59,571 bases of DNA from NCBI GenBank assembly GCA_027067055.1, contig JAMOMK010000104.1, forward strand, positions 1 to 59,571. The letters run 5' to 3'. Positions 1 to 59,571 of the stretch are shown piece by piece. The stretch's first letter is position 1. The number at the start of each line of letters is the position of its first letter. The translations under genes were made by a program, and so were the position numbers. The notes below the pieces were generated by a model. The model was given only the letters and a program-made list of their open reading frames with translations, made no database searches and was not told where the DNA came from. This DNA comes from Lysobacterales bacterium (GTDB lineage: Bacteria; Pseudomonadota; Gammaproteobacteria; Xanthomonadales; Marinicellaceae).

Positions 1-60
1 TTGGTCAAAAATTGGGCTTTTTGTTTAAATTTCGCTTAATTTTAGAACTAATTCCAAAAA

Positions 61-126
61 AATAACGCCAACAATCTAAGTTTTTCTAAATATTGGCTTC
101 TTTAGAAGTGCCTGTCTATGTTATTG
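61..126 (+). repeat. 66-bp direct repeat, copy 1
   Basis: Identical over 66 bases to 1202-1267. It begins AATAACGCCAACAATC and ends CTATGTTATTG, and contains the small inverted repeat TTCTAAA/TTTAGAA. Its right edge abuts the interior of a truncated XRE regulator gene, so it probably marks one end of an inserted or rearranged segment. It does not fit integron attC core sites. The family is unknown. The 60 bases before it show no recognisable gene. Confidence 0.8.
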
Positions 127-391
127 TAATCGTTGGGAACGCGGCTTTGCAACGCCTAAATTTGAGGGAATGATTAAACTTGCAGACATTTTACAAATAT
201 CTCTTGATGAACTAGTTGGACGTGTAACGCCAACAGTTGAAATCAAAATACGTAACTTTGAGTTACATCAACTTTGTCAACAAGCTGATAACCTTCCAGA
301 TGTTGACCAACAGGCATTAATTCAGGTGATGGATGGCTTAATGAAAAAAGCTAAATTTAATCAAATGATGGTGGGTTCTGCTACAGGATAA
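127..391 (+). pseudogene. Truncated XRE-family (HTH) transcriptional regulator
   Basis: In-frame codons before the first ATG (170) read NRWERGFATPKFEG, the conserved end of a Cro/C1-type helix-turn-helix. They are followed by MIKLADILQISLDELVGR, the usual continuation of XRE regulators with a short C-terminal tail. The first two thirds of the HTH (recognition helix and initiator Met) are missing: the reading frame runs straight into the 66-bp repeat at 61-126 and meets a stop at 77-79. There is no convincing ribosome binding site before the ATG at 170. I read it as a gene cut by the repeat-bearing element. The remaining product would be about 73 residues and could not bind DNA by itself. Confidence 0.65.
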
Positions 392-406
392 GCAACAAAA
401 AAACAA

Positions 407-430
407 AAGCCGTTAACGATTTAACGGCTT
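407..430 (+). terminator. Hairpin after the XRE remnant
   Basis: The arms AAGCCGTTAA (407-416) and TTAACGGCTT (421-430) pair perfectly around a 4-base loop. An A-rich stretch precedes it but no T tract follows, so it is a weak intrinsic terminator at best. A sister hairpin of the same design follows the next gene at 1052-1073. Confidence 0.5.
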
Positions 431-439
431 GGAATTGGA

Positions 440-474
440 GGGTTTTACCTAAAAGGGTACTGACCCCAATAACT
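440..474 (+). repeat. Short dispersed repeat carrying GGGTACTGACCCC, copy 1
   Basis: The block (gggttttacc, one or two bases, AAAGGGTACTGACCCC, then ataact) recurs at 1083-1117 with two or three changes. The core also forms both arms of the inverted-repeat element at 47647-47726. It is probably a REP/MITE-type element end. Confidence 0.6.
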
Positions 475-504
475 CACTAAAAACTTAAATAGGAAACCCA
501 CTAT

Positions 505-1044
505 ATGGCAAAGAACAAAGAGAACTCTCTTGTATTCCCTACTTGGATAATGGCTTTAACAGGAGCAGTAAGTTTAATTATAGGCATTGTTGGAACCAGG
601 ACTTTTGACAATAAAAAATTTCAAAATTATGAAAAAACTATTACGTATTTAAAGATACCCGGGCAAAACCCAAAGTTATTAAATAATGTTGTATTTAAGC
701 TTGTTGATTTAACCTTTATAGAAAGATCAATTACCATTGATGTCCTCATAACAAGCCAAGAAACTTCTAAAAAAATAACTATAAAAAACAAAACAAGACT
801 AGTTGATAATTTTGGGAATGTCTACCTTCCTAAAAAAATGAAGTTAGGTTCTAAAAATAGTCAATGGGATGTATATGTCACTTTACCTGCGGACATTGGT
901 ATCTCAGCACAATTTGTATTTGAAAATATAAGTAGTAAAGCTACAGGAATTAAATTACTCGAAATTCAAACACAAAACGGTATCGTTTCATTTACTGATG
1001 GAGACTTTATTGAGTTGAGCAATGTACTAAAGCCAACCGAATAA
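505..1044 (+). CDS. Hypothetical single-pass membrane protein (179 aa)
   Basis: I do not recognise the family. One hydrophobic segment lies at residues about 13-31 (FPTWIMALTGAVSLIIGIVG), followed by a lysine- and asparagine-rich soluble part of about 145 residues with predicted beta character, which suggests an N-terminally anchored protein with its bulk on one side of the inner membrane. An AGGAAA ribosome binding site about ten bases upstream supports this ATG. It sits alone between two copies of a dispersed repeat (440-474 and 1083-1117) and is followed by a perfect palindromic hairpin, so it behaves like a cargo gene of a small element. The base composition is as AT-rich as the flanks. 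Coding status is likely; function is unknown. Confidence 0.6.
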   Translation: MAKNKENSLVFPTWIMALTGAVSLIIGIVGTRTFDNKKFQNYEKTITYLKIPGQNPKLLNNVVFKLVDLTFIERSITIDVLITSQETSKKITIKNKTRLVDNFGNVYLPKKMKLGSKNSQWDVYVTLPADIGISAQFVFENISSKATGIKLLEIQTQNGIVSFTDGDFIELSNVLKPTE

Positions 1045-1051
1045 AAAACAA

Positions 1052-1073
1052 AAGCCGCTAAATTTAGCGGCTT
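1052..1073 (+). terminator. Palindromic hairpin after the 505-1044 gene
   Basis: AAGCCGCTAAA (1052-1062) is followed directly by its complement TTTAGCGGCTT (1063-1073). An A-rich run precedes it and only TTAAAAATG follows, so termination is possible on either strand but not canonical. It starts eight bases after the stop codon. Confidence 0.5.
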
Positions 1074-1082
1074 AAAAATGAC

Positions 1083-1117
1083 GGGTTTTACCTTAAAGGG
1101 TACTGACCCCTATAACT
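1083..1117 (+). repeat. Short dispersed repeat carrying GGGTACTGACCCC, copy 2
   Basis: Partner of 440-474. Both copies directly follow a hairpin, so the unit hairpin plus GGGTACTGACCCC is repeated on either side of the 505-1044 gene. Confidence 0.6.
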
Positions 1118-1140
1118 ACAAAAGTGATTTCATATAAACA

Positions 1141-1192
1141 ACATGGGTGTCCTTGTATATTTAATGTATATTTAACATGGGTGTCCTTGTAT
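1141..1192 (+). repeat. Two direct copies of an 18-bp motif (34-bp period)
   Basis: ACATGGGTGTCCTTGTAT occurs at 1141-1158 and again at 1175-1192, separated by AT-only spacer. The stretch 1045-1398 holds no credible ORF: it contains this repeat, the second dispersed repeat, the second 66-bp repeat and the intron-like fragment. Confidence 0.7.
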
Positions 1193-1201
1193 TTAATATT
1201 T

Positions 1202-1267
1202 AATAACGCCAACAATCTAAGTTTTTCTAAATATTGGCTTCTTTAGAAGTGCCTGTCTATGTTATTG
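1202..1267 (+). repeat. 66-bp direct repeat, copy 2
   Basis: Exact copy of 61-126. As with copy 1, the sequence to its right (1268 on) looks like a truncated older element, here a possible group II intron 5' fragment. The two copies bracket about 1.1 kb. Confidence 0.8.
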
Positions 1268-1387
1268 CTTGTGCTTAACATTTGGGATTACTCCCGCCTG
1301 CCCGATGGTTGCTACTCGGTGGCTGACCAACCTTGCCGAGATGGGATTTGCACCCACTTGAATGAACGACCTGGCTCAGCCGCACAC
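1268..1387 (-). ncRNA. Possible fragment of a group II intron (5' end and part of domain I)
   Basis: Read on the minus strand, the segment begins GTGTGCGGC, matching the 5' consensus GUGYG of group II introns. It then carries GTGGGTGCAAATCCCA and later CAGCCACCGAGTAGC, which resemble the conserved domain I blocks of bacterial introns (GGGTGCAAGTCCC and the later CC..GUAGC). It stops abruptly at the 66-bp repeat and no reverse transcriptase ORF is present, so at most a 5' remnant survives. The putative 5' splice site lies eleven bases past the stop codon of the immunity gene. The call rests on remembered consensus only and is tentative. Confidence 0.3.
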
Positions 1388-1398
1388 CCCAATAAGTC

Positions 1399-1821
1399 CT
1401 AGTTAATTTCCATTGAAATATAACCAAATTTTTGAACTCCGTCAACACGCCATATAATTTCTATAAATTCATCACTATAAGAGTATATTGCACACATTTC
1501 TACACCATCATTCCAATGCTCTTGCGGTTTACCAAATATAGTAACAATGTCTTCAAATGAAGTATCCATATTGAATTGATGCCTTTTTTTATTGAAAACT
1601 ACAACTCCCTTATATTCATCATAGCACCCATAATCTTTACTGAAGTATATGGATACAGAAGAGACTCGTTTTTTATCAACACAAACATTGTAACCACTCT
1701 CATAATTGATAATACCTTCTCCTCCGCTTTTTTTAGGGGGTGAATAGCCTAATTTATATTTATCAAAAGAAAATCTATCTAAATCAAAAACATATTTACT
1801 GGTAGTATTATTTTTTTTCAT
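1399..1821 (-). CDS. Candidate immunity protein of the adjacent deaminase toxin (140 aa)
   Basis: The ATG lies inside the last codons of the giant toxin gene (14-base overlap), the arrangement expected for a polymorphic toxin and its cognate immunity protein. The product is small, soluble and acidic, with no signal peptide or membrane segment. Aromatic-rich strands and a late segment (EIIWRVDGVQKFGYISME) give a mixed alpha/beta look. I do not recognise a named immunity family, so the role comes from position, size and lack of export signal. It would act in the cytoplasm of the producer and its kin. Transcription ends in repeat-rich DNA right after the gene. Confidence 0.55.
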   Translation of the reverse strand: MKKNNTTSKYVFDLDRFSFDKYKLGYSPPKKSGGEGIINYESGYNVCVDKKRVSSVSIYFSKDYGCYDEYKGVVVFNKKRHQFNMDTSFEDIVTIFGKPQEHWNDGVEMCAIYSYSDEFIEIIWRVDGVQKFGYISMEIN

Positions 1822-4800
1822 CTAAATCAACCTCTCTGACTGTAACTTTTTTTCCTTTTGTAGCAGCATCAACAGCAGCTGTCTTAGGAGAGTTATTAAG
1901 CTTATTACCACCTTTTGTTGGAACAATTACCTTGTCAACATTAGCCTTTTTAAGGTCTGTTGTGCAAGTAGGACATGGATTCTGATCAACTGCAACAGTA
2001 GCTCCACGAGTGTCTTTAAGCGCACCTAAAGCCTGTGTTTCGGCATGTATATTTTTTGTTGCGTCCCCACCAGGATCTTTAATATCTTTGAACGTCTCAG
2101 TAAGCTCACCATCTTTACCTCTTGCTTGGGCAAACGTATCATCTCCAGTTGCACCTGGTGTATCCTTACGTTTATTAACTAGGTTGTCAACCATATTCTG
2201 ATCAGTATTGGCTTCTAAACTAGAATTATCCGCAGGCCTTGTCGTTGTTGAAGTTTGCTTGTTATTTTTATTACCATTGGTCAAAGCTTTGAATTTATCC
2301 TTAACAGCATCCTTAACAGAATCTGGAATAAATTTATTAGCCAATTTTGCAGCTAATCCACCAGTCGCTGCAATTCCGGCATTAATAGCAACATTTTTGG
2401 CACCATCTGTAGCAGCTTCGCCTAATGTTTTTTCTCCTGTCCGTACATCATTAGCCGCACTTCCAATTGCGTGACCTGTTTCATAAGACCCCCATGCTGC
2501 AGATGCCCATCCAATTACTTTGCCAATAATTGGAATTATAACTGGCAAATAACCAGTAGGATCGACTCCTGACAATGGGTTATTGTTAATATATGTGTAG
2601 GGATTAAGTGCCTGAGTACTTGTTGGTCTAGCGATAAACGGATCAACACTAAGAAACCTGCCATTATTATAATCATACATTCGGCCATTCATATGAATCA
2701 ACTGCATTTCATCCAAATGCTCGTGATCAGTAAAACCTCTTTTGGTTAGGTCGATCGTACCATTTGCATCATCAAAATCCAATTTTGCTTTAAATAAGCC
2801 ACCAGCCATATCTGACCAATCCCCATTTCGAGGCTTGCCAAAGGCATCATAGCTCTTAGTATGCAACACTATACCTGTTTCGTCAAGGATTTGTGTGGTT
2901 GAGCCCAGTCTGTCCTTTTGCATGAAATTGCGTTTTACTTCTCCACTTGGCTTGCGTGTTACGGTGAGGTAACTGGTGAGGTAATATTTGGTTTCTGTAG
3001 GGAAATATGCACCATTTTTGTAGATTGCTTCGTAATCTTTATTGGCATAAAGGGTTATCTCGTTATTGATTAAATCATATTTACGGTAGCGTTGGTTGTC
3101 TGCTCCGTAGTTGAACTCTAGGATTTGGTTTGTTCCTGTTATTTCACTTGTAGACTCTACTAGGAGGTTGTTGTAATCGTATTGGTAAGTGGCTGTGTCT
3201 GAGCCATTTATGCTGTCACTTATGCGATTGCCTTTTTTGTCGTAGTCGTAATTAATTGTGCTGCCATTGATGAGTGACGCTGAGGTTACTGCGTTGGGGC
3301 CTGCATTGCCTGTTTGGGCATAGTTGTATCCGTTGTCGGAAAAATCACTTTTAGAGGTGATGTTACCGATGCCATTGTAGCTGTATGTCTTTTCTGTGTC
3401 ACCATTGACACTTGCTGATTTTAAGCGGTGCAAACTATCGTAAGTAAAGGTTTCTGTTGCTTGGGTTGTTCCTCTTGCGAGCTCTTGCTGTGCTATATTA
3501 CCCCATGAATCGTATTGATAATCCAAAATCTCATTATCTGATGCTGAGCCATGGGTAATTTTTGCCACTTGCCCTGTTGATGGGTAGTATTGTGTTGTAC
3601 TTGAGAATATTTTATTAAATACTCGATTGGCTTCTTGCCCTTTGAAGTTCCAGTCTGTGACTTCCATTATTGTTTGGTCTAATAAAACATCAATTTGTGC
3701 TTTTAGCGTGCCGTGTCGGGTGTAGGTGTTGGCAATTGAATAGCGGTAGTCATAAATGACTTGTTTTAGTCTATTGTAGTTGCCATCGTAATAGTATTGT
3801 GTTTTGTATTGTTTGATGTCATTGGCTGTTGGATCGACTAAGCCAACTGTTAGTGCTGCAGGTAAAGTTGTTATTTCTGCTTGCATGCGGTTTTGGTTGT
3901 CGTACTCTAGTTCTTTGTTAAATACTTGTGAAAAGCGATTAACTTGCCCATTTTGAATGAACTTATTGCTTTGGCGGTTAACGCTTTCTAGTACTCCTCC
4001 TCTGTCATCATTGTATACATAATGATCTATATAGGAGCGAACATCGGCTACTGGATCTAAATTTGGATACACATTGCTGTACTGGTCGGTAATTCGACCT
4101 AGTTTGTCATAACGGTAATAGGTGCTGTAACTTTCACCTGCGACTTGTTGCTGTATCACTTCTCCAAAACCGTTGTATTGGAATGTTTTGATGCCCATAT
4201 TGGGGTCGTTTACGCTTTGTTTGCGACCTAGTGCATCAAAGTTGGTGTAGATTGGGTTGTTATCTGCATCGATGAGTTCTTTGGGGTTGCCTGATGCGTC
4301 GTATTTATATTTGACGATATTGTCTTGGTCGTCTTTTGTAGATAACAGCTTTCCTGTGGCATCGTATGTGCGTGACATGGATAGGGTGCTGATGTCTGTT
4401 GGGGAACAATTATTATTGCTTGATGAAACTTGAGACACGTCAATTTCTGTGTAGCCACCTTGATGACTATAATCGGTGATTAAGGTGCAGTCTCCTGCAG
4501 AATTGCTTGATAAGTCTCCTATTTTGGTTTGCTTTTGTTTGACTCGCCCTTGTGGATCGACTTGTGAGACTGTTGGATAGGCACTACTTGTCTGTATAAA
4601 TGGTTGGGTTGTTATGGTGCTTCCTGCTGGGGTGGTAATGGATGCCACATAGCTGTATTTATCGAAACCTGCATTATCGGAGTGATAGGTTTTGGTAAGC
4701 ACGGGGTTGTTGGCGTTGTCGTACCATGTGATAACTCGTGGTTGTCCATTTTGGCGTTGTTCTGTGGAGTAGCTTAGTTGTGGTGATCCTGCTATCATTC

Positions 4801-7800
4801 CAGTTAAAGCATTGCCACTTATTGTATTGACTATGGATTGTTCTGGACAACTTCCATTGCAGTTTCTTAGGCTAGTGTGTGCTATTGGTATTGTGTTGCC
4901 TTCTGGGTTCCAAAATTTTGCTTCATCTGTTATTTTGAATCCATAGGCATCGTAATCTGAGTCAACGTAGTTACCATCTGGCGCTATTGCTTTAGTGACT
5001 TGTCCTGTGGCTGGGTCATAGGTAAAACTTGTTGTTAGGTTTGCTCCACTTATGTCTTTGGTAATCAGTTCAGGAAAATAGCCATCTGTTGAATATACGG
5101 TATCTACGGTTCTATCTATTGCTGTATTACTGCTGTTAGTGGCTGTTGTGGTGACTTTTGTTATATTGCCTTTGGTATCGTAGTTAAATGTATTTTTGCT
5201 GATGTTGTTGTTGGTTATTGCCGATGTGCAATTATCTACATTATCAGTACCAATATAGGTAAATTGACAGTCCAATTCGCGCTTGATACCAGTTTTCCAG
5301 TAGAATTCACTGTAGCTTGTGTGGTTATTATTACTATTGCCAGTTGCTAATTTGGTGACTGTTGTTTTGGCTAGTTTATCTATCCACCAGTTGTTTGTGT
5401 TTGCAGTATTGTATTCATTTGTCGTTTGTACAGTCTCAAACCTTGTTGGCGTGATTGAAGCATAGGTAGCATCATAGGTTTCTATTGTTTTTGTTTGAGC
5501 CGTTATGTTTCCATAAACATCATTGGTTAAGGTTGTCTCTGATTTTGTGGCTAAATTACCATTATTGAGTTCGAAATTTTGACTTATGGTATTTATGAGT
5601 GGATGGTAGTGAACTCCAGATACTGCCCAATTACTTTGGTTACTATCTCTTGCTACATACTCATAGTCCTGTTGTTGTGTCTTTGTTAGTACACCTGTAC
5701 TATCGAATTGCCACGTTTCTATTTTTTCGAGTTTTCCAGCATAAGGAAAAACTTGATGGAAGGTGGATTCTGATATGGTCTCATAGGTAATACCTCCACT
5801 GTGTTCGTCCGGATTTGTCCTAACTGATATTTTTCTAAAGCCTTGGAACCCTCTGCCTTGATTGTTGTAGACTGCTTCTTGGTAGGCGTATTCGGAAAGC
5901 GAGTTGCTGCCGTAGTTGTTGGTTTGGCGCATGTCAGAAACTACGTACATGGAGGAGTTGAAGTAAAAATGTGTACCTATTGCTCCTATTTCATCTATAT
6001 ACCCATCTGGACAGTCATTTTGACAGGCTTTTCTTTCTAACAATGTATATAGAGGAAAATCTTCCCGCTCAGGTAGTTTAGCTGATATCGGGTGGTAGTT
6101 CCATGCCACGGTTTGCCCTGTTGTAGGCTTGGTTATACTGGAAATTTGTGCAGTAATAGGGGTTTGATTATGGGCAGTTATAAAAACACTTAATGGTTCA
6201 TTATCACCTATGCTACTAAAGTCAGGAAACGAAATATCCCAATTTGTTGCCGAAATATTCTGAGTGTAAAATTGACCAAATGTCTTACACACACCTCTAG
6301 ACCATAGTTGGCAGCCTATACTTATTAGTTGATCAGCTAATCCATTGCCATTCAAGTCATTTATTTCACCATATCCTAATGATTTGTAAATGCCTGTATC
6401 TTGATTATTTTGTAAGTCAAGTTTAAGCTTCCCACCTACTTTTTTCAAATTAAATGATAAAGCATTGAATCGATAAGCTCCCTCATCAATCGTAGCTAAA
6501 GAATGCCCTCTTGCTTTCCTGTATATGTCCATACGCCCATCGCTATTGCTTCTTGAAATATAGGAACAAAATATAAAACCATCAACTCCTTCTGTGCCAG
6601 ATAAAGGATTTTGCTCCGTTGGTTGACTGTAAACACCTTGGAATGATAGTGTATCGTATAAAAACACTAAGCTAGATTCTTCTTGAAACTCACTATTTAG
6701 TCGACTATTTCCTACAAAGTGGCAGGAATTAAAAATCATGTTATCTGGTATGTCATCAGAGCTTGGTATATTTAACCTTGGGTCTGGATAAACCATTTCA
6801 ATTATGCCATCTCCATTTAAATCTACAAAGCTTTTCCTCCCCATAAAATATGGATTACACATTCTATAATCATCTTCATTGGCACTACCATTATCTGGCG
6901 CAGGGCATACATCGCCTTGAAATAAAGTATCTTGGTTGCTAACACTGTCAATATCAGATGCAATTGTTTCCGTAAAAAACCCATTGCTGTAACTGCCTCC
7001 TTTATTTAAACGCAGTTTCCAACTTTTTATTGCCTGTGGGTCACTATCGTAGTATAAAAAGTCCTGTAAGCCATCCCTATTAACATCAACAAATTTATAA
7101 TTTACCGCTGCATTTGTAGAACCTTGAGCTAAGGCACAACTTTCGTGAACTATATCCCCTAGGTTGTCATAGTAATCACACGAAAAATTTCCTAGACCAA
7201 TCTCGTCAAAATCTTTTTTAATGTAGCCATTGGTATCCCTAAAGTATATAGTATTTCCTGCAATATAAACAGGGTGAATCGCAGGATTAGCTGCTACGTA
7301 GTTTTGCACCAAAGTTCTTATTTCAACATCCAAATAGCCATCGCCATTATAATCATTAAAACCAATTATTTGATCCCATATAAAGGAAAATACATCAGGC
7401 TCTCCTTCATTATCAACCTTTCTTAATAGGTTTGTTATTAAATGTGCTTCTGGGTTAAATGAAATAGGGCACGAGCCACTACTGCAGGTGCTTGTGTTGT
7501 AATATACGACTAGTTTAGTTGTTTGGTATTCGGAAGTATCATATATAATCTTTGAAGGCTCTCTAGTTAAAATCAAATCAACTGCACCATCATTATTTAC
7601 ATCTTTTAGAAACAGTCTCATTTTATTTGTTTCAAGAATTATATTTGTACCATTATGATTATAATTCTCTAAATCAATATTGCAAATTATTGCTATATTG
7701 TCAAAATAATTATCTGCCTGACTAAGTGTTGTATTTGGTACCGCTTTATTATGATTCCAGCTTTTAATTTTTATTCCTTTTTTATCTCCAGGACATACAT

Positions 7801-10800
7801 CTGATGATACAACATAGACAATATCATTAATTCCATCATAGTTGACATCAGCTAATTCAGATGCCGTGGCTATCGCTTCTTGCATTATAGTTTGTAACCC
7901 ACCTTTGCTGTCAAAGAACAAAAACTCAGAAAACGTGTAATTAAATGGTGTTGGTATTGAGTTTAAATTCATTTCTAAATCCTTAATACCATCACCGTTA
8001 TAATCATTTGCACCTGCTAGATACTTCAGTCTTTTTAAGTTCATCAATGGAGTTCCGTCTGCAGTTGTTACCTGATTTGTAATGTTTTTATAAAGGTAAG
8101 CACTATCTAAAGCATTATCATCTGACCAACTAATATTAACTAAGTCTCTACCAATCGTCTGATCTTGTTGAGTAAATTCAATAATACCATCAAGCAATAA
8201 ATTGCTATTATGGGTTGATAACTTATAAGTAAAATCATACTGTCTAGCAAGATTAGAATCTATTTTTGTATTTATATTTTTCAATTGCTTACTTATAACT
8301 GAATTTTCTCCATACAAATAACTAATTTGGTATCCAGTTATAATATCATCATATTCAAAATTAATTGACCTATTACCATCAACTGTATTGTTGCCTGTAT
8401 AAAAAATACTTGTTAAAAGAATTTCATTTTCTCCATATTCTGTATAGTTATACTTAATATTATTACTAAAGCTATCTTCTTCTTTTATTAATTGCCACGT
8501 GATTTTTTGTGTTCCTTGTTGTACATATGTGTTTTTACGCCCTGACTTAGTTTGTACGATAAATGTACTGGCTGATGTTTTGGTAATTTTCGCAAATGAA
8601 TCTTGCTCTGTGCGGTATTCGGCATTTGTTGCCCAATAAGTTCCTGCTGACACTTTCATTAACCTTTGTCCATCTAAGCACAATCTATCATTATTGCTAA
8701 AATCTACTGCATGATTTTTTGTATCTTGTGCTAAAGTTTGCGGACAGCGGTAGATGCTTGAGCCGACTGATAGCGACCAACCCACCCCTAAGATACCATT
8801 TCCGCCTTTAGATGAATAATTAACTGATAAACTTGGAGTCATACCATTACGACCTGGTGGCACAACCAAAGGTAAACTATAGGTAGCAGCTCCTCCTGAG
8901 ACACCACCTGAGCCTGGAATTGGTCCTGCGCCTGGTTGATTGGTTACTTCTTGATTAACATCTTCAGTTGCTTGATCAACGATTATTTCTATACTTGGCA
9001 AACAAGTGGGAGGGGTACAGCTATTATCTATTGTGAGACTTTTAGATTCTGCTAGAACTACAGTGCTTTCTTGTGTTCCTCCTGATGTACCATATTTCTT
9101 CTTTCTTAGTTGAAAAGTGTAAGACTTTGGTAAGTTAGTTAAGTCACAAACATATAATGGCATAACATAATGACTAGATGGTATGGCACTTGGACATATT
9201 TCACTTAACAAAGAGTAAGTTACTCCATTATTAATGCTGTAATAAGGTTGAATAGATGGAAAATCATCATCGGTATACCAAGTAAAATCTATGACACAAT
9301 CACCAGGTGCCGTTGGGCTACATGTAGTATCAGTATCTAGCAATCCTTCTATCTTAAAATCTATATTATGCAGTGATGCGACTTTGTCTAAATCAGCAGG
9401 GCTATTGCATTGTTGTGCATGGTTGCCATAATTACTGACTGTTCGGGTAAAGGCAGGGTCATCACCTGAGGCCGGATAATTGAGTTGTTCGATTAGGTTC
9501 ATCCAAAATGAGCCTTTTTTGTTTTTCTCTTGGGCTGTGCCTAGATTGAGACATCGTCCTGCGTTGCCATGATAATTTGTGGTTATATCATCTATTGAGC
9601 CAAAATCATGATTAAGTGGTTTTCCTGCTAGTGGATTAAAACCATAGCTGACCATTCCTAAGTTTCCTGTTCCCGATGAAGCTCCATTTTGTCCATATAT
9701 TGTGCCACTATCAAAGCCAACAAAGTAACCGCCGTGAGAATTACAGCTGCCATTTGGTTCAGTACAAATATTTACCGCTGTTAACCATATGGGCACTCCA
9801 TCGGTGTCAAAAGTGGCAAATACAGTGTATTCAAAACCATTTTCTATCCATGTATTAACTGATACTTCTAACTCTTGGGTTGTTGGGTTTTTATAATGCC
9901 AAACTCCACTGTGGTGATCGTCATTGTTGGGGGCACTATTATTTATTTCTATAAAGTTTTCGGCAATATTATTTATCTCTAGGGTAAATTCATCGCCTTC
10001 TTGTGTATATGGACCTAAATCTGCGACATCAGGTTGTGAAAAAAGTCCATTGCCAATATTTGGTTTTATTTTTAGTGTAGCATGTTGTTTATTTGCTTTC
10101 AGGACTAGTTGTATTTCTCCTGCCTCCATCTCAGTAAAACTTGGGCTGTCATTGTAATATTTTAGACTGCCATCATAGAATATATCGCCATTAACTTCCG
10201 TTTTTTGTATCATCTTTGCTTCTATCCATGTCGGCGTCCAGACTCCATTCATTTCCCTGTAGGTATACCAGTATCCAATTAAATCATAAGAGCTTTCCAT
10301 TGCGTTTCCTAACTCATTGGCAAAGAAAAAATGCCAGCCGCTTCCTGCTAAGTCTTCATTCCACCACATACCAGGGTTTAGTCCTCCTGGACCTGCTTGT
10401 GCTGGGTTTGTTGGAGTTGGTGAATCTATATTTTGTGAACTTCGAATAACTGGGTCTGGTATCTCTGGTGTAGTACCATTCAATTCTATTGCAACAGTTG
10501 AGGAGCAACCCACTCCGTTAAAACAAGATTGAACCGTCCATGTAACATGACGCTTCAACCGAAAACAATCTCTTTCTGTTACCCATTTATCTCCTTGATT
10601 AGTGATAATTTTATCTGCGTAGTCAACAGTTAAGCTTTTGCTACAATGACCTCCTGAAAAACTTGATGATTTTAGATGAAAATAATCTGGTTTTATACCT
10701 TCTGGGATTTCCCACACTATTTGAGAAAAATTAAAGTTACTTGACTGCGGAAAATACCAGTTAACATTAATTGGCTTTGCTGTATCAAGCGATGATATAC

Positions 10801-13498
10801 TGATATCGGCTCTGTTAAGAACAATATCTGACACTCCCAAGTTACAAGTCTTGGTTGTTGTGCAGTTGGGGTCTTGTGAGTCTAGTTGTTGGAAACCACC
10901 TGAAAAAGCAGAACATATATCACCATTTTGTCTGTCTCTGTGACATGAACGCAAGTCAAAATCATAACCTGAATATGTCAATCGAGATAGTACTAGGGGT
11001 GCATCAACTTTATCAATATAATAAATACGGTGGTATTTATCATAAGTACCACTTACTTGATGGTATAGGCTATCGGCTCTTATTTTCGGTTGCCATTCAT
11101 TTATTTCGATATAGTCAACACAGTCTAAATCGGCTGTTGTTGCTGAGTTACATTCGTTATCACTTGCTCCTGGCAAACTCCATTCAAGTTTGATTTGTGT
11201 TTGTTTTCCTGCGTTCTTACTTACATTAACCCAGTTTGGTGTAGGGAGGTTTGTTGAGCTAACTGGCAATGATATGGTAATATCAGTAGCCGCACCACAT
11301 CCAAGTGATGCATTGCAGGCATATATTTTGAAGCTATTGCCAATTATATCTAGATAATTGAAGTCTGGTGATTGCCATGTGATTGCAGCACCTGTTGAAT
11401 TAGGGGGAACAGATATTGTCGCTAATAGTGTTGAGTCATTTGCATTTGATTGTGGAAAATTTGACACTATTTTAAATTCATCTGGTTCACTTATTGCTAA
11501 GCTTTCATCTGTTTCAGAAGAAAACTTAGAATAGTTAAATTCAAACTTGAATTGAGGACCTGCTGCATTAGAACTCCAAATAGTTAATAAATTTCTTACT
11601 CGTGAAAGTCCTTGTGAGAACTGACTGTCTTCAATTTCATAGCCACAGATGTTTTCATTGCAGGCACTAACGCTGTATTTTACCGGTGCCATAAAGTATG
11701 ACACATAAACTTGTGCTAAATTTGTTGCTACTCTTCTTTGTAAGGTGACATTGCCATTGCTATCATAACCTTTAATCTCGTATTCGGTTATGCCCATCAG
11801 ATCATAGTCTAGTGCGGGATCTTTTTCCCAGGTAATATAACGCCTTTGTGTTTCTAAATCTTGATAAACCGCAACTGATGGCAGTGGGTCTGGTTTGCAT
11901 GTAGATGGAATTTGGTAATAACTTACTATTGCAGGAATTGAACCACATGCACTAGTACCTGATTTATTTATTGGGGCTGAAGTTTGTGTGCTTTGACCAT
12001 AACTGAACTCTGCCAATTTATATCTATTGCTACAGAGTAGTGAGTCGGTTTCAATTGATGCAAATCTTGCCATTGGGATAACATTGTTGGCAGCATCTAA
12101 TAATGGTTGGACATATTTTAGGCTATTGTTGTTTAAATGAAAGCTGACCTCTACAGGCACTGTGGAGTTTAGTTGTTCTAAATTTGTATTGGTTATATTG
12201 AGTCCACATAATTTATTTGCTCCTATATCGCCTGTAAAAGCACTAATGTCTTGTGTGGTATTTGGGAAGTTTCCTCCATCTACTCCGATGAATTTTAGCC
12301 CTGCTATTCCTGCACAATCTGCTAAATTTAAGTTGTTAGCATCAACTACTATGGATTCTACAGGCGTACTATTTACTTGACAATATGAGCTACCCTTTGC
12401 TTTTAACAAATCTAACTCACTAGGCAATAAATCAAAGCCACTTGTTATGGCATTGTCGTTTAAATCTAATGCTGTTAATAAATCATTGTTTGATAAATTT
12501 GGGACGGTTGTTAGACCCATATTAGCTAACTTTAAGGTGGCTAGTTCTTCGAATTGTGAAAAATCAGGTAAAGTTATATTTGGGTTGTTGGATAAGTCCA
12601 GATATTCTAAGTAGTTGAGATTGGATAAGGCGGATATATTTGTAACTGCGGGGTTGTTTGCAATAATTATGGAGCGAATATTGGTCAAGTTTGCCATTAA
12701 GTTTATATCGGCATTTTGTAAATTGTAGCCTGTGCAATCAATACTTGGATCAACGGCGGTAAGCAAGTTTGCATCTACAAAACCATTGGCATTTAGGCAG
12801 CTATTGATTGCTCCTGTTAGGTCCTGTACTTTTGTGTATTTATTTTCTGTTTCAAATAAATTTTTGGGACTCCAAGGACTAAATGATTCAATTGAACTGG
12901 TTTTGTTTGCTGGTTTTTTAGCATTTTTGTTGGTGGTTTTTTGTTGGTAAACAGCTTGTACTTGTACGCTATATGAGCCAGTCGTGCGGTCTTTGAATTT
13001 TATTTTTTGTTTGTTTTTTAGCTTACCATTTTTCTTGTATTTAGCTTCTTTTCTAAGAACCTCATAGGATTGACCGTCTTTGGATATATAAATAAGGTAA
13101 TGAGATACTTGATATTTATCTATAATTGATTGCTTTAATTTTTTTGGCTTTTTCCACTTTATCTTTAATACACTTGGGTATTTGCCATTGCTACGTTTTT
13201 TGGCTTTAACTTTAACTTTGCGTGGCTTTTTGAACTGGTTGTCTGTTCCTTGATTATCGGCTAAACAGTTCGAACAGTTACCAGTCTCCAGCAACTGTCC
13301 ATCTGTTATTGGTAATGGTTGTTGCAGTTGCCATTGTGCAATTGATTCTTGCAATGCGCTCATATCAAGATAGCCTTTGTCTTGAATGACTTGTTGTATA
13401 ATTTGGTCGTATATGCTTTGTGGCATATTTTCTGGAATTTCAGCTTGTGATGTTGCTGATACAAATAAAAACACTATTATGAATACAATCTTTTCCAT
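1808..13498 (-). CDS. Giant secreted LRR/SpvB/FG-GAP/YD-repeat (RHS) polymorphic toxin with C-terminal deaminase domain
   Basis: The product is about 3,896 residues from the ATG at 13498, which has an AGAGGAA ribosome binding site; the frame is open upstream to a TTG at 13636. Approximate domains: signal peptide 1-19; fibronectin-like strands 85-200; leucine-rich repeats 250-350; several Ig/Fn3-like modules; an SpvB-type N-terminal block near 1520-1600; FG-GAP/VCBS repeats rich in DxNxDG about 1800-2400; YD repeats about 2800-3550; and the RHS core signature (GRFLSVDP, then PYTYINNNPLSGVDPTGY) ending near 3650. The variable C-terminus carries HAE (H3818, E3820) and PCPTC (C3842, C3845), the zinc and catalytic set of the cytidine-deaminase fold. 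RHS proteins form a shell that encloses and autoproteolytically releases the toxin. The deaminase subfamily and substrate cannot be assigned here. The signal peptide argues against type VI delivery. Confidence 0.88.
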   Translation of the reverse strand: MEKIVFIIVFLFVSATSQAEIPENMPQSIYDQIIQQVIQDKGYLDMSALQESIAQWQLQQPLPITDGQLLETGNCSNCLADNQGTDNQFKKPRKVKVKAKKRSNGKYPSVLKIKWKKPKKLKQSIIDKYQVSHYLIYISKDGQSYEVLRKEAKYKKNGKLKNKQKIKFKDRTTGSYSVQVQAVYQQKTTNKNAKKPANKTSSIESFSPWSPKNLFETENKYTKVQDLTGAINSCLNANGFVDANLLTAVDPSIDCTGYNLQNADINLMANLTNIRSIIIANNPAVTNISALSNLNYLEYLDLSNNPNITLPDFSQFEELATLKLANMGLTTVPNLSNNDLLTALDLNDNAITSGFDLLPSELDLLKAKGSSYCQVNSTPVESIVVDANNLNLADCAGIAGLKFIGVDGGNFPNTTQDISAFTGDIGANKLCGLNITNTNLEQLNSTVPVEVSFHLNNNSLKYVQPLLDAANNVIPMARFASIETDSLLCSNRYKLAEFSYGQSTQTSAPINKSGTSACGSIPAIVSYYQIPSTCKPDPLPSVAVYQDLETQRRYITWEKDPALDYDLMGITEYEIKGYDSNGNVTLQRRVATNLAQVYVSYFMAPVKYSVSACNENICGYEIEDSQFSQGLSRVRNLLTIWSSNAAGPQFKFEFNYSKFSSETDESLAISEPDEFKIVSNFPQSNANDSTLLATISVPPNSTGAAITWQSPDFNYLDIIGNSFKIYACNASLGCGAATDITISLPVSSTNLPTPNWVNVSKNAGKQTQIKLEWSLPGASDNECNSATTADLDCVDYIEINEWQPKIRADSLYHQVSGTYDKYHRIYYIDKVDAPLVLSRLTYSGYDFDLRSCHRDRQNGDICSAFSGGFQQLDSQDPNCTTTKTCNLGVSDIVLNRADISISSLDTAKPINVNWYFPQSSNFNFSQIVWEIPEGIKPDYFHLKSSSFSGGHCSKSLTVDYADKIITNQGDKWVTERDCFRLKRHVTWTVQSCFNGVGCSSTVAIELNGTTPEIPDPVIRSSQNIDSPTPTNPAQAGPGGLNPGMWWNEDLAGSGWHFFFANELGNAMESSYDLIGYWYTYREMNGVWTPTWIEAKMIQKTEVNGDIFYDGSLKYYNDSPSFTEMEAGEIQLVLKANKQHATLKIKPNIGNGLFSQPDVADLGPYTQEGDEFTLEINNIAENFIEINNSAPNNDDHHSGVWHYKNPTTQELEVSVNTWIENGFEYTVFATFDTDGVPIWLTAVNICTEPNGSCNSHGGYFVGFDSGTIYGQNGASSGTGNLGMVSYGFNPLAGKPLNHDFGSIDDITTNYHGNAGRCLNLGTAQEKNKKGSFWMNLIEQLNYPASGDDPAFTRTVSNYGNHAQQCNSPADLDKVASLHNIDFKIEGLLDTDTTCSPTAPGDCVIDFTWYTDDDFPSIQPYYSINNGVTYSLLSEICPSAIPSSHYVMPLYVCDLTNLPKSYTFQLRKKKYGTSGGTQESTVVLAESKSLTIDNSCTPPTCLPSIEIIVDQATEDVNQEVTNQPGAGPIPGSGGVSGGAATYSLPLVVPPGRNGMTPSLSVNYSSKGGNGILGVGWSLSVGSSIYRCPQTLAQDTKNHAVDFSNNDRLCLDGQRLMKVSAGTYWATNAEYRTEQDSFAKITKTSASTFIVQTKSGRKNTYVQQGTQKITWQLIKEEDSFSNNIKYNYTEYGENEILLTSIFYTGNNTVDGNRSINFEYDDIITGYQISYLYGENSVISKQLKNINTKIDSNLARQYDFTYKLSTHNSNLLLDGIIEFTQQDQTIGRDLVNISWSDDNALDSAYLYKNITNQVTTADGTPLMNLKRLKYLAGANDYNGDGIKDLEMNLNSIPTPFNYTFSEFLFFDSKGGLQTIMQEAIATASELADVNYDGINDIVYVVSSDVCPGDKKGIKIKSWNHNKAVPNTTLSQADNYFDNIAIICNIDLENYNHNGTNIILETNKMRLFLKDVNNDGAVDLILTREPSKIIYDTSEYQTTKLVVYYNTSTCSSGSCPISFNPEAHLITNLLRKVDNEGEPDVFSFIWDQIIGFNDYNGDGYLDVEIRTLVQNYVAANPAIHPVYIAGNTIYFRDTNGYIKKDFDEIGLGNFSCDYYDNLGDIVHESCALAQGSTNAAVNYKFVDVNRDGLQDFLYYDSDPQAIKSWKLRLNKGGSYSNGFFTETIASDIDSVSNQDTLFQGDVCPAPDNGSANEDDYRMCNPYFMGRKSFVDLNGDGIIEMVYPDPRLNIPSSDDIPDNMIFNSCHFVGNSRLNSEFQEESSLVFLYDTLSFQGVYSQPTEQNPLSGTEGVDGFIFCSYISRSNSDGRMDIYRKARGHSLATIDEGAYRFNALSFNLKKVGGKLKLDLQNNQDTGIYKSLGYGEINDLNGNGLADQLISIGCQLWSRGVCKTFGQFYTQNISATNWDISFPDFSSIGDNEPLSVFITAHNQTPITAQISSITKPTTGQTVAWNYHPISAKLPEREDFPLYTLLERKACQNDCPDGYIDEIGAIGTHFYFNSSMYVVSDMRQTNNYGSNSLSEYAYQEAVYNNQGRGFQGFRKISVRTNPDEHSGGITYETISESTFHQVFPYAGKLEKIETWQFDSTGVLTKTQQQDYEYVARDSNQSNWAVSGVHYHPLINTISQNFELNNGNLATKSETTLTNDVYGNITAQTKTIETYDATYASITPTRFETVQTTNEYNTANTNNWWIDKLAKTTVTKLATGNSNNNHTSYSEFYWKTGIKRELDCQFTYIGTDNVDNCTSAITNNNISKNTFNYDTKGNITKVTTTATNSSNTAIDRTVDTVYSTDGYFPELITKDISGANLTTSFTYDPATGQVTKAIAPDGNYVDSDYDAYGFKITDEAKFWNPEGNTIPIAHTSLRNCNGSCPEQSIVNTISGNALTGMIAGSPQLSYSTEQRQNGQPRVITWYDNANNPVLTKTYHSDNAGFDKYSYVASITTPAGSTITTQPFIQTSSAYPTVSQVDPQGRVKQKQTKIGDLSSNSAGDCTLITDYSHQGGYTEIDVSQVSSSNNNCSPTDISTLSMSRTYDATGKLLSTKDDQDNIVKYKYDASGNPKELIDADNNPIYTNFDALGRKQSVNDPNMGIKTFQYNGFGEVIQQQVAGESYSTYYRYDKLGRITDQYSNVYPNLDPVADVRSYIDHYVYNDDRGGVLESVNRQSNKFIQNGQVNRFSQVFNKELEYDNQNRMQAEITTLPAALTVGLVDPTANDIKQYKTQYYYDGNYNRLKQVIYDYRYSIANTYTRHGTLKAQIDVLLDQTIMEVTDWNFKGQEANRVFNKIFSSTTQYYPSTGQVAKITHGSASDNEILDYQYDSWGNIAQQELARGTTQATETFTYDSLHRLKSASVNGDTEKTYSYNGIGNITSKSDFSDNGYNYAQTGNAGPNAVTSASLINGSTINYDYDKKGNRISDSINGSDTATYQYDYNNLLVESTSEITGTNQILEFNYGADNQRYRKYDLINNEITLYANKDYEAIYKNGAYFPTETKYYLTSYLTVTRKPSGEVKRNFMQKDRLGSTTQILDETGIVLHTKSYDAFGKPRNGDWSDMAGGLFKAKLDFDDANGTIDLTKRGFTDHEHLDEMQLIHMNGRMYDYNNGRFLSVDPFIARPTSTQALNPYTYINNNPLSGVDPTGYLPVIIPIIGKVIGWASAAWGSYETGHAIGSAANDVRTGEKTLGEAATDGAKNVAINAGIAATGGLAAKLANKFIPDSVKDAVKDKFKALTNGNKNNKQTSTTTRPADNSSLEANTDQNMVDNLVNKRKDTPGATGDDTFAQARGKDGELTETFKDIKDPGGDATKNIHAETQALGALKDTRGATVAVDQNPCPTCTTDLKKANVDKVIVPTKGGNKLNNSPKTAAVDAATKGKKVTVREVDLDEKK

Positions 13499-13716
13499 GG
13501 GTTCCTCTTTTTTAGTGGATTTTAAAGTTAAGAGAATCTTTGATGCATAGGAGTGATGAAAAGTAAGTCCTTTTAGGTCTTCGCTTTCATTGATAAACAC
13601 GTCGCACACGGTTTTTTGAAAGAAGCTCTCAAGCAAGTATTAGTAACTATTTTTTTAGATATTTAAACAGTCTTATGACAGGTATCTAATAGTAGTCAAT
13701 ACTTTAATTTGACTTA

Positions 13717-13752
<36 letters not shown>

Positions 13753-13879
13753 CAATTGGATAAAAAATTAAAGTGTTTAGTTCATTTTGTAGTTAAAAAA
13801 TTGTTAAAAACTGTTATATGCATCTCATATATTAGCAAATGCTAAATTAACGCTTGCAATTTAAAATGAAAAATGCTTC

Positions 13880-14013
13880 CATAGCGCTCATGAGTAGCAT
13901 CCCTTGCTACCCATGAGATTCACTCTCTTTTTAGTGAGTGAATCGTAAAAATTGGTTTTCCCCAATCAATTTTTTTATATTTACCCAGTAACTTTTGTTA
14001 CTGGGTTTTTTTT
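13880..14013 (+). ncRNA. Candidate small RNA: three hairpins followed by a terminator
   Basis: Consecutive hairpins read on the plus strand. Hairpin 1 is CTCATG-a-GTAGCA with TGCTAC-c-CATGAG (13887-13917). Hairpin 2 is GATTCACTC with GAGTGAATC (13917-13944). A weaker ATTGG/CCAAT hairpin lies at 13951-13966. A canonical intrinsic terminator follows at 13983-14013. Both flanking genes are on the minus strand, so the T tract implies a plus-strand transcript with no annotated gene. A 16-codon ORF begins at 13866 (ATG) and ends inside hairpin 1, but it lacks a ribosome binding site. I do not recognise a known RNA family. Confidence 0.45.
13983..14013 (+). terminator. Intrinsic terminator of an unannotated plus-strand transcript
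   Basis: ACCCAGTAAC, TTTT loop, GTTACTGGGT, then a run of eight T. On the minus strand the stem is followed by AAATATAAAAA rather than T, so it does not serve nhaB. Confidence 0.85.
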
Positions 14014-14078
14014 GTTCAAAATTCTGGCAAAAAAAAGCACCTAATAAGAGTGCTTTAACAAAAATACTCCAAAAGTAA

Positions 14079-15560
14079 TTATCTATGGTATTGGAAAAAA
14101 TACCCAACAATCGTTAACACAATTGTATAAGGCAGAGCCATAAAAACCATTCTCATGTAACCCAATCGAATAGCTGGTGCTAATGCTGATGTCAATAAGA
14201 ATAGAAAGGCTGCTTGACCATTTGGTGTTGCCACAGAAGGTAGATTTGTTCCTGTGTTAATAGCTACTGCCAGTGCATCAAAATGTTGTTGGTCAAACTG
14301 ACCGGCATCGTATGCGGCCTTAACTTCGTTGATATAAACCGTAGCAACAAAGACATTATCACTAATGGCTGACAATATACCATTAGCTAAAAAGAAAGCT
14401 TTTGGCTGCACTTCAACAGGTAAAGTAAGAACCCAATGAATAACGGGTTGAAATAAATGTTGATCATGAATCATGCCAACAACAATAAAAAAGATAACAA
14501 GTAATGAAACAAATGGCAAGGATTCTTCAAAGGCCTTGCCAATCCGATGTTCGTGAATAATACCAGTAAAAGAGGTAACCACTACCATTAGAGCCAGCCC
14601 AATTAGACCAGGCTGCATTATGTGGGCGTAAAGCCCATAAATAAGTAAAACCGCACAAATACCTTGAACAATTAGTGCATACTTTTCTTTTCGAGTTCTC
14701 TTTTCATCTTGTTTGGCTAAGTAACCTTTCAATATTTTTCTAACATTAGGATCTAACTGCCCGCCAAATCCAAAGATTTTAAATTTTTCAACGATAACTA
14801 AGGTAATTAAGCCAGCAAAAACAGCAGGAACCGTCACATGCGACATATTGGCAGCAAATTCGATAAAGTTCCAACCCATTTTTTCAGCAATGAGTAAATT
14901 TTGAGGTTCTCCAACCATTGTAGTTACACCACCCAATGCAGTACCAACTGCCCCATGCATAACTAAAGAGCGAATAAAAGCCCTAAAATCAGCTAAAGTA
15001 TCACCACCCATCTGTTTAGAGTCATCAATTTCGTTGTCATCAAAATCAGTGTTCTTAGCATTGGAGTGAACCTTTTCATAAACACCATAGAGTGAAATAA
15101 ATACGGTAATCAACACGGCTGTAACGGTTAAAGCATCTAAAAAGGCGGACAAGAAGGCTGCCGCAATTGAAAACATCAAGGAGAGTACAATCTTATTTTT
15201 TACTTTAACCAATATTTTACCAAAAAGAAAAATAAGTAAAGGTTGCATAAAGTAAATAAAACTGACCATAAACACCAATAGCATAATAACTGATAGGTTG
15301 TTTTGAATTTCATGCCATGCGGTTTCCGGGCTTGTTAGCCCAAGAGCAAGGATAGCTAAACCTAGTAATCCACCTGATTGCAATGGATAGCATTTTAATG
15401 CCATTGCAAGCGTAAAGATGAACATAACAATAAATGCCCAACCCATTACTGTCTTTCCTAGCAACAATGTAGCAGGATAACAAATCACCAAAAATGCCAA
15501 GATAACTAACTTAAACCACTTTGGGCTGTTGCCTAGAAATTGTTTTAATACAATATCCAC
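14079..15560 (-). CDS. nhaB: Na+/H+ antiporter NhaB
   Basis: A 493-residue polytopic inner-membrane protein. It matches NhaB through its length, beginning with FLGNSPKWFKL. It has the conserved AAFLSAFLDALTVTAV segment (residues about 134-149), the MHGAVGTALGGVTTMVGEPQ stretch (about 199-218) and, near the C-terminus, SISDNVFVATVYINE-like and AINTGTNLPSVATPNG motifs. NhaB exchanges cytoplasmic Na+ for external H+ and supports pH and sodium homeostasis, which suits a marine bacterium. Family members are usually 500-530 residues, so this one is slightly short at the C-terminus but complete. It is divergently transcribed from the acyltransferase gene with about 90 bases between starts and stands alone as a transcription unit. 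No clear terminator follows its stop codon. Confidence 0.92.
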   Translation of the reverse strand: MDIVLKQFLGNSPKWFKLVILAFLVICYPATLLLGKTVMGWAFIVMFIFTLAMALKCYPLQSGGLLGLAILALGLTSPETAWHEIQNNLSVIMLLVFMVSFIYFMQPLLIFLFGKILVKVKNKIVLSLMFSIAAAFLSAFLDALTVTAVLITVFISLYGVYEKVHSNAKNTDFDDNEIDDSKQMGGDTLADFRAFIRSLVMHGAVGTALGGVTTMVGEPQNLLIAEKMGWNFIEFAANMSHVTVPAVFAGLITLVIVEKFKIFGFGGQLDPNVRKILKGYLAKQDEKRTRKEKYALIVQGICAVLLIYGLYAHIMQPGLIGLALMVVVTSFTGIIHEHRIGKAFEESLPFVSLLVIFFIVVGMIHDQHLFQPVIHWVLTLPVEVQPKAFFLANGILSAISDNVFVATVYINEVKAAYDAGQFDQQHFDALAVAINTGTNLPSVATPNGQAAFLFLLTSALAPAIRLGYMRMVFMALPYTIVLTIVGYFFQYHR

Positions 15561-15640
15561 AATTACTCCTAAAATTTATAAAAAAACTATTTTACAACAA
15601 TTTGTCAACAAAAGTTAAGCACAACCGTACGCTATATAGT

Positions 15641-15646
15641 TATAAT
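15641..15646 (+). promoter_or_regulatory. -10 box suggesting a leaderless transcript for the lpxL-like gene
   Basis: A perfect TATAAT lies six bases before the ATG at 15653, which puts the expected start point at the A of the ATG. No Shine-Dalgarno sequence is present and no good -35 is visible. The same TATAAT-6-ATG spacing occurs before the Fic gene at 55729. Confidence 0.45.
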
Positions 15647-15652
15647 TGCGCA

Positions 15653-16549
15653 ATGTTATCAAAACCTTCATATTTTAAGTTTGCTCCAAGCTGGATTGTC
15701 TATTCTTTTGTTTGGTTGTTTTCACAACTGCCTTATAAAGTTCTAATTTTTATTGGCAAAGGATTTGGAAGGTTGTTATATTTTATTTCCCTACGAAAAA
15801 AAGTAGTCGCTACAAATTTAAAAATTTGTTTTCCCAAGCTAGACGAGACAAGTCGATTACAACTAATTAAGAGACATTACCAAGAACTAGGCTTAATGGT
15901 GACACAAACTCTTAAGGCTTTTTTGAGCAACACCCAAGTCATCGAAAAAAACAGCATTATAAATGGGTCTGAACATATTCAAGCCTGCATTGACAACAAT
16001 CAAGGAGTGCTCCTAGTAGCTGGACACTTCACTTCTTTAGACATGGGAGGAAAGATTCTTTGTAAAAAATTCCCAATAGCTGGAATGTACCGTGAGCACA
16101 AACACCCCTTAACAGAATACATTGTCACAAAATCACGCTTGAAATACGCCACCAAGATGTTTAAGCGCGATGAATTACGCCCCATAATCAAACACTTAAA
16201 AACTGGTGGCATTTTGTGGTATGCCCCTGACCAAGATTACCGCCGTGGACAATCCGTATTCGTACCATTCTTTAACCATCCTGCTTCAACCATTACTGCA
16301 ACTCACCAAATGGCACGCCTTTCAAAATGTGCGGTTTTGTATTTCCATGTTCAACGCAATGAAAAACCACCCTATTACACCTTAACTTTATCGCCAAAAA
16401 TGGATAATTTCCCAACCAAAGACCCCGTCGATGACACGAAAAGTGTCAACCAGGAAATTGAGAAAATGGTAAAAAAGAATCCTACGGAGTACTTATGGGT
16501 GCACAAACGTTTTAAAACGACACAAAACGGTCGAAAAAACCCTTATTAG
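15653..16549 (+). CDS. Lipid A biosynthesis lauroyl/myristoyl acyltransferase (LpxL/HtrB family)
   Basis: A 298-residue LPLAT-family protein with an N-terminal membrane anchor (residues about 8-36). The catalytic HX4D motif is HFTSLD near residue 124. The family landmark MYREHKHPLTEYIVTKSR follows, then WYAPDQDYRRGQSVFVPFF (about 190-208), where acceptor and acyl donor bind. These enzymes transfer an acyl chain from ACP to Kdo-lipid IVA at the inner face of the inner membrane. Whether it is the L or M type cannot be settled from sequence alone. The frame is open from 15521, but that would overlap the divergent nhaB start. The ATG at 15653 fits the family N-terminus and the TATAAT placement, so I chose it despite the lack of a ribosome binding site. 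Confidence 0.88.
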   Translation: MLSKPSYFKFAPSWIVYSFVWLFSQLPYKVLIFIGKGFGRLLYFISLRKKVVATNLKICFPKLDETSRLQLIKRHYQELGLMVTQTLKAFLSNTQVIEKNSIINGSEHIQACIDNNQGVLLVAGHFTSLDMGGKILCKKFPIAGMYREHKHPLTEYIVTKSRLKYATKMFKRDELRPIIKHLKTGGILWYAPDQDYRRGQSVFVPFFNHPASTITATHQMARLSKCAVLYFHVQRNEKPPYYTLTLSPKMDNFPTKDPVDDTKSVNQEIEKMVKKNPTEYLWVHKRFKTTQNGRKNPY

Positions 16550-16573
16550 CTATATGATTTAACCTCTCGCATC

Positions 16574-16920
16574 ATTCATCGACTAAAGAGACTGTGAAAG
16601 TCGATGTCTCATTTTAAGCACATTAATTCCTGCAGAGCATGAGGAATTCTGTATCACTGGGGTGTGGACTTTAGTCCACATTATTAAAATATTGACTCAA
16701 TTCTATGAAGTTATCTGCAACATTCATCGACTAAAGTTGATGCCCCATTTTAAGCACATTAATCCCTGCAGAGCATGAGGAATTCTGTATCACTGGGGTG
16801 TGGACTTTAGTCCACATTATTAATATTGACTCAATTCTATGAAGTTATCTGCAACATTCATCGACTAAAGTCGATGCCCCATTTTAAGCACATTAATCCC
16901 TGCAGGGAATGAGGAGTTCA
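16574..16920 (+). repeat. Three tandem copies of a ~134-bp palindrome-bearing repeat
   Basis: Units start with ATTCATCGACTAAAG at 16574, 16722 and 16856. Unit 1 is 148 bp with a small internal insertion, unit 2 is 134 bp, and unit 3 is truncated after about 65 bp. Each full unit has two palindromes: ATCGACTAAAGTCGAT-like at the left and GTGGACTTTAGTCCAC at the right. The gap 16550-16935 contains nothing else recognisable. It lies between convergent genes, a typical home for REP/BIME-type sequences. Confidence 0.85.
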
Positions 16921-16935
16921 CTAAGATAAATTTGA

Positions 16936-17112
16936 TTAATCGTCTAACAATTCAAAATCTTCCTTTGTTACACCACAGTCTGGACACATCCATGTATCAG
17001 GCACGTCTTCCCATTTGGTGCCTGGCGCTATGCCATCGTCTTCCCAGCCTTCAGCTTCGTCATAAATTAGCCCGCAGACTACGCAGATATATTGTTTAAA
17101 ATTTTCACTCAT
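16936..17112 (-). CDS. Rubredoxin
   Basis: A 58-residue protein with the two iron-binding CxxC pairs of rubredoxins, C10-VV-C13-G and C43-PD-C46-G. It also has the conserved core YDEAEGWEDDGIAPGTKW and DVPDTWMCPDCG. Rubredoxins carry single electrons in the cytoplasm, commonly to alkane hydroxylases or to oxygen and peroxide reductases. No partner reductase is visible nearby. It starts 43 bases after the GNAT gene on the same strand, so it may be the last gene of a folE2-GNAT-rubredoxin transcript. The ribosome binding site is weak. Confidence 0.93.
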   Translation of the reverse strand: MSENFKQYICVVCGLIYDEAEGWEDDGIAPGTKWEDVPDTWMCPDCGVTKEDFELLDD

Positions 17113-17155
17113 TGTAATTGTATTGTTTGTTTAGAATTTGGTTAATTGGGATACT

Positions 17156-17704
17156 TTAGTGTTTTTCAATGTTTATTTTTGCTTGAGGGGCTGGAATTGG
17201 ATTTTTTCGGGCAAATAGCTTTTTTGCAATTTCAACAAAGTGAGTTTGGCCGATATGAATGCCTAAATTTTTTGCCATTAAATAATGTGGACCAATATCT
17301 GGCAAATCAAATTCATCTCCAATAATTTTAAAACCACTGTTTTTATAAAATTTAACCGCGTTCATTCGTGCATTACACCAAATAACACCACCCTTTTGCT
17401 TAATAACGTGGTTTATACAGGTTTCTAATAATTGTGTTCCAATATTTTGACCTTGAAAAGCCTCATACACTGCCATACCACGAATCCGCCAAGATTGCTT
17501 TAATGAAAAATCAGGGTGAGACTCTTTATAAATTGATGCACAACCTACAATTTCATCTTTTAGTTTAGCGGCAAAATGTACGGTGTATTTATAGGTGTCT
17601 TCTGGATAATAACAATTGCTGCGTGGTTGCCCTTGACGAAGTACTTGATGACGCACATCAACTATTTCCTCTAATCGTGCCACTTCAACAATAATATTAG
17701 TCAC
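17156..17704 (-). CDS. GNAT-family N-acetyltransferase
   Basis: A 182-residue protein with the acetyl-CoA-binding motif A, IRGMAVYEAFQGQNIGTQLLE (the QGQNIG loop), and a late motif B (FYKNSGFKIIGDEF, then PHYLMAKNL). The region around RQGQPRSNCYYPEDTYKYTVHFAAK resembles GNAT enzymes acting on small molecules, but the substrate is unknown. The frame is open to 17776 through the folE2 coding region. The GTG at 17704 is preceded by AGAGG at a proper distance and overlaps the folE2 stop by eight bases, so translational coupling is likely and I prefer this start. The last 25 residues are basic and proline-rich, beyond the usual fold. Confidence 0.78.
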   Translation of the reverse strand: MTNIIVEVARLEEIVDVRHQVLRQGQPRSNCYYPEDTYKYTVHFAAKLKDEIVGCASIYKESHPDFSLKQSWRIRGMAVYEAFQGQNIGTQLLETCINHVIKQKGGVIWCNARMNAVKFYKNSGFKIIGDEFDLPDIGPHYLMAKNLGIHIGQTHFVEIAKKLFARKNPIPAPQAKINIEKH

Positions 17705-18620
17705 TACTCGCCTCTGCAGTTGCATCATGTGGGTGTAATGACTCATGGTGGCGCACACGTAACCAAAATCCATCAATATCTTTTTGCTGACACAGAACGT
17801 GCTTTATTCGTCGAGCGGCATCTTCACAATACAGGAAATTTTTACCATTGATACGGGCAAATTCCTGCTCATCTTCTCGTTTAACAGCTGCTTGGACTGC
17901 TGTTTGTAATGACTCTTCAACTAAATCAATATATTTTTTTAATGGAATTTGTTTTGTATCTAGCTTGAGAAAGGTGCGTATATGAGCCGTCGAACGTTGT
18001 GAGTGTGGTGTTGCATTAATCCCTTCTTCGCTACCAAGCCATGACAGCACCTTATCAAAATCTAAATTGTCTTTATCAAAAGTTTGATTAAAATTTTCCT
18101 GAATAAGACTTCGAGCCAATGCTGCAGAGCACGGGCAGGTACTTGAATAAGTTACACTGAAATCAAGTTCAATATGCGTTATTTTTTCTTTTTCTCTCAC
18201 AACTAACATGGACACGGGATAACTACGCCAACCAGAATTATCACTGATAAGTGCTTTTCGACGGATTAAAGCATCAAAATCAACTTCAATTAATGCGTTG
18301 TTACTTAAGTCAGCATGAGATTGTAGAAAATCATTAGTGAGTTGTGACAAACTAGCAAAATCAATCTCCTGATGTGAAAAAACCTCATCACAGGCAAGGT
18401 AAAGTCGTGACATATGTATGCCTCGTTTACTTTCATGATCAAGAGAAACCTCAGCGCGAACTCGTGCTACTGCTGGTGGTATAGTGGCATCAGCATTGAC
18501 GTTAATTGGCATCTCAATTTCTGACATCCCAACCCATTCCAATGTTCCTGCCACTTTTGCTTTAACATCAGCGGCTACATCTGGAAGAGTGCAAAAAATT
18601 GGCTTTGTTTTATCTAACAA
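17697..18620 (-). CDS. folE2: GTP cyclohydrolase FolE2 (type IB)
   Basis: A 307-residue protein matching the metal-dependent type IB enzyme, which converts GTP to 7,8-dihydroneopterin triphosphate for folate (and queuosine-type) synthesis. Diagnostic stretches are TCPCSAALARSLIQE, holding the active-site cysteine of the YSSTCPCS segment, then GSEEGINATPHSQRSTAHIR, conserved in FolE2 proteins. FolE2 is the form bacteria use when zinc is limiting or in place of FolE, and it is unrelated in sequence to FolE. It heads the minus-strand set folE2, GNAT, rubredoxin. No second folE copy is visible in the window. Confidence 0.9.
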   Translation of the reverse strand: MLDKTKPIFCTLPDVAADVKAKVAGTLEWVGMSEIEMPINVNADATIPPAVARVRAEVSLDHESKRGIHMSRLYLACDEVFSHQEIDFASLSQLTNDFLQSHADLSNNALIEVDFDALIRRKALISDNSGWRSYPVSMLVVREKEKITHIELDFSVTYSSTCPCSAALARSLIQENFNQTFDKDNLDFDKVLSWLGSEEGINATPHSQRSTAHIRTFLKLDTKQIPLKKYIDLVEESLQTAVQAAVKREDEQEFARINGKNFLYCEDAARRIKHVLCQQKDIDGFWLRVRHHESLHPHDATAEASSD

Positions 18621-18753
18621 TGGATCTATTCCTAATAAATTTATCCCATATATAAGGATTTAAAATGCAATTATAAGTGAAACTTCATTTTTTTTAAGCT
18701 TTTCTCATCAGTTTTATCATTTTTAATCTCACAACAAAACAATAATACCAATA

Positions 18754-18769
18754 TGTGACGTTCATCACA
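18754..18769 (+). promoter_or_regulatory. CRP/Vfr/Clp-type binding site
   Basis: TGTGACGTTCATCACA matches the CRP consensus TGTGA-N6-TCACA in all ten conserved positions. Its centre (18761.5) is about 60 bases upstream of the start expected from the TATTAT/TATATG -10 region at 18809-18818, the class I position for the kinase gene. It is also 140 bases upstream of divergent folE2. Confidence 0.6.
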
Positions 18770-18859
18770 AATCAATGCCCAAAAAGTTAAGTATGCATTC
18801 AATTATGTTATTATATGATGGATGCTTGAAATTGTATGAGAGACTTTTTGGGGAAATTT

Positions 18860-20983
18860 ATGAAAAAATTTGGACATTATGAAGTAACAGCAGAACTAGG
18901 CCGTGGAGGAATGGGTGTTGTTTATAAAGGATGGGAGCCTTCGCTTAATCGTCAAGTTGCCATCAAATGTTTAGGCGAACATTTGTTGAACGACAAAGAC
19001 TTGGTTGAGCGCTTTACTCGTGAAGCCAAGGCAACTGCTGCCTTAAACAACCCAAACGTGATACAAATTTATTTCATTGGCGAAGAAAAAGGACAACCAT
19101 TTTTTGCTATGGAGTACATAGAAGGACAGTCACTTGATGATATATTAAAAGGCGGCAATTCTCTATCAGTTAAACATGCAAAAAACTTGTTAAAGCAAGC
19201 TTGTCTAGGGTTGTCAGCAGCTCATGAAAAAGACTTAGTTCATCGCGACATAAAACCTGCCAACCTAATGTTAACAAAAGATGGTACGCTCAAAATTGTT
19301 GATTTTGGCATTGCTCGCACACGTGAATATGGTGACAAACTCACCAATACCGGAGAATTTGTTGGTACACCTGGGTATTTATCTCCCGAAGTTTGTATCG
19401 GCAAAGAAGTGGATTTACGCTCTGATATTTTTTCTCTTGGCATCGTATTTTATGAAATGCTTGCTGGAAAAGTTCCTTTTGAAAATGATAGTCCTTTAGG
19501 TTTAATGTTAGAAGTGGTTCAGTCTGATATTCCTGACATTCGCGCTTTAAATAAAAAAGTGGATAAAAAAACGTCTTTTATCCTCAATAAAATGATTGCC
19601 AAATCACCTGATGATCGTTACCAAAACTGTAACGAAGTCATTCGTGACTTAGGTAATATTATCGATAATGAAACCATAGTCAATATACAATCCAATGCAA
19701 CTGTTGTTGCTAAAACGGTTAAACCAAAAATATCTGAGCAAATTACTTTACCTACTATTGATGCTATCACAGAACAGAACTTAACTCCAGTAACTGAAAA
19801 AAAATCTGGGAACGGTAAAAAATGGTTAATGGCTGCCACGGTCTTTGCTGTTCTTGGTGCCGGTGCCTTTGGTTATTACAATGGCTACCTCCCTGTTCCA
19901 CAATCATCATCCAATCAACAAATCGTCACACTGACAGATTCTGTTGACACAAATCCAAAAGAATCAACTAACTCCTCGAACCCATCCACATCTCAAGTAC
20001 TAGGACCCAACTCAAAATCTAAGATTAAAGGCCAAGGCATTATGGTTGGTTTATCTAGTATGTTTGGAGAATCAAATGAAAAAGATGAAGTCAGTGTTGA
20101 TGAATCAAGTCAAATTAATTTTCCTGAAGAATCACTTGCATCAACTGAGCTCTCTTCAGAAGTTGAGCAACCTCTAGCAGCTGATTTTAATATCGAAACC
20201 GACAGCACATCAAGCCTCTCGATATCCGATCCAAATGAAAACCATGCAATAAATAGTAATAACAGCACTGGTGAAAACTTAATAACACAATCTAGTGATG
20301 ATTCAAAACCAACACAGCAGTCTGGTTCAACTCAAACACCAACCATTCAGGTCTCTGATGTTAAAGCCATTACTTTACCTAAACAAAGTGAGCTACAAAC
20401 TCTAGCGGTCAATACGCCAACACAAAAGAATATTATAGCCGAAAGTAAAACATCAATTCCTCCAATAACTGTAGAGTCAAGTTCACTTGTTGCTCAAAGT
20501 GTACAACAAAAACCTAAGCGATACATTCCCAAAGCTGTTCCTCTTAATAAAGGAGTTGTAGTTATTGCTTTTGGTGATCCAGCTGTAGCTAACCCCATTG
20601 AAAAAATTCTTGAAAACCAATTAAAAGCGCAAGGCATAAAAGTCATGAACGAGCAATTCATCCCTGGTATGAAGAAATTGCTTGATAATGACTTGGATCT
20701 AGCTGAATTAAAAAACCTTATCCAAAAACATGGTGGTCAAGCCATGGTTATTGCCAATATTAATTATGTTGGCTCTCAACAACTCAACTATGCAGGCCGC
20801 AGCAGTGAACTAATCAATGCGCAGTTAGATGTTGATGCCTACGAAATCAAATCCGGTGATAGTATTGGTTCTGGTTATGGTGCAAAACTAAGTTATACCT
20901 CATTAAATGCGACAGATGAAGCAACCGAAGCTGTCATGCAATTTACCGACCGCCTAACCACTAGCATCAAAAATAAAATCTAA
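18860..20983 (+). CDS. Membrane-anchored Ser/Thr protein kinase with periplasmic C-terminal domain
   Basis: A 707-residue Hanks-type kinase. The catalytic domain spans residues 7-265: glycine loop GRGGMG (14-19), VAIK with K36, catalytic loop HRDIKPANLM (near 130), DFGIAR, and APE-like GTPGYLSPE. A transmembrane helix (WLMAATVFAVLGAGAFGYY, about 322-340) is followed by some 200 residues of Ser/Asn/Gln-rich linker. The C-terminal domain is about 150 residues (KGVVVIAFGDPAVANPIEKIL onward) and looks like a periplasmic alpha/beta lipoprotein-type module. No PASTA repeats are present. The ATG at 18860 has GGGG upstream; an earlier in-frame ATG at 18836 has none. No phosphatase gene is adjacent. 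A CRP-type site lies upstream. Confidence 0.88.
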   Translation: MKKFGHYEVTAELGRGGMGVVYKGWEPSLNRQVAIKCLGEHLLNDKDLVERFTREAKATAALNNPNVIQIYFIGEEKGQPFFAMEYIEGQSLDDILKGGNSLSVKHAKNLLKQACLGLSAAHEKDLVHRDIKPANLMLTKDGTLKIVDFGIARTREYGDKLTNTGEFVGTPGYLSPEVCIGKEVDLRSDIFSLGIVFYEMLAGKVPFENDSPLGLMLEVVQSDIPDIRALNKKVDKKTSFILNKMIAKSPDDRYQNCNEVIRDLGNIIDNETIVNIQSNATVVAKTVKPKISEQITLPTIDAITEQNLTPVTEKKSGNGKKWLMAATVFAVLGAGAFGYYNGYLPVPQSSSNQQIVTLTDSVDTNPKESTNSSNPSTSQVLGPNSKSKIKGQGIMVGLSSMFGESNEKDEVSVDESSQINFPEESLASTELSSEVEQPLAADFNIETDSTSSLSISDPNENHAINSNNSTGENLITQSSDDSKPTQQSGSTQTPTIQVSDVKAITLPKQSELQTLAVNTPTQKNIIAESKTSIPPITVESSSLVAQSVQQKPKRYIPKAVPLNKGVVVIAFGDPAVANPIEKILENQLKAQGIKVMNEQFIPGMKKLLDNDLDLAELKNLIQKHGGQAMVIANINYVGSQQLNYAGRSSELINAQLDVDAYEIKSGDSIGSGYGAKLSYTSLNATDEATEAVMQFTDRLTTSIKNKI

Positions 20984-21019
20984 AATATCCGATATAGAAA
21001 CTCACTTTAGAGTGCCATT

Positions 21020-21066
21020 GCTAGTTATCAACCCTGCGGCATTATACCGCAGGGTTGATAACTAGC
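21020..21066. terminator. Perfect 20-bp stem hairpin
   Basis: The arm 21020-21039 (starts GCTAGTTATC, ends CCCTGCGG) is the exact complement of 21047-21066, with a 7-base loop CATTATA. No T tract follows on either strand, so it may be a rho-independent-like barrier, an RNA-processing site or a protein-binding palindrome. It sits 36 bases after the kinase stop. The gap 20984-21290 holds this hairpin and the receptor promoter. Confidence 0.6.
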
Positions 21067-21192
21067 GTGTTGGTACAATAAAGCTGTGTTTTGAACAGTT
21101 TAAATTTATCGGGCAAACTAGATTCTCATATCAATATAAGCAATTATAAGAAGCTCCGTTGTTAAATTTTTGTTAAGACAAGCAATTAATTG

Positions 21193-21247
21193 TTGACACG
21201 TACGACTAATTTAGTAGTATGTAGTTAGTAATACGACTGCTTTAGTA
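21193..21247 (+). promoter_or_regulatory. Receptor promoter with paired operator-like repeats
   Basis: TTGACA (21193-21198) and TAGTAT (21215-21220, 16-base spacer) form a plausible sigma-70 promoter. A 16-base motif TACGACTAATTTAGTA (21201-21216) recurs as TACGACTGCTTTAGTA (21232-21247), 31 bases apart or three helical turns, one copy over the promoter and one just downstream. This looks like a repressor operator pair. Confidence 0.45.
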
Positions 21248-21290
21248 CTAAGCAGCTATTATTTAACCATTTAATAAACTGGAGAAGAAA

Positions 21291-23987
21291 ATGAAAATAA
21301 AACTTAATCCAATTGCATATGCAATTAAAAGTATACTCTATACAACATTGGTTGTATCAATAGCCGCAGGTGGCGTTGCATCTGCTCAGACTAAAGAAGA
21401 AAAACAAGAAGAGATCAAAAAAGAAAGTTTAGATAGAATTGTTGTTACAGGCTCTCGTATTAAGAGACTTGACTTAGAAACAAGTGTCCCAGTACAAGTA
21501 TTTGATGCTGACTTTATCGAAGCAACAGGGGCTTCTACTGTACAAGATTTCTTATTTCAATCCAATATTGCAGGCCCTGGACTGTTCAATGAAAACTCTA
21601 CATTATCACAAACTGCTGGAACGGCAAACTTTGATACCAGAGGTTTTGGAGCCAATTATGTTGTTGTATTGCTTAATGGTCGAAGACTGCCAGGAGACCC
21701 GCTAGGTGGAGGCTCAGCTACAAATATTAACTTAATACCTCTTGGGGCTATTGATAGAATTGAGTATCTTTCTGATGGAGCATCTGCAATTTATGGTGCG
21801 GATGCAATTTCAGGTGTTATTAATATCATCACAAAAAAGGATTTTGATGGAGCCAATGTAAATATACGTTTAGCTGAAACCTCTAAGAGTGATGGTGAAT
21901 TTAGTGATATTTCTGTAGCAATTGGCTCTACCTTTGATAAAGGCAGCATGTTCATTGGCTTTAACTGGTCACAGCAGGATGACATTGATGCAGCAACTAG
22001 ACCACTAATTAGATCAGGGGTTGCTCCTGACGGAACAGACGGTCGTAGTCCAACGGGCTTGCCAGGAACATTTATTGATTTCGGTTCAGGAATTTCATTC
22101 CCTGATCCAAGTTGCCCACAATCAAGTATCAGGCCTGCAACTTTTACAAGTTTAGGCTCTGACTGTGCTTTTGATTTTGCTCCTTTATATGATGCAATTC
22201 CTGCACAAACAAGACAGTCAATTTTAGCAACTGGGGATTATCAAACCTCTGAAAATGGTATGGCTTATGGTGAGTTTCGCCTTAGTCGTAATGTTACTGA
22301 AGTACGTAATGGTGCAGCTCCTGCTTTTTTTAATATAACAGGTGCTCAATCGTTACTTGATATTGACCAACAACTTGGAACTGATTTGTTTAATTCACCT
22401 TCGGTTTTTATCTTACGGCGTTCAGTTGATGCAGGACCACGAGCAACAGATAATACCAATACTGCACTTTCTGCAGTTGTTGGTTATGCCCACTCTTTTG
22501 GAGTGCATACTTTGGACGTAAGCTATCAAGCAGTTGACTCTGAGCAAAACCGAGTTGGTGTTGGTGGGCAAATTTCAAAATCTGCTTTAGAAGCCGCAGT
22601 TCAAAGCGGTGTTTTTGATCCATCTCAAGTTTATGACCCTAATTTTTATGCTGTTAATGGTCTAACTATATCTACCCAGCGCCAAGCAATTGGTAATGAA
22701 GATGTTTTTAGGGCAGATTTAGATGGTTATTTTAACGTTGGTTTTGGCAATAGTGACTTAGGTTATGCAGTAGGTTTTGAAAGTAAAGACCAATCATTTT
22801 TTGACCGGGCAGATGTTGCCTCATCTACAGGTGATGTAGCAGGTGGTGCAAGTTCTAACGGTTCAGGTGAAGCACAAGTTCAAGCTATGTATGCCGAGCT
22901 GTCATTCTCTCCGGTCAAAGGTGTTGAGTTAGGATTGGCAGGAAGATTTGATGATTATGACTGGAACAATAATCTCACATCAGGTGGTGATAGCCAATCT
23001 ACATACCGCCTTTCAGCATCATGGAAGCCCACAGATAATTTTATGGTTCGTGGTTCTTATGGTACAGGATTTAGAGCACCAACCTTGGGTAATTTATTTC
23101 TAGGGCGTTCATTTGGTGTAACAAGAGCTGTTGATACTACAATTTGCAATCAAGTAAGTGCAAACCCAACTTCTACTCAACAAGACATAGATAATGCTTG
23201 TCGATTACTTGAGATTAGATCGGTAGGAGGTGGGAACTCAGCTCTTGAAACAGAAGACTCTACATCTTATAGCTTAGGAATGGTATTTGAACCTATTGAA
23301 AATTTAAGTTTTTCATTGGATTATTACAATATTGAAGTTGAAAACAAAATTGGCTCATTAGGAGTGCAAGAAATCATTGATAATGAAGCTTTGTTCCCAC
23401 ACTTGATTACTCGTGTTAATGGAACATTGACCTCGCCAGGTGCTGAAGTACGGTCAAATTTGCAGAACCTTAATCAAGAAAATGGTGAGGGTATTGATTT
23501 TACGAGTAAGTATGCTATCAATACTGATTTTGGACGCTTTGGGTTTGATTTAAGGGCAGCTTATCTTATCAGTCATGAACGTCAAATTTCGATATTGCAA
23601 CCGTTATGTGATGGTAAAGGAACAACGAGTGAGCCAGAATGGAGGTGGAATGGTCAAGGCAATTGGAGTAATGATGCGTGGAATGCTACGCTTAATTTCC
23701 GTTATATTGGAAGTACAAGAGACTTACCAGCGGGAAGAGATACGGTCAATAACTCTTGTGATGTCAATCCTACCAGACCAGCTCAAGATGTAGATGATTA
23801 TATTGAGTTTGGTACATCTGTTAGTTATAACTTTACAAAGTCAAAATTAACCTTTGGAGTAAGAAACCTACTCGATCAAGAACCTCCTTTTTCAGAGGTT
23901 GCTGCAGGAGGCTGGCCGTGGTTTGATCAAGCTCTATATGATATTCGCGGTAGAAATTATTACTTGAATTTTAAATATGACTTTTAA
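21291..23987 (+). CDS. TonB-dependent outer-membrane receptor
   Basis: An 898-residue receptor. The signal peptide covers residues 1-33 (ending ASA-Q). A TonB box region (DRIVVTGSRI, about 46-55) is typical of the proteobacterial receptors whose plug begins VVVTGSRI. The plug domain runs to about 185 (NGRRLPGDP, LSDGASAIYGADAISGVINIITKK). The barrel follows, ending in the outer-membrane signature YLNFKYDF. It imports a ligand across the outer membrane using TonB/ExbBD energy. The ligand is not evident; receptors of this subgroup are often used for carbohydrates or peptides rather than siderophores. GGAG precedes the ATG. It stands alone, flanked by an operator-like promoter and an intrinsic terminator. 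Confidence 0.92.
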   Translation: MKIKLNPIAYAIKSILYTTLVVSIAAGGVASAQTKEEKQEEIKKESLDRIVVTGSRIKRLDLETSVPVQVFDADFIEATGASTVQDFLFQSNIAGPGLFNENSTLSQTAGTANFDTRGFGANYVVVLLNGRRLPGDPLGGGSATNINLIPLGAIDRIEYLSDGASAIYGADAISGVINIITKKDFDGANVNIRLAETSKSDGEFSDISVAIGSTFDKGSMFIGFNWSQQDDIDAATRPLIRSGVAPDGTDGRSPTGLPGTFIDFGSGISFPDPSCPQSSIRPATFTSLGSDCAFDFAPLYDAIPAQTRQSILATGDYQTSENGMAYGEFRLSRNVTEVRNGAAPAFFNITGAQSLLDIDQQLGTDLFNSPSVFILRRSVDAGPRATDNTNTALSAVVGYAHSFGVHTLDVSYQAVDSEQNRVGVGGQISKSALEAAVQSGVFDPSQVYDPNFYAVNGLTISTQRQAIGNEDVFRADLDGYFNVGFGNSDLGYAVGFESKDQSFFDRADVASSTGDVAGGASSNGSGEAQVQAMYAELSFSPVKGVELGLAGRFDDYDWNNNLTSGGDSQSTYRLSASWKPTDNFMVRGSYGTGFRAPTLGNLFLGRSFGVTRAVDTTICNQVSANPTSTQQDIDNACRLLEIRSVGGGNSALETEDSTSYSLGMVFEPIENLSFSLDYYNIEVENKIGSLGVQEIIDNEALFPHLITRVNGTLTSPGAEVRSNLQNLNQENGEGIDFTSKYAINTDFGRFGFDLRAAYLISHERQISILQPLCDGKGTTSEPEWRWNGQGNWSNDAWNATLNFRYIGSTRDLPAGRDTVNNSCDVNPTRPAQDVDDYIEFGTSVSYNFTKSKLTFGVRNLLDQEPPFSEVAAGGWPWFDQALYDIRGRNYYLNFKYDF

Positions 23988-24065
23988 TACCTTAGTATTA
24001 ACTCTGAATTCCAGTACTACATTTCAAAGTTAATATAGAAACAATCTATATATATTCATAACTAA

Positions 24066-24099
24066 AAGCTAATTACTTTCGAGCAATTAGCTTTTTTTT
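24066..24099 (+). terminator. Intrinsic terminator of the TonB-dependent receptor gene
   Basis: AAGCTAATT (24066-24074) pairs with AATTAGCTT (24085-24093), followed by a run of T to 24099. The rest of the gap to 24234 has an AT-rich promoter-like stretch (TATATAATATATT near 24133) and a GCACC/GGTGC hairpin at 24213-24228 just after the purU stop. Confidence 0.85.
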
Positions 24100-24234
24100 G
24101 CGATACCTCTTTACACGTACTACTTTTTTCGTATATAATATATTACACAAATTAATACAAAGTAAATTACTTTTTATTATATTTGTTTTTCCAAAAAATC
24201 AGGATGACTTTTGCACCAAGGATGGTGCGCTTTT

Positions 24235-25080
24235 TTAAAAAACAACTGTTTTATTTCCGTGAATAAAAACTCGGTCATTAAGTACCAATGACAAAGCGCG
24301 AGATAACACTACTTTTTCCACATCACGCCCTGCTCTTTGCATATCTCTCCAATCAAAACGATGATTAACAGGGATTATATTTTGTGCGATAATCGGACCT
24401 TCATCTAAATCACGGGTGACGAAGTGTGCTGTCGCTCCAATGATTTTAACACCGCGTTCAAAAGCCTGTTTGTAAGGGTTTGCACCGATAAATGCTGGTA
24501 AAAAGGAGTGGTGAATATTGATAATTTTTTGTTTATAAGTGTTGACGAAATTTTCAGTTAGGATTCTCATGTATTTGGCTAAAACAATATAATCAAAATC
24601 GTAGCTATTTATTTTTCCCATGACCTCATATTCGTGTTCCATGCGATTAACTCCCAGTGCAGAAACATAATGAAACGGAATATCAAAACGTGCCACTAAC
24701 TGTTCTAATGTTTTATGATTACCAATCACAGCCTGTATGTCTGCATCAAGTTCACCTGCGGAATGGCGAATTAAAATATCTCCCAATGCATGAGATTCTT
24801 TGGTCACTAGCAGAACAATTTTTTTCTTTTCGGGTGTGACAAGTTGCAAATTGGCATGAGTAGGTAAAACACTGAGCAACTCAGACTCTAAATCTTTTGC
24901 ATTGAAATGACCACTGACAACACTGCGCATAAAAAATTTGCCCGAACCTTTATCCACAAACTCTTGGTTGCTATCAATATTCAATCCACGCTGAAAAAAT
25001 ACTTTTGATACAAGATAGACTAAGCCTTTAGCATCAGTGCAATCAATTAGGATACGTGCTTTATTTTTTGAATTTTTCAT
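24235..25080 (-). CDS. purU: Formyltetrahydrofolate deformylase PurU
   Basis: A 281-residue cytoplasmic enzyme hydrolysing 10-formyl-THF to formate and THF, which supplies formate for PurT and balances one-carbon pools. The N-terminal ACT domain covers residues 8-85 (LIDCTDAKGLVYLVSKVFFQRG). The formyltransferase-type catalytic domain carries INIHHSFLPAFIGANPYKQAF with the active-site Asn/His pair, then GATAHFVTRDLDEGPIIAQ with the catalytic Asp. Length is normal for the family. It is divergently transcribed from hemL with 70 bases between starts. No ribosome binding site is obvious. Confidence 0.92.
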   Translation of the reverse strand: MKNSKNKARILIDCTDAKGLVYLVSKVFFQRGLNIDSNQEFVDKGSGKFFMRSVVSGHFNAKDLESELLSVLPTHANLQLVTPEKKKIVLLVTKESHALGDILIRHSAGELDADIQAVIGNHKTLEQLVARFDIPFHYVSALGVNRMEHEYEVMGKINSYDFDYIVLAKYMRILTENFVNTYKQKIINIHHSFLPAFIGANPYKQAFERGVKIIGATAHFVTRDLDEGPIIAQNIIPVNHRFDWRDMQRAGRDVEKVVLSRALSLVLNDRVFIHGNKTVVF

Positions 25081-25150
25081 TAATAATCTGTTATGTTTTC
25101 ACAAAATTTTCAATTGCACCTATAATAACCTTTTTTAATAAAAAACAACT

Positions 25151-26434
25151 ATGAATAACCACGATTTATTTACACAAGCACAAAAATTTATCCCAGGCGG
25201 TGTTAATTCACCCGTTAGAGCATTTAAAGGAGTTGGTGGCGATCCATTATTCATAAAAAAAGCCAAAGGTCCATACATCTATGATGTCGATGACAAAGAG
25301 TATATCGACTATATTGGCTCTTGGGGTCCGATGATTGCAGGGCATTGCAATAAAAAAGTATTAAAAGCAGTGCACAAAGCCGTCGATAATGGCATGAGCT
25401 TTGGTACTCCCACCCAGCAAGAAGTCACAGTTGCTGAAAAAATGTGTAATCTCATTCCTTCAATGGATATGGTTAGGATGGTGAACTCAGGAACTGAAGC
25501 CACAATGAGTGCTATACGTTTAGCTCGTGGTTTTACCAATCGTGACAAAATTATTAAATTTGAAGGCTGCTACCACGGACATGCCGACTCCTTTTTAGTC
25601 AAAGCAGGCAGTGGCGTATTAACACTTGGCATTCCTGGCTCACCAGGTGTCCCATCAGCTGTAGCAGATTTAACATTAACCGTTCCCTATAATGATTTAG
25701 ATGCTTTAGAGAGCATGATGAAAACTCATGGCGATGATGTCGCTGCCATTATTGTTGAGCCAATTGCTGGCAATATGAATATGATTTTACCACAAGCGGG
25801 TTATTTGCAAGGCATGCGTGATTTGTGTGACAAATACGGAGCGGTCTTAATTTTTGATGAAGTCATGACCGGCTTTCGTGTCGCCCTAGGCGGTGCACAA
25901 GCAGTTTATGGCATTACCCCTGGTTTAACTACCTTTGGTAAAGTCATTGGTGGTGGGTTGCCAGTCGGAGCCTTTGGTGGGCGCAAAGACATCATGTCAT
26001 ATATTGCTCCACTTGGTCCCGTTTATCAAGCAGGGACTTTATCAGGTAATCCAGTTGCCATGACCGCTGGTTCGGTTATGCTGGACATCATTTCTGTTGA
26101 TGGTTTTTATGATGATTTGGCAGTAAAAACACAAAACTTAGTTGATGGTTTGCAAAGTATTGCAGATAAAAACAACATTGCCTTTAGAACGGTCAATGTT
26201 GGTGGCATGTTTGGTATGTATTTTAGTGACGATGTTAACATTCATAATTTTGATGATTTAACCAAGTGTGATGAAAATCGTTTCAAAAAGTTTTTCCACA
26301 GCATGTTGGAACAAGGTGTTTATCTTGCTCCTTCGGCTTTTGAGGCTGGTTTTGTATCCTCAACCCATGATGAAGTGACTTTAAGCAAAACATTAAAAGC
26401 AGCAACCTTTGCCTTTTCAGAGTTAAACACTTAG
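25151..26434 (+). CDS. hemL: Glutamate-1-semialdehyde 2,1-aminomutase HemL
   Basis: A 427-residue PLP enzyme that makes 5-aminolevulinate in the C5 pathway of heme synthesis. Conserved stretches are [18 protein letters not shown] at the N-terminus, [35 protein letters not shown] (cofactor Asp), and [18 protein letters not shown] containing the Schiff-base lysine. Length and motifs are standard. A membrane-protein gene follows nine bases after the stop, so the two may be cotranscribed, although no functional link is evident. Confidence 0.95.
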
Positions 26435-26443
26435 GAAACTAAA

Positions 26444-28378
26444 ATGGAAGAATCATCTTGGTTACAAGCAGTTTTGGATTGGGTGCAGTTGCACCCACAT
26501 GCCACTGGTTGGATGATTTTTTTAGTGGCATTGGGCGAATCACTGTTACTTGTTGGGATTTTGTTACCAGGTGCTGCCATATTAATTGGATTAGGTACAC
26601 TTATAGGTTTAGGTGTTGTTGATTTTAAACTAGCATGGATTACTGCATCAATTGGTGCATTTGTTGGTGATGGTATTAGCTTTTGGATAGGTCACCACTA
26701 CAAAAAACGCTTACTACTCATATGGCCAATAAACAAGTTTCCAAAACTAACTGATCAAGGGCAAAGCTTTTTCAAAAAATGGGGGTTGCTCAGTGTTTTT
26801 ATTGGTCGTTTTGTTGGCTTGGTTCGACCTATTATCCCTGCCATTGCTGGGATGATGCAAATGCCTATCAAAAAATACATTGCCATTAGTACCATTGCCG
26901 CTATTTTATGGTCACCCTTTTATTTACTACCTGGCATGTTATTTGGTAATGCCATGGGTGTGATGTCGAAAGTGGCTGGTAAACTGGCTATATTAGTTTT
27001 GATTTTTGTGGCGACTGTTGCTTTGGTTTATTGGGTTATGCATTTGTTGTACGACTTTTTATTACCAAGAACTCATAGAATTTTAAGCCATGTACTCATA
27101 TGGACACAAAAGCATCCACTCCTTGGCAGATTAACATCAGGACTAATTGACCCTCGTAAGCCTGAAAAAGGCTCTTTGGCCTTGATGGCAAGTTTTATCA
27201 TTGCCATAACAGTTGCGGCACTTCTCTTTAGCCTAAATAGCGAAACAGTTGGCTCATGGTCTTTGCAAGTTGATAATTTCATGCGGGCTTTTCATACTGA
27301 CTGGACAGAACCTGTAATGTTGTTTATTTTATCCGTCACCCATGATTTGGCAATTATAGTTCCTTCAACTTTAGTGTTTTTATGGTTGATACGTCGAAAG
27401 CGCGAGGTTGCAGCAGGTCATTGGGGCTTTATTGTTATTACGGGTTATATTCTGTCTTTGTTAATAAATTATTTTTCACATGAAAACAATGAAGGATGGT
27501 TTAGCTACAATCACCTAACATGGTTTATTACTGTTATTGCCTTTTGGTCTGCTTTAATCTCTGGTGCATTACCACATAAAATGCGTTCTTGGCCGTATAC
27601 ATTAGCCACATTACTCGTTGCTGTTGTCTCTTTTGCTCAACTCTTCTTTCATCAAATGAGTCTTGGCGTTGTATTGATTTCAATCTTTAGCTCAGTTCTT
27701 TGGGCCTCAGTGGTTGCTATTGCATACCGCATGCGTGCTCGCAAACAGATGCTTGGCTGGCCAATTTCTGCCATATTTTTTGGCTTCCAAGCTATTACCA
27801 TCGTCTTTGTATTGATATTCTTTGCGGGACAATTTAAACAAAGCAACACTTTAGTTGCCAATACACTCACCGAACAACAATGGTTAAGTTGTGAGCTACT
27901 CGAACGCAATGATTGGCTAAATCGTCCAAAACAAGCTTTTTCAATTCACTACTTAGGTAACTTAAAAGACTTAAGCGAAGAATTAGCCACACAAAATTGG
28001 AAAGCTATCAAACCAAGTGCATGGAAAGATGTATGGAAAGCCTTAACAAGCGATGAAAACAGTGAAGAAATAGCCATTATTCCTAGCACAAACAATGGCA
28101 AGATAGAATCAATGATTTTAACCAAATCAGTCAATAACAACCTAATCGCGCTGCATTTATGGCAACAGGCTGTATCTATTGATCATTCAAACCAAGCGGT
28201 TTATGCGGGTTATATTTCCTTGCATAAAATCAATCAAAAAATGGGATTAACCTATTGGAAAAACTTTGTCGATCAACAAGCTCTTCAAATTTTTACTGAA
28301 GCAATTAAAACGAGTAATGAACTCACAATTGACCACAACAATGACCAATACTTTATCCGTCAAATGGAGCCACAATGA
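26444..28378 (+). CDS. DedA (VTT) domain protein with degenerate PAP2-like and LssY-like C-terminal regions
   Basis: A 644-residue multi-pass membrane protein. Residues 20-200 form a DedA/SNARE-associated (VTT) domain: LVALGESLLLVGILLPGAAILIGLG, GAFVGDGISFWIGHH, FIGRFVGLVRPIIPAIAGM, the arginine- and glycine-rich signature. Residues about 245-450 have the six-helix layout of PAP2 phosphatases, but the catalytic histidines and PSGH motif are not recognisable (FSYNHLT and LFFHQMSLGVVL at the expected sites). The last 150 residues resemble the soluble LssY-type domain. DedA proteins flip polyprenyl and phospholipid lipids; a fused PAP2 would dephosphorylate them, but that activity looks lost. 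AGGA precedes the ATG. It overlaps the MscS-like gene by ATGA. Confidence 0.75.
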   Translation: MEESSWLQAVLDWVQLHPHATGWMIFLVALGESLLLVGILLPGAAILIGLGTLIGLGVVDFKLAWITASIGAFVGDGISFWIGHHYKKRLLLIWPINKFPKLTDQGQSFFKKWGLLSVFIGRFVGLVRPIIPAIAGMMQMPIKKYIAISTIAAILWSPFYLLPGMLFGNAMGVMSKVAGKLAILVLIFVATVALVYWVMHLLYDFLLPRTHRILSHVLIWTQKHPLLGRLTSGLIDPRKPEKGSLALMASFIIAITVAALLFSLNSETVGSWSLQVDNFMRAFHTDWTEPVMLFILSVTHDLAIIVPSTLVFLWLIRRKREVAAGHWGFIVITGYILSLLINYFSHENNEGWFSYNHLTWFITVIAFWSALISGALPHKMRSWPYTLATLLVAVVSFAQLFFHQMSLGVVLISIFSSVLWASVVAIAYRMRARKQMLGWPISAIFFGFQAITIVFVLIFFAGQFKQSNTLVANTLTEQQWLSCELLERNDWLNRPKQAFSIHYLGNLKDLSEELATQNWKAIKPSAWKDVWKALTSDENSEEIAIIPSTNNGKIESMILTKSVNNNLIALHLWQQAVSIDHSNQAVYAGYISLHKINQKMGLTYWKNFVDQQALQIFTEAIKTSNELTIDHNNDQYFIRQMEPQ

Positions 28379-29481
28379 ATTTTATACAAGAATACTTTCA
28401 ACACATATCAAGTTTTGGTAAAGCTGCCATTATTTTGAACATTCTTTTCTTTGTTCTTTCTGGCGTTATATTCAAATACATTGTTAAGCCAACTGATGAT
28501 GAAGACAAAAACACAAAACGTATATTTTGGCTGCGTTTTTTAAATTTTTTATTGCTGATGATATATGTTGTCGATGCTTTTCTCAATGGTACAACTAACG
28601 ACAATGAATGGCTATTAAAGGCTTCACAAACAGGTCTGGTTTTTTTAATTTCTTATCTCTTTATACAATTCTCTCATGCCTGGGCATTGCAACATTATGG
28701 CAAAGATAAAACAGTAGATGGAGAAGAGGTCAGTAGCAGTACTTATAAATCTGAAATGATGCATATTATTATAATTGCCATCAGCATTATTGCTGCGATT
28801 TTACTGTTAGTAAATATTTGGAATGTCACTAACTGGTTGCAAGCCACAGGTGTATTGGGCGGTTTATTGGTTATATTATTTGCCACCAAAGATGCTTGGG
28901 CTGTTGATAGCGCTCATGGATTAATCCTCCTTTACAATAATGACTTGGAGCCCGGTGTGGTTTGTCGAATTCCAGAATATAATATTTTAGCAATATTACG
29001 TAAAGTTTCTTTAACTCAAACCACCTTTAGAGATTTGGTGCAAAAACACAAAATTGTTATCCCAAATTCCAAACTGCGCAACACTAAAATCGAAGTACTC
29101 AACCGTTCTGGAAGCACCAACTGGAATGATTATATCGAATACAAAATAGGCTATGCGACTTCAGCAAAAACGGTCAGTGATTATTTCGAAAAAGTATGGG
29201 AAGCTGCCTGTGAAAAAAACAGTGCTTTGAACATCGAGAAAAAACCAAAACTCGCCCTCATAGAAGCAGGAGATCACGCTATTCTTTGGCGTTTACATTA
29301 CCCACTTGATAATATTTATCATCTCAAGTCAGCAAAGTACGCCATTAATCGCGTTGCCTTTGATTTACAAGAAGAATTTAATCTGTCTCTTTCAACTCCT
29401 ATCACCCATCAAGCGGTTGGTGAATCGGTTATTGAGGTTATCGACGAAGAAGCACAACCAAACCCAAAAGAAATTGAATGA
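28375..29481 (+). CDS. MscS-family mechanosensitive channel
   Basis: A 368-residue inner-membrane protein with four or five N-terminal helices, then a pore-lining segment near residues 150-175 (LQATGVLGGLLVILFATKDAW). The MscS beta domain follows (LEPGVVCRIPEYNILAILRKVSLTQTTFRDLVQKHKIVIPNSKLRN): the VIPNS motif is the family hallmark. The C-terminal alpha/beta portion ends in an acidic tail. The channel opens under membrane tension to release solutes on osmotic downshift. Its ATG overlaps the previous stop (ATGA), so it is translationally coupled to the DedA/LssY-like gene. Confidence 0.85.
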   Translation: MNFIQEYFQHISSFGKAAIILNILFFVLSGVIFKYIVKPTDDEDKNTKRIFWLRFLNFLLLMIYVVDAFLNGTTNDNEWLLKASQTGLVFLISYLFIQFSHAWALQHYGKDKTVDGEEVSSSTYKSEMMHIIIIAISIIAAILLLVNIWNVTNWLQATGVLGGLLVILFATKDAWAVDSAHGLILLYNNDLEPGVVCRIPEYNILAILRKVSLTQTTFRDLVQKHKIVIPNSKLRNTKIEVLNRSGSTNWNDYIEYKIGYATSAKTVSDYFEKVWEAACEKNSALNIEKKPKLALIEAGDHAILWRLHYPLDNIYHLKSAKYAINRVAFDLQEEFNLSLSTPITHQAVGESVIEVIDEEAQPNPKEIE

Positions 29482-29610
29482 AATCAAATAAATGCGATAC
29501 GGTATTATAATCTAATACTCAAGGTTACTTATACGCGTTAAAAATATTAATAGTTGAAACAATCAATCGAATAAATCATCATGGATGCTCCCTAACAAAA
29601 GGAAAACACC

Positions 29611-30453
29611 ATGCGACAAATTACTTTATTCCTATTACTTTTTTCACTCAGCGGCTGCCTTATGGGTGAATACCGACAACGACATAGCCGCTCAACTTCC
29701 TTAGTTCAGTTTCTTTACCCAGATGGAAAGTTACCCTTAACAGACAAAAGGCACCCTGTTTTAAACCTTCCATTACACGTTGGTTTGGCATTTATACCCG
29801 ATAAACGAACAACAACCGTAATTTCACCTATCACTAAAAATCAATTGTTAGAAAACGTTAAAACAGCATTTGAGACAAAAGAATATGTCGATAAAATTAC
29901 AATAATTCCACAACTCTACCTACAGAGCAGTCAAGGCTACTCAACTTTACAACAAATCAAAACACTCTATAACCTGGATGTTATTGCCTTGGTTTCTTAC
30001 GACCAGTTACTTAACAGTCAAGAAAACATATTAAGTCTCACTTATTTGACAATTGTTGGTGCATATATTTTTCATGGAACCGATTACAACGTCAATACAC
30101 TGATGGATTTAGCTGTAGTTGATGTAGATTCACAGAGCATATTATTTCGAGCCGCAGGTACAAGCGCATCTAAAAACAAACGAGTCTCGTTTGCCAAACA
30201 TAAACAAGCCTTTAGAGACAAACAAAACCAAGAATTTGAAATTGCCATGGGTCAGATGCAAAGAAACTTGGTACTAGCTTTAGATAAATTTGAACAAAGA
30301 CTGCGAAACAAAGAAGCCAACGAAAAAATTAAAGTTAATTACCGCGATGGTTATTCGGGAGGCTCAGTCTCTTTGTTCTTATTGTTAACACTATTATTTC
30401 TATCAATATTTAAACTTACGCTCAAAAGAACTTCTTATGTACGAAGCGAATAA
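29611..30453 (+). CDS. Rhombotarget lipoprotein (GlyGly-CTERM)
   Basis: A 280-residue lipoprotein. The lipobox LFSLSGC places the lipidated Cys at residue 16. The body is soluble, about 220 residues. The C-terminus has the GlyGly-CTERM layout: GYSGG (about 249-253), hydrophobic helix SVSLFLLLTLLFLSIFKL, then a basic cluster KRTSYVR. Such tails are cut by rhombosortase. This lipoprotein is typically encoded next to the protease, as here, where the reading frames overlap by 17 bases. An AAAGGA site precedes the ATG. Function beyond being a rhombosortase client is unknown. Confidence 0.82.
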   Translation: MRQITLFLLLFSLSGCLMGEYRQRHSRSTSLVQFLYPDGKLPLTDKRHPVLNLPLHVGLAFIPDKRTTTVISPITKNQLLENVKTAFETKEYVDKITIIPQLYLQSSQGYSTLQQIKTLYNLDVIALVSYDQLLNSQENILSLTYLTIVGAYIFHGTDYNVNTLMDLAVVDVDSQSILFRAAGTSASKNKRVSFAKHKQAFRDKQNQEFEIAMGQMQRNLVLALDKFEQRLRNKEANEKIKVNYRDGYSGGSVSLFLLLTLLFLSIFKLTLKRTSYVRSE

Positions 30454-30910
30454 TTTTCACTATTTACAACTAATCACAGCGCATTTTTATCATTATGATT
30501 GGCAGCATCTAAGTTTAAACCTATTAGCATTTATTTTTTTGTTATATTTAATTCCATCAAGCAACAAAGAACGAATCACGGTAAGTCTGTCATCGGTTGT
30601 TTTTATCGATATTTATTTAATATTATTCGATGTACGCTTTTATGCAGGTTTTTCTGGCATTAATTATGCAATGATTGGTTTAGGCTGTTATCATTTGATT
30701 GAGATAGGAAAAGGTAAGCAAGCTATTTTATTATGTTTTGGATTGCTTATTTATGTGTTTGTTTTTGCTGATGATTCACATAAAATAAACAATACAACAT
30801 CATGGCAATCGCTAAAACAAGCCCATGTTTTGGGGTTTATTGCAGGGTTTATTTCCAAGGGTGCTTTTCACCGCAAGTGGAGTGTGCTGATATTTCATCA
30901 CTTTAAATAG
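30437..30910 (+). CDS. rrtA: Rhombosortase (rhomboid-family intramembrane protease)
   Basis: A 157-residue short rhomboid with about five membrane helices. It retains HYDWQHLSLNLLAF in the first helix region, the catalytic serine in YAGFSGINYAMIG (GxSG near residue 73), and the catalytic histidine in QAHVLGFIAGF (near residue 137). Rhombosortases remove C-terminal GlyGly-CTERM anchors, and in Vibrio this processes proteins exported by type II secretion. The start lies inside the rhombotarget gene, indicating coupling. Length is typical for the family. Type II secretion genes lie 5 kb away on the other strand. Confidence 0.82.
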   Translation: MYEANNFHYLQLITAHFYHYDWQHLSLNLLAFIFLLYLIPSSNKERITVSLSSVVFIDIYLILFDVRFYAGFSGINYAMIGLGCYHLIEIGKGKQAILLCFGLLIYVFVFADDSHKINNTTSWQSLKQAHVLGFIAGFISKGAFHRKWSVLIFHHFK

Positions 30911-30958
30911 CACCCTAATCCCGATAGAGGAAAGCCAAAACAAGTTGTAAGCATACGT

Positions 30959-31897
30959 TTAGATGACTTGATTTAATTGCGCAGAAGATAAGCTCAAACG
31001 GGCAGCTAGCCAAGTCACCAAAATAGCTGCGAACAATACACTTAAAATTTGCGTGACACTTAGCCCATGTAAGGTAATATTAATGCCAAAATTTTGCACT
31101 AAGGATGCAACGGTATCTTCCAGCCAATAAAAACTAACACTCAAGAAGATGAGGGACAACAAAGCAGCTATTGCCCCCAAAACCACACCCATATACAGAA
31201 AACTACGGCGCGTTTGTGCATCACTAGCTCCGATGAGTTCAAGTAGTCTTAATTCACTCTTGTGATCAGTTATTTCATTGGCAATTGTATTCCCAAGTAT
31301 AACCATCACAATTAATAGAAACATTAAGGCACTGATTCTAGCCATTTGTAAAAGAGTTTGCGTTATGGCTTCTAGTTGAGTCAACCACTGTTTATCGTAA
31401 CTAACGTATTCTACTTGTGGGTTTAGGCTTAGGTTGTTGACAAAGTCATCCACTTCCTCAACTACAACATCAGGCTTAATCTTTACCGATATTTGTTTGG
31501 GGAAATCCTCTGCTTGAATTAAATCAACGACTTGGGAAAACTGTGCATCTTCAAACAATGTTTTTTTAACTTGATTCGAATCGGTTAATACAACTGTATC
31601 AACTATTGGCATTTCTTTAATCTCTTGCAAAAAGATATCGGCTTCTTTTAAATCCATTTTACCATCGAGAAAAACTGCAATACTGCCTTGTTGCTGCCAG
31701 GATTCTTTAAGCTCATCGTAATTAAGCCAAATAGTCCATAAGAATAAAGGAATAAAAAAACAAATCGCCAATGTCAAAATCGTCATTCCAGATTTTATTG
31801 GCTGTTTCCATGGCATAGAAATACCCTCGCCTATGGCGTGTTTGTGCCCACGCAGGTATTTAATTAATCCATTTGGCTGTGGTGCTTTTTTTATCAT
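30959..31897 (-). CDS. ftsX: Cell division protein FtsX
   Basis: A 312-residue inner-membrane protein with the FtsX plan: a cytoplasmic N-terminus, TM1 (residues about 35-57), a periplasmic domain of about 110 residues, then three TM helices at about 185-207, 235-260 and 280-300. The segment NTIANEITDHKSELRLLELIGASDAQTRRSF is the conserved FtsX/ABC permease cytoplasmic loop. With FtsE it forms an ABC-type complex that activates septal peptidoglycan hydrolases via EnvC and links divisome assembly to wall splitting. ATGA overlap with ftsE confirms coupling. No rpoH follows, unlike in enterics. Confidence 0.93.
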   Translation of the reverse strand: MIKKAPQPNGLIKYLRGHKHAIGEGISMPWKQPIKSGMTILTLAICFFIPLFLWTIWLNYDELKESWQQQGSIAVFLDGKMDLKEADIFLQEIKEMPIVDTVVLTDSNQVKKTLFEDAQFSQVVDLIQAEDFPKQISVKIKPDVVVEEVDDFVNNLSLNPQVEYVSYDKQWLTQLEAITQTLLQMARISALMFLLIVMVILGNTIANEITDHKSELRLLELIGASDAQTRRSFLYMGVVLGAIAALLSLIFLSVSFYWLEDTVASLVQNFGINITLHGLSVTQILSVLFAAILVTWLAARLSLSSAQLNQVI

Positions 31898-32580
31898 GGG
31901 GAGTACGGATTGGGTTGTGGATTAAAGTCATCAATCAATTCGCCCTTATCCAAAACTAATACTCTTTTTTGCAGACGTTTGATTAAAAAAAGATCATGTG
32001 ATGCAATAATAATAGTCATGCCTTGTTTATTCAATTCTTCAAATATTTGCATGAGCTCTAATGACAAATCAGGGTCAAGATTTCCTGTAGGCTCATCAGC
32101 CAATATCAATGAAGGCTTCGCCACAAATGCACGGGCAATGCCAACACGTTGTTGTTGTCCACTGGATAATTCTTGAGGATAAAAGTTGGCTTTCTCACCT
32201 ATACTGACTTGCTGTAATGCTGACCTCGCACTTTTAAAGCTATAGGAATCAGAATAACCTCGTATCTGTAAGGGTAATGCGACATTTTCAAGCACTGTTT
32301 TGTTATCTAATAAACGATGGTCTTGAAAAATCATACCTATATCAAGTCTATACTTGTGAATATCTCTTGCTTTGATTGTATTGATCTCTTTTCCATTAAC
32401 ACATAATTGCCCATAACTCGCTGATTGCATCATCATAAGCAACCTAAGAATAGTCGTCTTACCTGCTCCTGAATGACCCGTTAAAAACAGCATTTCACCG
32501 GCTTCAACTTCAAAACTCACATCACGTAATGCTTTGTTGTCTTTGCCGTAACTTTTTGAAATGCGTTTAAAACTTATCAC
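31894..32580 (-). CDS. ftsE: Cell division ATP-binding protein FtsE
   Basis: A 228-residue ABC ATPase. Walker A GHSGAGKTT (residues 35-43), Q-loop MIFQDHRLL, signature LSSGQQQRVGIARAF, Walker B LILADEPTGNLD and H-loop IIIASHD are intact. The start is GTG (32580), giving MISFKRISKSYG, which aligns with FtsE N-termini. No strong ribosome binding site is visible. A small secreted-peptide gene ends nine bases upstream on the same strand. Standard length. It powers the FtsEX complex at the division site. Confidence 0.94.
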   Translation of the reverse strand: MISFKRISKSYGKDNKALRDVSFEVEAGEMLFLTGHSGAGKTTILRLLMMMQSASYGQLCVNGKEINTIKARDIHKYRLDIGMIFQDHRLLDNKTVLENVALPLQIRGYSDSYSFKSARSALQQVSIGEKANFYPQELSSGQQQRVGIARAFVAKPSLILADEPTGNLDPDLSLELMQIFEELNKQGMTIIIASHDLFLIKRLQKRVLVLDKGELIDDFNPQPNPYSP

Positions 32581-32589
32581 AGCTTTTAA

Positions 32590-32766
32590 CTACAGGAGTA
32601 TCTGAGGCACTGTTATTTCACTCAATGCGTGAATGCTGGAAATATCAGTATAATAGGCACGTACAATCTTATTTTGAACATCTGTCGAAAATACACTAAT
32701 AACTTCCGAGTCAATCGCCCATGCTTGATGTATAAATAAAAGTATAAAAATAAGCAGTTTTTTCAT
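32590..32766 (-). CDS. Small secreted or periplasmic peptide ahead of ftsE (58 aa)
   Basis: The ORF encodes a clear signal peptide (MKKLLIFILLFIHQAWA, cleavage after AWA) and a mature part of about 41 residues (begins IDSEVISVFS). It ends nine bases before the ftsE start on the same strand, so it would be the first gene of a three-gene ftsEX transcript. I do not recognise the family. The length and absence of a strong ribosome binding site keep confidence moderate. The gap 32767-33073 upstream has no other credible gene. Confidence 0.5.
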   Translation of the reverse strand: MKKLLIFILLFIHQAWAIDSEVISVFSTDVQNKIVRAYYTDISSIHALSEITVPQILL

Positions 32767-33073
32767 AGATATAAAGCCAAGTTAATTCTGTACGTTAGTT
32801 TACCTTTGTTAAGTCAATCTTAACAGAACTTTTTCATCGAATATTCATTTCTAAGAAGTTGAAAAGAAACAATAATTGAATGCCAATAGAACCCAAGTAC
32901 AATGGAACAACAACTCAATTTTAGATTTGATATAAAATCTATAAAATTGTCTACTTTCTTAAACAGGAATAAATCCATGAAAAAAACCAACGATAATTGC
33001 ATCACAATTAAGACAGATGTAAACTATAAATACCTGTAAAGATCTTTGCACAACCTTGGAGCGGCAGATAAAA

Positions 33074-35275
33074 GTGAAAAAACATAATGGTATGAGCCGT
33101 GAAAGGCTCGGTATTTTATACGACACATTAGTTTTTACTAGTTTAGGCTACTTATTTGCAGCAGTAGTATTAATTTTTACTTTAAAAGACCGCATACCTT
33201 TTGAAAATAAAACTACATGGTTTTCGATGTTGTTTTTATCAGTCTCTTTTGGGTTATATATAAAAAATCGATACAATTTAAAAAAGAATTCTCCTAGTAT
33301 TAATATGCAATTTTGGGAACGTAAATTCCTACTTGCTTCATTGTTAGTAGCTCTGTCCTGGGGAACTGCTGGAATAATTTTATACCCAGAAAACTCTTTA
33401 ACTGAACAAACTTTTTTGTATTTAACCATTACAGGAGTTGTTGCTGCGACAGTAGGAACAATTTCTGCTAGTTTAAAGTCTGTACTGATTTTTACTTCCA
33501 TCACATTATTTCCATTGATTGTACATATTTTATATAAAAACCAAGAGAACAGTATTGTTTTAGCACTTTATTTTTTATTGATACTGATTTTTTCTTTACT
33601 TATTGCCAAGAAGTTCAATAAAAACTTAAAAGAAAAACTCAAACTCAAACTAAATTCAAAGAAAACAGAAATGCAATCGCATGAAAATGATTTGAAATTT
33701 AAAAAACTCTATGAACAGTCAGAAATATCAAATAAGGCTAAATCAGATTTTCTTGCCAATATGAGCCATGAAATTCGCACCCCAATGAATGGTGTTTTAG
33801 GAAACCTAAGCTTATTATTGATGAATGAACTTTCTGAAGAACAACAAAAAAGAACTCTATCAATACAAAGCAGTGCTAATTCCATGCTTGCTATTATTAA
33901 TGACATTCTTGACTTTTCAAAGATCGAAGCTGGAATGTTGAGTGTTGATTTGCATGATTTTGATTTTGCTCGTTTTATTAATGAGTTTTCTTCTATTGTC
34001 AGCAGCACTATCAGGGCCAAGGGATTGAACTTTCGCTGTCATTACTCACCAGAATTAAATAGATGGTTTAAAGGCGATTCAGAACGAATTAAACAAATTC
34101 TCAACAACCTGATTAATAATTCATTAAAATTTACTGAAACTGGTTCAATAACAGTAAATTGCAAACCAAGCTATAGCAATGATCTATTTACCATCTTAGA
34201 GTTTGAGGTTATTGATACGGGGATAGGTATTAGTCCAGAGCAAAAAAATACAATTTTTGAACGATTTACCCAAGCCGATAATTCCACAACGAGAAAATAC
34301 GGTGGCACAGGCTTAGGTTTAAGTATTTGCAAACAACTAACCTCATTGTTAGGTGGAGACATCTCTATAAAGGATACAACTAACAAAGGAACCCATATCT
34401 CTTTTACTGTGAAGTTGAAGAAAGTTGAAACCCCAAAACAAACCCATCAAGCAAAAAAACATATTTATCATAATGATGCTAATATTCTTATTGTTGATGA
34501 TAATGATACCAACATAATGGTTGCTCAAGACATGCTTGAAGTCATAGGAGCAAAAGTAACGAGTGCAAAAAATGGTTTAGAAGCAGTCAAAGCCATTTCA
34601 GATAAAAACTTTGATTTAATTTTCATGGATTGTCACATGCCTGAAATGGATGGTTACGAGGCTACTAGACAAATTAGACGATTACGACCCCAAGATAGAA
34701 ATTATAATATTGCCATTATCGCAATGACAGCCAGTGCCATGGTTGGTGATAGGGAAAAGTGCTTATCATGTGGAATGGATGATTATATGACCAAGCCAAT
34801 TGAAATAGACCTTATCCAACAAAAATTACAATATTGGTTACACAAAGACAGAAATGAGGAAATAGATGCGTCACTTGAAGAACAAAAACCACCTCAAACA
34901 GCACAATCACTCCCTCGAGGAGAGAAAAAAAGAAGTGCCCTTGTTTTCGATTATAATGCTATTTATGATAGAGTTTCTGACAGTCATGAAATGGTCGTTA
35001 AGGTATGCAAACATTCTCTTGTTTCAATGGCAGAAACCTTAGTTGACTTACATGCGTCAATTAAAAATAAAGATTTCCCTGCAGCCCAAAAACTAGCTCA
35101 TTCGCTTAAAGGGGCTTCTGTAACAATTGGCTGCATGCGCTTAAATGCGGCAACTATTATTGTAGAAAACAACCTAAAACAAAAAGCATACACAAATTTG
35201 CCTGAAAACTTCAACCAACTCAAAACTATTTTTTTAGTTACTAAAAAACAGATTCAAAAAGACTTGAAACTTTAA
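33074..35275 (+). CDS. Hybrid sensor histidine kinase with receiver and HPt domains
   Basis: About 733 residues from the GTG at 33074. Six membrane helices in the first 180 residues form the sensor. A short coiled linker follows, then HisKA with [13 protein letters not shown] (phospho-His) and a HATPase with N, G1 and G2 boxes ([21 protein letters not shown]). The receiver domain has IVDDNDTN and phospho-acceptor D in [11 protein letters not shown]. The HPt domain has [12 protein letters not shown]. The full phosphorelay is intact, as in BarA/GacS-like kinases, but no HAMP domain is seen. No response regulator is adjacent. The start is uncertain: TTG 33056, GTG 33074 and ATG 33092 are possible, and GGAG at 33058 slightly favours the GTG. 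Confidence 0.85.
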
Positions 35276-35296
35276 AAAATTCATTCTCCATTTTTA

Positions 35297-36511
35297 TCAA
35301 TTAATTATGGTATTCATCTGGAATATTGGTAACAACATTGCTAAGACAATAAGCAAAATCATCATACCAACAATAAGGATGGCTACTGGTTGCATGATAC
35401 TAATAATTGAACTCAATCGGTGGTTGACATCACGCTCTTGGGTGTCGGCTGCACGTTCGAGCATTTCCGACAAAATGCCTGATTGTTCGCCTGAGTGAAT
35501 AAGACGGATTGTCATGGGTGGAAAATAGCCGTTTGTTTTTAACGATTGACTTAAACTAGAGCCCTCACGCACTTGTGCGGCGGTGTTTTCTATAGCATCT
35601 TTAATGGCTAAATTTTTGACCACTTTGGATGAAAGTGATAAGGCTTGTACGATTGGCACCGTTGATTTAGTCAAAATCCCCAAAGTTCTGGTAAATTTAG
35701 CAGACTGGGAGACTTTAATAAAACTGCCCGCTAAAGGAAGTTTTAGTAAAAACTGGTGCCATTTGTACTTAAATTGTTTATTCTGTAAAGCCACAATAAA
35801 GGCAACTATTAGAATCAACAGTACAATTAAGAAGTAAATTCCATAATGACGCAACCAATCACTTAAGGTCACTAATGCACGAGTTATAACGGGGAGCTCT
35901 GCATTATTATTTTCAAACACTTGAATGACTTTGGGAACAATATAGACCATTAAACCAGAAACAACGGCTATCGAGGTCACAATCAAAATTAAAGGATACA
36001 ATAATGCCATCCACGATTGTTTGCTCATGTCTTGGCGTGCCTCGAGGTATTCAGCTAAACGCAATAAGACTTCATCCAAATGTCCTGATTGTTCGCCTGC
36101 TTCAACACTGGTAGTGATGAGCTCATCAAAAGCTTTAGGAAATAATCCCATCGCATAAGCCAGTGTATTACCTTCCATGAGCTTGCCTCGGCAAGTCATC
36201 AGAATTTTTTTGGAGCTTTTATGATCGCTCTGCTCTATTGTGGTACTTAATGCTTCATCCAGTGGCAGACCAGCTTTCATCAGAGTTGATAGTTGTCGAA
36301 TAATAATGGGCAATTCGCCTGCACGAAATGTTGTGCTGAATTTTTTATCGGTGTGCCCGCTTATTTCTTGAGCATTAACTTTCTTGATTTCGACAGGAAT
36401 TAAGCCTTGCTCTCGCAGTATTTGTCTGACATGTTTTTCTGTATCAGCTTGCAATACGCCTGACTTTGTTTTACCTAACTCATCTAGTGATTTGTATTCG
36501 TAAGCATCCAT
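35297..36511 (-). CDS. gspF: Type II secretion inner-membrane platform protein GspF
   Basis: A 404-residue protein with two T2SSF domains, each followed by helices. It starts with MDAYEYKSLDELGKTKSGVLQAD, characteristic of GspF. The first domain has RQLSTLMKAGLPLDEAL (about 70-86) and the second has RTLGILTKSTVPIVQALSLSS. The C-terminus has IMQPVAILIVGMMILLIVLAMLLPIFQMN. GspF sits in the inner membrane and contacts GspE and GspL. It lies four bases after gspE. No pseudopilin genes follow, although gspG usually comes next in xps-type clusters. Confidence 0.93.
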   Translation of the reverse strand: MDAYEYKSLDELGKTKSGVLQADTEKHVRQILREQGLIPVEIKKVNAQEISGHTDKKFSTTFRAGELPIIIRQLSTLMKAGLPLDEALSTTIEQSDHKSSKKILMTCRGKLMEGNTLAYAMGLFPKAFDELITTSVEAGEQSGHLDEVLLRLAEYLEARQDMSKQSWMALLYPLILIVTSIAVVSGLMVYIVPKVIQVFENNNAELPVITRALVTLSDWLRHYGIYFLIVLLILIVAFIVALQNKQFKYKWHQFLLKLPLAGSFIKVSQSAKFTRTLGILTKSTVPIVQALSLSSKVVKNLAIKDAIENTAAQVREGSSLSQSLKTNGYFPPMTIRLIHSGEQSGILSEMLERAADTQERDVNHRLSSIISIMQPVAILIVGMMILLIVLAMLLPIFQMNTIIN

Positions 36512-36515
36512 ACTC

Positions 36516-37970
36516 TTAGGTTACACGCAGAATTTCATCAGCCGTGGTGATTCCTTGGCACATTTTTAGTACGCCATCGGTACGAATTGAGGTTGATGAT
36601 TCACGTGCATGGGCTTCAAGTTGTTGTTCAGATGCTCCTTGGTGAATCAAGGTTTTCATTTTTTCATCAATAGTAACCAATTCATAAATACCCGTTCGTC
36701 CTGAATAAGCTTCCTGAATCGGCAAGCTATCATCAGCCCGATACAGTGTTTGTGGCTTGATTCCAAATAACTCACATTCTTTTTCATCGGGTTGGTAGGC
36801 AATGCGTGTTTTGGGGTTAAGCACTCGAACCAATCGTTGGGCTAAAACTGCCTTTACACTAGAGGCTAGTAAAAATGGGGCAACACCCATGTCAATTAAA
36901 CGCGTAATGGCTCCCACTGCTGTATTGGTGTGTAAGGTTGACATGACCAAATGACCAGTCAAACTGGCTTGCACAGCAATTTCTGCCGTTTCTAAATCAC
37001 GGATTTCTCCGACCATAATAACATCAGGATCTTGACGTAATATTGCCCGCAATCCCTTAGCAAAGGTCATATCAATTTTTGAATTTATTTGTGTTTGTGA
37101 TATTCCCCCTAAATAATACTCAATAGGATCTTCAACCGTCATGATATTACGCGTGCGGTCATTTATTGTTTCAATACCCGCATATAAAGTGGTGGTTTTA
37201 CCAGAGCCTGTAGGACCAGTGACCAATATTATTCCATGTGGTAGATTGACCATTTTTTCCATCGTAGCTAAGTCGTCATGTTTCATGCCTAGGCGAGTTA
37301 AATCTAATTTCCCCGCTTGTTTATCCAATAATCGCATAACGATGCGCTCCCCGAATGCCCCCGGGATTGTGGAGACACGCACATCCACAGAACGCCCTGC
37401 AATTTTGATGGAGATACGACCATCTTGCGGTAAGCGTTTTTCAGAAATATCCAGTTTGGACATAATTTTAATACGAGATGAAATCAACGGAGCAATCGCT
37501 TTAGGTGGAGCAATAACCTCTTGCAAGGTTCCATCAACACGGTAACGAACCGATACTTTGTCCTCAAAAGGTTCGATATGAATATCAGAGGCATTAACTT
37601 TAACCGCATCAGAGAGCATCGCATTAATTAAGCGAATAATCGGCGCATCATCATTGCTTTCGAGTAAGTCCTCAGGCTCTCCCAAGTCATCGGCTATTTC
37701 TGCAAGTCCTGGTTGGTTATCAAAATCTATAACATCATCAGATAAAGCATTATGTTGTTGGTACAGTTTTTGTATGACCGCTTTGTACTCTTCATCGCTG
37801 TAGAAGTTAGCCTTTGCTATAGTCCCAGCAAATCGTTGCAATTCATCAATAGTTGCATTGTTCGCCGAGGAACTCAGCGCTAATGTGACAGCATCGTCGT
37901 CCCATGATTCTATCGTTCCACCACGTTTACGCGCAAAACCATACGATGGAAATTTACCCCTATTCATCAT
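36516..37970 (-). CDS. gspE: Type II secretion ATPase GspE (lacking the four-cysteine zinc motif)
   Basis: A 484-residue cytoplasmic secretion ATPase. It has the N2 domain [20 protein letters not shown], Walker [13 protein letters not shown], Asp box [16 protein letters not shown], Walker B and His box ([12 protein letters not shown]). GspE proteins normally carry a C-terminal tetracysteine zinc subdomain before GYRGR. Here that region ([22 protein letters not shown] to [10 protein letters not shown]) keeps only one Cys, so zinc binding is lost. The N-terminal domain is short. It overlaps the gspD stop by 11 bases. It powers pseudopilus assembly. Confidence 0.92.
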
Positions 37971-39822
37971 TGCCTATTTGTTGCGGAAGAACAATCCCTC
38001 CTTTGATAAACTCGGCTTGGTTGATTTTCTCTAACTGTTGTCCACGTATCTCGTTATACAACTTATTGGTTACCTCTGCTTGGTTACTGCTGTCTAGAAT
38101 TTTTGGGTGGATGAAAATCATTAAATTACGCTTAACCCGAGTTTTCTTTTTGTGCCTAAATAAATTTCTAATTACAGGAATATCTCCCAGTATAGGGACT
38201 TTCTTGATACTTTCTTCAATAGTGTCATCAATCAATCCACCTAACACGATGACTCCATCATTAGGTACCATAACTGAAGTAGTCAATGTTCTTTTGTTGG
38301 TGATTACATCTACTGCAGTTGCCGATTGTGCTAAAGAAGACACCTCTTGGGAAATGTCCAATACAATTTGATTGCCTTCATAAATATGTGGTGTCACGGT
38401 TAATGAAATCCCGATGTCTTTGCGCTGAATGGTTGAAAACGGATTGGTTGAACCATTATTGGCTCCAGTATTAGTAAACTGCCCTGTTAAAAAAGGCACT
38501 TCTTGCCCAACAGATAGACTGGCTTCCTTGTTATTTAAAGTCACTATTGATGGTGTTGATAAAATATTGTTATTGGTATTTTGTGCTAAGGCTGACAATA
38601 AAGCACCAATTTGAGGGTTGCCATCCCCATCTAAATGAACGTAACCGACATTAACACCATTGTTGACCAAACCGCCTGCTGTATTAGGAGAGAGAATGTT
38701 TCCAATAATACCATAGTTTGTTCCACCAACAAGTCCCTCACCACCATTAAGTTGATTCAACAAACCTTGCCACTGAAATCCCGCTTCTTTGGAATGATCA
38801 ACAGTAATTTCAGCAATAATGGCCTCAACCAAAACTTGTGGTCTTGGCACATCTAATTGAGTGATGGCACTTTGTAGATTTCTAAACACTGTCGGTGAGG
38901 CATTAATCACTAAAGAATTTGTTTCTTTATGTGCTTGAATGGTGGCATTTTGTTCACTAGATTTTTCACCACTGGAATTAACTTGTGATTTATTGGCTAA
39001 TGTTTCAAGTATTGAAACCAATGATTCAGCTTCAGAATATTTAAGCTTAATCACTTGTGATTGTGTATTGGTTTCAAGAGGGGAATCCAGCTGTGCTATC
39101 AAGGTATGGATACGTATTTTTAACGCAGGTGGCGCATTGATAATAACGGAATTGGTTCGTTCATCGGCAACAATCTTAGTCTTGCTTCCCAATGCCGCTG
39201 TTCCTGTATCAAGCAATGACTCTATTGTTTGTGCTACCTCTGTTGCATTGGCATGCTGCAGGGAAATCATATCAATGGAAGAATCTGACTTTTTATCAAT
39301 GCGATGAATAATGGCAAGCATACGCTCAACATTTTTGGCGCGATCAGAAATAATTAAGAGATTGCTTTCTTTATGGGCAATAACATTGGCTTTCTTATTA
39401 ATGCTCTTCAACATGGTCAACAAATCTTGAGCTGGCACATATTTTAATGGCACAATACGCGTCACAAAATCACTGCCATTGGTCTGGTTTAATTCGCCAA
39501 TAACACCGCCGATATCACTTTCTGGTATAATCTTAATGCTATTACCATCATTGATTGCAGCCAATCCATGTACATTTAAAACGGTTAAAAAGATATCATA
39601 GATTTCATCTTTATGCACTGGTCTTCCAGAAATTACAGTGACTTTGGCTTGAATTTGTGGGTCGATAATAAAGTTTTTCTTGGTAATGTCCGATACTGTT
39701 TCAATCAATAATCGAATATCAGCATCTTGAAGATTCAAACTACGTAGCTCGTCATCGGCAGCAAATAGGTTAAAACTACTTAAGAAAAGTACAGAAGCAA
39801 GAATAATTTTGGTTAATTTCAT
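37960..39822 (-). CDS. gspD: Type II secretion secretin GspD
   Basis: A 620-residue outer-membrane secretin. Signal peptide at residues 1-21 (NLFA-A). N0 domain [30 protein letters not shown], then N1 to N3 repeats ([58 protein letters not shown]). The secretin core has [50 protein letters not shown] and [17 protein letters not shown]. It forms the gated outer-membrane channel. Length is slightly under the usual 650. It follows a MITE-containing gap of 318 bases after the hydrolase gene, which may carry a separate promoter. Confidence 0.94.
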
Positions 39823-39887
39823 TGTTTGGCTTTTTGAGTTGGTTTTTTTAGTAATCTTAATTTTAACCTAAAATGCGCTAGTTTTCT

Positions 39888-40155
39888 TTAAGGAACCTCT
39901 GATAAATAGAAAAATCTCAGGCTTTTAGCGATTTTTAATATCAAAAAAGATTATTGCAGGGTTAGTCATTCTATCTCAAAATAATCTGATGCAGAGATTG
40001 GAAATCGCTAAAAGCCCCGTAGGGCTTGCCTTTAAGCGTGCATCTGCTTCGGTAAAATTTAAAAGAATATGAATAACTATTCATTTTAAATTTTATCTCG
40101 CAGCTACACGCTTAAAGGCAAGCTGAGTCATCTCTATTTGTCAGAGATTCCTTAA
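39888..40155. mobile_element. MITE-like element with terminal and nested inverted repeats
   Basis: Ends match as inverted repeats over 20 bases with three mismatches (39890-39909 and 40134-40153; outer part AAGGAA/TTCCTT). Inside are two more perfect inverted pairs: GCTTTTAGCGATTT (39921-39934) with its complement at 40002-40015, and GCTTGCCTTTAAGCGTG (40024-40040) with its complement at 40107-40123. An AT-rich stem lies between the last two. There is no ORF. The right end supplies the last codons and the stop of the hydrolase gene. This element accounts for nearly all of the gap 39823-40140. Confidence 0.75.
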
Positions 40156-41061
40156 AAAGCTTAATATCTTCGCATTTACAATTTTAGGATGTTCTAAATG
40201 CGGTAAATGTCCTGATTTGTCTACCACAAAAGTGGTGGTTTTTAACGCTTCAGCCACTCTGTGGCTATCAGCTAATGGGAGCGTCTTATCTTCTCTGCCC
40301 CAAATGAGTAATACCTCTTTATTTAATTCTCCTATCCTTTGATACCACGGCAGTTTATCGGGTTTAGCAAAATGTACCAAGGTTGAGACTATCGCCCGAC
40401 GAAAACCTTTATATTGCATTTGAGTTTTGTACTTTTCCACCCAATCAGGGAAATTTTCTGGGTAATAAAAATCACTTAGTTGACCTTCGGCTGCATTAGG
40501 CATCATGAAAACTGCCGCAAAAAAGTCACCAAACAATGGAATACCCAGCTTTCTTTTATAAAAAGAACGATGCGAAGGGTCAACAAAAATGGTTTTATCG
40601 ACTTTTTCTGGATGATCTGCTACAAACTTTGCCACAATCGCCCCTCCCATTGATAAGCCAACAAGGTTAATCGGTTGCTTAATCTTCAACCCATCAAGCA
40701 AGTCTAAAATTTGTCTATCAAAAATTTCTTGAGTGTAATCAACATCAGGGCGATCAGAATAACCACGTCCATATAAATCAAAACGAATAACTCGAAAACC
40801 TTGCTTGGTTAAAAAATCATAAGTCGGGTCCCAAATATAGTAAGGAACAGAAAAGCCATGTACTAATAACACTACTTCTTGCGCGCCTGTGTTGGCTTGT
40901 TGGTAATGTGTCACTCCTTGTGATAGTTCAATATATTCACCTTGAGTTCCTGTTCGACTATGTGCATCTAACTCATGCTGTTCATCAGTGTAAAATAACG
41001 GCACAGTTATCAGCATTAGTAAAACCAGAACAATCAAAAGGGCGAGTCCTTTTTTTATCAT
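40141..41061 (-). CDS. Membrane-anchored alpha/beta hydrolase inside the gsp run
   Basis: A 306-residue protein with an N-terminal uncleaved anchor or signal (residues 4-25, ILVLLMLITVPLF region). The alpha/beta hydrolase fold follows with oxyanion motif VHGFSVPYYIWD. The nucleophile elbow is GLSMGG (Ser near residue 142). The acidic residue lies in WGREDKTLP and the histidine in SGHLPHLEHP. The triad is complete, suggesting an esterase or lipase facing the periplasm. It overlaps gspC by ATGA and precedes gspD, an unusual position. Its final three codons and TGA stop lie inside the terminal repeat of the adjacent MITE, so the native C-terminus may have been altered. The substrate is unknown. 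Confidence 0.82.
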   Translation of the reverse strand: MIKKGLALLIVLVLLMLITVPLFYTDEQHELDAHSRTGTQGEYIELSQGVTHYQQANTGAQEVVLLVHGFSVPYYIWDPTYDFLTKQGFRVIRFDLYGRGYSDRPDVDYTQEIFDRQILDLLDGLKIKQPINLVGLSMGGAIVAKFVADHPEKVDKTIFVDPSHRSFYKRKLGIPLFGDFFAAVFMMPNAAEGQLSDFYYPENFPDWVEKYKTQMQYKGFRRAIVSTLVHFAKPDKLPWYQRIGELNKEVLLIWGREDKTLPLADSHRVAEALKTTTFVVDKSGHLPHLEHPKIVNAKILSFLRNL

Positions 41062-41906
41062 TGATTCAAATTGACTTGTATATTTTTTAATTGACCATTG
41101 CGTTTAATAGTAATAGTTGCATTAGGATTTTGTTTCAATGTTTGTTGGATAGTCATCATGTTGGCTGTTGATACTTTTTGACCATTTATTGCTGTGATGA
41201 TGTCGTTTGATTTTAATCCATTTTTTGAAAGCAAGTCACCACTGGTTAAATTGGATACGCGTAAACCTTGAACTTTACCGACTTGATCAGTGACAATATT
41301 AATATTACTAACAATTTTTGAAATTTTATTGGCATCGTATTTTTGTTGATCCATTAACTGTTGCCAATTGCGAGTCTGGTTGCCTTGTAAATGTTTTAAG
41401 TAGCCAGAAGGCGTGCTTTTATTTTTAGCTTGGCTTTTATTCGAAACAACATCCATGCCTTGAATTTTTTCAGACAATGACAATCGCTCATTGCGCCCAT
41501 TGTGATCTAAAACAATATAGTCTTTATAGATTTCTTTTAGGGTTGCTACGTTAAATATCTTGTCTCCAACTTTAAAGACTTTTTGCTTGCCTTGGACATT
41601 ACTAATATATGCCATTCCTGTTTTGGCATCAAGATTGCTCATTGTTCCATTCAACACCAAGTCTAAACTGGTATTTCCTTGGTTTAAAGGAATATCTATC
41701 AATTGACCTTGCGAACCAAAGATATGATACTGCTCAATCAACGTATTTGAGAATTGTGGAGAGTTGTATGAAGTTGTCGTTTTAGAAGTTTGAATGTCGA
41801 TGTCATCATTAGGTGACAAGAAAAACTGTAACCACAAAAACACAATTAGCCCAATCATGAGCCAATTAAATAAAGAGTAGAACTTTTCTTTTGCGTTAAC
41901 CATCAA
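41058..41906 (-). CDS. gspC: Type II secretion protein GspC with PDZ domain
   Basis: A 282-residue protein with one N-terminal helix (residues about 12-30), then the homology region YHIFGSQGQLIDIPLNQGNTSLDLVLNGTMS with KVFKVGDKIFNVATLKEIYKDYIVLDHNGRNERLSL. The C-terminal PDZ domain (about 205-280) has LSKNGLKSNDIITAINGQKVST. GspC spans the inner membrane and links the platform to the GspD secretin through its HR domain, while the PDZ end contributes to substrate choice. Its start overlaps the small lipoprotein gene by 11 bases. Confidence 0.88.
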   Translation of the reverse strand: MMVNAKEKFYSLFNWLMIGLIVFLWLQFFLSPNDDIDIQTSKTTTSYNSPQFSNTLIEQYHIFGSQGQLIDIPLNQGNTSLDLVLNGTMSNLDAKTGMAYISNVQGKQKVFKVGDKIFNVATLKEIYKDYIVLDHNGRNERLSLSEKIQGMDVVSNKSQAKNKSTPSGYLKHLQGNQTRNWQQLMDQQKYDANKISKIVSNINIVTDQVGKVQGLRVSNLTSGDLLSKNGLKSNDIITAINGQKVSTANMMTIQQTLKQNPNATITIKRNGQLKNIQVNLNQ

Positions 41907-42150
41907 TTGCCTTTCTTTGCTTTTGGGCTGCTTTTAGCACTTCTTTTTCCATGTCTTTGGCTCGCTGTATATTGTCTTGATAGCCTTTTAATACATGGTT
42001 AGATGACTTTTTCTTAACTGTTGTTGTATCTTGTTGGCTCTCACCAAGCACCCCATTTTGCCTTGGCCACTGGTCTACAGAGTTGTCTTCGGGTTCTTGC
42101 GAACACGAAGACAACACAACAATAACTAATAATATAAGCAGTTTTCTCAT
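41896..42150 (-). CDS. Small lipoprotein between the acyl-CoA dehydrogenase and gspC (84 aa)
   Basis: Signal peptide MRKLLILLVIVVLSSC has the lipobox LSSC (lipidated Cys 16). The mature part is about 68 polar residues ending in a basic helix (NIQRAKDMEKEVLKAAQKQRK), possibly a coiled coil. Family not recognised. It overlaps the previous stop by one base (TAATG) and the next start by 11 bases, so it is cotranslated with both neighbours. A pilot or assembly role for the secretin is possible by position only; it does not resemble GspS or OutS pilotins. Confidence 0.65.
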   Translation of the reverse strand: MRKLLILLVIVVLSSCSQEPEDNSVDQWPRQNGVLGESQQDTTTVKKKSSNHVLKGYQDNIQRAKDMEKEVLKAAQKQRKAIDG

Positions 42151-43901
42151 TAAAATTCGTCTAATTCCATTTGCATCAAATTATCACTGCCACTCAACAT
42201 GGTTTTCACATGCATTTGTGCGCGAGGTAAGATGCGTTTATAATAAAACTCACAGGTTTTCTTCTTACCATTATAGAAAGATTGTCCAAATCTGCCACCT
42301 TTTTCTGCTTCATCGTGCATCTGTGCCCAAAAGTATGCCAACATAACATAGCCAGAATACATAAGGAAGTCAACGGATGCCGCTCCCATTTCATCCATAT
42401 TCTTCATGGATTTTGTAGAAATTTTAACAATCAACTCCTGCCATTGAACCATCAAGTCTTTTAGTTCTTGGGTGTAAGGATTGTCAGAGTTATTGATGTA
42501 CTCATTCATTTCATCGGCGATAGGTCCCAACTTACCGTGATTGAATTGCATGATTTTACGACCCAACAAATCCAAAGCCTGAATTCCTGTTGTGCCTTCA
42601 TATAAAGTGAAGATTTTCGCATCACGGTACAATTGTTCCATTCCGTGTTCACTAATATAACCATGTCCACCAAAAACTTGAATGCCAATATTGGTAACTT
42701 CCAAAGCTGTTTCTGTCATAAATGCTTTAACAATTGGAGTCAATATAGCTACCATCTCATCTGCTTTCTTTCTTGCTTCTTCATCCTGAGCGTGCTGTGA
42801 AAGCTCGATTAGTTGCGTGGTAAAATAAGTCAACGCACGGTTACCTTCAGTCAATGCCTTTTGAGTTAACAACATCTTGCGCACATCAGGGTGAACAATA
42901 ATTGGATCAGCGGCTTTGTCAGGATATTTTGCCCCAGTTAATGAACGCATTTGTAAACGATCATTAGCATATTCTAATGCGCCAGCATAGGAAGCCGCAG
43001 AAACTGCCATACCTTGAATACCAGTATTTAACCGCGCACCATTCATCATGGAAAACATAATATTCAAACCACGATTTGCTTCGCCCACTAACCAACCTTT
43101 GGCATCATCAAAGTTCATCACACAAGTGGCAGAACCATTTAAACCCATTTTATGTTCAATACTAGCAGGCCAAGCATTGTTGCGCTGCCCATCAAGTATT
43201 TTTGGAACAACAAATAATGAAATACCCTTAGTGCCTTTGGGAGCATCAGGAAGGCGAGCTAAAACAAGGTGAATGATATTATCTGTCAAACCATGATCAC
43301 CTGAGGTAATAAATATTTTAGTTCCTGTCACTTGATAGGTATCATCTCCATTTGGTGTAGCACTTGTTGTTAACAACCCTAAGTCTGTGCCACAATGTGG
43401 CTCGGTTAAACACATGGTTCCAGTCCATTCACCCGTGGTCAGTTTTGGTAAAAACATATCTTTAAGTTCTTGTCGTGCATGGTGATCCAACAATTCACGC
43501 ACTCCATGAGTCAAGCCTGGATAGTTTGACCAACCAGGGCAGTAATATGAATTAAGCTCACCTAAAATAACTTGCATCCAATACGGTAAACCTTGACCAT
43601 CATAATCAGGGTTGCCATCTAAAGAACCCCAACCACTTTCACAATAATTTTTATAAAGTTCAACAAAGCCATCTGGGGTTGTCACATGCCCATCTTTAAT
43701 AGAACAACCTTGTTCATCGGCATTGCGATTTAAAGGAGCGGCATACTCCAATAAAAATTTGGAAGCTTCATCCACTACCGTTTCAAATGTAGCTGCATCA
43801 ATATCACTGAATTGCGGCAGTTTTTGGTAATGCTCTTCTAGATTTAATAGCTGTTCAGCTAAAAATTGCATGTCTTTTAATGGCGCTTGAATTATCGGCA
43901 T
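42150..43901 (-). CDS. Acyl-CoA dehydrogenase
   Basis: A 583-residue flavoprotein of the long acyl-CoA dehydrogenase group (about 590-600 residues, including DmdC-like enzymes). It has an N-terminal extension domain, then the FAD/substrate motif MCLTEPHCGTDLG, KIFITSGDH, NGSATCVMNFD, and a late IQVFGGHGYISEHGMEQLYRDAKIFTLYEGTTGIQALDLLGRK with the catalytic base region. It oxidises an acyl-CoA to the trans-2-enoyl product and passes electrons to ETF. The exact chain preference cannot be read. The start at 43901 has a weak AGAGAA site; an upstream in-frame ATG at 43949 is not conserved-looking. It heads the gsp run, with one-base overlap to the lipoprotein gene. Confidence 0.87.
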   Translation of the reverse strand: MPIIQAPLKDMQFLAEQLLNLEEHYQKLPQFSDIDAATFETVVDEASKFLLEYAAPLNRNADEQGCSIKDGHVTTPDGFVELYKNYCESGWGSLDGNPDYDGQGLPYWMQVILGELNSYYCPGWSNYPGLTHGVRELLDHHARQELKDMFLPKLTTGEWTGTMCLTEPHCGTDLGLLTTSATPNGDDTYQVTGTKIFITSGDHGLTDNIIHLVLARLPDAPKGTKGISLFVVPKILDGQRNNAWPASIEHKMGLNGSATCVMNFDDAKGWLVGEANRGLNIMFSMMNGARLNTGIQGMAVSAASYAGALEYANDRLQMRSLTGAKYPDKAADPIIVHPDVRKMLLTQKALTEGNRALTYFTTQLIELSQHAQDEEARKKADEMVAILTPIVKAFMTETALEVTNIGIQVFGGHGYISEHGMEQLYRDAKIFTLYEGTTGIQALDLLGRKIMQFNHGKLGPIADEMNEYINNSDNPYTQELKDLMVQWQELIVKISTKSMKNMDEMGAASVDFLMYSGYVMLAYFWAQMHDEAEKGGRFGQSFYNGKKKTCEFYYKRILPRAQMHVKTMLSGSDNLMQMELDEF

Positions 43902-44056
43902 TTTATTTCTCTTGTCTGTTTTTGTAATACCATCTATTTTATCAAACAATCGTATGATTTAAAATTGTTTTGAACTTTTATTGAATAAATGCAGTCACAA
44001 TTAGTACAAGTGAATAATACATAAATAATACATAATTAATGAATCAGGAGAGAGAC

Positions 44057-44686
44057 ATGAGATATTCCGCATCAATGATGGTTGCTATTGGCATTTGCTT
44101 TATTACATTTTTAGGCATGGCATTTTTAGTTAATACACCCAAATACACCAAATCAACAGATTTAGAAATGATTAATTTTTCTAAAGTAGCTGATATGAAG
44201 CCACCTGTTGTCAAACAAGACATAAAAAAGGAACCACCCAAAAGAGAAAAGATTACTCAACCACCTGCGGTTAAACCTCTTGATATTGCTCAAGACCCTA
44301 ATCGCCCTCATGACTTGTTTATACCTACTCAAATTAAAGGAAAAGTTGTTGGACTACCCAAAATAGGCATACCGAACTTACCTCATAATGGAGCGAGTGA
44401 TGATCTATACACTGACGGTGATTTGCAACAAAAATTCATGATAAAACCGATGTATCCACAACAAGCTGCTCGAAATAAAATTGAAGGCTGGGTAGAAGTG
44501 GAGTTTACTGTAACTGAGTTTGGCACAGTTACCAATGCTAAAGTCATCAACTCCAAACCTCGTCGCGTCTTTGATACAGCAACATTACGCGCGTTAAAAA
44601 AATCAAAATTCAAGCCCTTAATGGTTGATGGCAAGGCACGCGCTCAAAAAGCGGTGCAGATTATAGAATTTAAACTGCAAGACTAA
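44057..44686 (+). CDS. TonB-family energy transducer, first of a tandem set
   Basis: A 209-residue protein starting at the ATG after AGGAGAG. It has an inner-membrane anchor (residues about 8-28) and a proline/lysine-rich periplasmic spacer (PPVVKQDIKKEPPKREK). The C-terminal TonB domain runs from about residue 130 (PMYPQQAARNKIEGWVEVEFTVTEFGTVTNAKVINSKP, then FDTATLRALKKSKFKP). TonB proteins couple the proton motive force, via ExbBD, to receptors such as the one at 21291. No exbB or exbD is adjacent. The next gene starts on its stop codon (TAATG). Confidence 0.85.
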   Translation: MRYSASMMVAIGICFITFLGMAFLVNTPKYTKSTDLEMINFSKVADMKPPVVKQDIKKEPPKREKITQPPAVKPLDIAQDPNRPHDLFIPTQIKGKVVGLPKIGIPNLPHNGASDDLYTDGDLQQKFMIKPMYPQQAARNKIEGWVEVEFTVTEFGTVTNAKVINSKPRRVFDTATLRALKKSKFKPLMVDGKARAQKAVQIIEFKLQD

Positions 44687-45351
44687 TGTCACGCTATTTA
44701 ATCATTGCACCATTAAGCTTGCTTGTGGTAATGGTGCTTTATTTGGGTATGCATGGTTTGTTGAATCAACAGCAAACGATTGAGTTTAGGGGAAATGAAA
44801 GTGAGTTTTCTTTTGATGATTATCAAGTCTCTGAAATACAGCATATTTATGGAACCTTTTCCTGTGGAGTGGGAGTACATCAGTCGGCTCTAACAAAAAC
44901 TGAATTATGGCAAAAAACAAAGAACATTTTATCTAATAACAGTGTCATATCCTGCCCTGAATATGTATCACCTGTTTCCAATTATTCTAGCGTACAGGAT
45001 GTAAGCCGTACCATTTTAAATGAACTTATCCCAAAAGACCCGTTTAGTGCTTTTGAAAACAACAAACCTAAACTTCCTTATAATCAAAAATTAACCCTCG
45101 CTTGGTTACCTCCCATACAATATCCACTTCATACAAGAGTACTAGAAGGCTGGGTAAAACTTGAAATCCAAGTTAATGCACAAGGTACAGTAGGTGACAT
45201 TCATGTTATAGCAGCTAATCCTCCACGCGTTTTTGATAGAACAGCGATTCGTGCTTATAAAAAAGCCAAATTTTTACCCGAAATAATCAATGGCAAAGCC
45301 GTTGCTAAGACCATCATACAGAGAATCAACTTTAAACTGGCAGAGGATTAA
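44686..45351 (+). CDS. TonB-family protein, second of the tandem set
   Basis: A 221-residue protein with one N-terminal helix (about 5-24), a periplasmic region holding three cysteines (C58, C84 region), and a C-terminal TonB-type domain (PIQYPLHTRVLEGWVKLEIQVNAQGTVGDIHVIAANPPRVFDRTAIRAYKKAKFLP). The C-terminal domain clearly parallels that of the preceding gene, so the two look like diverged duplicates, but this one lacks the proline-rich spacer. It may energise a different receptor or have lost that role. Confidence 0.78.
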   Translation: MSRYLIIAPLSLLVVMVLYLGMHGLLNQQQTIEFRGNESEFSFDDYQVSEIQHIYGTFSCGVGVHQSALTKTELWQKTKNILSNNSVISCPEYVSPVSNYSSVQDVSRTILNELIPKDPFSAFENNKPKLPYNQKLTLAWLPPIQYPLHTRVLEGWVKLEIQVNAQGTVGDIHVIAANPPRVFDRTAIRAYKKAKFLPEIINGKAVAKTIIQRINFKLAED

Positions 45352-45355
45352 TCAC

Positions 45356-45682
45356 ATGATTAAAAAATTCAGTATCCTAATGATAATGAGTGCGATTGTT
45401 TCATTGAGTTTGTTTGTAATGATGCAAGCAATTATAGAAATACCACAACACACTAAAAATAAGGGTATGTTTAGCGATAATACGTTAATGGGTCGCAGTT
45501 ATTTAACCACAGCAAATGAAGAGGTGATTAACAAAGCTCCAGATTATATATTTGATCCAAATCTAGTGATGAGGTATGGCTACAAGATAATAATTTGCTA
45601 TCCTCAATCTCTTGATAAACCAGTTACTTATATAAATCCAAATAAAAAATTAATAATTAAACGCTCTGAAATTTTTTTATAA
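45356..45682 (+). CDS. Small anchored protein, probable eroded third TonB-like paralogue (108 aa)
   Basis: The ATG at 45356 follows AGAGG by nine bases and the previous stop by four. An N-terminal helix (residues about 5-25) is followed by EIPQHTKNKG, similar in place and pattern to NTPKYTKST of the first TonB-like protein. The rest (to SEIFL) has no TonB C-terminal domain. I infer a truncated or diverged member of the tandem set. It is the last gene of the three; a bidirectional terminator begins right at its stop. Confidence 0.55.
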   Translation: MIKKFSILMIMSAIVSLSLFVMMQAIIEIPQHTKNKGMFSDNTLMGRSYLTTANEEVINKAPDYIFDPNLVMRYGYKIIICYPQSLDKPVTYINPNKKLIIKRSEIFL

Positions 45683-45708
45683 AAAAAGCGAACAAAAGTC
45701 CGCTTTTT
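45683..45708. terminator. Bidirectional terminator between the TonB-like set and sodB
   Basis: AAAAAGCG (45683-45690) pairs with CGCTTTTT (45701-45708) with a ten-base loop. T-rich runs follow on both strands, suiting the convergent genes on each side. Confidence 0.75.
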
Positions 45709-45730
45709 CACTTAGATTACTGATTTAGAC

Positions 45731-46309
45731 TTACTTCATCAACGAAGCAACACGATCCCAATCAATAAGGTTCCAGTAGTTTTTCAAATATCCACCACGG
45801 TCATTGCGTGTATCTACATAATAAGCGTGTTCCCACACATCACAGGTCATAATCGCGTGATAACCATCAGTCATTGGTGTGCCAGCATTAAAAGTATTAA
45901 CTAATTGTAACTCACCGTCTTTATCTTGCACAAGCCAAACCCAACCAGAACCAAAAGTTGCTAGCCCAAGTGCTGCAAATTTTTCCTGAAATTCAGCAAA
46001 TGAACCAAATTTTGCATTAATTTTTTCGGCTAAGTCGCCAGATGGTTCACCGCCACCGTTTGGTGATAAACCAGTAAAGTAAAAAGTGTGGTTCCACACT
46101 TGTGCGGCATTATTAAAAACACCACCATCTGATGCCATAATGATTTCTTCTAAAGATTTTCCCTCAAAATCAGTGTCTTTAATCATGTTGTTTAAATTAG
46201 TCACATAAGCATTGTGGTGCTTGCCGTGATGATAGTCTAAAGTTTCTGCCGAAATATGTGGTTCCAACGCATCTTTTGCGTATGGAAGAGCTGGTAATTC
46301 AAAGCTCAT
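45731..46309 (-). CDS. sodB: Iron superoxide dismutase SodB
   Basis: A 192-residue cytoplasmic enzyme dismutating superoxide. Metal ligands are visible: His27 in DYHHGKHHNAYV, His74 in AQVWNHTFYF, and the Asp/His pair in DVWEHAYYVD. The AQVWNHTFYF and LATFGSGWVWLV stretches favour the iron over the manganese type. A strong AGGAG site precedes the ATG. Monocistronic, with its own extended -10 promoter and a terminator after the stop. Confidence 0.95.
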   Translation of the reverse strand: MSFELPALPYAKDALEPHISAETLDYHHGKHHNAYVTNLNNMIKDTDFEGKSLEEIIMASDGGVFNNAAQVWNHTFYFTGLSPNGGGEPSGDLAEKINAKFGSFAEFQEKFAALGLATFGSGWVWLVQDKDGELQLVNTFNAGTPMTDGYHAIMTCDVWEHAYYVDTRNDRGGYLKNYWNLIDWDRVASLMK

Positions 46310-46637
46310 AAGTATTCTCCTAAAAATGTAAATATACCGTGAGATTATACCAAGTCATTTTTAATAGTGTTGTAGTTTTTATCGATGACAATGATTTATT
46401 TTTTTAAATTGTGGCATCTTTTCATCTTAAATAACGTATATAGTAGTAGCATTAATGATTAATAAGTGGCTAAGACGCTTTCTAATTAATGTTTTTTTGA
46501 TGCAAGTCTCAAAAAAGCATTTGAAACATTCATGTAGGATAAATTCATTGGCTTCTAAAATGCACATATTAACCATGGCATTTGATTAATTAACGCACAA
46601 TGTTTATGATTAACTTTTTATACAATTGGAAACATTA
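46310..46637. other. Divergent intergenic region sodB/trpS
   Basis: The sodB promoter is readable on the minus strand as an extended -10, TTGGTATAAT, with the hexamer at 46349-46344, giving a leader of about 28 bases. On the plus side the only ORF is a 44-codon frame from the ATG at 46455 with no ribosome binding site and one Trp codon, which I do not regard as a gene. No repeats or hairpins of note. Confidence 0.5.
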
Positions 46638-47642
46638 ATGACAACTGTTCTTACGGGGATTACTACAACTGGCACACCCCACCTTGGAAATTACGTGGGT
46701 GCGATAAAGCCAGCCATTCAAAAAAGTCAATCAGAAAATTATGACAGCTATTTTTTCTTAGCTGATTTACATGCCTTAATTAAGTGTTGGGAGCCCGATA
46801 GAATTGCACAATCCACCAAAGAAATCGCAGCCACATGGTTAGCATTAGGTTTAGACACGGACAAAGCGATGTTTTATCGCCAATCGGATATTCCTGAAAT
46901 TCCAGAACTCACATGGTTACTGACATGCATGTGTTCAAAAGGTTTAATGAACCGTTCTCATGCTTACAAAGCCTTAGTGCAAGAAAATTTAGATACGGGC
47001 ACAAACGACCCTGACAAAGGCATCACTATGGGCTTGTTTTCCTATCCTGTATTAATGACAGCCGATATCTTAATGTTTAATGCCGATGAAGTGCCCGTTG
47101 GCAAAGACCAAACCCAACATCTGGAAATGGCACGCGATATTGCCGCTCGCTATAACCACCACTTTGGCGAACATTTTGTAATGCCACAAACCATTGTTGC
47201 CAAAGACCAAGCAGTTTTACCCGGGCTTGATGGTCGGAAAATGAGCAAAAGCTATAATAACACCATTCCTTTATGGTTGCCTGAAAAGAAATTACGCAAG
47301 CATATCATGAAAATCAAAACCAACATACTCGAACCAGGTCAACCAAAAGACCCCAATGACTCATTTGTGTTTGATATTTATAAAGCCTTTGCTACAAAAG
47401 AACAAACTAAAGTATTTGCTCAAAAATTTGCCGAAGGCATCGCATGGGGAGCTGCCAAACAAGAGTTATTTGAACTCATCAACAATGAACTAGCCGAACC
47501 AAGAGAGCGTTACAATGAACTCATGGAACAACCAGAACTCATTGAACAAGAATTATTAAAAGGTGCACAAAAAGCACGAGAGTTTTCAGTGCCTTTTTTG
47601 AAAAAATTAAAAAATGCGGTGGGGATTCGCCCTATTGCATAA
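46638..47642 (+). CDS. trpS: Tryptophanyl-tRNA synthetase
   Basis: A 334-residue class I synthetase charging tRNA-Trp. The HIGH-type motif is PHLGNYVG (residues about 14-21), the KMSKS motif is [11 protein letters not shown] (about 195-205), and the region [15 protein letters not shown] is typical of bacterial TrpS. The ATG at 46638 matches the family N-terminus; an in-frame TTG at 46626 adds four residues. Length is standard. A small inverted-repeat element follows the stop. Confidence 0.95.
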
Positions 47643-47646
47643 TATT

Positions 47647-47726
47647 TAAAAGGGGTCAGTACCCTTTAACGCCAGCATGCGCAGGTTACGGATAAAAGAG
47701 GAGCTAAAGGGTACTGACCCCTTTTA
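47647..47726. mobile_element. 80-bp inverted-repeat element (REPIN/MITE-like)
   Basis: A perfect 22-base inverted repeat, 47647-47668 and 47705-47726, has core GGGGTCAGTACCC and encloses 36 bases. Single copies of the same core occur at 451-467 and 1095-1110. The right end stops just before the ribosome binding site of the next gene. Confidence 0.85.
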
Positions 47727-47734
47727 GGAGAATT

Positions 47735-48745
47735 ATGATAGATTTTAACTTAAAAGATGTATTTAGAGCATTATGGAAAACCAAAGAGTTTATGCTCTTT
47801 CGATTTTTGATATATTTCGGAATTACCATTGGTTATATATTGGGTACAGGAACAGGTGCTGGCATAGGTTGGTCTATTGGTAGTGTCGCAGGTGGTAATG
47901 ATGGCTCAGCAACAGGCTTATTTTATGGCATGATAGGTGGGTTTGGTATTGTCTCAGGAATACTTTATTATGTTCGTGAATATTTGTTGTACATGGTCAA
48001 AGCAGGTCATATTGCAGTCATTATGAAACACCTTGATGGCGAAGAAATTCCATCAGGAAAAGGTCAAATTGCCTATGCACAAAGCATTGTCAAAGAACGA
48101 TTTAAAGAAGCATCAGTGTTATTTGCTGTTGATCAAATAATCAAAGGCGTAGTAAAGTTCATTACTCGATTATTTTCAGGAATAATGACCTTTCTACCCT
48201 TCATCCCAAAGCCTATTGTTAGTTTTATCAATGGAGTGGTCAGAAATTCAGTGACTTATGTGGATGAAATCATATTAGCCTATAACATCAAAAATGAAAT
48301 AGACAATCCATGGGAAGGCTCAAAAACAGCCATTGTTTTGTATGCACAAAATTACAAGAAATTCCTCAAAAATGCGGTATTTGTTACCGCGATTAGTTGG
48401 ATATTAACTCTGTTGGTTGTTGCTTTAACCTTTGGACCCATCGCAGCTATGTTGAAAATGGGCAATTTTGATTTAGGTTACATGCCATTTGTAATTGCTG
48501 TTGTGGCATCCATCAGCATTAAAGCTGCTTTGATAGATCCTTTTGCCATGACCGCCTTAATGCAGGTGTTTTTCAAAGTCACAGAAGGCCAAGAAGCCGA
48601 TCCTGAATGGGAAGCAAAGCTTGAAAAAGGCTCAAAGAAATTCCGCGAAATGAAAGACAAAGCAACCTCATGGGTTTCATCTAAATTTGGTGAAAAAGAC
48701 AAAGACAGTCCCGATGCAGAAGACGGATTACCGCCTCAGGCTTAA
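47735..48745 (+). CDS. Hypothetical multi-pass membrane protein (336 aa)
   Basis: Family not recognised. Residues about 20-80 are glycine-rich membrane helices (YILGTGTGAGIGWSIGSVAGG, YGMIGGFGIVSGILYY). An amphipathic middle follows, then two helices at about 215-240 and 245-270. A charged lysine/glutamate-rich tail (EAKLEKGSKKFREMKDK) ends in GLPPQA. The pattern is of an inner-membrane protein with a cytoplasmic C-terminus. AGGAG lies directly after the inverted-repeat element, six bases before the ATG, so the element may influence expression. It is followed by a strong terminator. Confidence 0.75.
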   Translation: MIDFNLKDVFRALWKTKEFMLFRFLIYFGITIGYILGTGTGAGIGWSIGSVAGGNDGSATGLFYGMIGGFGIVSGILYYVREYLLYMVKAGHIAVIMKHLDGEEIPSGKGQIAYAQSIVKERFKEASVLFAVDQIIKGVVKFITRLFSGIMTFLPFIPKPIVSFINGVVRNSVTYVDEIILAYNIKNEIDNPWEGSKTAIVLYAQNYKKFLKNAVFVTAISWILTLLVVALTFGPIAAMLKMGNFDLGYMPFVIAVVASISIKAALIDPFAMTALMQVFFKVTEGQEADPEWEAKLEKGSKKFREMKDKATSWVSSKFGEKDKDSPDAEDGLPPQA

Positions 48746-48757
48746 GCCTCTAAAAAT

Positions 48758-48793
48758 AAAAAAACCTCAGTTTAGCAAAGCTGAGGTTTTTTT
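48758..48793. terminator. Strong bidirectional intrinsic terminator
   Basis: AAAAAAACCTCAG (48758-48770) pairs with CTGAGGTTTTTTT (48781-48793), loop of ten bases. It ends the membrane-protein gene and may also stop minus-strand transcription from the vapBC side. Confidence 0.9.
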
Positions 48794-48874
48794 ATTTGTG
48801 CCTAATGCTCATATCATTTTGCATGCCGTTACACCTTGTTTGCGAACTAAGCGTGACAAAATTTTCTTACTTTT

Positions 48875-48958
48875 GTAGTGGCTTCCCCTTGTGGGAGCCT
48901 TGTTTGGTTTGACTCCCATGCTATTGCTTGAAAAGGAGCCCACAAGGGACTCCACTAC
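48875..48958. repeat. REP-like imperfect inverted repeat
   Basis: The left arm GTAGTGGCTTCCCCTTGTGG (48875-48894, continuing a few bases) and the complement of the right arm (48936-48958, GTAGTGGAGTCCCTTGTGGG) differ at a few positions. They flank about 38 bases. Typical of dispersed REP/BIME sequences between genes. Confidence 0.65.
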
Positions 48959-49025
48959 TTTATCAAAATTCCAAATATGCTCATATGGATAGTTGGGCTT
49001 TGTATATAATTGAGTGCCAAGCTTA

Positions 49026-49442
49026 CTATTCCCAAGGGTTTATCAAATTAACACCCGTATATTTAAAGTCATTAATATTTCGAGTCACAATCGTCATGTT
49101 ATGAACTATAGCTGTTGCTGCAATCAAAGCATCTCTGTCTGAGCGCGGGTCAGGTACATGCAATCCAGCACAACAATGGGCTACCACTGTATCAATTGGC
49201 AAAATTCTTTGAGAAAATGTCTTAAGCACATGATTATCAAGCCAGTGCCTTAACATTTTGCCTTGTTTTTTATCTTTGCGTTCGATTAACAAAACACCAG
49301 TTTGCAATTCCATCACCGTAATAACCGATAAAAACAAGTGTGAAACAGGAACGGTTAATGCCCACTCAACAACATTAGCATCAACTTTTTGAGATTTTGC
49401 TTTTCTTAATTCAGAAATAACATTGGTATCAAGAATATACAT
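49026..49442 (-). CDS. vapC: VapC-type PIN-domain toxin
   Basis: A 138-residue PIN-domain ribonuclease. Acidic residues are in place: LDTNVISEL (D5), SVITVMELQTG (E46 region), DPRSDRDALIAATA and VTRNINDF. VapC toxins cleave tRNA or rRNA and are blocked by the antitoxin. It starts on the stop codon of the antitoxin gene (one-base overlap). The motif DRDALIAATAIVHNMTIVTRN is the usual second half of the fold. The 3' side ends in REP-like DNA. Confidence 0.85.
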   Translation of the reverse strand: MYILDTNVISELRKAKSQKVDANVVEWALTVPVSHLFLSVITVMELQTGVLLIERKDKKQGKMLRHWLDNHVLKTFSQRILPIDTVVAHCCAGLHVPDPRSDRDALIAATAIVHNMTIVTRNINDFKYTGVNLINPWE

Positions 49443-49699
49443 TAATCAGATAAATCAGCAGGATGAAACAAATCCCCTTTCAACTTAGGCGCTTCAAAAT
49501 CAACATCGCAATCATCCATCGCCAGTAAATCCATAATATTTTCAGTATCACCTGTTAATTTCTGGTATTCCTCAAAAGTCATCAATACATGCGTCGTCTC
49601 TCCACGATTAGTTATATAAACAGGGCTGTCTTCACAGACCTTTTTTATCTTACTAATGTCTTGATTAAACTCTCTACTTGTTACTTTTTTGATAGTCAT
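49442..49699 (-). CDS. Phd/YefM-type antitoxin of the VapC toxin
   Basis: An 85-residue protein. N-terminal MTIKKVTSREFNQDISKIKK and then PVYITNRGETTHVLMTFEEYQKL form the Phd/YefM DNA-binding fold, followed by an acidic C-terminal tail (LLAMDDCDVDFEAPKLKGDLF) that would wrap the toxin. It is directly preceded by a perfect palindromic operator. Antitoxins of this class repress their own operon together with the toxin. Confidence 0.85.
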   Translation of the reverse strand: MTIKKVTSREFNQDISKIKKVCEDSPVYITNRGETTHVLMTFEEYQKLTGDTENIMDLLAMDDCDVDFEAPKLKGDLFHPADLSD

Positions 49700-49709
49700 T
49701 ATTTGCTTT

Positions 49710-49745
49710 ATTGATTAATGTAGATATGTTACTACATTAATCAAT
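49710..49745. promoter_or_regulatory. Palindromic operator of the vapC module
   Basis: ATTGATTAATGTAG (49710-49723) and CTACATTAATCAAT (49732-49745) are perfect inverted repeats separated by eight bases. The site ends ten bases upstream of the antitoxin ATG, where an autorepressor would bind. The stretch 49746-50009 shows only a small GATGGGC/GCCCATC hairpin at 49857-49873 and no credible gene. Confidence 0.7.
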
Positions 49746-50009
49746 AATATTTAAGAAATATTTATCTTTATCAAAGAAAAATACCACTACTAAAGCATAA
49801 ACAACAAATACTAAGCACCACAAATTAACTAATTAATTACTCGATTCCTGCGTAAGATGGGCTCTGCCCATCATATTTAGAACTGGTTGATTATTGGAAC
49901 ACCTTATTACATTACCATTAGGTAAAACCTGTCTTGCCAGAACAATTGTAAGTTTAATGTTATTGATGTTATAATGAATGCGTATATACATCATTAAGTA
50001 TAAAAACTC

Positions 50010-50228
50010 ATGAACCTCCAAGCTAGAAAATTAGATTTAATTGAATATTTGATTCAAATTAATGATGAAAAAGTCATTAATCAGATTGAACGTTTATTAG
50101 ATCAATCAAAAAGCATACCATTTTCACAAACAGAGCTAATTTCAAGAGCCAAACAATCCAATTTAGATTACCAAATGGGTAAAATCAAAACACAAGAACA
50201 ACTAGAAAGCGATTCAACTCACTGGTAA
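50010..50228 (+). CDS. Orphan antitoxin-like protein (72 aa)
   Basis: The N-terminus MNLQARKLDLIEYLIQINDEKVINQIERLL matches the helical start of small antitoxins partnered with RelE/ParE toxins, and the C-terminus (SRAKQSNLDYQMGKIKTQEQL) has the typical toxin-wrapping look. Downstream, only the first 14 codons of a toxin-like gene remain (50233-50277). It is probably a leftover antitoxin, free to act as a decoy or unregulated. No strong ribosome binding site. Confidence 0.6.
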   Translation: MNLQARKLDLIEYLIQINDEKVINQIERLLDQSKSIPFSQTELISRAKQSNLDYQMGKIKTQEQLESDSTHW

Positions 50229-50232
50229 TGCT

Positions 50233-50277
50233 ATGAAAATTCTATGGACAGAATTTGCAGAATGGATTTTAAACTAA
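50233..50277 (+). pseudogene. Remnant of a RelE/ParE-type toxin gene
   Basis: ATG begins a 14-codon frame MKILWTEFAEWILN, close to the common N-terminus of RelE/ParE toxins (MKxxWTxFA). It starts four bases after the antitoxin stop and ends in TAA where the toxin should continue. The rest of the gene is gone. Confidence 0.5.
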
Positions 50278-50282
50278 TTAAC

Positions 50283-50696
50283 TTAATAAACAGTTAATTT
50301 ATTCATTAATTCTTTTATAAATTCTTCATTTTCATTTTCTAAGTTTTTTTCATAAGTCTTATTCATAATAAAAAATAACCTTCTTCCTTGTTTGGAAACA
50401 TTGATAACAATATCAAAAGGTGTATTTTCATCATATGTTTTATCTAACTTATATTCTGTTGCACCGCTTCCAACTAACCTCTTTCTAATATCATTATTTA
50501 GTTCTTTATAAGATTCCGATAAAGCTTTCAAATCAGTGATAAAAGATTGATTTACAATATGTGATAATTCACAAAATTCATCAAAAGAAATTTGCATTAA
50601 TAGAAAATAATCAAAGCAGTTGGCAATAATCTTAGTTTTATCAAAACTATCTACTTTATCCAATATTAGTATCAGTTGATTTGAATTCTTCATCAT
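50283..50696 (-). CDS. Hypothetical protein, downstream part of a probably frameshifted gene
   Basis: A 137-residue frame, soluble and helical (LDKVDSFDKTKIIANCFDYFLLMQISFDEFCELSHIVNQSFITDLKAL), with a C-terminal alpha/beta part. It overlaps the 50656-50982 frame, and in the overlap the two frames read through the same DNA, one base apart. Joined there, they give one continuous helical protein, since the two parts complement each other. I do not recognise the family. Expression of this part alone is uncertain because its ATG has no ribosome binding site. Confidence 0.45.
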   Translation of the reverse strand: MMKNSNQLILILDKVDSFDKTKIIANCFDYFLLMQISFDEFCELSHIVNQSFITDLKALSESYKELNNDIRKRLVGSGATEYKLDKTYDENTPFDIVINVSKQGRRLFFIMNKTYEKNLENENEEFIKELMNKLTVY

Positions 50697-50982
50697 TGTT
50701 AATTTTGTATTGAAAACTTTGGATTTCAGGTTTAGTTATAGACTGTAAATTTTGCATAAAAGACAAAAGTTTTTTAAGAAACAATTTATCGCTAAAAGAT
50801 TTATGTATTGATAAATATTTACTAATCCAACCAACAATAGGTATATCTTTTAAAGAATCATCAGTTAAGGTGCTATCAAGTATATGTTCACCAATTTCAG
50901 ATAGTAACTCAACACCGTTTGGATTGGCTATGTACTCAACTATACTATTTTCAAATTTAATGTTTTCCATATGATATTCCAT
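50656..50982 (-). CDS. Hypothetical protein, upstream part of a probably frameshifted gene
   Basis: A 108-residue frame (starts MEYHMENIKFENSIVEYI, contains IPIVGWISKYLSIHKSFSDKLFLKKLLSFMQNL). The segment after IPIVG is consistent with a soluble, helical protein whose continuation is expected but cut off by STDTNIG and a stop. See 50283-50696 for the other half. Likely a pseudogene or a sequencing indel. The preceding 50 bases are AT-only, without obvious regulatory sites. Confidence 0.45.
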   Translation of the reverse strand: MEYHMENIKFENSIVEYIANPNGVELLSEIGEHILDSTLTDDSLKDIPIVGWISKYLSIHKSFSDKLFLKKLLSFMQNLQSITKPEIQSFQYKINNDEEFKSTDTNIG

Positions 50983-51132
50983 ATATAAAGTGATTTATTT
51001 TATGAGTAAATAATTTTTTTTATATAGTAGCACTTAACTTCTCTAAACTAAATATATTACAAAAATTTAAGCCTAGGATAATTATAAAATAAAAAATATC
51101 TATCTATGATATTTATCACTTTGAAAAAACCA

Positions 51133-51370
51133 CGATACCTACTGAGAAACCTACATTCGCAGGCATGACGATTTTTTTTGTTTTTGAAGTGATAGTATTT
51201 TTAAACTTTGCGTAACTTGGCGCCTTCTTTGCGATCTTTCGCGTTACGCTTTTAAGAATCTCCGTGTAACTCCGTGCCTCCTCTGTGAACCTCTGTGTTC
51301 CTTAGCAGTTTCAAACAAAACCTCGATACCCAATGAGGTTCCTGCCTTCGCAGGAATGACGGTGTTTTTT
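51133..51370. repeat. Two REP-like copies flanking short degenerate repeats
   Basis: The gap 50983-51389 holds no gene. The motif CGATACC, about 15 bases, then a variant of CCTGCCTTCGCAGGAATGACG occurs at 51133-51178 and 51324-51370; the second copy has the hairpin TCCTGCCTTCGCAGGA. Between them lies a string of CTCCGTG and CCTCTGTG direct repeats (about 51260-51300). This is common dispersed REP-type DNA after the arginine operon. Confidence 0.6.
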
Positions 51371-51389
51371 CGGTATGATAGTGGTTTGG

Positions 51390-52340
51390 TTAGACAATCC
51401 CCAAATTCATCTCCAAGCCCAACGCCAAATTCATATTTTGTATGGCTTGTGTGGCTGCGCCTTTGAGGAGGTTGTCTATGCAAGCACAAACCACTAGGTG
51501 TTTGCCTTTGATGGTGAATCCGCCAATTAATACGTTGTGGGTGTTTTGTACTTGGGTGACTTCAGGGATTTCTTTTGTGACTTTTATGAATTCAAATTGT
51601 TTATAAAAATTTTGGTATATTTGTTCTATTTCAGATTCGTTTTTTTCTTGTTTTAGGTTTATGGAAATCGTTAAATGAATGCCTCTGAAGAATTCAGCAA
51701 CATGTGGCATGAGGTTGACTGGATGGTTTAATACTCTGCTGACTTCATTTTCGTGGATATGATCAACCAATTTATAGGGCATGAGGTTGTCTTTGAGTAA
51801 TTCTGGATTGTTTTTATCGCTGGATTTACTGCCTGCACCAGAATACCCTGAGACACCAAATATATGTGGTGCACCATCAAGCATGTCAACAATAGGCATT
51901 ATGCCGAGTTGTGATGCAGTTGCGTAGCAGCCTGGATTAGCAATGAGTTTTTTGCCGATTATTTGTTTTTGGCGCGTTTCAGGTTGCCCATAAGTCCATG
52001 TGTTGTCAAATCGAAAGTCCGAACTTAAATCGATTATCGCACACTTTTTACTGATTTTAAGCCATAAATCGTAATTTTTAGCAGCAATATTATTTGGCAA
52101 GGCTAGAAATAAGACATCTAAATCTTTATCGGCTAAGCCGCCCAGTTCATCCGCACAATAGCACAAGCTTTCATCAGAAAAACCCGTGACAATCTCAGAT
52201 ACTTTTTTGCCATTGTATTCACGAGAATAAGCTGCTACTAATTCTGTTTGTACGTGTTTATCGATAAGTTTTATTAATTCAAACCCAACATAACCTCTGG
52301 CTCCAACTAAAGCGACTTTTATCATGTCTTTAGTTTTCAT
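51390..52340 (-). CDS. argC: N-acetyl-gamma-glutamyl-phosphate reductase ArgC
   Basis: A 316-residue NADPH-dependent enzyme making N-acetylglutamate semialdehyde, step three of arginine synthesis. GARGYVGFELIKL is the dinucleotide-binding loop, IANPGCYATA holds the catalytic cysteine, and SGYSGAGSKSS and the His-containing NLMPHVAEFFRGIHLTISI are conserved. AGGAG precedes the ATG, which overlaps the argB stop as ATGA. It is the last gene of the operon; argH, which follows it in Xanthomonas-type clusters, is not present. Confidence 0.93.
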   Translation of the reverse strand: MKTKDMIKVALVGARGYVGFELIKLIDKHVQTELVAAYSREYNGKKVSEIVTGFSDESLCYCADELGGLADKDLDVLFLALPNNIAAKNYDLWLKISKKCAIIDLSSDFRFDNTWTYGQPETRQKQIIGKKLIANPGCYATASQLGIMPIVDMLDGAPHIFGVSGYSGAGSKSSDKNNPELLKDNLMPYKLVDHIHENEVSRVLNHPVNLMPHVAEFFRGIHLTISINLKQEKNESEIEQIYQNFYKQFEFIKVTKEIPEVTQVQNTHNVLIGGFTIKGKHLVVCACIDNLLKGAATQAIQNMNLALGLEMNLGIV

Positions 52341-53653
52341 AAATTATTCTCCTGCCAACTATCGGCATAATTAGCACCGACTTGCATACATTCTATCGCC
52401 TTATCTAAAGGCATTCCACAACTGTAAACTATCCAATTATCCTTTTTATAACTGCATTGGGCTTGTTTGTAATACCACATGTTTATTTTATTTGTGTTGC
52501 GCGAACGCCAATAGATTTGAGGGTAAACACTTAGCATTTGTTGCCAAATCGCTTTGCCCAAACCTTGCCCTTGGGCTTGTGGAGTAACGGCGAATTTATT
52601 TAAATAAGCCTTGCCATCATGTCCTTGGGTAACCAGTGCAACCGCTTGTCCTGATTCGGATATAAAGATGGATTTCAGTTCTATTTCATCAAAGAAGTCT
52701 TGCTTTAACTTTTTGCCGAAGGTGTTTTCCAGCAAGCTAATGAGTTTAAGTTTAACCGCCGAACCAATGAGTTGGTGGTGGTTGATGTTTTCGCCCATGC
52801 AAATAAACGTGCCTTTGCCTTTGTGGGTAAATAACTCTTTGCCCAATTCACTGGCAGCAGTGATTGAGACACTCAGTTTTCGAGGCATGGGTTTGAGTAA
52901 TTGGTAAATCTGTTGGATTTTTAACTTCATGCCCGAATGCAACCACGGTTGTTGCATGAGGTTATCGTATTGGTTATGTAATTGAATAGCAGAAATCAAT
53001 TGGTCATTCTCATCCAACATGCCACCCGTAGGCGTTACAAATATCACTTTGGCTGGTTTAGATTCCCACACCAATTTACGAATAGCAATATCGGCATTGA
53101 TATTGAGTACATTGCCAGCATCATCGGTACCAAGACAACTCAAAACAGGCACTTGTTTGTCCTTGATGGCCTGATTTATTTCATCCAGTTTCACTTGTTT
53201 GATTTTACCCACATGACCGTATTTTTCTTTATCCAAATAATCACAGGAGAATATATTATTGAATATGCTTTTGGTTTTTATATCGTGTTGAGCCAAAGCA
53301 TCCAATAATTGCTGATGCACATCTTTGATAACAGGTTGAATTAACTCGATGGTTTGATCATCGGTAACGCGCAAGCCATCAAGCTTTTGCACAGGCACGT
53401 TTTGTTTACTGGTTTCGGCATCAATTTGTGTGCCTGCACCGTGCAAAACGATGGGAATTAAGCCCAAATGCGTGATTAATGACAAAGATTGTGCCAATTC
53501 TTCCAGTTGGGTTGCAATAACATTGCCACCAACTTTGACCACGGCAAATTTGACTTGTTTGTCGTCTTTGTATTGATCCAAATAATACTGTGCTTCGGTG
53601 GAATGACCTAGTTGCAACAGCACTTGTTTGATTAAATTTTGTTTAGCTTGCAT
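52337..53653 (-). CDS. argB: Bifunctional N-acetylglutamate kinase/synthase (ArgB with C-terminal GNAT domain)
   Basis: About 438 residues. The amino-acid kinase domain (1-285) has AVVKVGGNVI, VLHGAGTQIDAE, LDGLRVTDDQT and KVIFVTPTGGMLDE. The C-terminal acetyltransferase domain (about 290-438) has LNKFAVTPQAQGQGLGKAIWQQM and WRSRNTNKINMWYYKQAQCS. This matches the fused NAGK-NAGS of Xanthomonads, which makes N-acetylglutamate and phosphorylates it, so no separate argA is needed. Such enzymes are feedback-inhibited by arginine. The ATG at 53653 overlaps argE by 11 bases. An earlier in-frame start at 53740 lies inside argE. Confidence 0.9.
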   Translation of the reverse strand: MQAKQNLIKQVLLQLGHSTEAQYYLDQYKDDKQVKFAVVKVGGNVIATQLEELAQSLSLITHLGLIPIVLHGAGTQIDAETSKQNVPVQKLDGLRVTDDQTIELIQPVIKDVHQQLLDALAQHDIKTKSIFNNIFSCDYLDKEKYGHVGKIKQVKLDEINQAIKDKQVPVLSCLGTDDAGNVLNINADIAIRKLVWESKPAKVIFVTPTGGMLDENDQLISAIQLHNQYDNLMQQPWLHSGMKLKIQQIYQLLKPMPRKLSVSITAASELGKELFTHKGKGTFICMGENINHHQLIGSAVKLKLISLLENTFGKKLKQDFFDEIELKSIFISESGQAVALVTQGHDGKAYLNKFAVTPQAQGQGLGKAIWQQMLSVYPQIYWRSRNTNKINMWYYKQAQCSYKKDNWIVYSCGMPLDKAIECMQVGANYADSWQENNL

Positions 53654-54734
53654 GAATAATTCCTTGGTAGATGGTGTAGATTTTTTCAAGTTGAGAAACC
53701 TCAACCCATTCATCAATGGTGTGTGCTTGTTTGATATCACCGGGACCTAAAACAATGGCAGCAAAGCCCGCTTGTGAAAATAAGGCTGCTTCGGTCCAAA
53801 AATCAACAGGATTGGCGACTTCAACTGCATGTTTTGAACAAAATTCAAGACTGGCTTTATCATTTTGCCCATCAGCAGGCAAAGGTGGGGCTATCATGCC
53901 TGCTCTAAATTTAGCCTTTTTATCAAAGACTTGCATGTTTTCAAAAATTTCCTTTGATGAAATACCTGATGGAACACGTGCACTAAAATCAAGATTGACC
54001 TTTTCGGCAATCATATTGTTTTTCTCACCACCTTTGATAACACCAACATTAAAGCAAATACCTGCTGGGTTGTCTTCGCTGACAAAACCATTTGCATAAT
54101 TCAATGCTTGGCTCAACCATTTATTGGCTTTGTGGATGGCATTTTCTTTCAAAGCTATCGCCATCGAGGAATGTCCGCATACACCACTAAACTCAATATA
54201 TGTCGAGAGGTAACCTCGATGAGAAACCACCGCTTTGGCATTGGTGGGTTCCGCAATAATAATTTGTTTGTATTGCGACAAATCATTGTTATCAATAAAA
54301 CTCTGCACACAACAACCATTTGCGCCCTCTTCATCCGAGGTAAAAACCACAGCCATATCATCGACTGATTCTGCTAATACCATTAATATGGCAGCAGCTC
54401 CTTTAATATCACAACTGCCACGTCCATAAGCCTTATCATTATCAATTGTCAACTTAAACGGGTCATGATTCCATTGCTTAATAGTGCTTGCTGTCACTGG
54501 CACAGTATCGAGATGTACATTAAATAGTTCGGTGGGTTGACCTTTTTTTGCATAAAAAATCACATGCCCATCACCTAAATCGGTTATTTCCACCTTAAAA
54601 CCATAATTTTTAAAGTGCTTTTTCAGTTGTACGTACAACTTATCCTCTTTATAAATCTTCCGTGGTGGATTTTGCGTGTCTTGCTGGATAAGGAAATCCA
54701 AATTGTTTAGTATTTTTTTTGTTGCTCTTTTCAT
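53643..54734 (-). CDS. argE: N-acetylcitrulline (acetylornithine-type) deacetylase
   Basis: A 363-residue M20-family metallohydrolase. Zinc ligands: FNVHLDTVPV, YGRGSCDIKGA, SDEEGANG (EE pair) and a terminal HTIDEW. In pathways with N-acetylornithine carbamoyltransferase, the substrate is N-acetylcitrulline, released as citrulline plus acetate. That assignment is inferred from the argF' gene in the same operon. It overlaps the Fic gene by ATGA on the 5' side and argB on the 3' side, so the three are tightly coupled. Confidence 0.87.
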   Translation of the reverse strand: MKRATKKILNNLDFLIQQDTQNPPRKIYKEDKLYVQLKKHFKNYGFKVEITDLGDGHVIFYAKKGQPTELFNVHLDTVPVTASTIKQWNHDPFKLTIDNDKAYGRGSCDIKGAAAILMVLAESVDDMAVVFTSDEEGANGCCVQSFIDNNDLSQYKQIIIAEPTNAKAVVSHRGYLSTYIEFSGVCGHSSMAIALKENAIHKANKWLSQALNYANGFVSEDNPAGICFNVGVIKGGEKNNMIAEKVNLDFSARVPSGISSKEIFENMQVFDKKAKFRAGMIAPPLPADGQNDKASLEFCSKHAVEVANPVDFWTEAALFSQAGFAAIVLGPGDIKQAHTIDEWVEVSQLEKIYTIYQGIIHAS

Positions 54735-55729
54735 AATTTATTATCCAACATATGCATTATTAACCTAATAAGGGTTTCTTTTTGTTTTGGGTCAGATTCT
54801 GCCACCAATAATGTCAAAGCTGCTAACCCAGTATCATTAACAATGGGTTCATTTTTTGAATTTAATAAACGATTATTGCGACTTAAAAAGTCAACAAACA
54901 AAAATGCACCGCTGCGTTTATTACCATCAGAAAAAGGGTGATTTTTAACTACAAAATACAATAAATGAGCCGCCTTACTTTCAATGGTTGGATAGGCAGG
55001 TTCGCCAAAAACAGTTTGTTCTAAGTTGCCAAAAATTCCATCTAATCCTTCTGCACGAGGTTGAGCGAACAATGCTGTGGCTTCACCTCGCTTGATTAAG
55101 GATTTTTTTAATTCACTTAATAGTCGCATGGCATTAGTACTTGATATTAAATTACCACCAGATTCACCACTTGGTTCATCCAACAAACCTTCGTCATAGC
55201 GTTGCAACCATAAAAAAGTTTGGGTATAACGACTGACTATTTCGGTTAAACCTCTTCCTGCTTCTAAGGTTAATTCTGGTGATTTTGCTGTTTTTTCTAT
55301 CAGTTTCAATGCTTGTTGCAGTGCTTTGGCATTTTTTTCAAACCGTTGTTGGTTAAGCGAATAACCTTGAACAAGTATTTCTTTTAAGCGTTGCGTTGCC
55401 CATATGCGGAATTGTGTTCCTTTTCTTGAATTCACACGATAGCCAACAGAAATTATTGCATCGAGGTTATAAAGTTTTATTTGACGCTTTACCTTACGCT
55501 TTCCTTCTAGCTGAACTACCGAGGAATCCTCGGTAGTTGCTTTTTTATTCAGTTCTTCTTCTTGATAAATATTTTTCAAGTGTAGCCCGATGGTATCACT
55601 ATCTTTCTCAAACAATATAGACATCTGTTTTTGTGAAAGCCAAAATGAATCGTGTTTCAAATTCAGCTCAACTCGCGTCTGTCCATCACTACTTTGGTAT
55701 ATTTCTATTTGCTTAGTTCTATTTTTCAT
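54731..55729 (-). CDS. RhuM-type N-terminal domain plus Fic domain protein embedded in the arg operon
   Basis: A 332-residue protein. The N-terminal 150 residues match the RhuM virulence-protein type (IEIYQSSDGQTRVELNLKHDSFWLSQKQMSILFEKD, YNLDAIISVGYRVNSRKGTQFRIWATQRL), a predicted nucleic-acid-binding region. The C-terminal Fic/Doc domain has the catalytic HPFSDGNKRSGAF motif (about residue 265), so it could AMPylate or phosphorylate a target protein. It lies between argG and argE and overlaps argE as ATGA. A TATAAT lies exactly six bases before its ATG. No small inhibitory antitoxin gene is adjacent; self-inhibition is possible but not evident. Confidence 0.82.
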   Translation of the reverse strand: MKNRTKQIEIYQSSDGQTRVELNLKHDSFWLSQKQMSILFEKDSDTIGLHLKNIYQEEELNKKATTEDSSVVQLEGKRKVKRQIKLYNLDAIISVGYRVNSRKGTQFRIWATQRLKEILVQGYSLNQQRFEKNAKALQQALKLIEKTAKSPELTLEAGRGLTEIVSRYTQTFLWLQRYDEGLLDEPSGESGGNLISSTNAMRLLSELKKSLIKRGEATALFAQPRAEGLDGIFGNLEQTVFGEPAYPTIESKAAHLLYFVVKNHPFSDGNKRSGAFLFVDFLSRNNRLLNSKNEPIVNDTGLAALTLLVAESDPKQKETLIRLIMHMLDNKL

Positions 55730-55735
55730 GATTGC

Positions 55736-55741
55736 ATTATA
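55736..55741 (-). promoter_or_regulatory. -10 box suggesting a leaderless transcript for the Fic gene
   Basis: On the minus strand a perfect TATAAT ends six bases before the ATG at 55729, and the gene has no Shine-Dalgarno. The promoter would give this gene, and argE and onward, transcription independent of the leader attenuator. Confidence 0.4.
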
Positions 55742-55778
55742 ATTGATGAAAACATATAAGAATTGATTTTTTTACGAT

Positions 55779-56981
55779 TCATCTTCTAACCTTATTTACC
55801 AATGTTGAGGCTTGTCCTGCGAGTTTGATAAAACCTACTGCATCAGCAGGTGACCAAGCACAGGATTGAGCGTATACTGAATCCTTATCTTGAACAATAT
55901 AATCGGAATCTATCGCTGTTGCCAATAAATTACCACCTTCACTGTACAATGTTACCGTGCCTGTTACGTGTGATTGTGAACTTTTGAGGTAGGCTTCTAA
56001 ATCAGTTTTATGTGGGTCATGAAAATATCCGTTGTAAACCAACTCGCCCCAACGATTGGCAATAATATGGTTGAATTGGTTTTGAAACTTTGAATTAACC
56101 GTGTCTTGCAAGGCCTGATGTGCGGTTAATAATCCATCAATCGCAGGACATTCAAAAACAATTCTGCCCTTTAGTCCAATGCTGACATCACCTGTATAGA
56201 TATGCCTGCCTATGCCGTATTGTCCGAGTTCTTGATTGAGTTTTTCGATGATGCAAACACCATCGAGTTTTTCTCCATTTAAACTAACTGCTTCGCCTTG
56301 TTCAAAACCAATGGTTAAAGACATGGGTTTTTGTGGCCAGTCTTTTCTTTGTTTAACCCATAAGTAGGAGCTGTCATCGGGTTGTTGAAATTCATCAATT
56401 TTGCCTCCAGAAATAGTCACACCCAACATATTTTCATTAATTGAATAAGCTTTGTGCTGTCCTGCGACTTCGATACCTGCTTTGGATAATTGTTCGATTT
56501 CATAATCACGTACGGAATTAACATGGGCTTGTAAGTCACGAATCGGTGCAATAATTTCATAATCGCCAAGTGATTTAACCGTTTGGTCAAAACGAAATTG
56601 ATCGTTACCCATTGCCGTGCAGCCGTGTGCAAAGATTGTAGTGTCAAGTTCATCACACAACTGTAAGCATTTTTTTACAATCATGTATCTATCAGAGCAA
56701 AGCAGCGGGTATTCATTATTCATGCGGGCATGTGACCAAACCAATGGTGTAACAAATTCCTTCCACACATCTTTTTTAATATCAAAACTGTGGTGTTTTG
56801 CTGCACCGAGTTTTAATGCTCTCTCTTGGATCGATGCTATTTCATCAGCAGAAATACCACCGGCATTAACAAAAACCGAGTGTACTTCATAACCTTTTTT
56901 GACAAGGTCATGCAAACAGTAAGTGGTGTCTAGCCCGCCTGAAAAGGCGAGGACAAGTTTATTGTTGTTTTTAGTGCTCAT
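55779..56981 (-). CDS. argG: Argininosuccinate synthase ArgG
   Basis: A 400-residue enzyme joining citrulline and aspartate with ATP. AFSGGLDTTYCL is the PP-loop (residues about 12-23), and HGCTAMGNDQFRFD matches the conserved substrate-binding segment. Length is normal for the short bacterial type. The ATG at 56981 has GGAG upstream and overlaps argF' by four bases (ATGA). An upstream in-frame start at 57116 lies inside argF' and is rejected. The Fic gene follows after 49 bases. Confidence 0.93.
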   Translation of the reverse strand: MSTKNNNKLVLAFSGGLDTTYCLHDLVKKGYEVHSVFVNAGGISADEIASIQERALKLGAAKHHSFDIKKDVWKEFVTPLVWSHARMNNEYPLLCSDRYMIVKKCLQLCDELDTTIFAHGCTAMGNDQFRFDQTVKSLGDYEIIAPIRDLQAHVNSVRDYEIEQLSKAGIEVAGQHKAYSINENMLGVTISGGKIDEFQQPDDSSYLWVKQRKDWPQKPMSLTIGFEQGEAVSLNGEKLDGVCIIEKLNQELGQYGIGRHIYTGDVSIGLKGRIVFECPAIDGLLTAHQALQDTVNSKFQNQFNHIIANRWGELVYNGYFHDPHKTDLEAYLKSSQSHVTGTVTLYSEGGNLLATAIDSDYIVQDKDSVYAQSCAWSPADAVGFIKLAGQASTLVNKVRR

Positions 56982-57985
56982 ATTTTTTCTCCAAATAATG
57001 ATAGCATCATGGCTTTTTGTACGTGTAATCTGTTTTCGGCTTCTTCGATGGCAACACAATAATCGGCATCCATCACCGCATCGGTGGCTTTTATATTTCT
57101 TCGTAGCGGTAAACAATGAGAAAATTTGGCTTGATTCGTCATAGCCATTTTGTGTTCATCAACCATAAAATGCTGAAACTTACGCCGTTGTTTCCATTCT
57201 TCTTCTGGATTACCATAAAAAGGCAGTGCTCCCCATGATTTAGCATAAACGAAATCAGCATTTTTGTAAGCTTCTTCAATATCATGGCTAATGGTGAATG
57301 TGGAACCATTATCCGCACAATTTTGTTTGGCGAGTTCAACATACTTTTCATCCAAAATATAATCTTCATTCGGACAAAGCAAAGTCACATCCATACCAAA
57401 TTTTGAAGAAATTGAAATGCCTGAATTGGCAACTGCGGTATTTAATGGCTTGGGATGATAAGTCCACGTCATTAAGAATTTTTTATTTTGCACCACACCT
57501 AAATGTTTTTTCACTGTCATCATTAAAGCAAGCTCTTGACATGGGTGGGTAATGGTTTCCATATTGATAATCGGCACGCTTGCGTATTTTTTAAAAGCAT
57601 TAATAACTTTATCTTGTTTATCATCTTCCCAAGAGATAAATTTTGGAAAAGCACGTATGGCTATGGCATCCACATAAGTCGACAAAACAGCAGCCACTTC
57701 TTTGATGTGTTCCTCAGCATCGCCATCCATAACCACATTATTGTTAAACTCAATGCCCCAAGAATCTTTACCAGGTTGTAAAACCACGGCTATTCCACCG
57801 AGTTGCTGTATTCCTATTTCAAAAGATGTGCGTGTGCGCATAGAAGGATTAAGAAATAATAAAGCAAAAGATTTGTTTTTCAAGTTTTGATGAAAAGGAT
57901 TGTTTTTTAAGTCACCAGCAACAGTCAGCAAATCCTCTAGTTCAGACTTACTCCAGTTTTCAGTATTTATAAAATGTTTATGCAT
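56978..57985 (-). CDS. argF': N-acetylornithine carbamoyltransferase (argF')
   Basis: About 335 residues. It has the carbamoyl phosphate motif SMRTRTSFE and WTYHPKPLNTAVANS, HPCQELA, and SHCLPLRRNIKATDAVMD, which separate N-acetylornithine from ornithine carbamoyltransferases. The enzyme makes N-acetylcitrulline. It is a transcarbamylase characteristic of Xanthomonas and relatives and replaces ArgF/ArgI. The start is the ATG at 57985 after GTGGAGCG; a GTG twelve bases earlier is possible. It is the first structural gene of the operon, directly behind the leader attenuator. argG overlaps its stop. Confidence 0.92.
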   Translation of the reverse strand: MHKHFINTENWSKSELEDLLTVAGDLKNNPFHQNLKNKSFALLFLNPSMRTRTSFEIGIQQLGGIAVVLQPGKDSWGIEFNNNVVMDGDAEEHIKEVAAVLSTYVDAIAIRAFPKFISWEDDKQDKVINAFKKYASVPIINMETITHPCQELALMMTVKKHLGVVQNKKFLMTWTYHPKPLNTAVANSGISISSKFGMDVTLLCPNEDYILDEKYVELAKQNCADNGSTFTISHDIEEAYKNADFVYAKSWGALPFYGNPEEEWKQRRKFQHFMVDEHKMAMTNQAKFSHCLPLRRNIKATDAVMDADYCVAIEEAENRLHVQKAMMLSLFGEKI

Positions 57986-58025
57986 TTCTCGCTCCACGTT
58001 TTAGTTATTTAAGTGACAAAGCCAG

Positions 58026-58058
58026 AAACAAAAAAACCTGGCTTTTCACCAGGTTTTT
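58026..58058 (-). terminator. Leader terminator (attenuator) of the arginine operon
   Basis: Read on the minus strand: AAAAACCTGG (58058-58049), loop TGAAAAG, CCAGGTTTTT (58041-58032), then more T to 58030. It lies between the leader peptide stop (58087) and argF' (57985). Its 5' arm is also complementary to CGCCAGGTT inside the leader ORF (58109-58101), a candidate antiterminator. Confidence 0.85.
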
Positions 58059-58086
58059 AAAGAATTTGTTTTAATTAAAAATTAAA

Positions 58087-58206
58087 TCACAAGACCTCAC
58101 AACCTGGCGTATGGATACGTCGGCGTAAGCGTCGAGCAACAACAGACACACTTCCACAAATACTTGTGAAAATTGAAAAATCAGATTGTTGTTGTGTTGT
58201 TTTCAT
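58087..58206 (-). CDS. Arginine-rich leader peptide of the arg operon (39 aa)
   Basis: The ORF starts with ATG at 58206 and ends TGA at 58089-58087. It encodes a peptide whose second half carries RRLRRR (residues 25-30), five Arg codons out of six: CGA CGC TTA CGC CGA CGT. The remaining N-terminal part is polar and Gln/Ser-rich (MKTTQQQSDF). Position and composition are those of a leader peptide that stalls on uncharged tRNA-Arg. No strong ribosome binding site is seen. Antiterminator and terminator elements follow. It is too short to be a conventional enzyme. Inferred role: sensing charged tRNA-Arg. Confidence 0.7.
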   Translation of the reverse strand: MKTTQQQSDFSIFTSICGSVSVVARRLRRRIHTPGCEVL

Positions 58207-58328
58207 TTGTTAATTTTTAAATTGTTGAGTGAAGTCTAACAATCAATTTTTTTCAAAACAAGTCTTTTTTGATGAAAACCCATGAAAATGAGCAATTTAT
58301 AGATAATGACCTCAAACAATTTCTTAAA

Positions 58329-58369
58329 TTGACTTAAATCAAGGTCATAACAAGGCCTAAAACTATAAT
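58329..58369 (+). promoter_or_regulatory. FNR/Anr-type class II promoter of the porin gene
   Basis: TTGACTTAAATCAA (58329-58342) matches the FNR consensus TTGAT-N4-ATCAA in nine of ten positions. TATAAT lies at 58364-58369. Expected start point about 58376 puts the site centre at about -41, the class II activation position. It would activate under low oxygen. Confidence 0.55.
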
Positions 58370-58457
58370 GCACACATAGATAACTTAACTACATCTGACT
58401 CTTATTTTAACAAGCCAGATGGAAAAACAATAATTATTTTTAAAGAGAATAAATAAA

Positions 58458-59571
58458 ATGAAAAAAAGTATATTAGCCTTAGCCGTTTGTGGCTTATTAC
58501 AAACCGCAGGTGCATCTGCTGATGAAAGTAATAGTTTTTTTGATGCCATAAGTGATGGTGACTCAAATTTAATGCTCAGATACAGGTATGAATTTGTTGA
58601 TCAAGACGGGTTTGCCAAAAATGCCAATGCTTCAACATTGTTAACTCGACTTAACTACAAAACTAAAGCTTATAATGGCTTTACATTCTTTTTGGAAGCA
58701 GACAATGTAACCGAAGCATTTGGTGACAACTATAATTCTGGTGCAGGAAACTCCCCAGGTAACACACATTATCCCGTTGTTGCAGACCCACAAGGGACAG
58801 AAATTAATCAAGCTTGGTTCAACTATGCTTTTAGTGAAGGAAATGATGTGAAAGTTGGTCGCCAAAGAATAAACTTTGATAACCAACGTTTTATTGGTGG
58901 TGTTGGCTGGCGTCAAAACGAACAAACCTATGATGCAATTTCTGGCTCTTTTGATGTGTCAGGGTCTAAATTGTTTGTTTCTTATATTGATAAAGTTAAC
59001 CGTATATTTGGTGATGATGTTGCTGCAGGAAATCATGACAACTCAACTGTTTTAGCACATTGGTCTAATAAGTTTGATGATATTGGCAATTTATCTGTTT
59101 ATTATTATGATATTAACAATAAAGATGCTGCCGCCTTTTCAACAACAACATTTGGTGCGAAATTTGCAGGTAAAGTTAATCAATTTAATTATGGTGTTGA
59201 ATATGCAACACAGAGTGATGCACATAATAATTCCGTAGACTACAGTGCTAACTATTACCGTCTTGATGGTGGTTTCAAGCTAGAACCTGCAACAATTTAT
59301 GCAGGCTATGAAGTTCTTGGAGGTGATAGAAACAATGCAGGGTCTGCTTTTAGAACACCTTTAGCGACATTGCACGCCTTTAATGGCTGGGCAGATAAGT
59401 TTTTGGGAACTCCAGCAGATGGTCTTGAGGATTTTTTTATTGGAGCAAAAGGTGATATAAATGGCTTTAAATGGAATGCACTTTATCACACCTTTTCTGC
59501 CGAGGATTCATCACGTGATTTAGGAACAGAGTTTGATTTTACTATTGCGCATAAAGTAAATAAACATGTTT
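58458..59571 (+). CDS. Outer-membrane porin (alginate-export/OprD-like beta barrel), incomplete at window end
   Basis: The first 371 residues of a gene that runs past the window. Signal peptide 1-22 ends ASA-DE. The mature N-terminus, NLMLRYRYEFVDQDGF, is typical of barrel proteins of the alginate-export type. Long stretches with alternating hydrophobicity follow (VKVGRQRINFDNQRFIGGVGWRQNEQTYDA), and the GRQRINFDNQRFIG motif is common to that family. It would form a channel for small solutes; the exact substrate is unknown. Weak AGAGAA site before the ATG. It is transcribed divergently from the arginine operon and probably controlled by the FNR-type promoter. Confidence 0.75.
   Translation, partial: MKKSILALAVCGLLQTAGASADESNSFFDAISDGDSNLMLRYRYEFVDQDGFAKNANASTLLTRLNYKTKAYNGFTFFLEADNVTEAFGDNYNSGAGNSPGNTHYPVVADPQGTEINQAWFNYAFSEGNDVKVGRQRINFDNQRFIGGVGWRQNEQTYDAISGSFDVSGSKLFVSYIDKVNRIFGDDVAAGNHDNSTVLAHWSNKFDDIGNLSVYYYDINNKDAAAFSTTTFGAKFAGKVNQFNYGVEYATQSDAHNNSVDYSANYYRLDGGFKLEPATIYAGYEVLGGDRNNAGSAFRTPLATLHAFNGWADKFLGTPADGLEDFFIGAKGDINGFKWNALYHTFSAEDSSRDLGTEFDFTIAHKVNKHV

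Follow-up and report, generated by a model that had tools for sequence, protein, structure and literature searches.

A predicted arginine-sensing leader-peptide attenuator ahead of the argF' operon in a Lysobacterales bacterium

In this study, we analysed a leader on the minus strand of a 59,571-nucleotide stretch of Lysobacterales DNA (the window), which is very probably a ribosome-mediated transcription attenuator that senses the arginine supply and controls the operon argF'-argG-argE'-argB-argC. The leader (58206-58030) consists of a 39-codon ORF with the run RRLRRR, an antiterminator segment internal to this ORF and an intrinsic terminator, and is followed by the argF' operon. In the proposed mechanism, RNA polymerase on the leader would be followed by a ribosome that translates the 39-codon ORF. 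A shortage of charged tRNA-Arg would stall this ribosome at the Arg codons and leave the segment CGCCAGGTT free, which would capture the emerging 5' arm of the terminator, so that no terminator forms and the operon is transcribed. With ample arginine, the ribosome would reach the stop codon and mask CGCCAGGTT; the terminator would form and the transcript would end after about 200 nt. Ribosome stalling, a kinetic switch and the direction in which arginine acts are steps that we infer, and no expression results for the leader under arginine starvation or excess were found among the matches listed for the open literature. Arginine attenuation by a peptide leader had already been suggested in an earlier note on this DNA, and the conserved Arg run and pairings described below support that interpretation at the level of sequence.

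The leader and the arginine operon in the window

All features described here are located on the minus strand. The leader ORF (58087..58206) has 39 codons, five of which specify Arg, encodes the product MKTTQQQSDFSIFTSICGSVSVVARRLRRRIHTPGCEVL and ends with the stop codon at 58089-58087. The putative Arg sensor RRLRRR (58117..58134) corresponds to ORF codons 25-30, CGA CGC TTA CGC CGA CGT, and the antiterminator segment CGCCAGGTT (segment 2, 58101..58109) lies inside the ORF. The intrinsic terminator hairpin (segments 3 and 4, 58032..58058) has the sequence AAAAACCTGG-TGAAAAG-CCAGGTTTTT with a U-run of seven T at 58030..58036; one terminator was found in the window leader vs a mean of 0.1 in shuffles. 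Its 5' arm is common to both the terminator hairpin and the antiterminator pairing, in which nine positions of CGCCAGGTT are able to pair with AACCTGGTG (58055-58047), one of them as G-U. The earlier note had described the ORF with its RRLRRR run, the terminator and argF', and all of these coordinates proved correct on checking; the nine-position pairing was likewise confirmed as it had been described. Behind the terminator, a further segment (TCTGGCTTT, segment 5, 58018..58026) could, once read-through has occurred, pair with the 3' arm of the terminator and may lock the read-through form. Such a pairing was found at p<=0.05 in 16 of the 18 leaders of the window's family and in 0 of 52 other leaders tested.

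The arrangement in the window is far above chance. None of 200 shuffles folds as well as the 222-nt leader (z -3.2), and the antiterminator score of this leader was equalled by two of 100 shuffles of its upstream sequence. A leader model gave one strong match in the window's own genome (2e-24, the next best being 0.007), and its strong matches across the window's family were the 18 argF' leaders only (E<=3.8e-4). A putative promoter precedes the leader ORF. The candidate TTGTTT-N17-TAGACT (58261-58256 and 58238-58233) was picked by eye, and GTTAGACT stands before the leader in 8/10 leaders of the same genus, also judged by eye. This candidate is weak evidence, because a promoter consensus scan did not pick it; in that scan promoter-like sites were no commoner than in shuffles.

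The leader is followed by argF', argG, a Doc/Fic-like gene, argE', argB and argC. The first structural gene, argF' (56978..57985, ATG at 57985), encodes an N-acetylornithine carbamoyltransferase (AOTCase; NF003384, 531 bits, cut-off 288), and the best solved chains for its product are N-acetylornithine carbamoyltransferases (E 9e-147). Next comes argG for argininosuccinate synthase (55779..56981; TIGR00032, 291 bits, cut-off 268), for which an internal ATG start was picked by eye. The match of the Doc/Fic-like gene between argG and argE' is below the cut-off, and that of the acetylornithine deacetylase-like argE' (53643..54734; NF006439, 342.5 bits) is just below the cut-off of 345. The acetylglutamate kinase gene argB (52337..53740; NF003387, 475 bits, cut-off 426) encodes a C-terminal extension, and argC (51390..52340; TIGR01850, 295 bits, cut-off 234) encodes N-acetyl-gamma-glutamyl-phosphate reductase. 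By these profile matches, the structural genes behind the leader synthesize arginine, the amino acid that is presumed to be sensed.

Conservation of the leader and its pairings among relatives

For the sequence half of the test set in the earlier note, relatives had to share the Arg run and the mutually exclusive pairings; both were found in 18/18 loci of the family and, by an automatic rule, in 81/86 loci of a wider set. In the 33 genomes of the window's family there are 18 full-length argF' homologues, and each of these loci has a terminator and an Arg-rich leader ORF that includes a segment able to pair with the arm or the loop of this terminator. When the 18 leaders are aligned, three Arg codons never differ at the first or second base, whereas their third bases vary. 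A profile of the 18 argF' proteins matched 367/398 genomes of the window's order (E<=1e-60), including at least six that were matched via the distant form of a family designated f11. A genome scan yielded at least 80 argF' loci, including those of Marinicella, Xanthomonas, Stenotrophomonas, Lysobacter, Dyella, Rhodanobacter, Frateuria, Kangiella and SAR86.

Leaders were scored with a detector that required three elements: a terminator, a segment competing with it through six or more pairs, and a short ORF whose Arg codons are suitably placed. R denotes the number of Arg in six codons, and the rule looked only within 80 nt. From the 80 loci of the scan, ten (L051-L059, L068) were dropped as repeats of family genomes, and L063 and L090 were left out as they came without upstream sequence. 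The 86 AOTCase upstream regions scored represent the window's order, SAR86 and Kangiella. At R>=2 the detector accepted 81 of them, vs 6/860 dinucleotide shuffles and 26/4642 other windows of the same loci; at R>=3 it accepted 75/86 regions, 3/860 shuffles and 3/4642 other windows. These controls were run only with a relaxed detector. A first version had missed six of eight Marinicella-type leaders and mispaired the other two, since the antiterminator of these leaders pairs with the loop of the terminator, and was relaxed after this had been seen. Five regions were missed at R>=2 (L080, L085, L086, L097, L107). A leader is visible by eye in L080 and L085, and in the other three of the 86 loci no leader was found even by eye. 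A second set of loci, partly from the same organisms, gave a leader in 28/35 cases outside f11 and in 0/5 within it. Among the seven misses outside f11, L044 has only 83 nt of upstream sequence, five (L041, L048, L144, L146, L147) have an Arg-rich ORF by eye, and in L152 no Arg-rich ORF was seen by eye. The leader of SAR86 is a minimal version with 14 codons and the Arg pair AGA CGG. Applied to six E. coli attenuators, the detector recovered thr, phe, leu and ilv and missed trp and his.

The mutually exclusive pairings are also kept where the sequences differ. An antiterminator score at p<=0.05 was reached in 56/81 leaders. In 32 distinct rows, which represent 73 loci (eight Marinicella-type rows of different register were left out), five positions of the antiterminator and the terminator 5' arm are paired in every row, with CG/TA and GC/AT/CG exchanges, and the terminator 3' arm changes along with both. 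The remaining three, outer antiterminator positions are paired in 23, 27 and 25 of the 32 rows. This count is biased, because the segment had been found by pairing. A test free of this bias used 52 Xanthomonas-type leaders and took the segment at a constant distance of 29 nt from the first Arg codon; here 79% of positions pair, vs 21-51% at 34 other offsets. Permuting the segments among the Xanthomonas-type leaders, which are alike and include some rows out of register, did not lower the pairing (1057/5000 permutations were as high). In the window's genus taken by itself, pair changes are few and covariation is weak, shuffles matching the score in 42/500 cases for the antiterminator and 31/500 for the terminator.

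Ribosome position and two kinds of leader peptide

The spacing of the elements was compared with the positions that a translating ribosome would take. The competing segment lies 19-33 nt after the first Arg codon in 76/81 leaders and not more than 15 nt ahead of the stop codon in 61/81. According to the earlier note, a ribosome at the stop codon would cover CGCCAGGTT. This holds in part: with the stop codon in the A site and a reach of 12-15 nt back from the P site, the ribosome covers four to seven of the nine bases in the window's genus, and the spacing for stalling and masking otherwise agrees with the proposal. Masking would be fuller in the 61 leaders whose segment starts within 15 nt of the stop codon.

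Folding of the leader with and without a ribosome, a check proposed in the same note, gave a mixed outcome. In the window leader the predicted terminator probability falls from 1.00 to 0.61 with a stall at the first Arg codon and is 0.99 with a stall at the last one. Relative to a ribosome placed at the stop codon, the drop on stalling at the first Arg codon exceeds 0.05 in only 27 of the 81 leaders, and the probability falls below 0.5 in 14 of the 81. It is unchanged (within 0.05) in 50; for the remaining four (L100, L112, L114, L124) the reading frame used in scoring was wrong. The same folding of proven E. coli attenuators gave no drop for thr, leu and ilv, whereas for phe the drop was complete. 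As a test of the switch, such equilibrium folding around a blocking ribosome was rejected as uninformative. Because the thr, leu and ilv leaders also lack an equilibrium drop, the decision to read through is presumably kinetic in the arg leader, by analogy with the proven attenuators.

Two kinds of leader peptide can be distinguished. A core, A..A[AS]GMTSRARRP, occurs in Xanthomonas, Stenotrophomonas, Pseudoxanthomonas, Lysobacter, Dyella, Rhodanobacter and Frateuria and in the families f2, f3, f4 and f12. These leaders were gathered by searching for [MLV]TSRARR; TSRARR is therefore conserved by construction, and Ala-6, Ala-3 and Met0 are not. Across 42 distinct core sequences, both Ala residues that were not part of the search motif are fully conserved, with synonymous codon changes, and little RNA structure is predicted. 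Met0 is present in 54/55 loci, L100 having ITSRARR. A degenerate core pattern occurs exactly once in 44/45 genomes tested and not at all in the other, a reversed control pattern matched once in the 45, and wherever argF' coordinates were listed the match lies just upstream of argF'. The conservation of the Ala and Met residues with synonymous changes suggests selection on the peptide itself, and an arrest-peptide form is proposed on this ground.

The window's leader is of the other kind and does not have the Xanthomonas-type core. In the window's genus the peptide varies freely outside the Arg run, with 13 synonymous vs 91 non-synonymous codon differences counted over all pairs of five equal-length leaders. 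Arg codons are kept and the rest of the peptide is free to change, as codon sensing predicts. The leader peptides of SAR86, Kangiella and Marinicella have little in common beyond Arg codons. We tentatively suggest, as a possibility on which we would not yet rely, that two leader forms exist, bare Arg-codon sensing as in the window and an arginine-dependent arrest peptide in Xanthomonas and its allies, which might jointly replace ArgR in nearly the whole order.

ArgR, Xoo5 and known attenuators

The textbook regulator of arginine biosynthesis is ArgR. A search with PF02863 detected ArgR in 0/33 genomes of the window's family; it was positive in 8/14 control genomes, E. coli included. Across the window's order, ArgR was undetected in 390/398 genomes and present in eight, all of them in family f11. 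In five f11 genomes the carbamoyltransferase is the distant form (E 1e-67 to 1e-75), the 400 nt upstream of it resemble the end of another gene, and argR is found approximately 1.4-1.5 kb away. At these five loci no leader was detected within 400 nt directly upstream of the carbamoyltransferase. ArgR is confined to f11 and these f11 loci are leaderless directly upstream; therefore, leader and ArgR were never found together, and the Arg leader apparently stands in for the usual ArgR repressor.

In loci of Xanthomonas, Stenotrophomonas and Pseudoxanthomonas the arg leader coincides with the Rfam family RF02242 (Xoo5), which matched the leader in 3/17 loci and then in 16/20 further loci (19/37 in all). 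The Xoo5 model begins 2 nt ahead of the leader ATG. It differs from the arg leader in that it is filed as 'Gene; sRNA' (Xanthomonadaceae), stops before the terminator and has no match at gathering score in the window leader. As described in the original report, sRNA-Xoo5 is a 124-nt RNA whose 5' end was obtained by RACE and whose 3' end comes from a cloned sequence, it gives Northern bands of about 130 and 100 nt of which only the shorter is seen in later growth, it is independent of Hfq, and it is flanked by PXO_00354 and by PXO_00353, which is named N-acetylornithine carbamoyltransferase (PMC3039613). The words 'arginine', 'leader' and 'argF' are absent from the main text of that paper. The modelled or published 3' end lies 5-10 nt ahead of the terminator arm in eight of nine loci checked and 26 nt ahead of it in the ninth, and the predicted terminator-ended transcript in Xoo5 loci would measure about 155-160 nt (175 nt in the ninth) vs the 100-130 nt seen on Northern blots. 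That Xoo5 is the RNA ended at the terminator was considered and rejected, as its reported 3' end falls before the terminator; for this reason Xoo5 is not direct proof of termination at the U-run. Xoo5 is an RNA from the 5' part of the putative attenuator leader, presumably derived from the attenuated transcript by trimming or cleavage.

The catalogued status of Xoo5 leads to the reading that the short transcript acts mainly in trans as an sRNA, the leader ORF being incidental or the RNA having a dual function. Xoo5 has been cloned and gives distinct bands of about 130 and 100 nt, its reported 3' end differs from the predicted terminator, and in Sinorhizobium a leader peptide and transcript are reported to act in trans (PMC7298713). 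However, the conserved features are those of a cis-acting attenuator, namely Arg codons, antiterminator, terminator and the position before argF', much of the RNA varies between families (as judged by eye), and its independence of Hfq speaks against a trans-acting role. According to PMC3039613, deletion of seven of the eight sRNAs gave no obvious phenotype; those seven may or may not include Xoo5. We consider a mainly trans-acting RNA improbable. Control of the terminator by a T-box, a riboswitch or ArgR has even less to recommend it and is given almost no weight: arginine genes elsewhere are under T-boxes or ArgR, according to excerpts of PMC1262725 and PMC5343134, but no Rfam family, T-box or riboswitch included, reached the gathering score in 57000-58900 of the window, and the family genomes searched gave no ArgR match.

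The ORF is complete and then followed by a terminator, as a small protein gene with its own terminator, unconnected to argF' control, would be. This reading is already disfavoured and very improbable, as the peptide varies across families whereas the Arg run, the antiterminator within the ORF and the spacing are kept, and as the strong matches of the family leader model are argF' leaders and nothing else. A further alternative is that the ORF is a nascent-peptide sensor rather than a plain reporter of codon starvation, arrest of the ribosome either masking or freeing the antiterminator. Arrest peptides that could serve as models are SpeFL and TnaC. Such a sensor is favoured by the Xanthomonas-type core, whose amino acids are retained through many synonymous changes and in which little RNA structure is predicted. 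The freely varying peptides of the window's genus speak against it, as do those of SAR86, Kangiella and Marinicella, which are alike in little but Arg codons, and we regard it as unlikely. Attenuation governed by the Arg codons is the reading that we prefer for the window.

Leader-peptide attenuation is textbook knowledge for Trp, His, Thr, Leu, Ile/Val and Phe. Arginine is reportedly missing from the survey of attenuators in proteobacteria that Vitreschak and colleagues published in 2004. Like the E. coli thr, phe, leu, ilv, trp and his attenuators, the arg leader combines a short ORF rich in codons for the end product, an antiterminator in or just after this ORF, a terminator and a biosynthetic operon. 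It differs from them in sensing, as predicted, arginine, in preceding genes of the acetylated AOTCase route and, in the window's family, in the extra segment 5. It shows those attenuator features of the E. coli systems that can be looked for in sequence, a demonstrated 1:2 hairpin excepted; Xanthomonas-type cores have a weak consensus for a 1:2 protector or pause hairpin.

Partial counterparts exist elsewhere. According to passages of PMC6386406, Salmonella speF orf34 also has consecutive Arg codons in a leader ORF and arginine-responsive ribosome pausing, but it controls an ornithine decarboxylase via Rho, access to the RBS and RNase G and not an intrinsic terminator of arginine biosynthesis. 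In S. aureus rbfL, an upstream ORF with rare Arg codons senses arginine limitation as well, but blocks translation of a biofilm regulator without a terminator switch (excerpts of PMC13009471). Pseudomonas carA is a gene of the arginine/pyrimidine pathway with a leader peptide or suspected attenuation, which is however ascribed to pyrimidines in passages of PMC4997734. In passages of PMC1262725, T-boxes are the only RNA-level control listed for arginine genes. A search of the open literature, subscription papers being outside its scope, gave no peptide-leader attenuator of an arginine biosynthetic operon among the matches listed. The mechanism of attenuation is already known, and its use for arginine biosynthesis appears to be new.

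If the proposal is true, it would fill the missing arginine case of leader-peptide attenuation and would give a function to the locus of Xoo5, an RNA filed in Rfam as an sRNA. The conserved MTSRARRP core poses a testable question, that of codon starvation vs an arrest peptide. For the order as a whole, in which ArgR was mostly not detected, the leader would account for how arginine synthesis is controlled.

Segment downstream of the terminator and genes of the operon

In the leader upstream of argF' (the N-acetylornithine carbamoyltransferase gene), the U-run of the intrinsic terminator is followed on its 3' side by a further element, segment 5 (58026-58018, minus strand). Pairing of segment 5 with the 3' arm of the terminator was found in 16/18 leaders of the window's family (p<=0.05) and in none of the 52 other leaders tested. 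By eye, the Shine-Dalgarno sequence of argF' was noted as a possible second partner of segment 5 in some relatives.

Within the arginine operon, argG and argE' flank a Doc/Fic-like gene (55729-54731, minus strand), which matches TIGR01550 below the cut-off. Two small overlapping ORFs lie 3' of argC (49699-49026, minus strand) and have the look of a toxin-antitoxin pair, which we take to be a PIN-domain protein and a Phd-like partner.

Leader ends and size in relatives

In a number of Xanthomonas-type loci, the arg leader coincides with the Xanthomonas sRNA Xoo5 (for example, 2728-2851 in locus L096). The terminator arm begins 5-10 nt past the modelled 3' end of Xoo5 in 8/9 loci checked, and this early end may reflect incomplete cloning, or else trimming or cleavage of the RNA. 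According to its mapped 5' end, the Xoo5 transcript starts only 2 nt from the ATG of the leader ORF, so translation of this ORF is probably of the leaderless type.

The leaders of four SAR86 loci (L072, L080, L084 and L087) are minimal, with 14 codons and an AGA CGG pair, to which L072 adds one Arg relative to the other three. Their antiterminator is positioned at the stop codon or just past it.

ArgR and genomes with no leader found

In the order sample, ArgR was found in a single family only, f11. There, argR lies ~1.4-1.5 kb from a distant-form carbamoyltransferase gene in 5/5 genomes compared (loci L154-L158), and no leader was found directly upstream of the latter gene at these loci. Neither an argF' match nor a strong leader match was present in G020, a 99% complete genome of the window's own genus. 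This points to a possible loss of arginine synthesis in G020.
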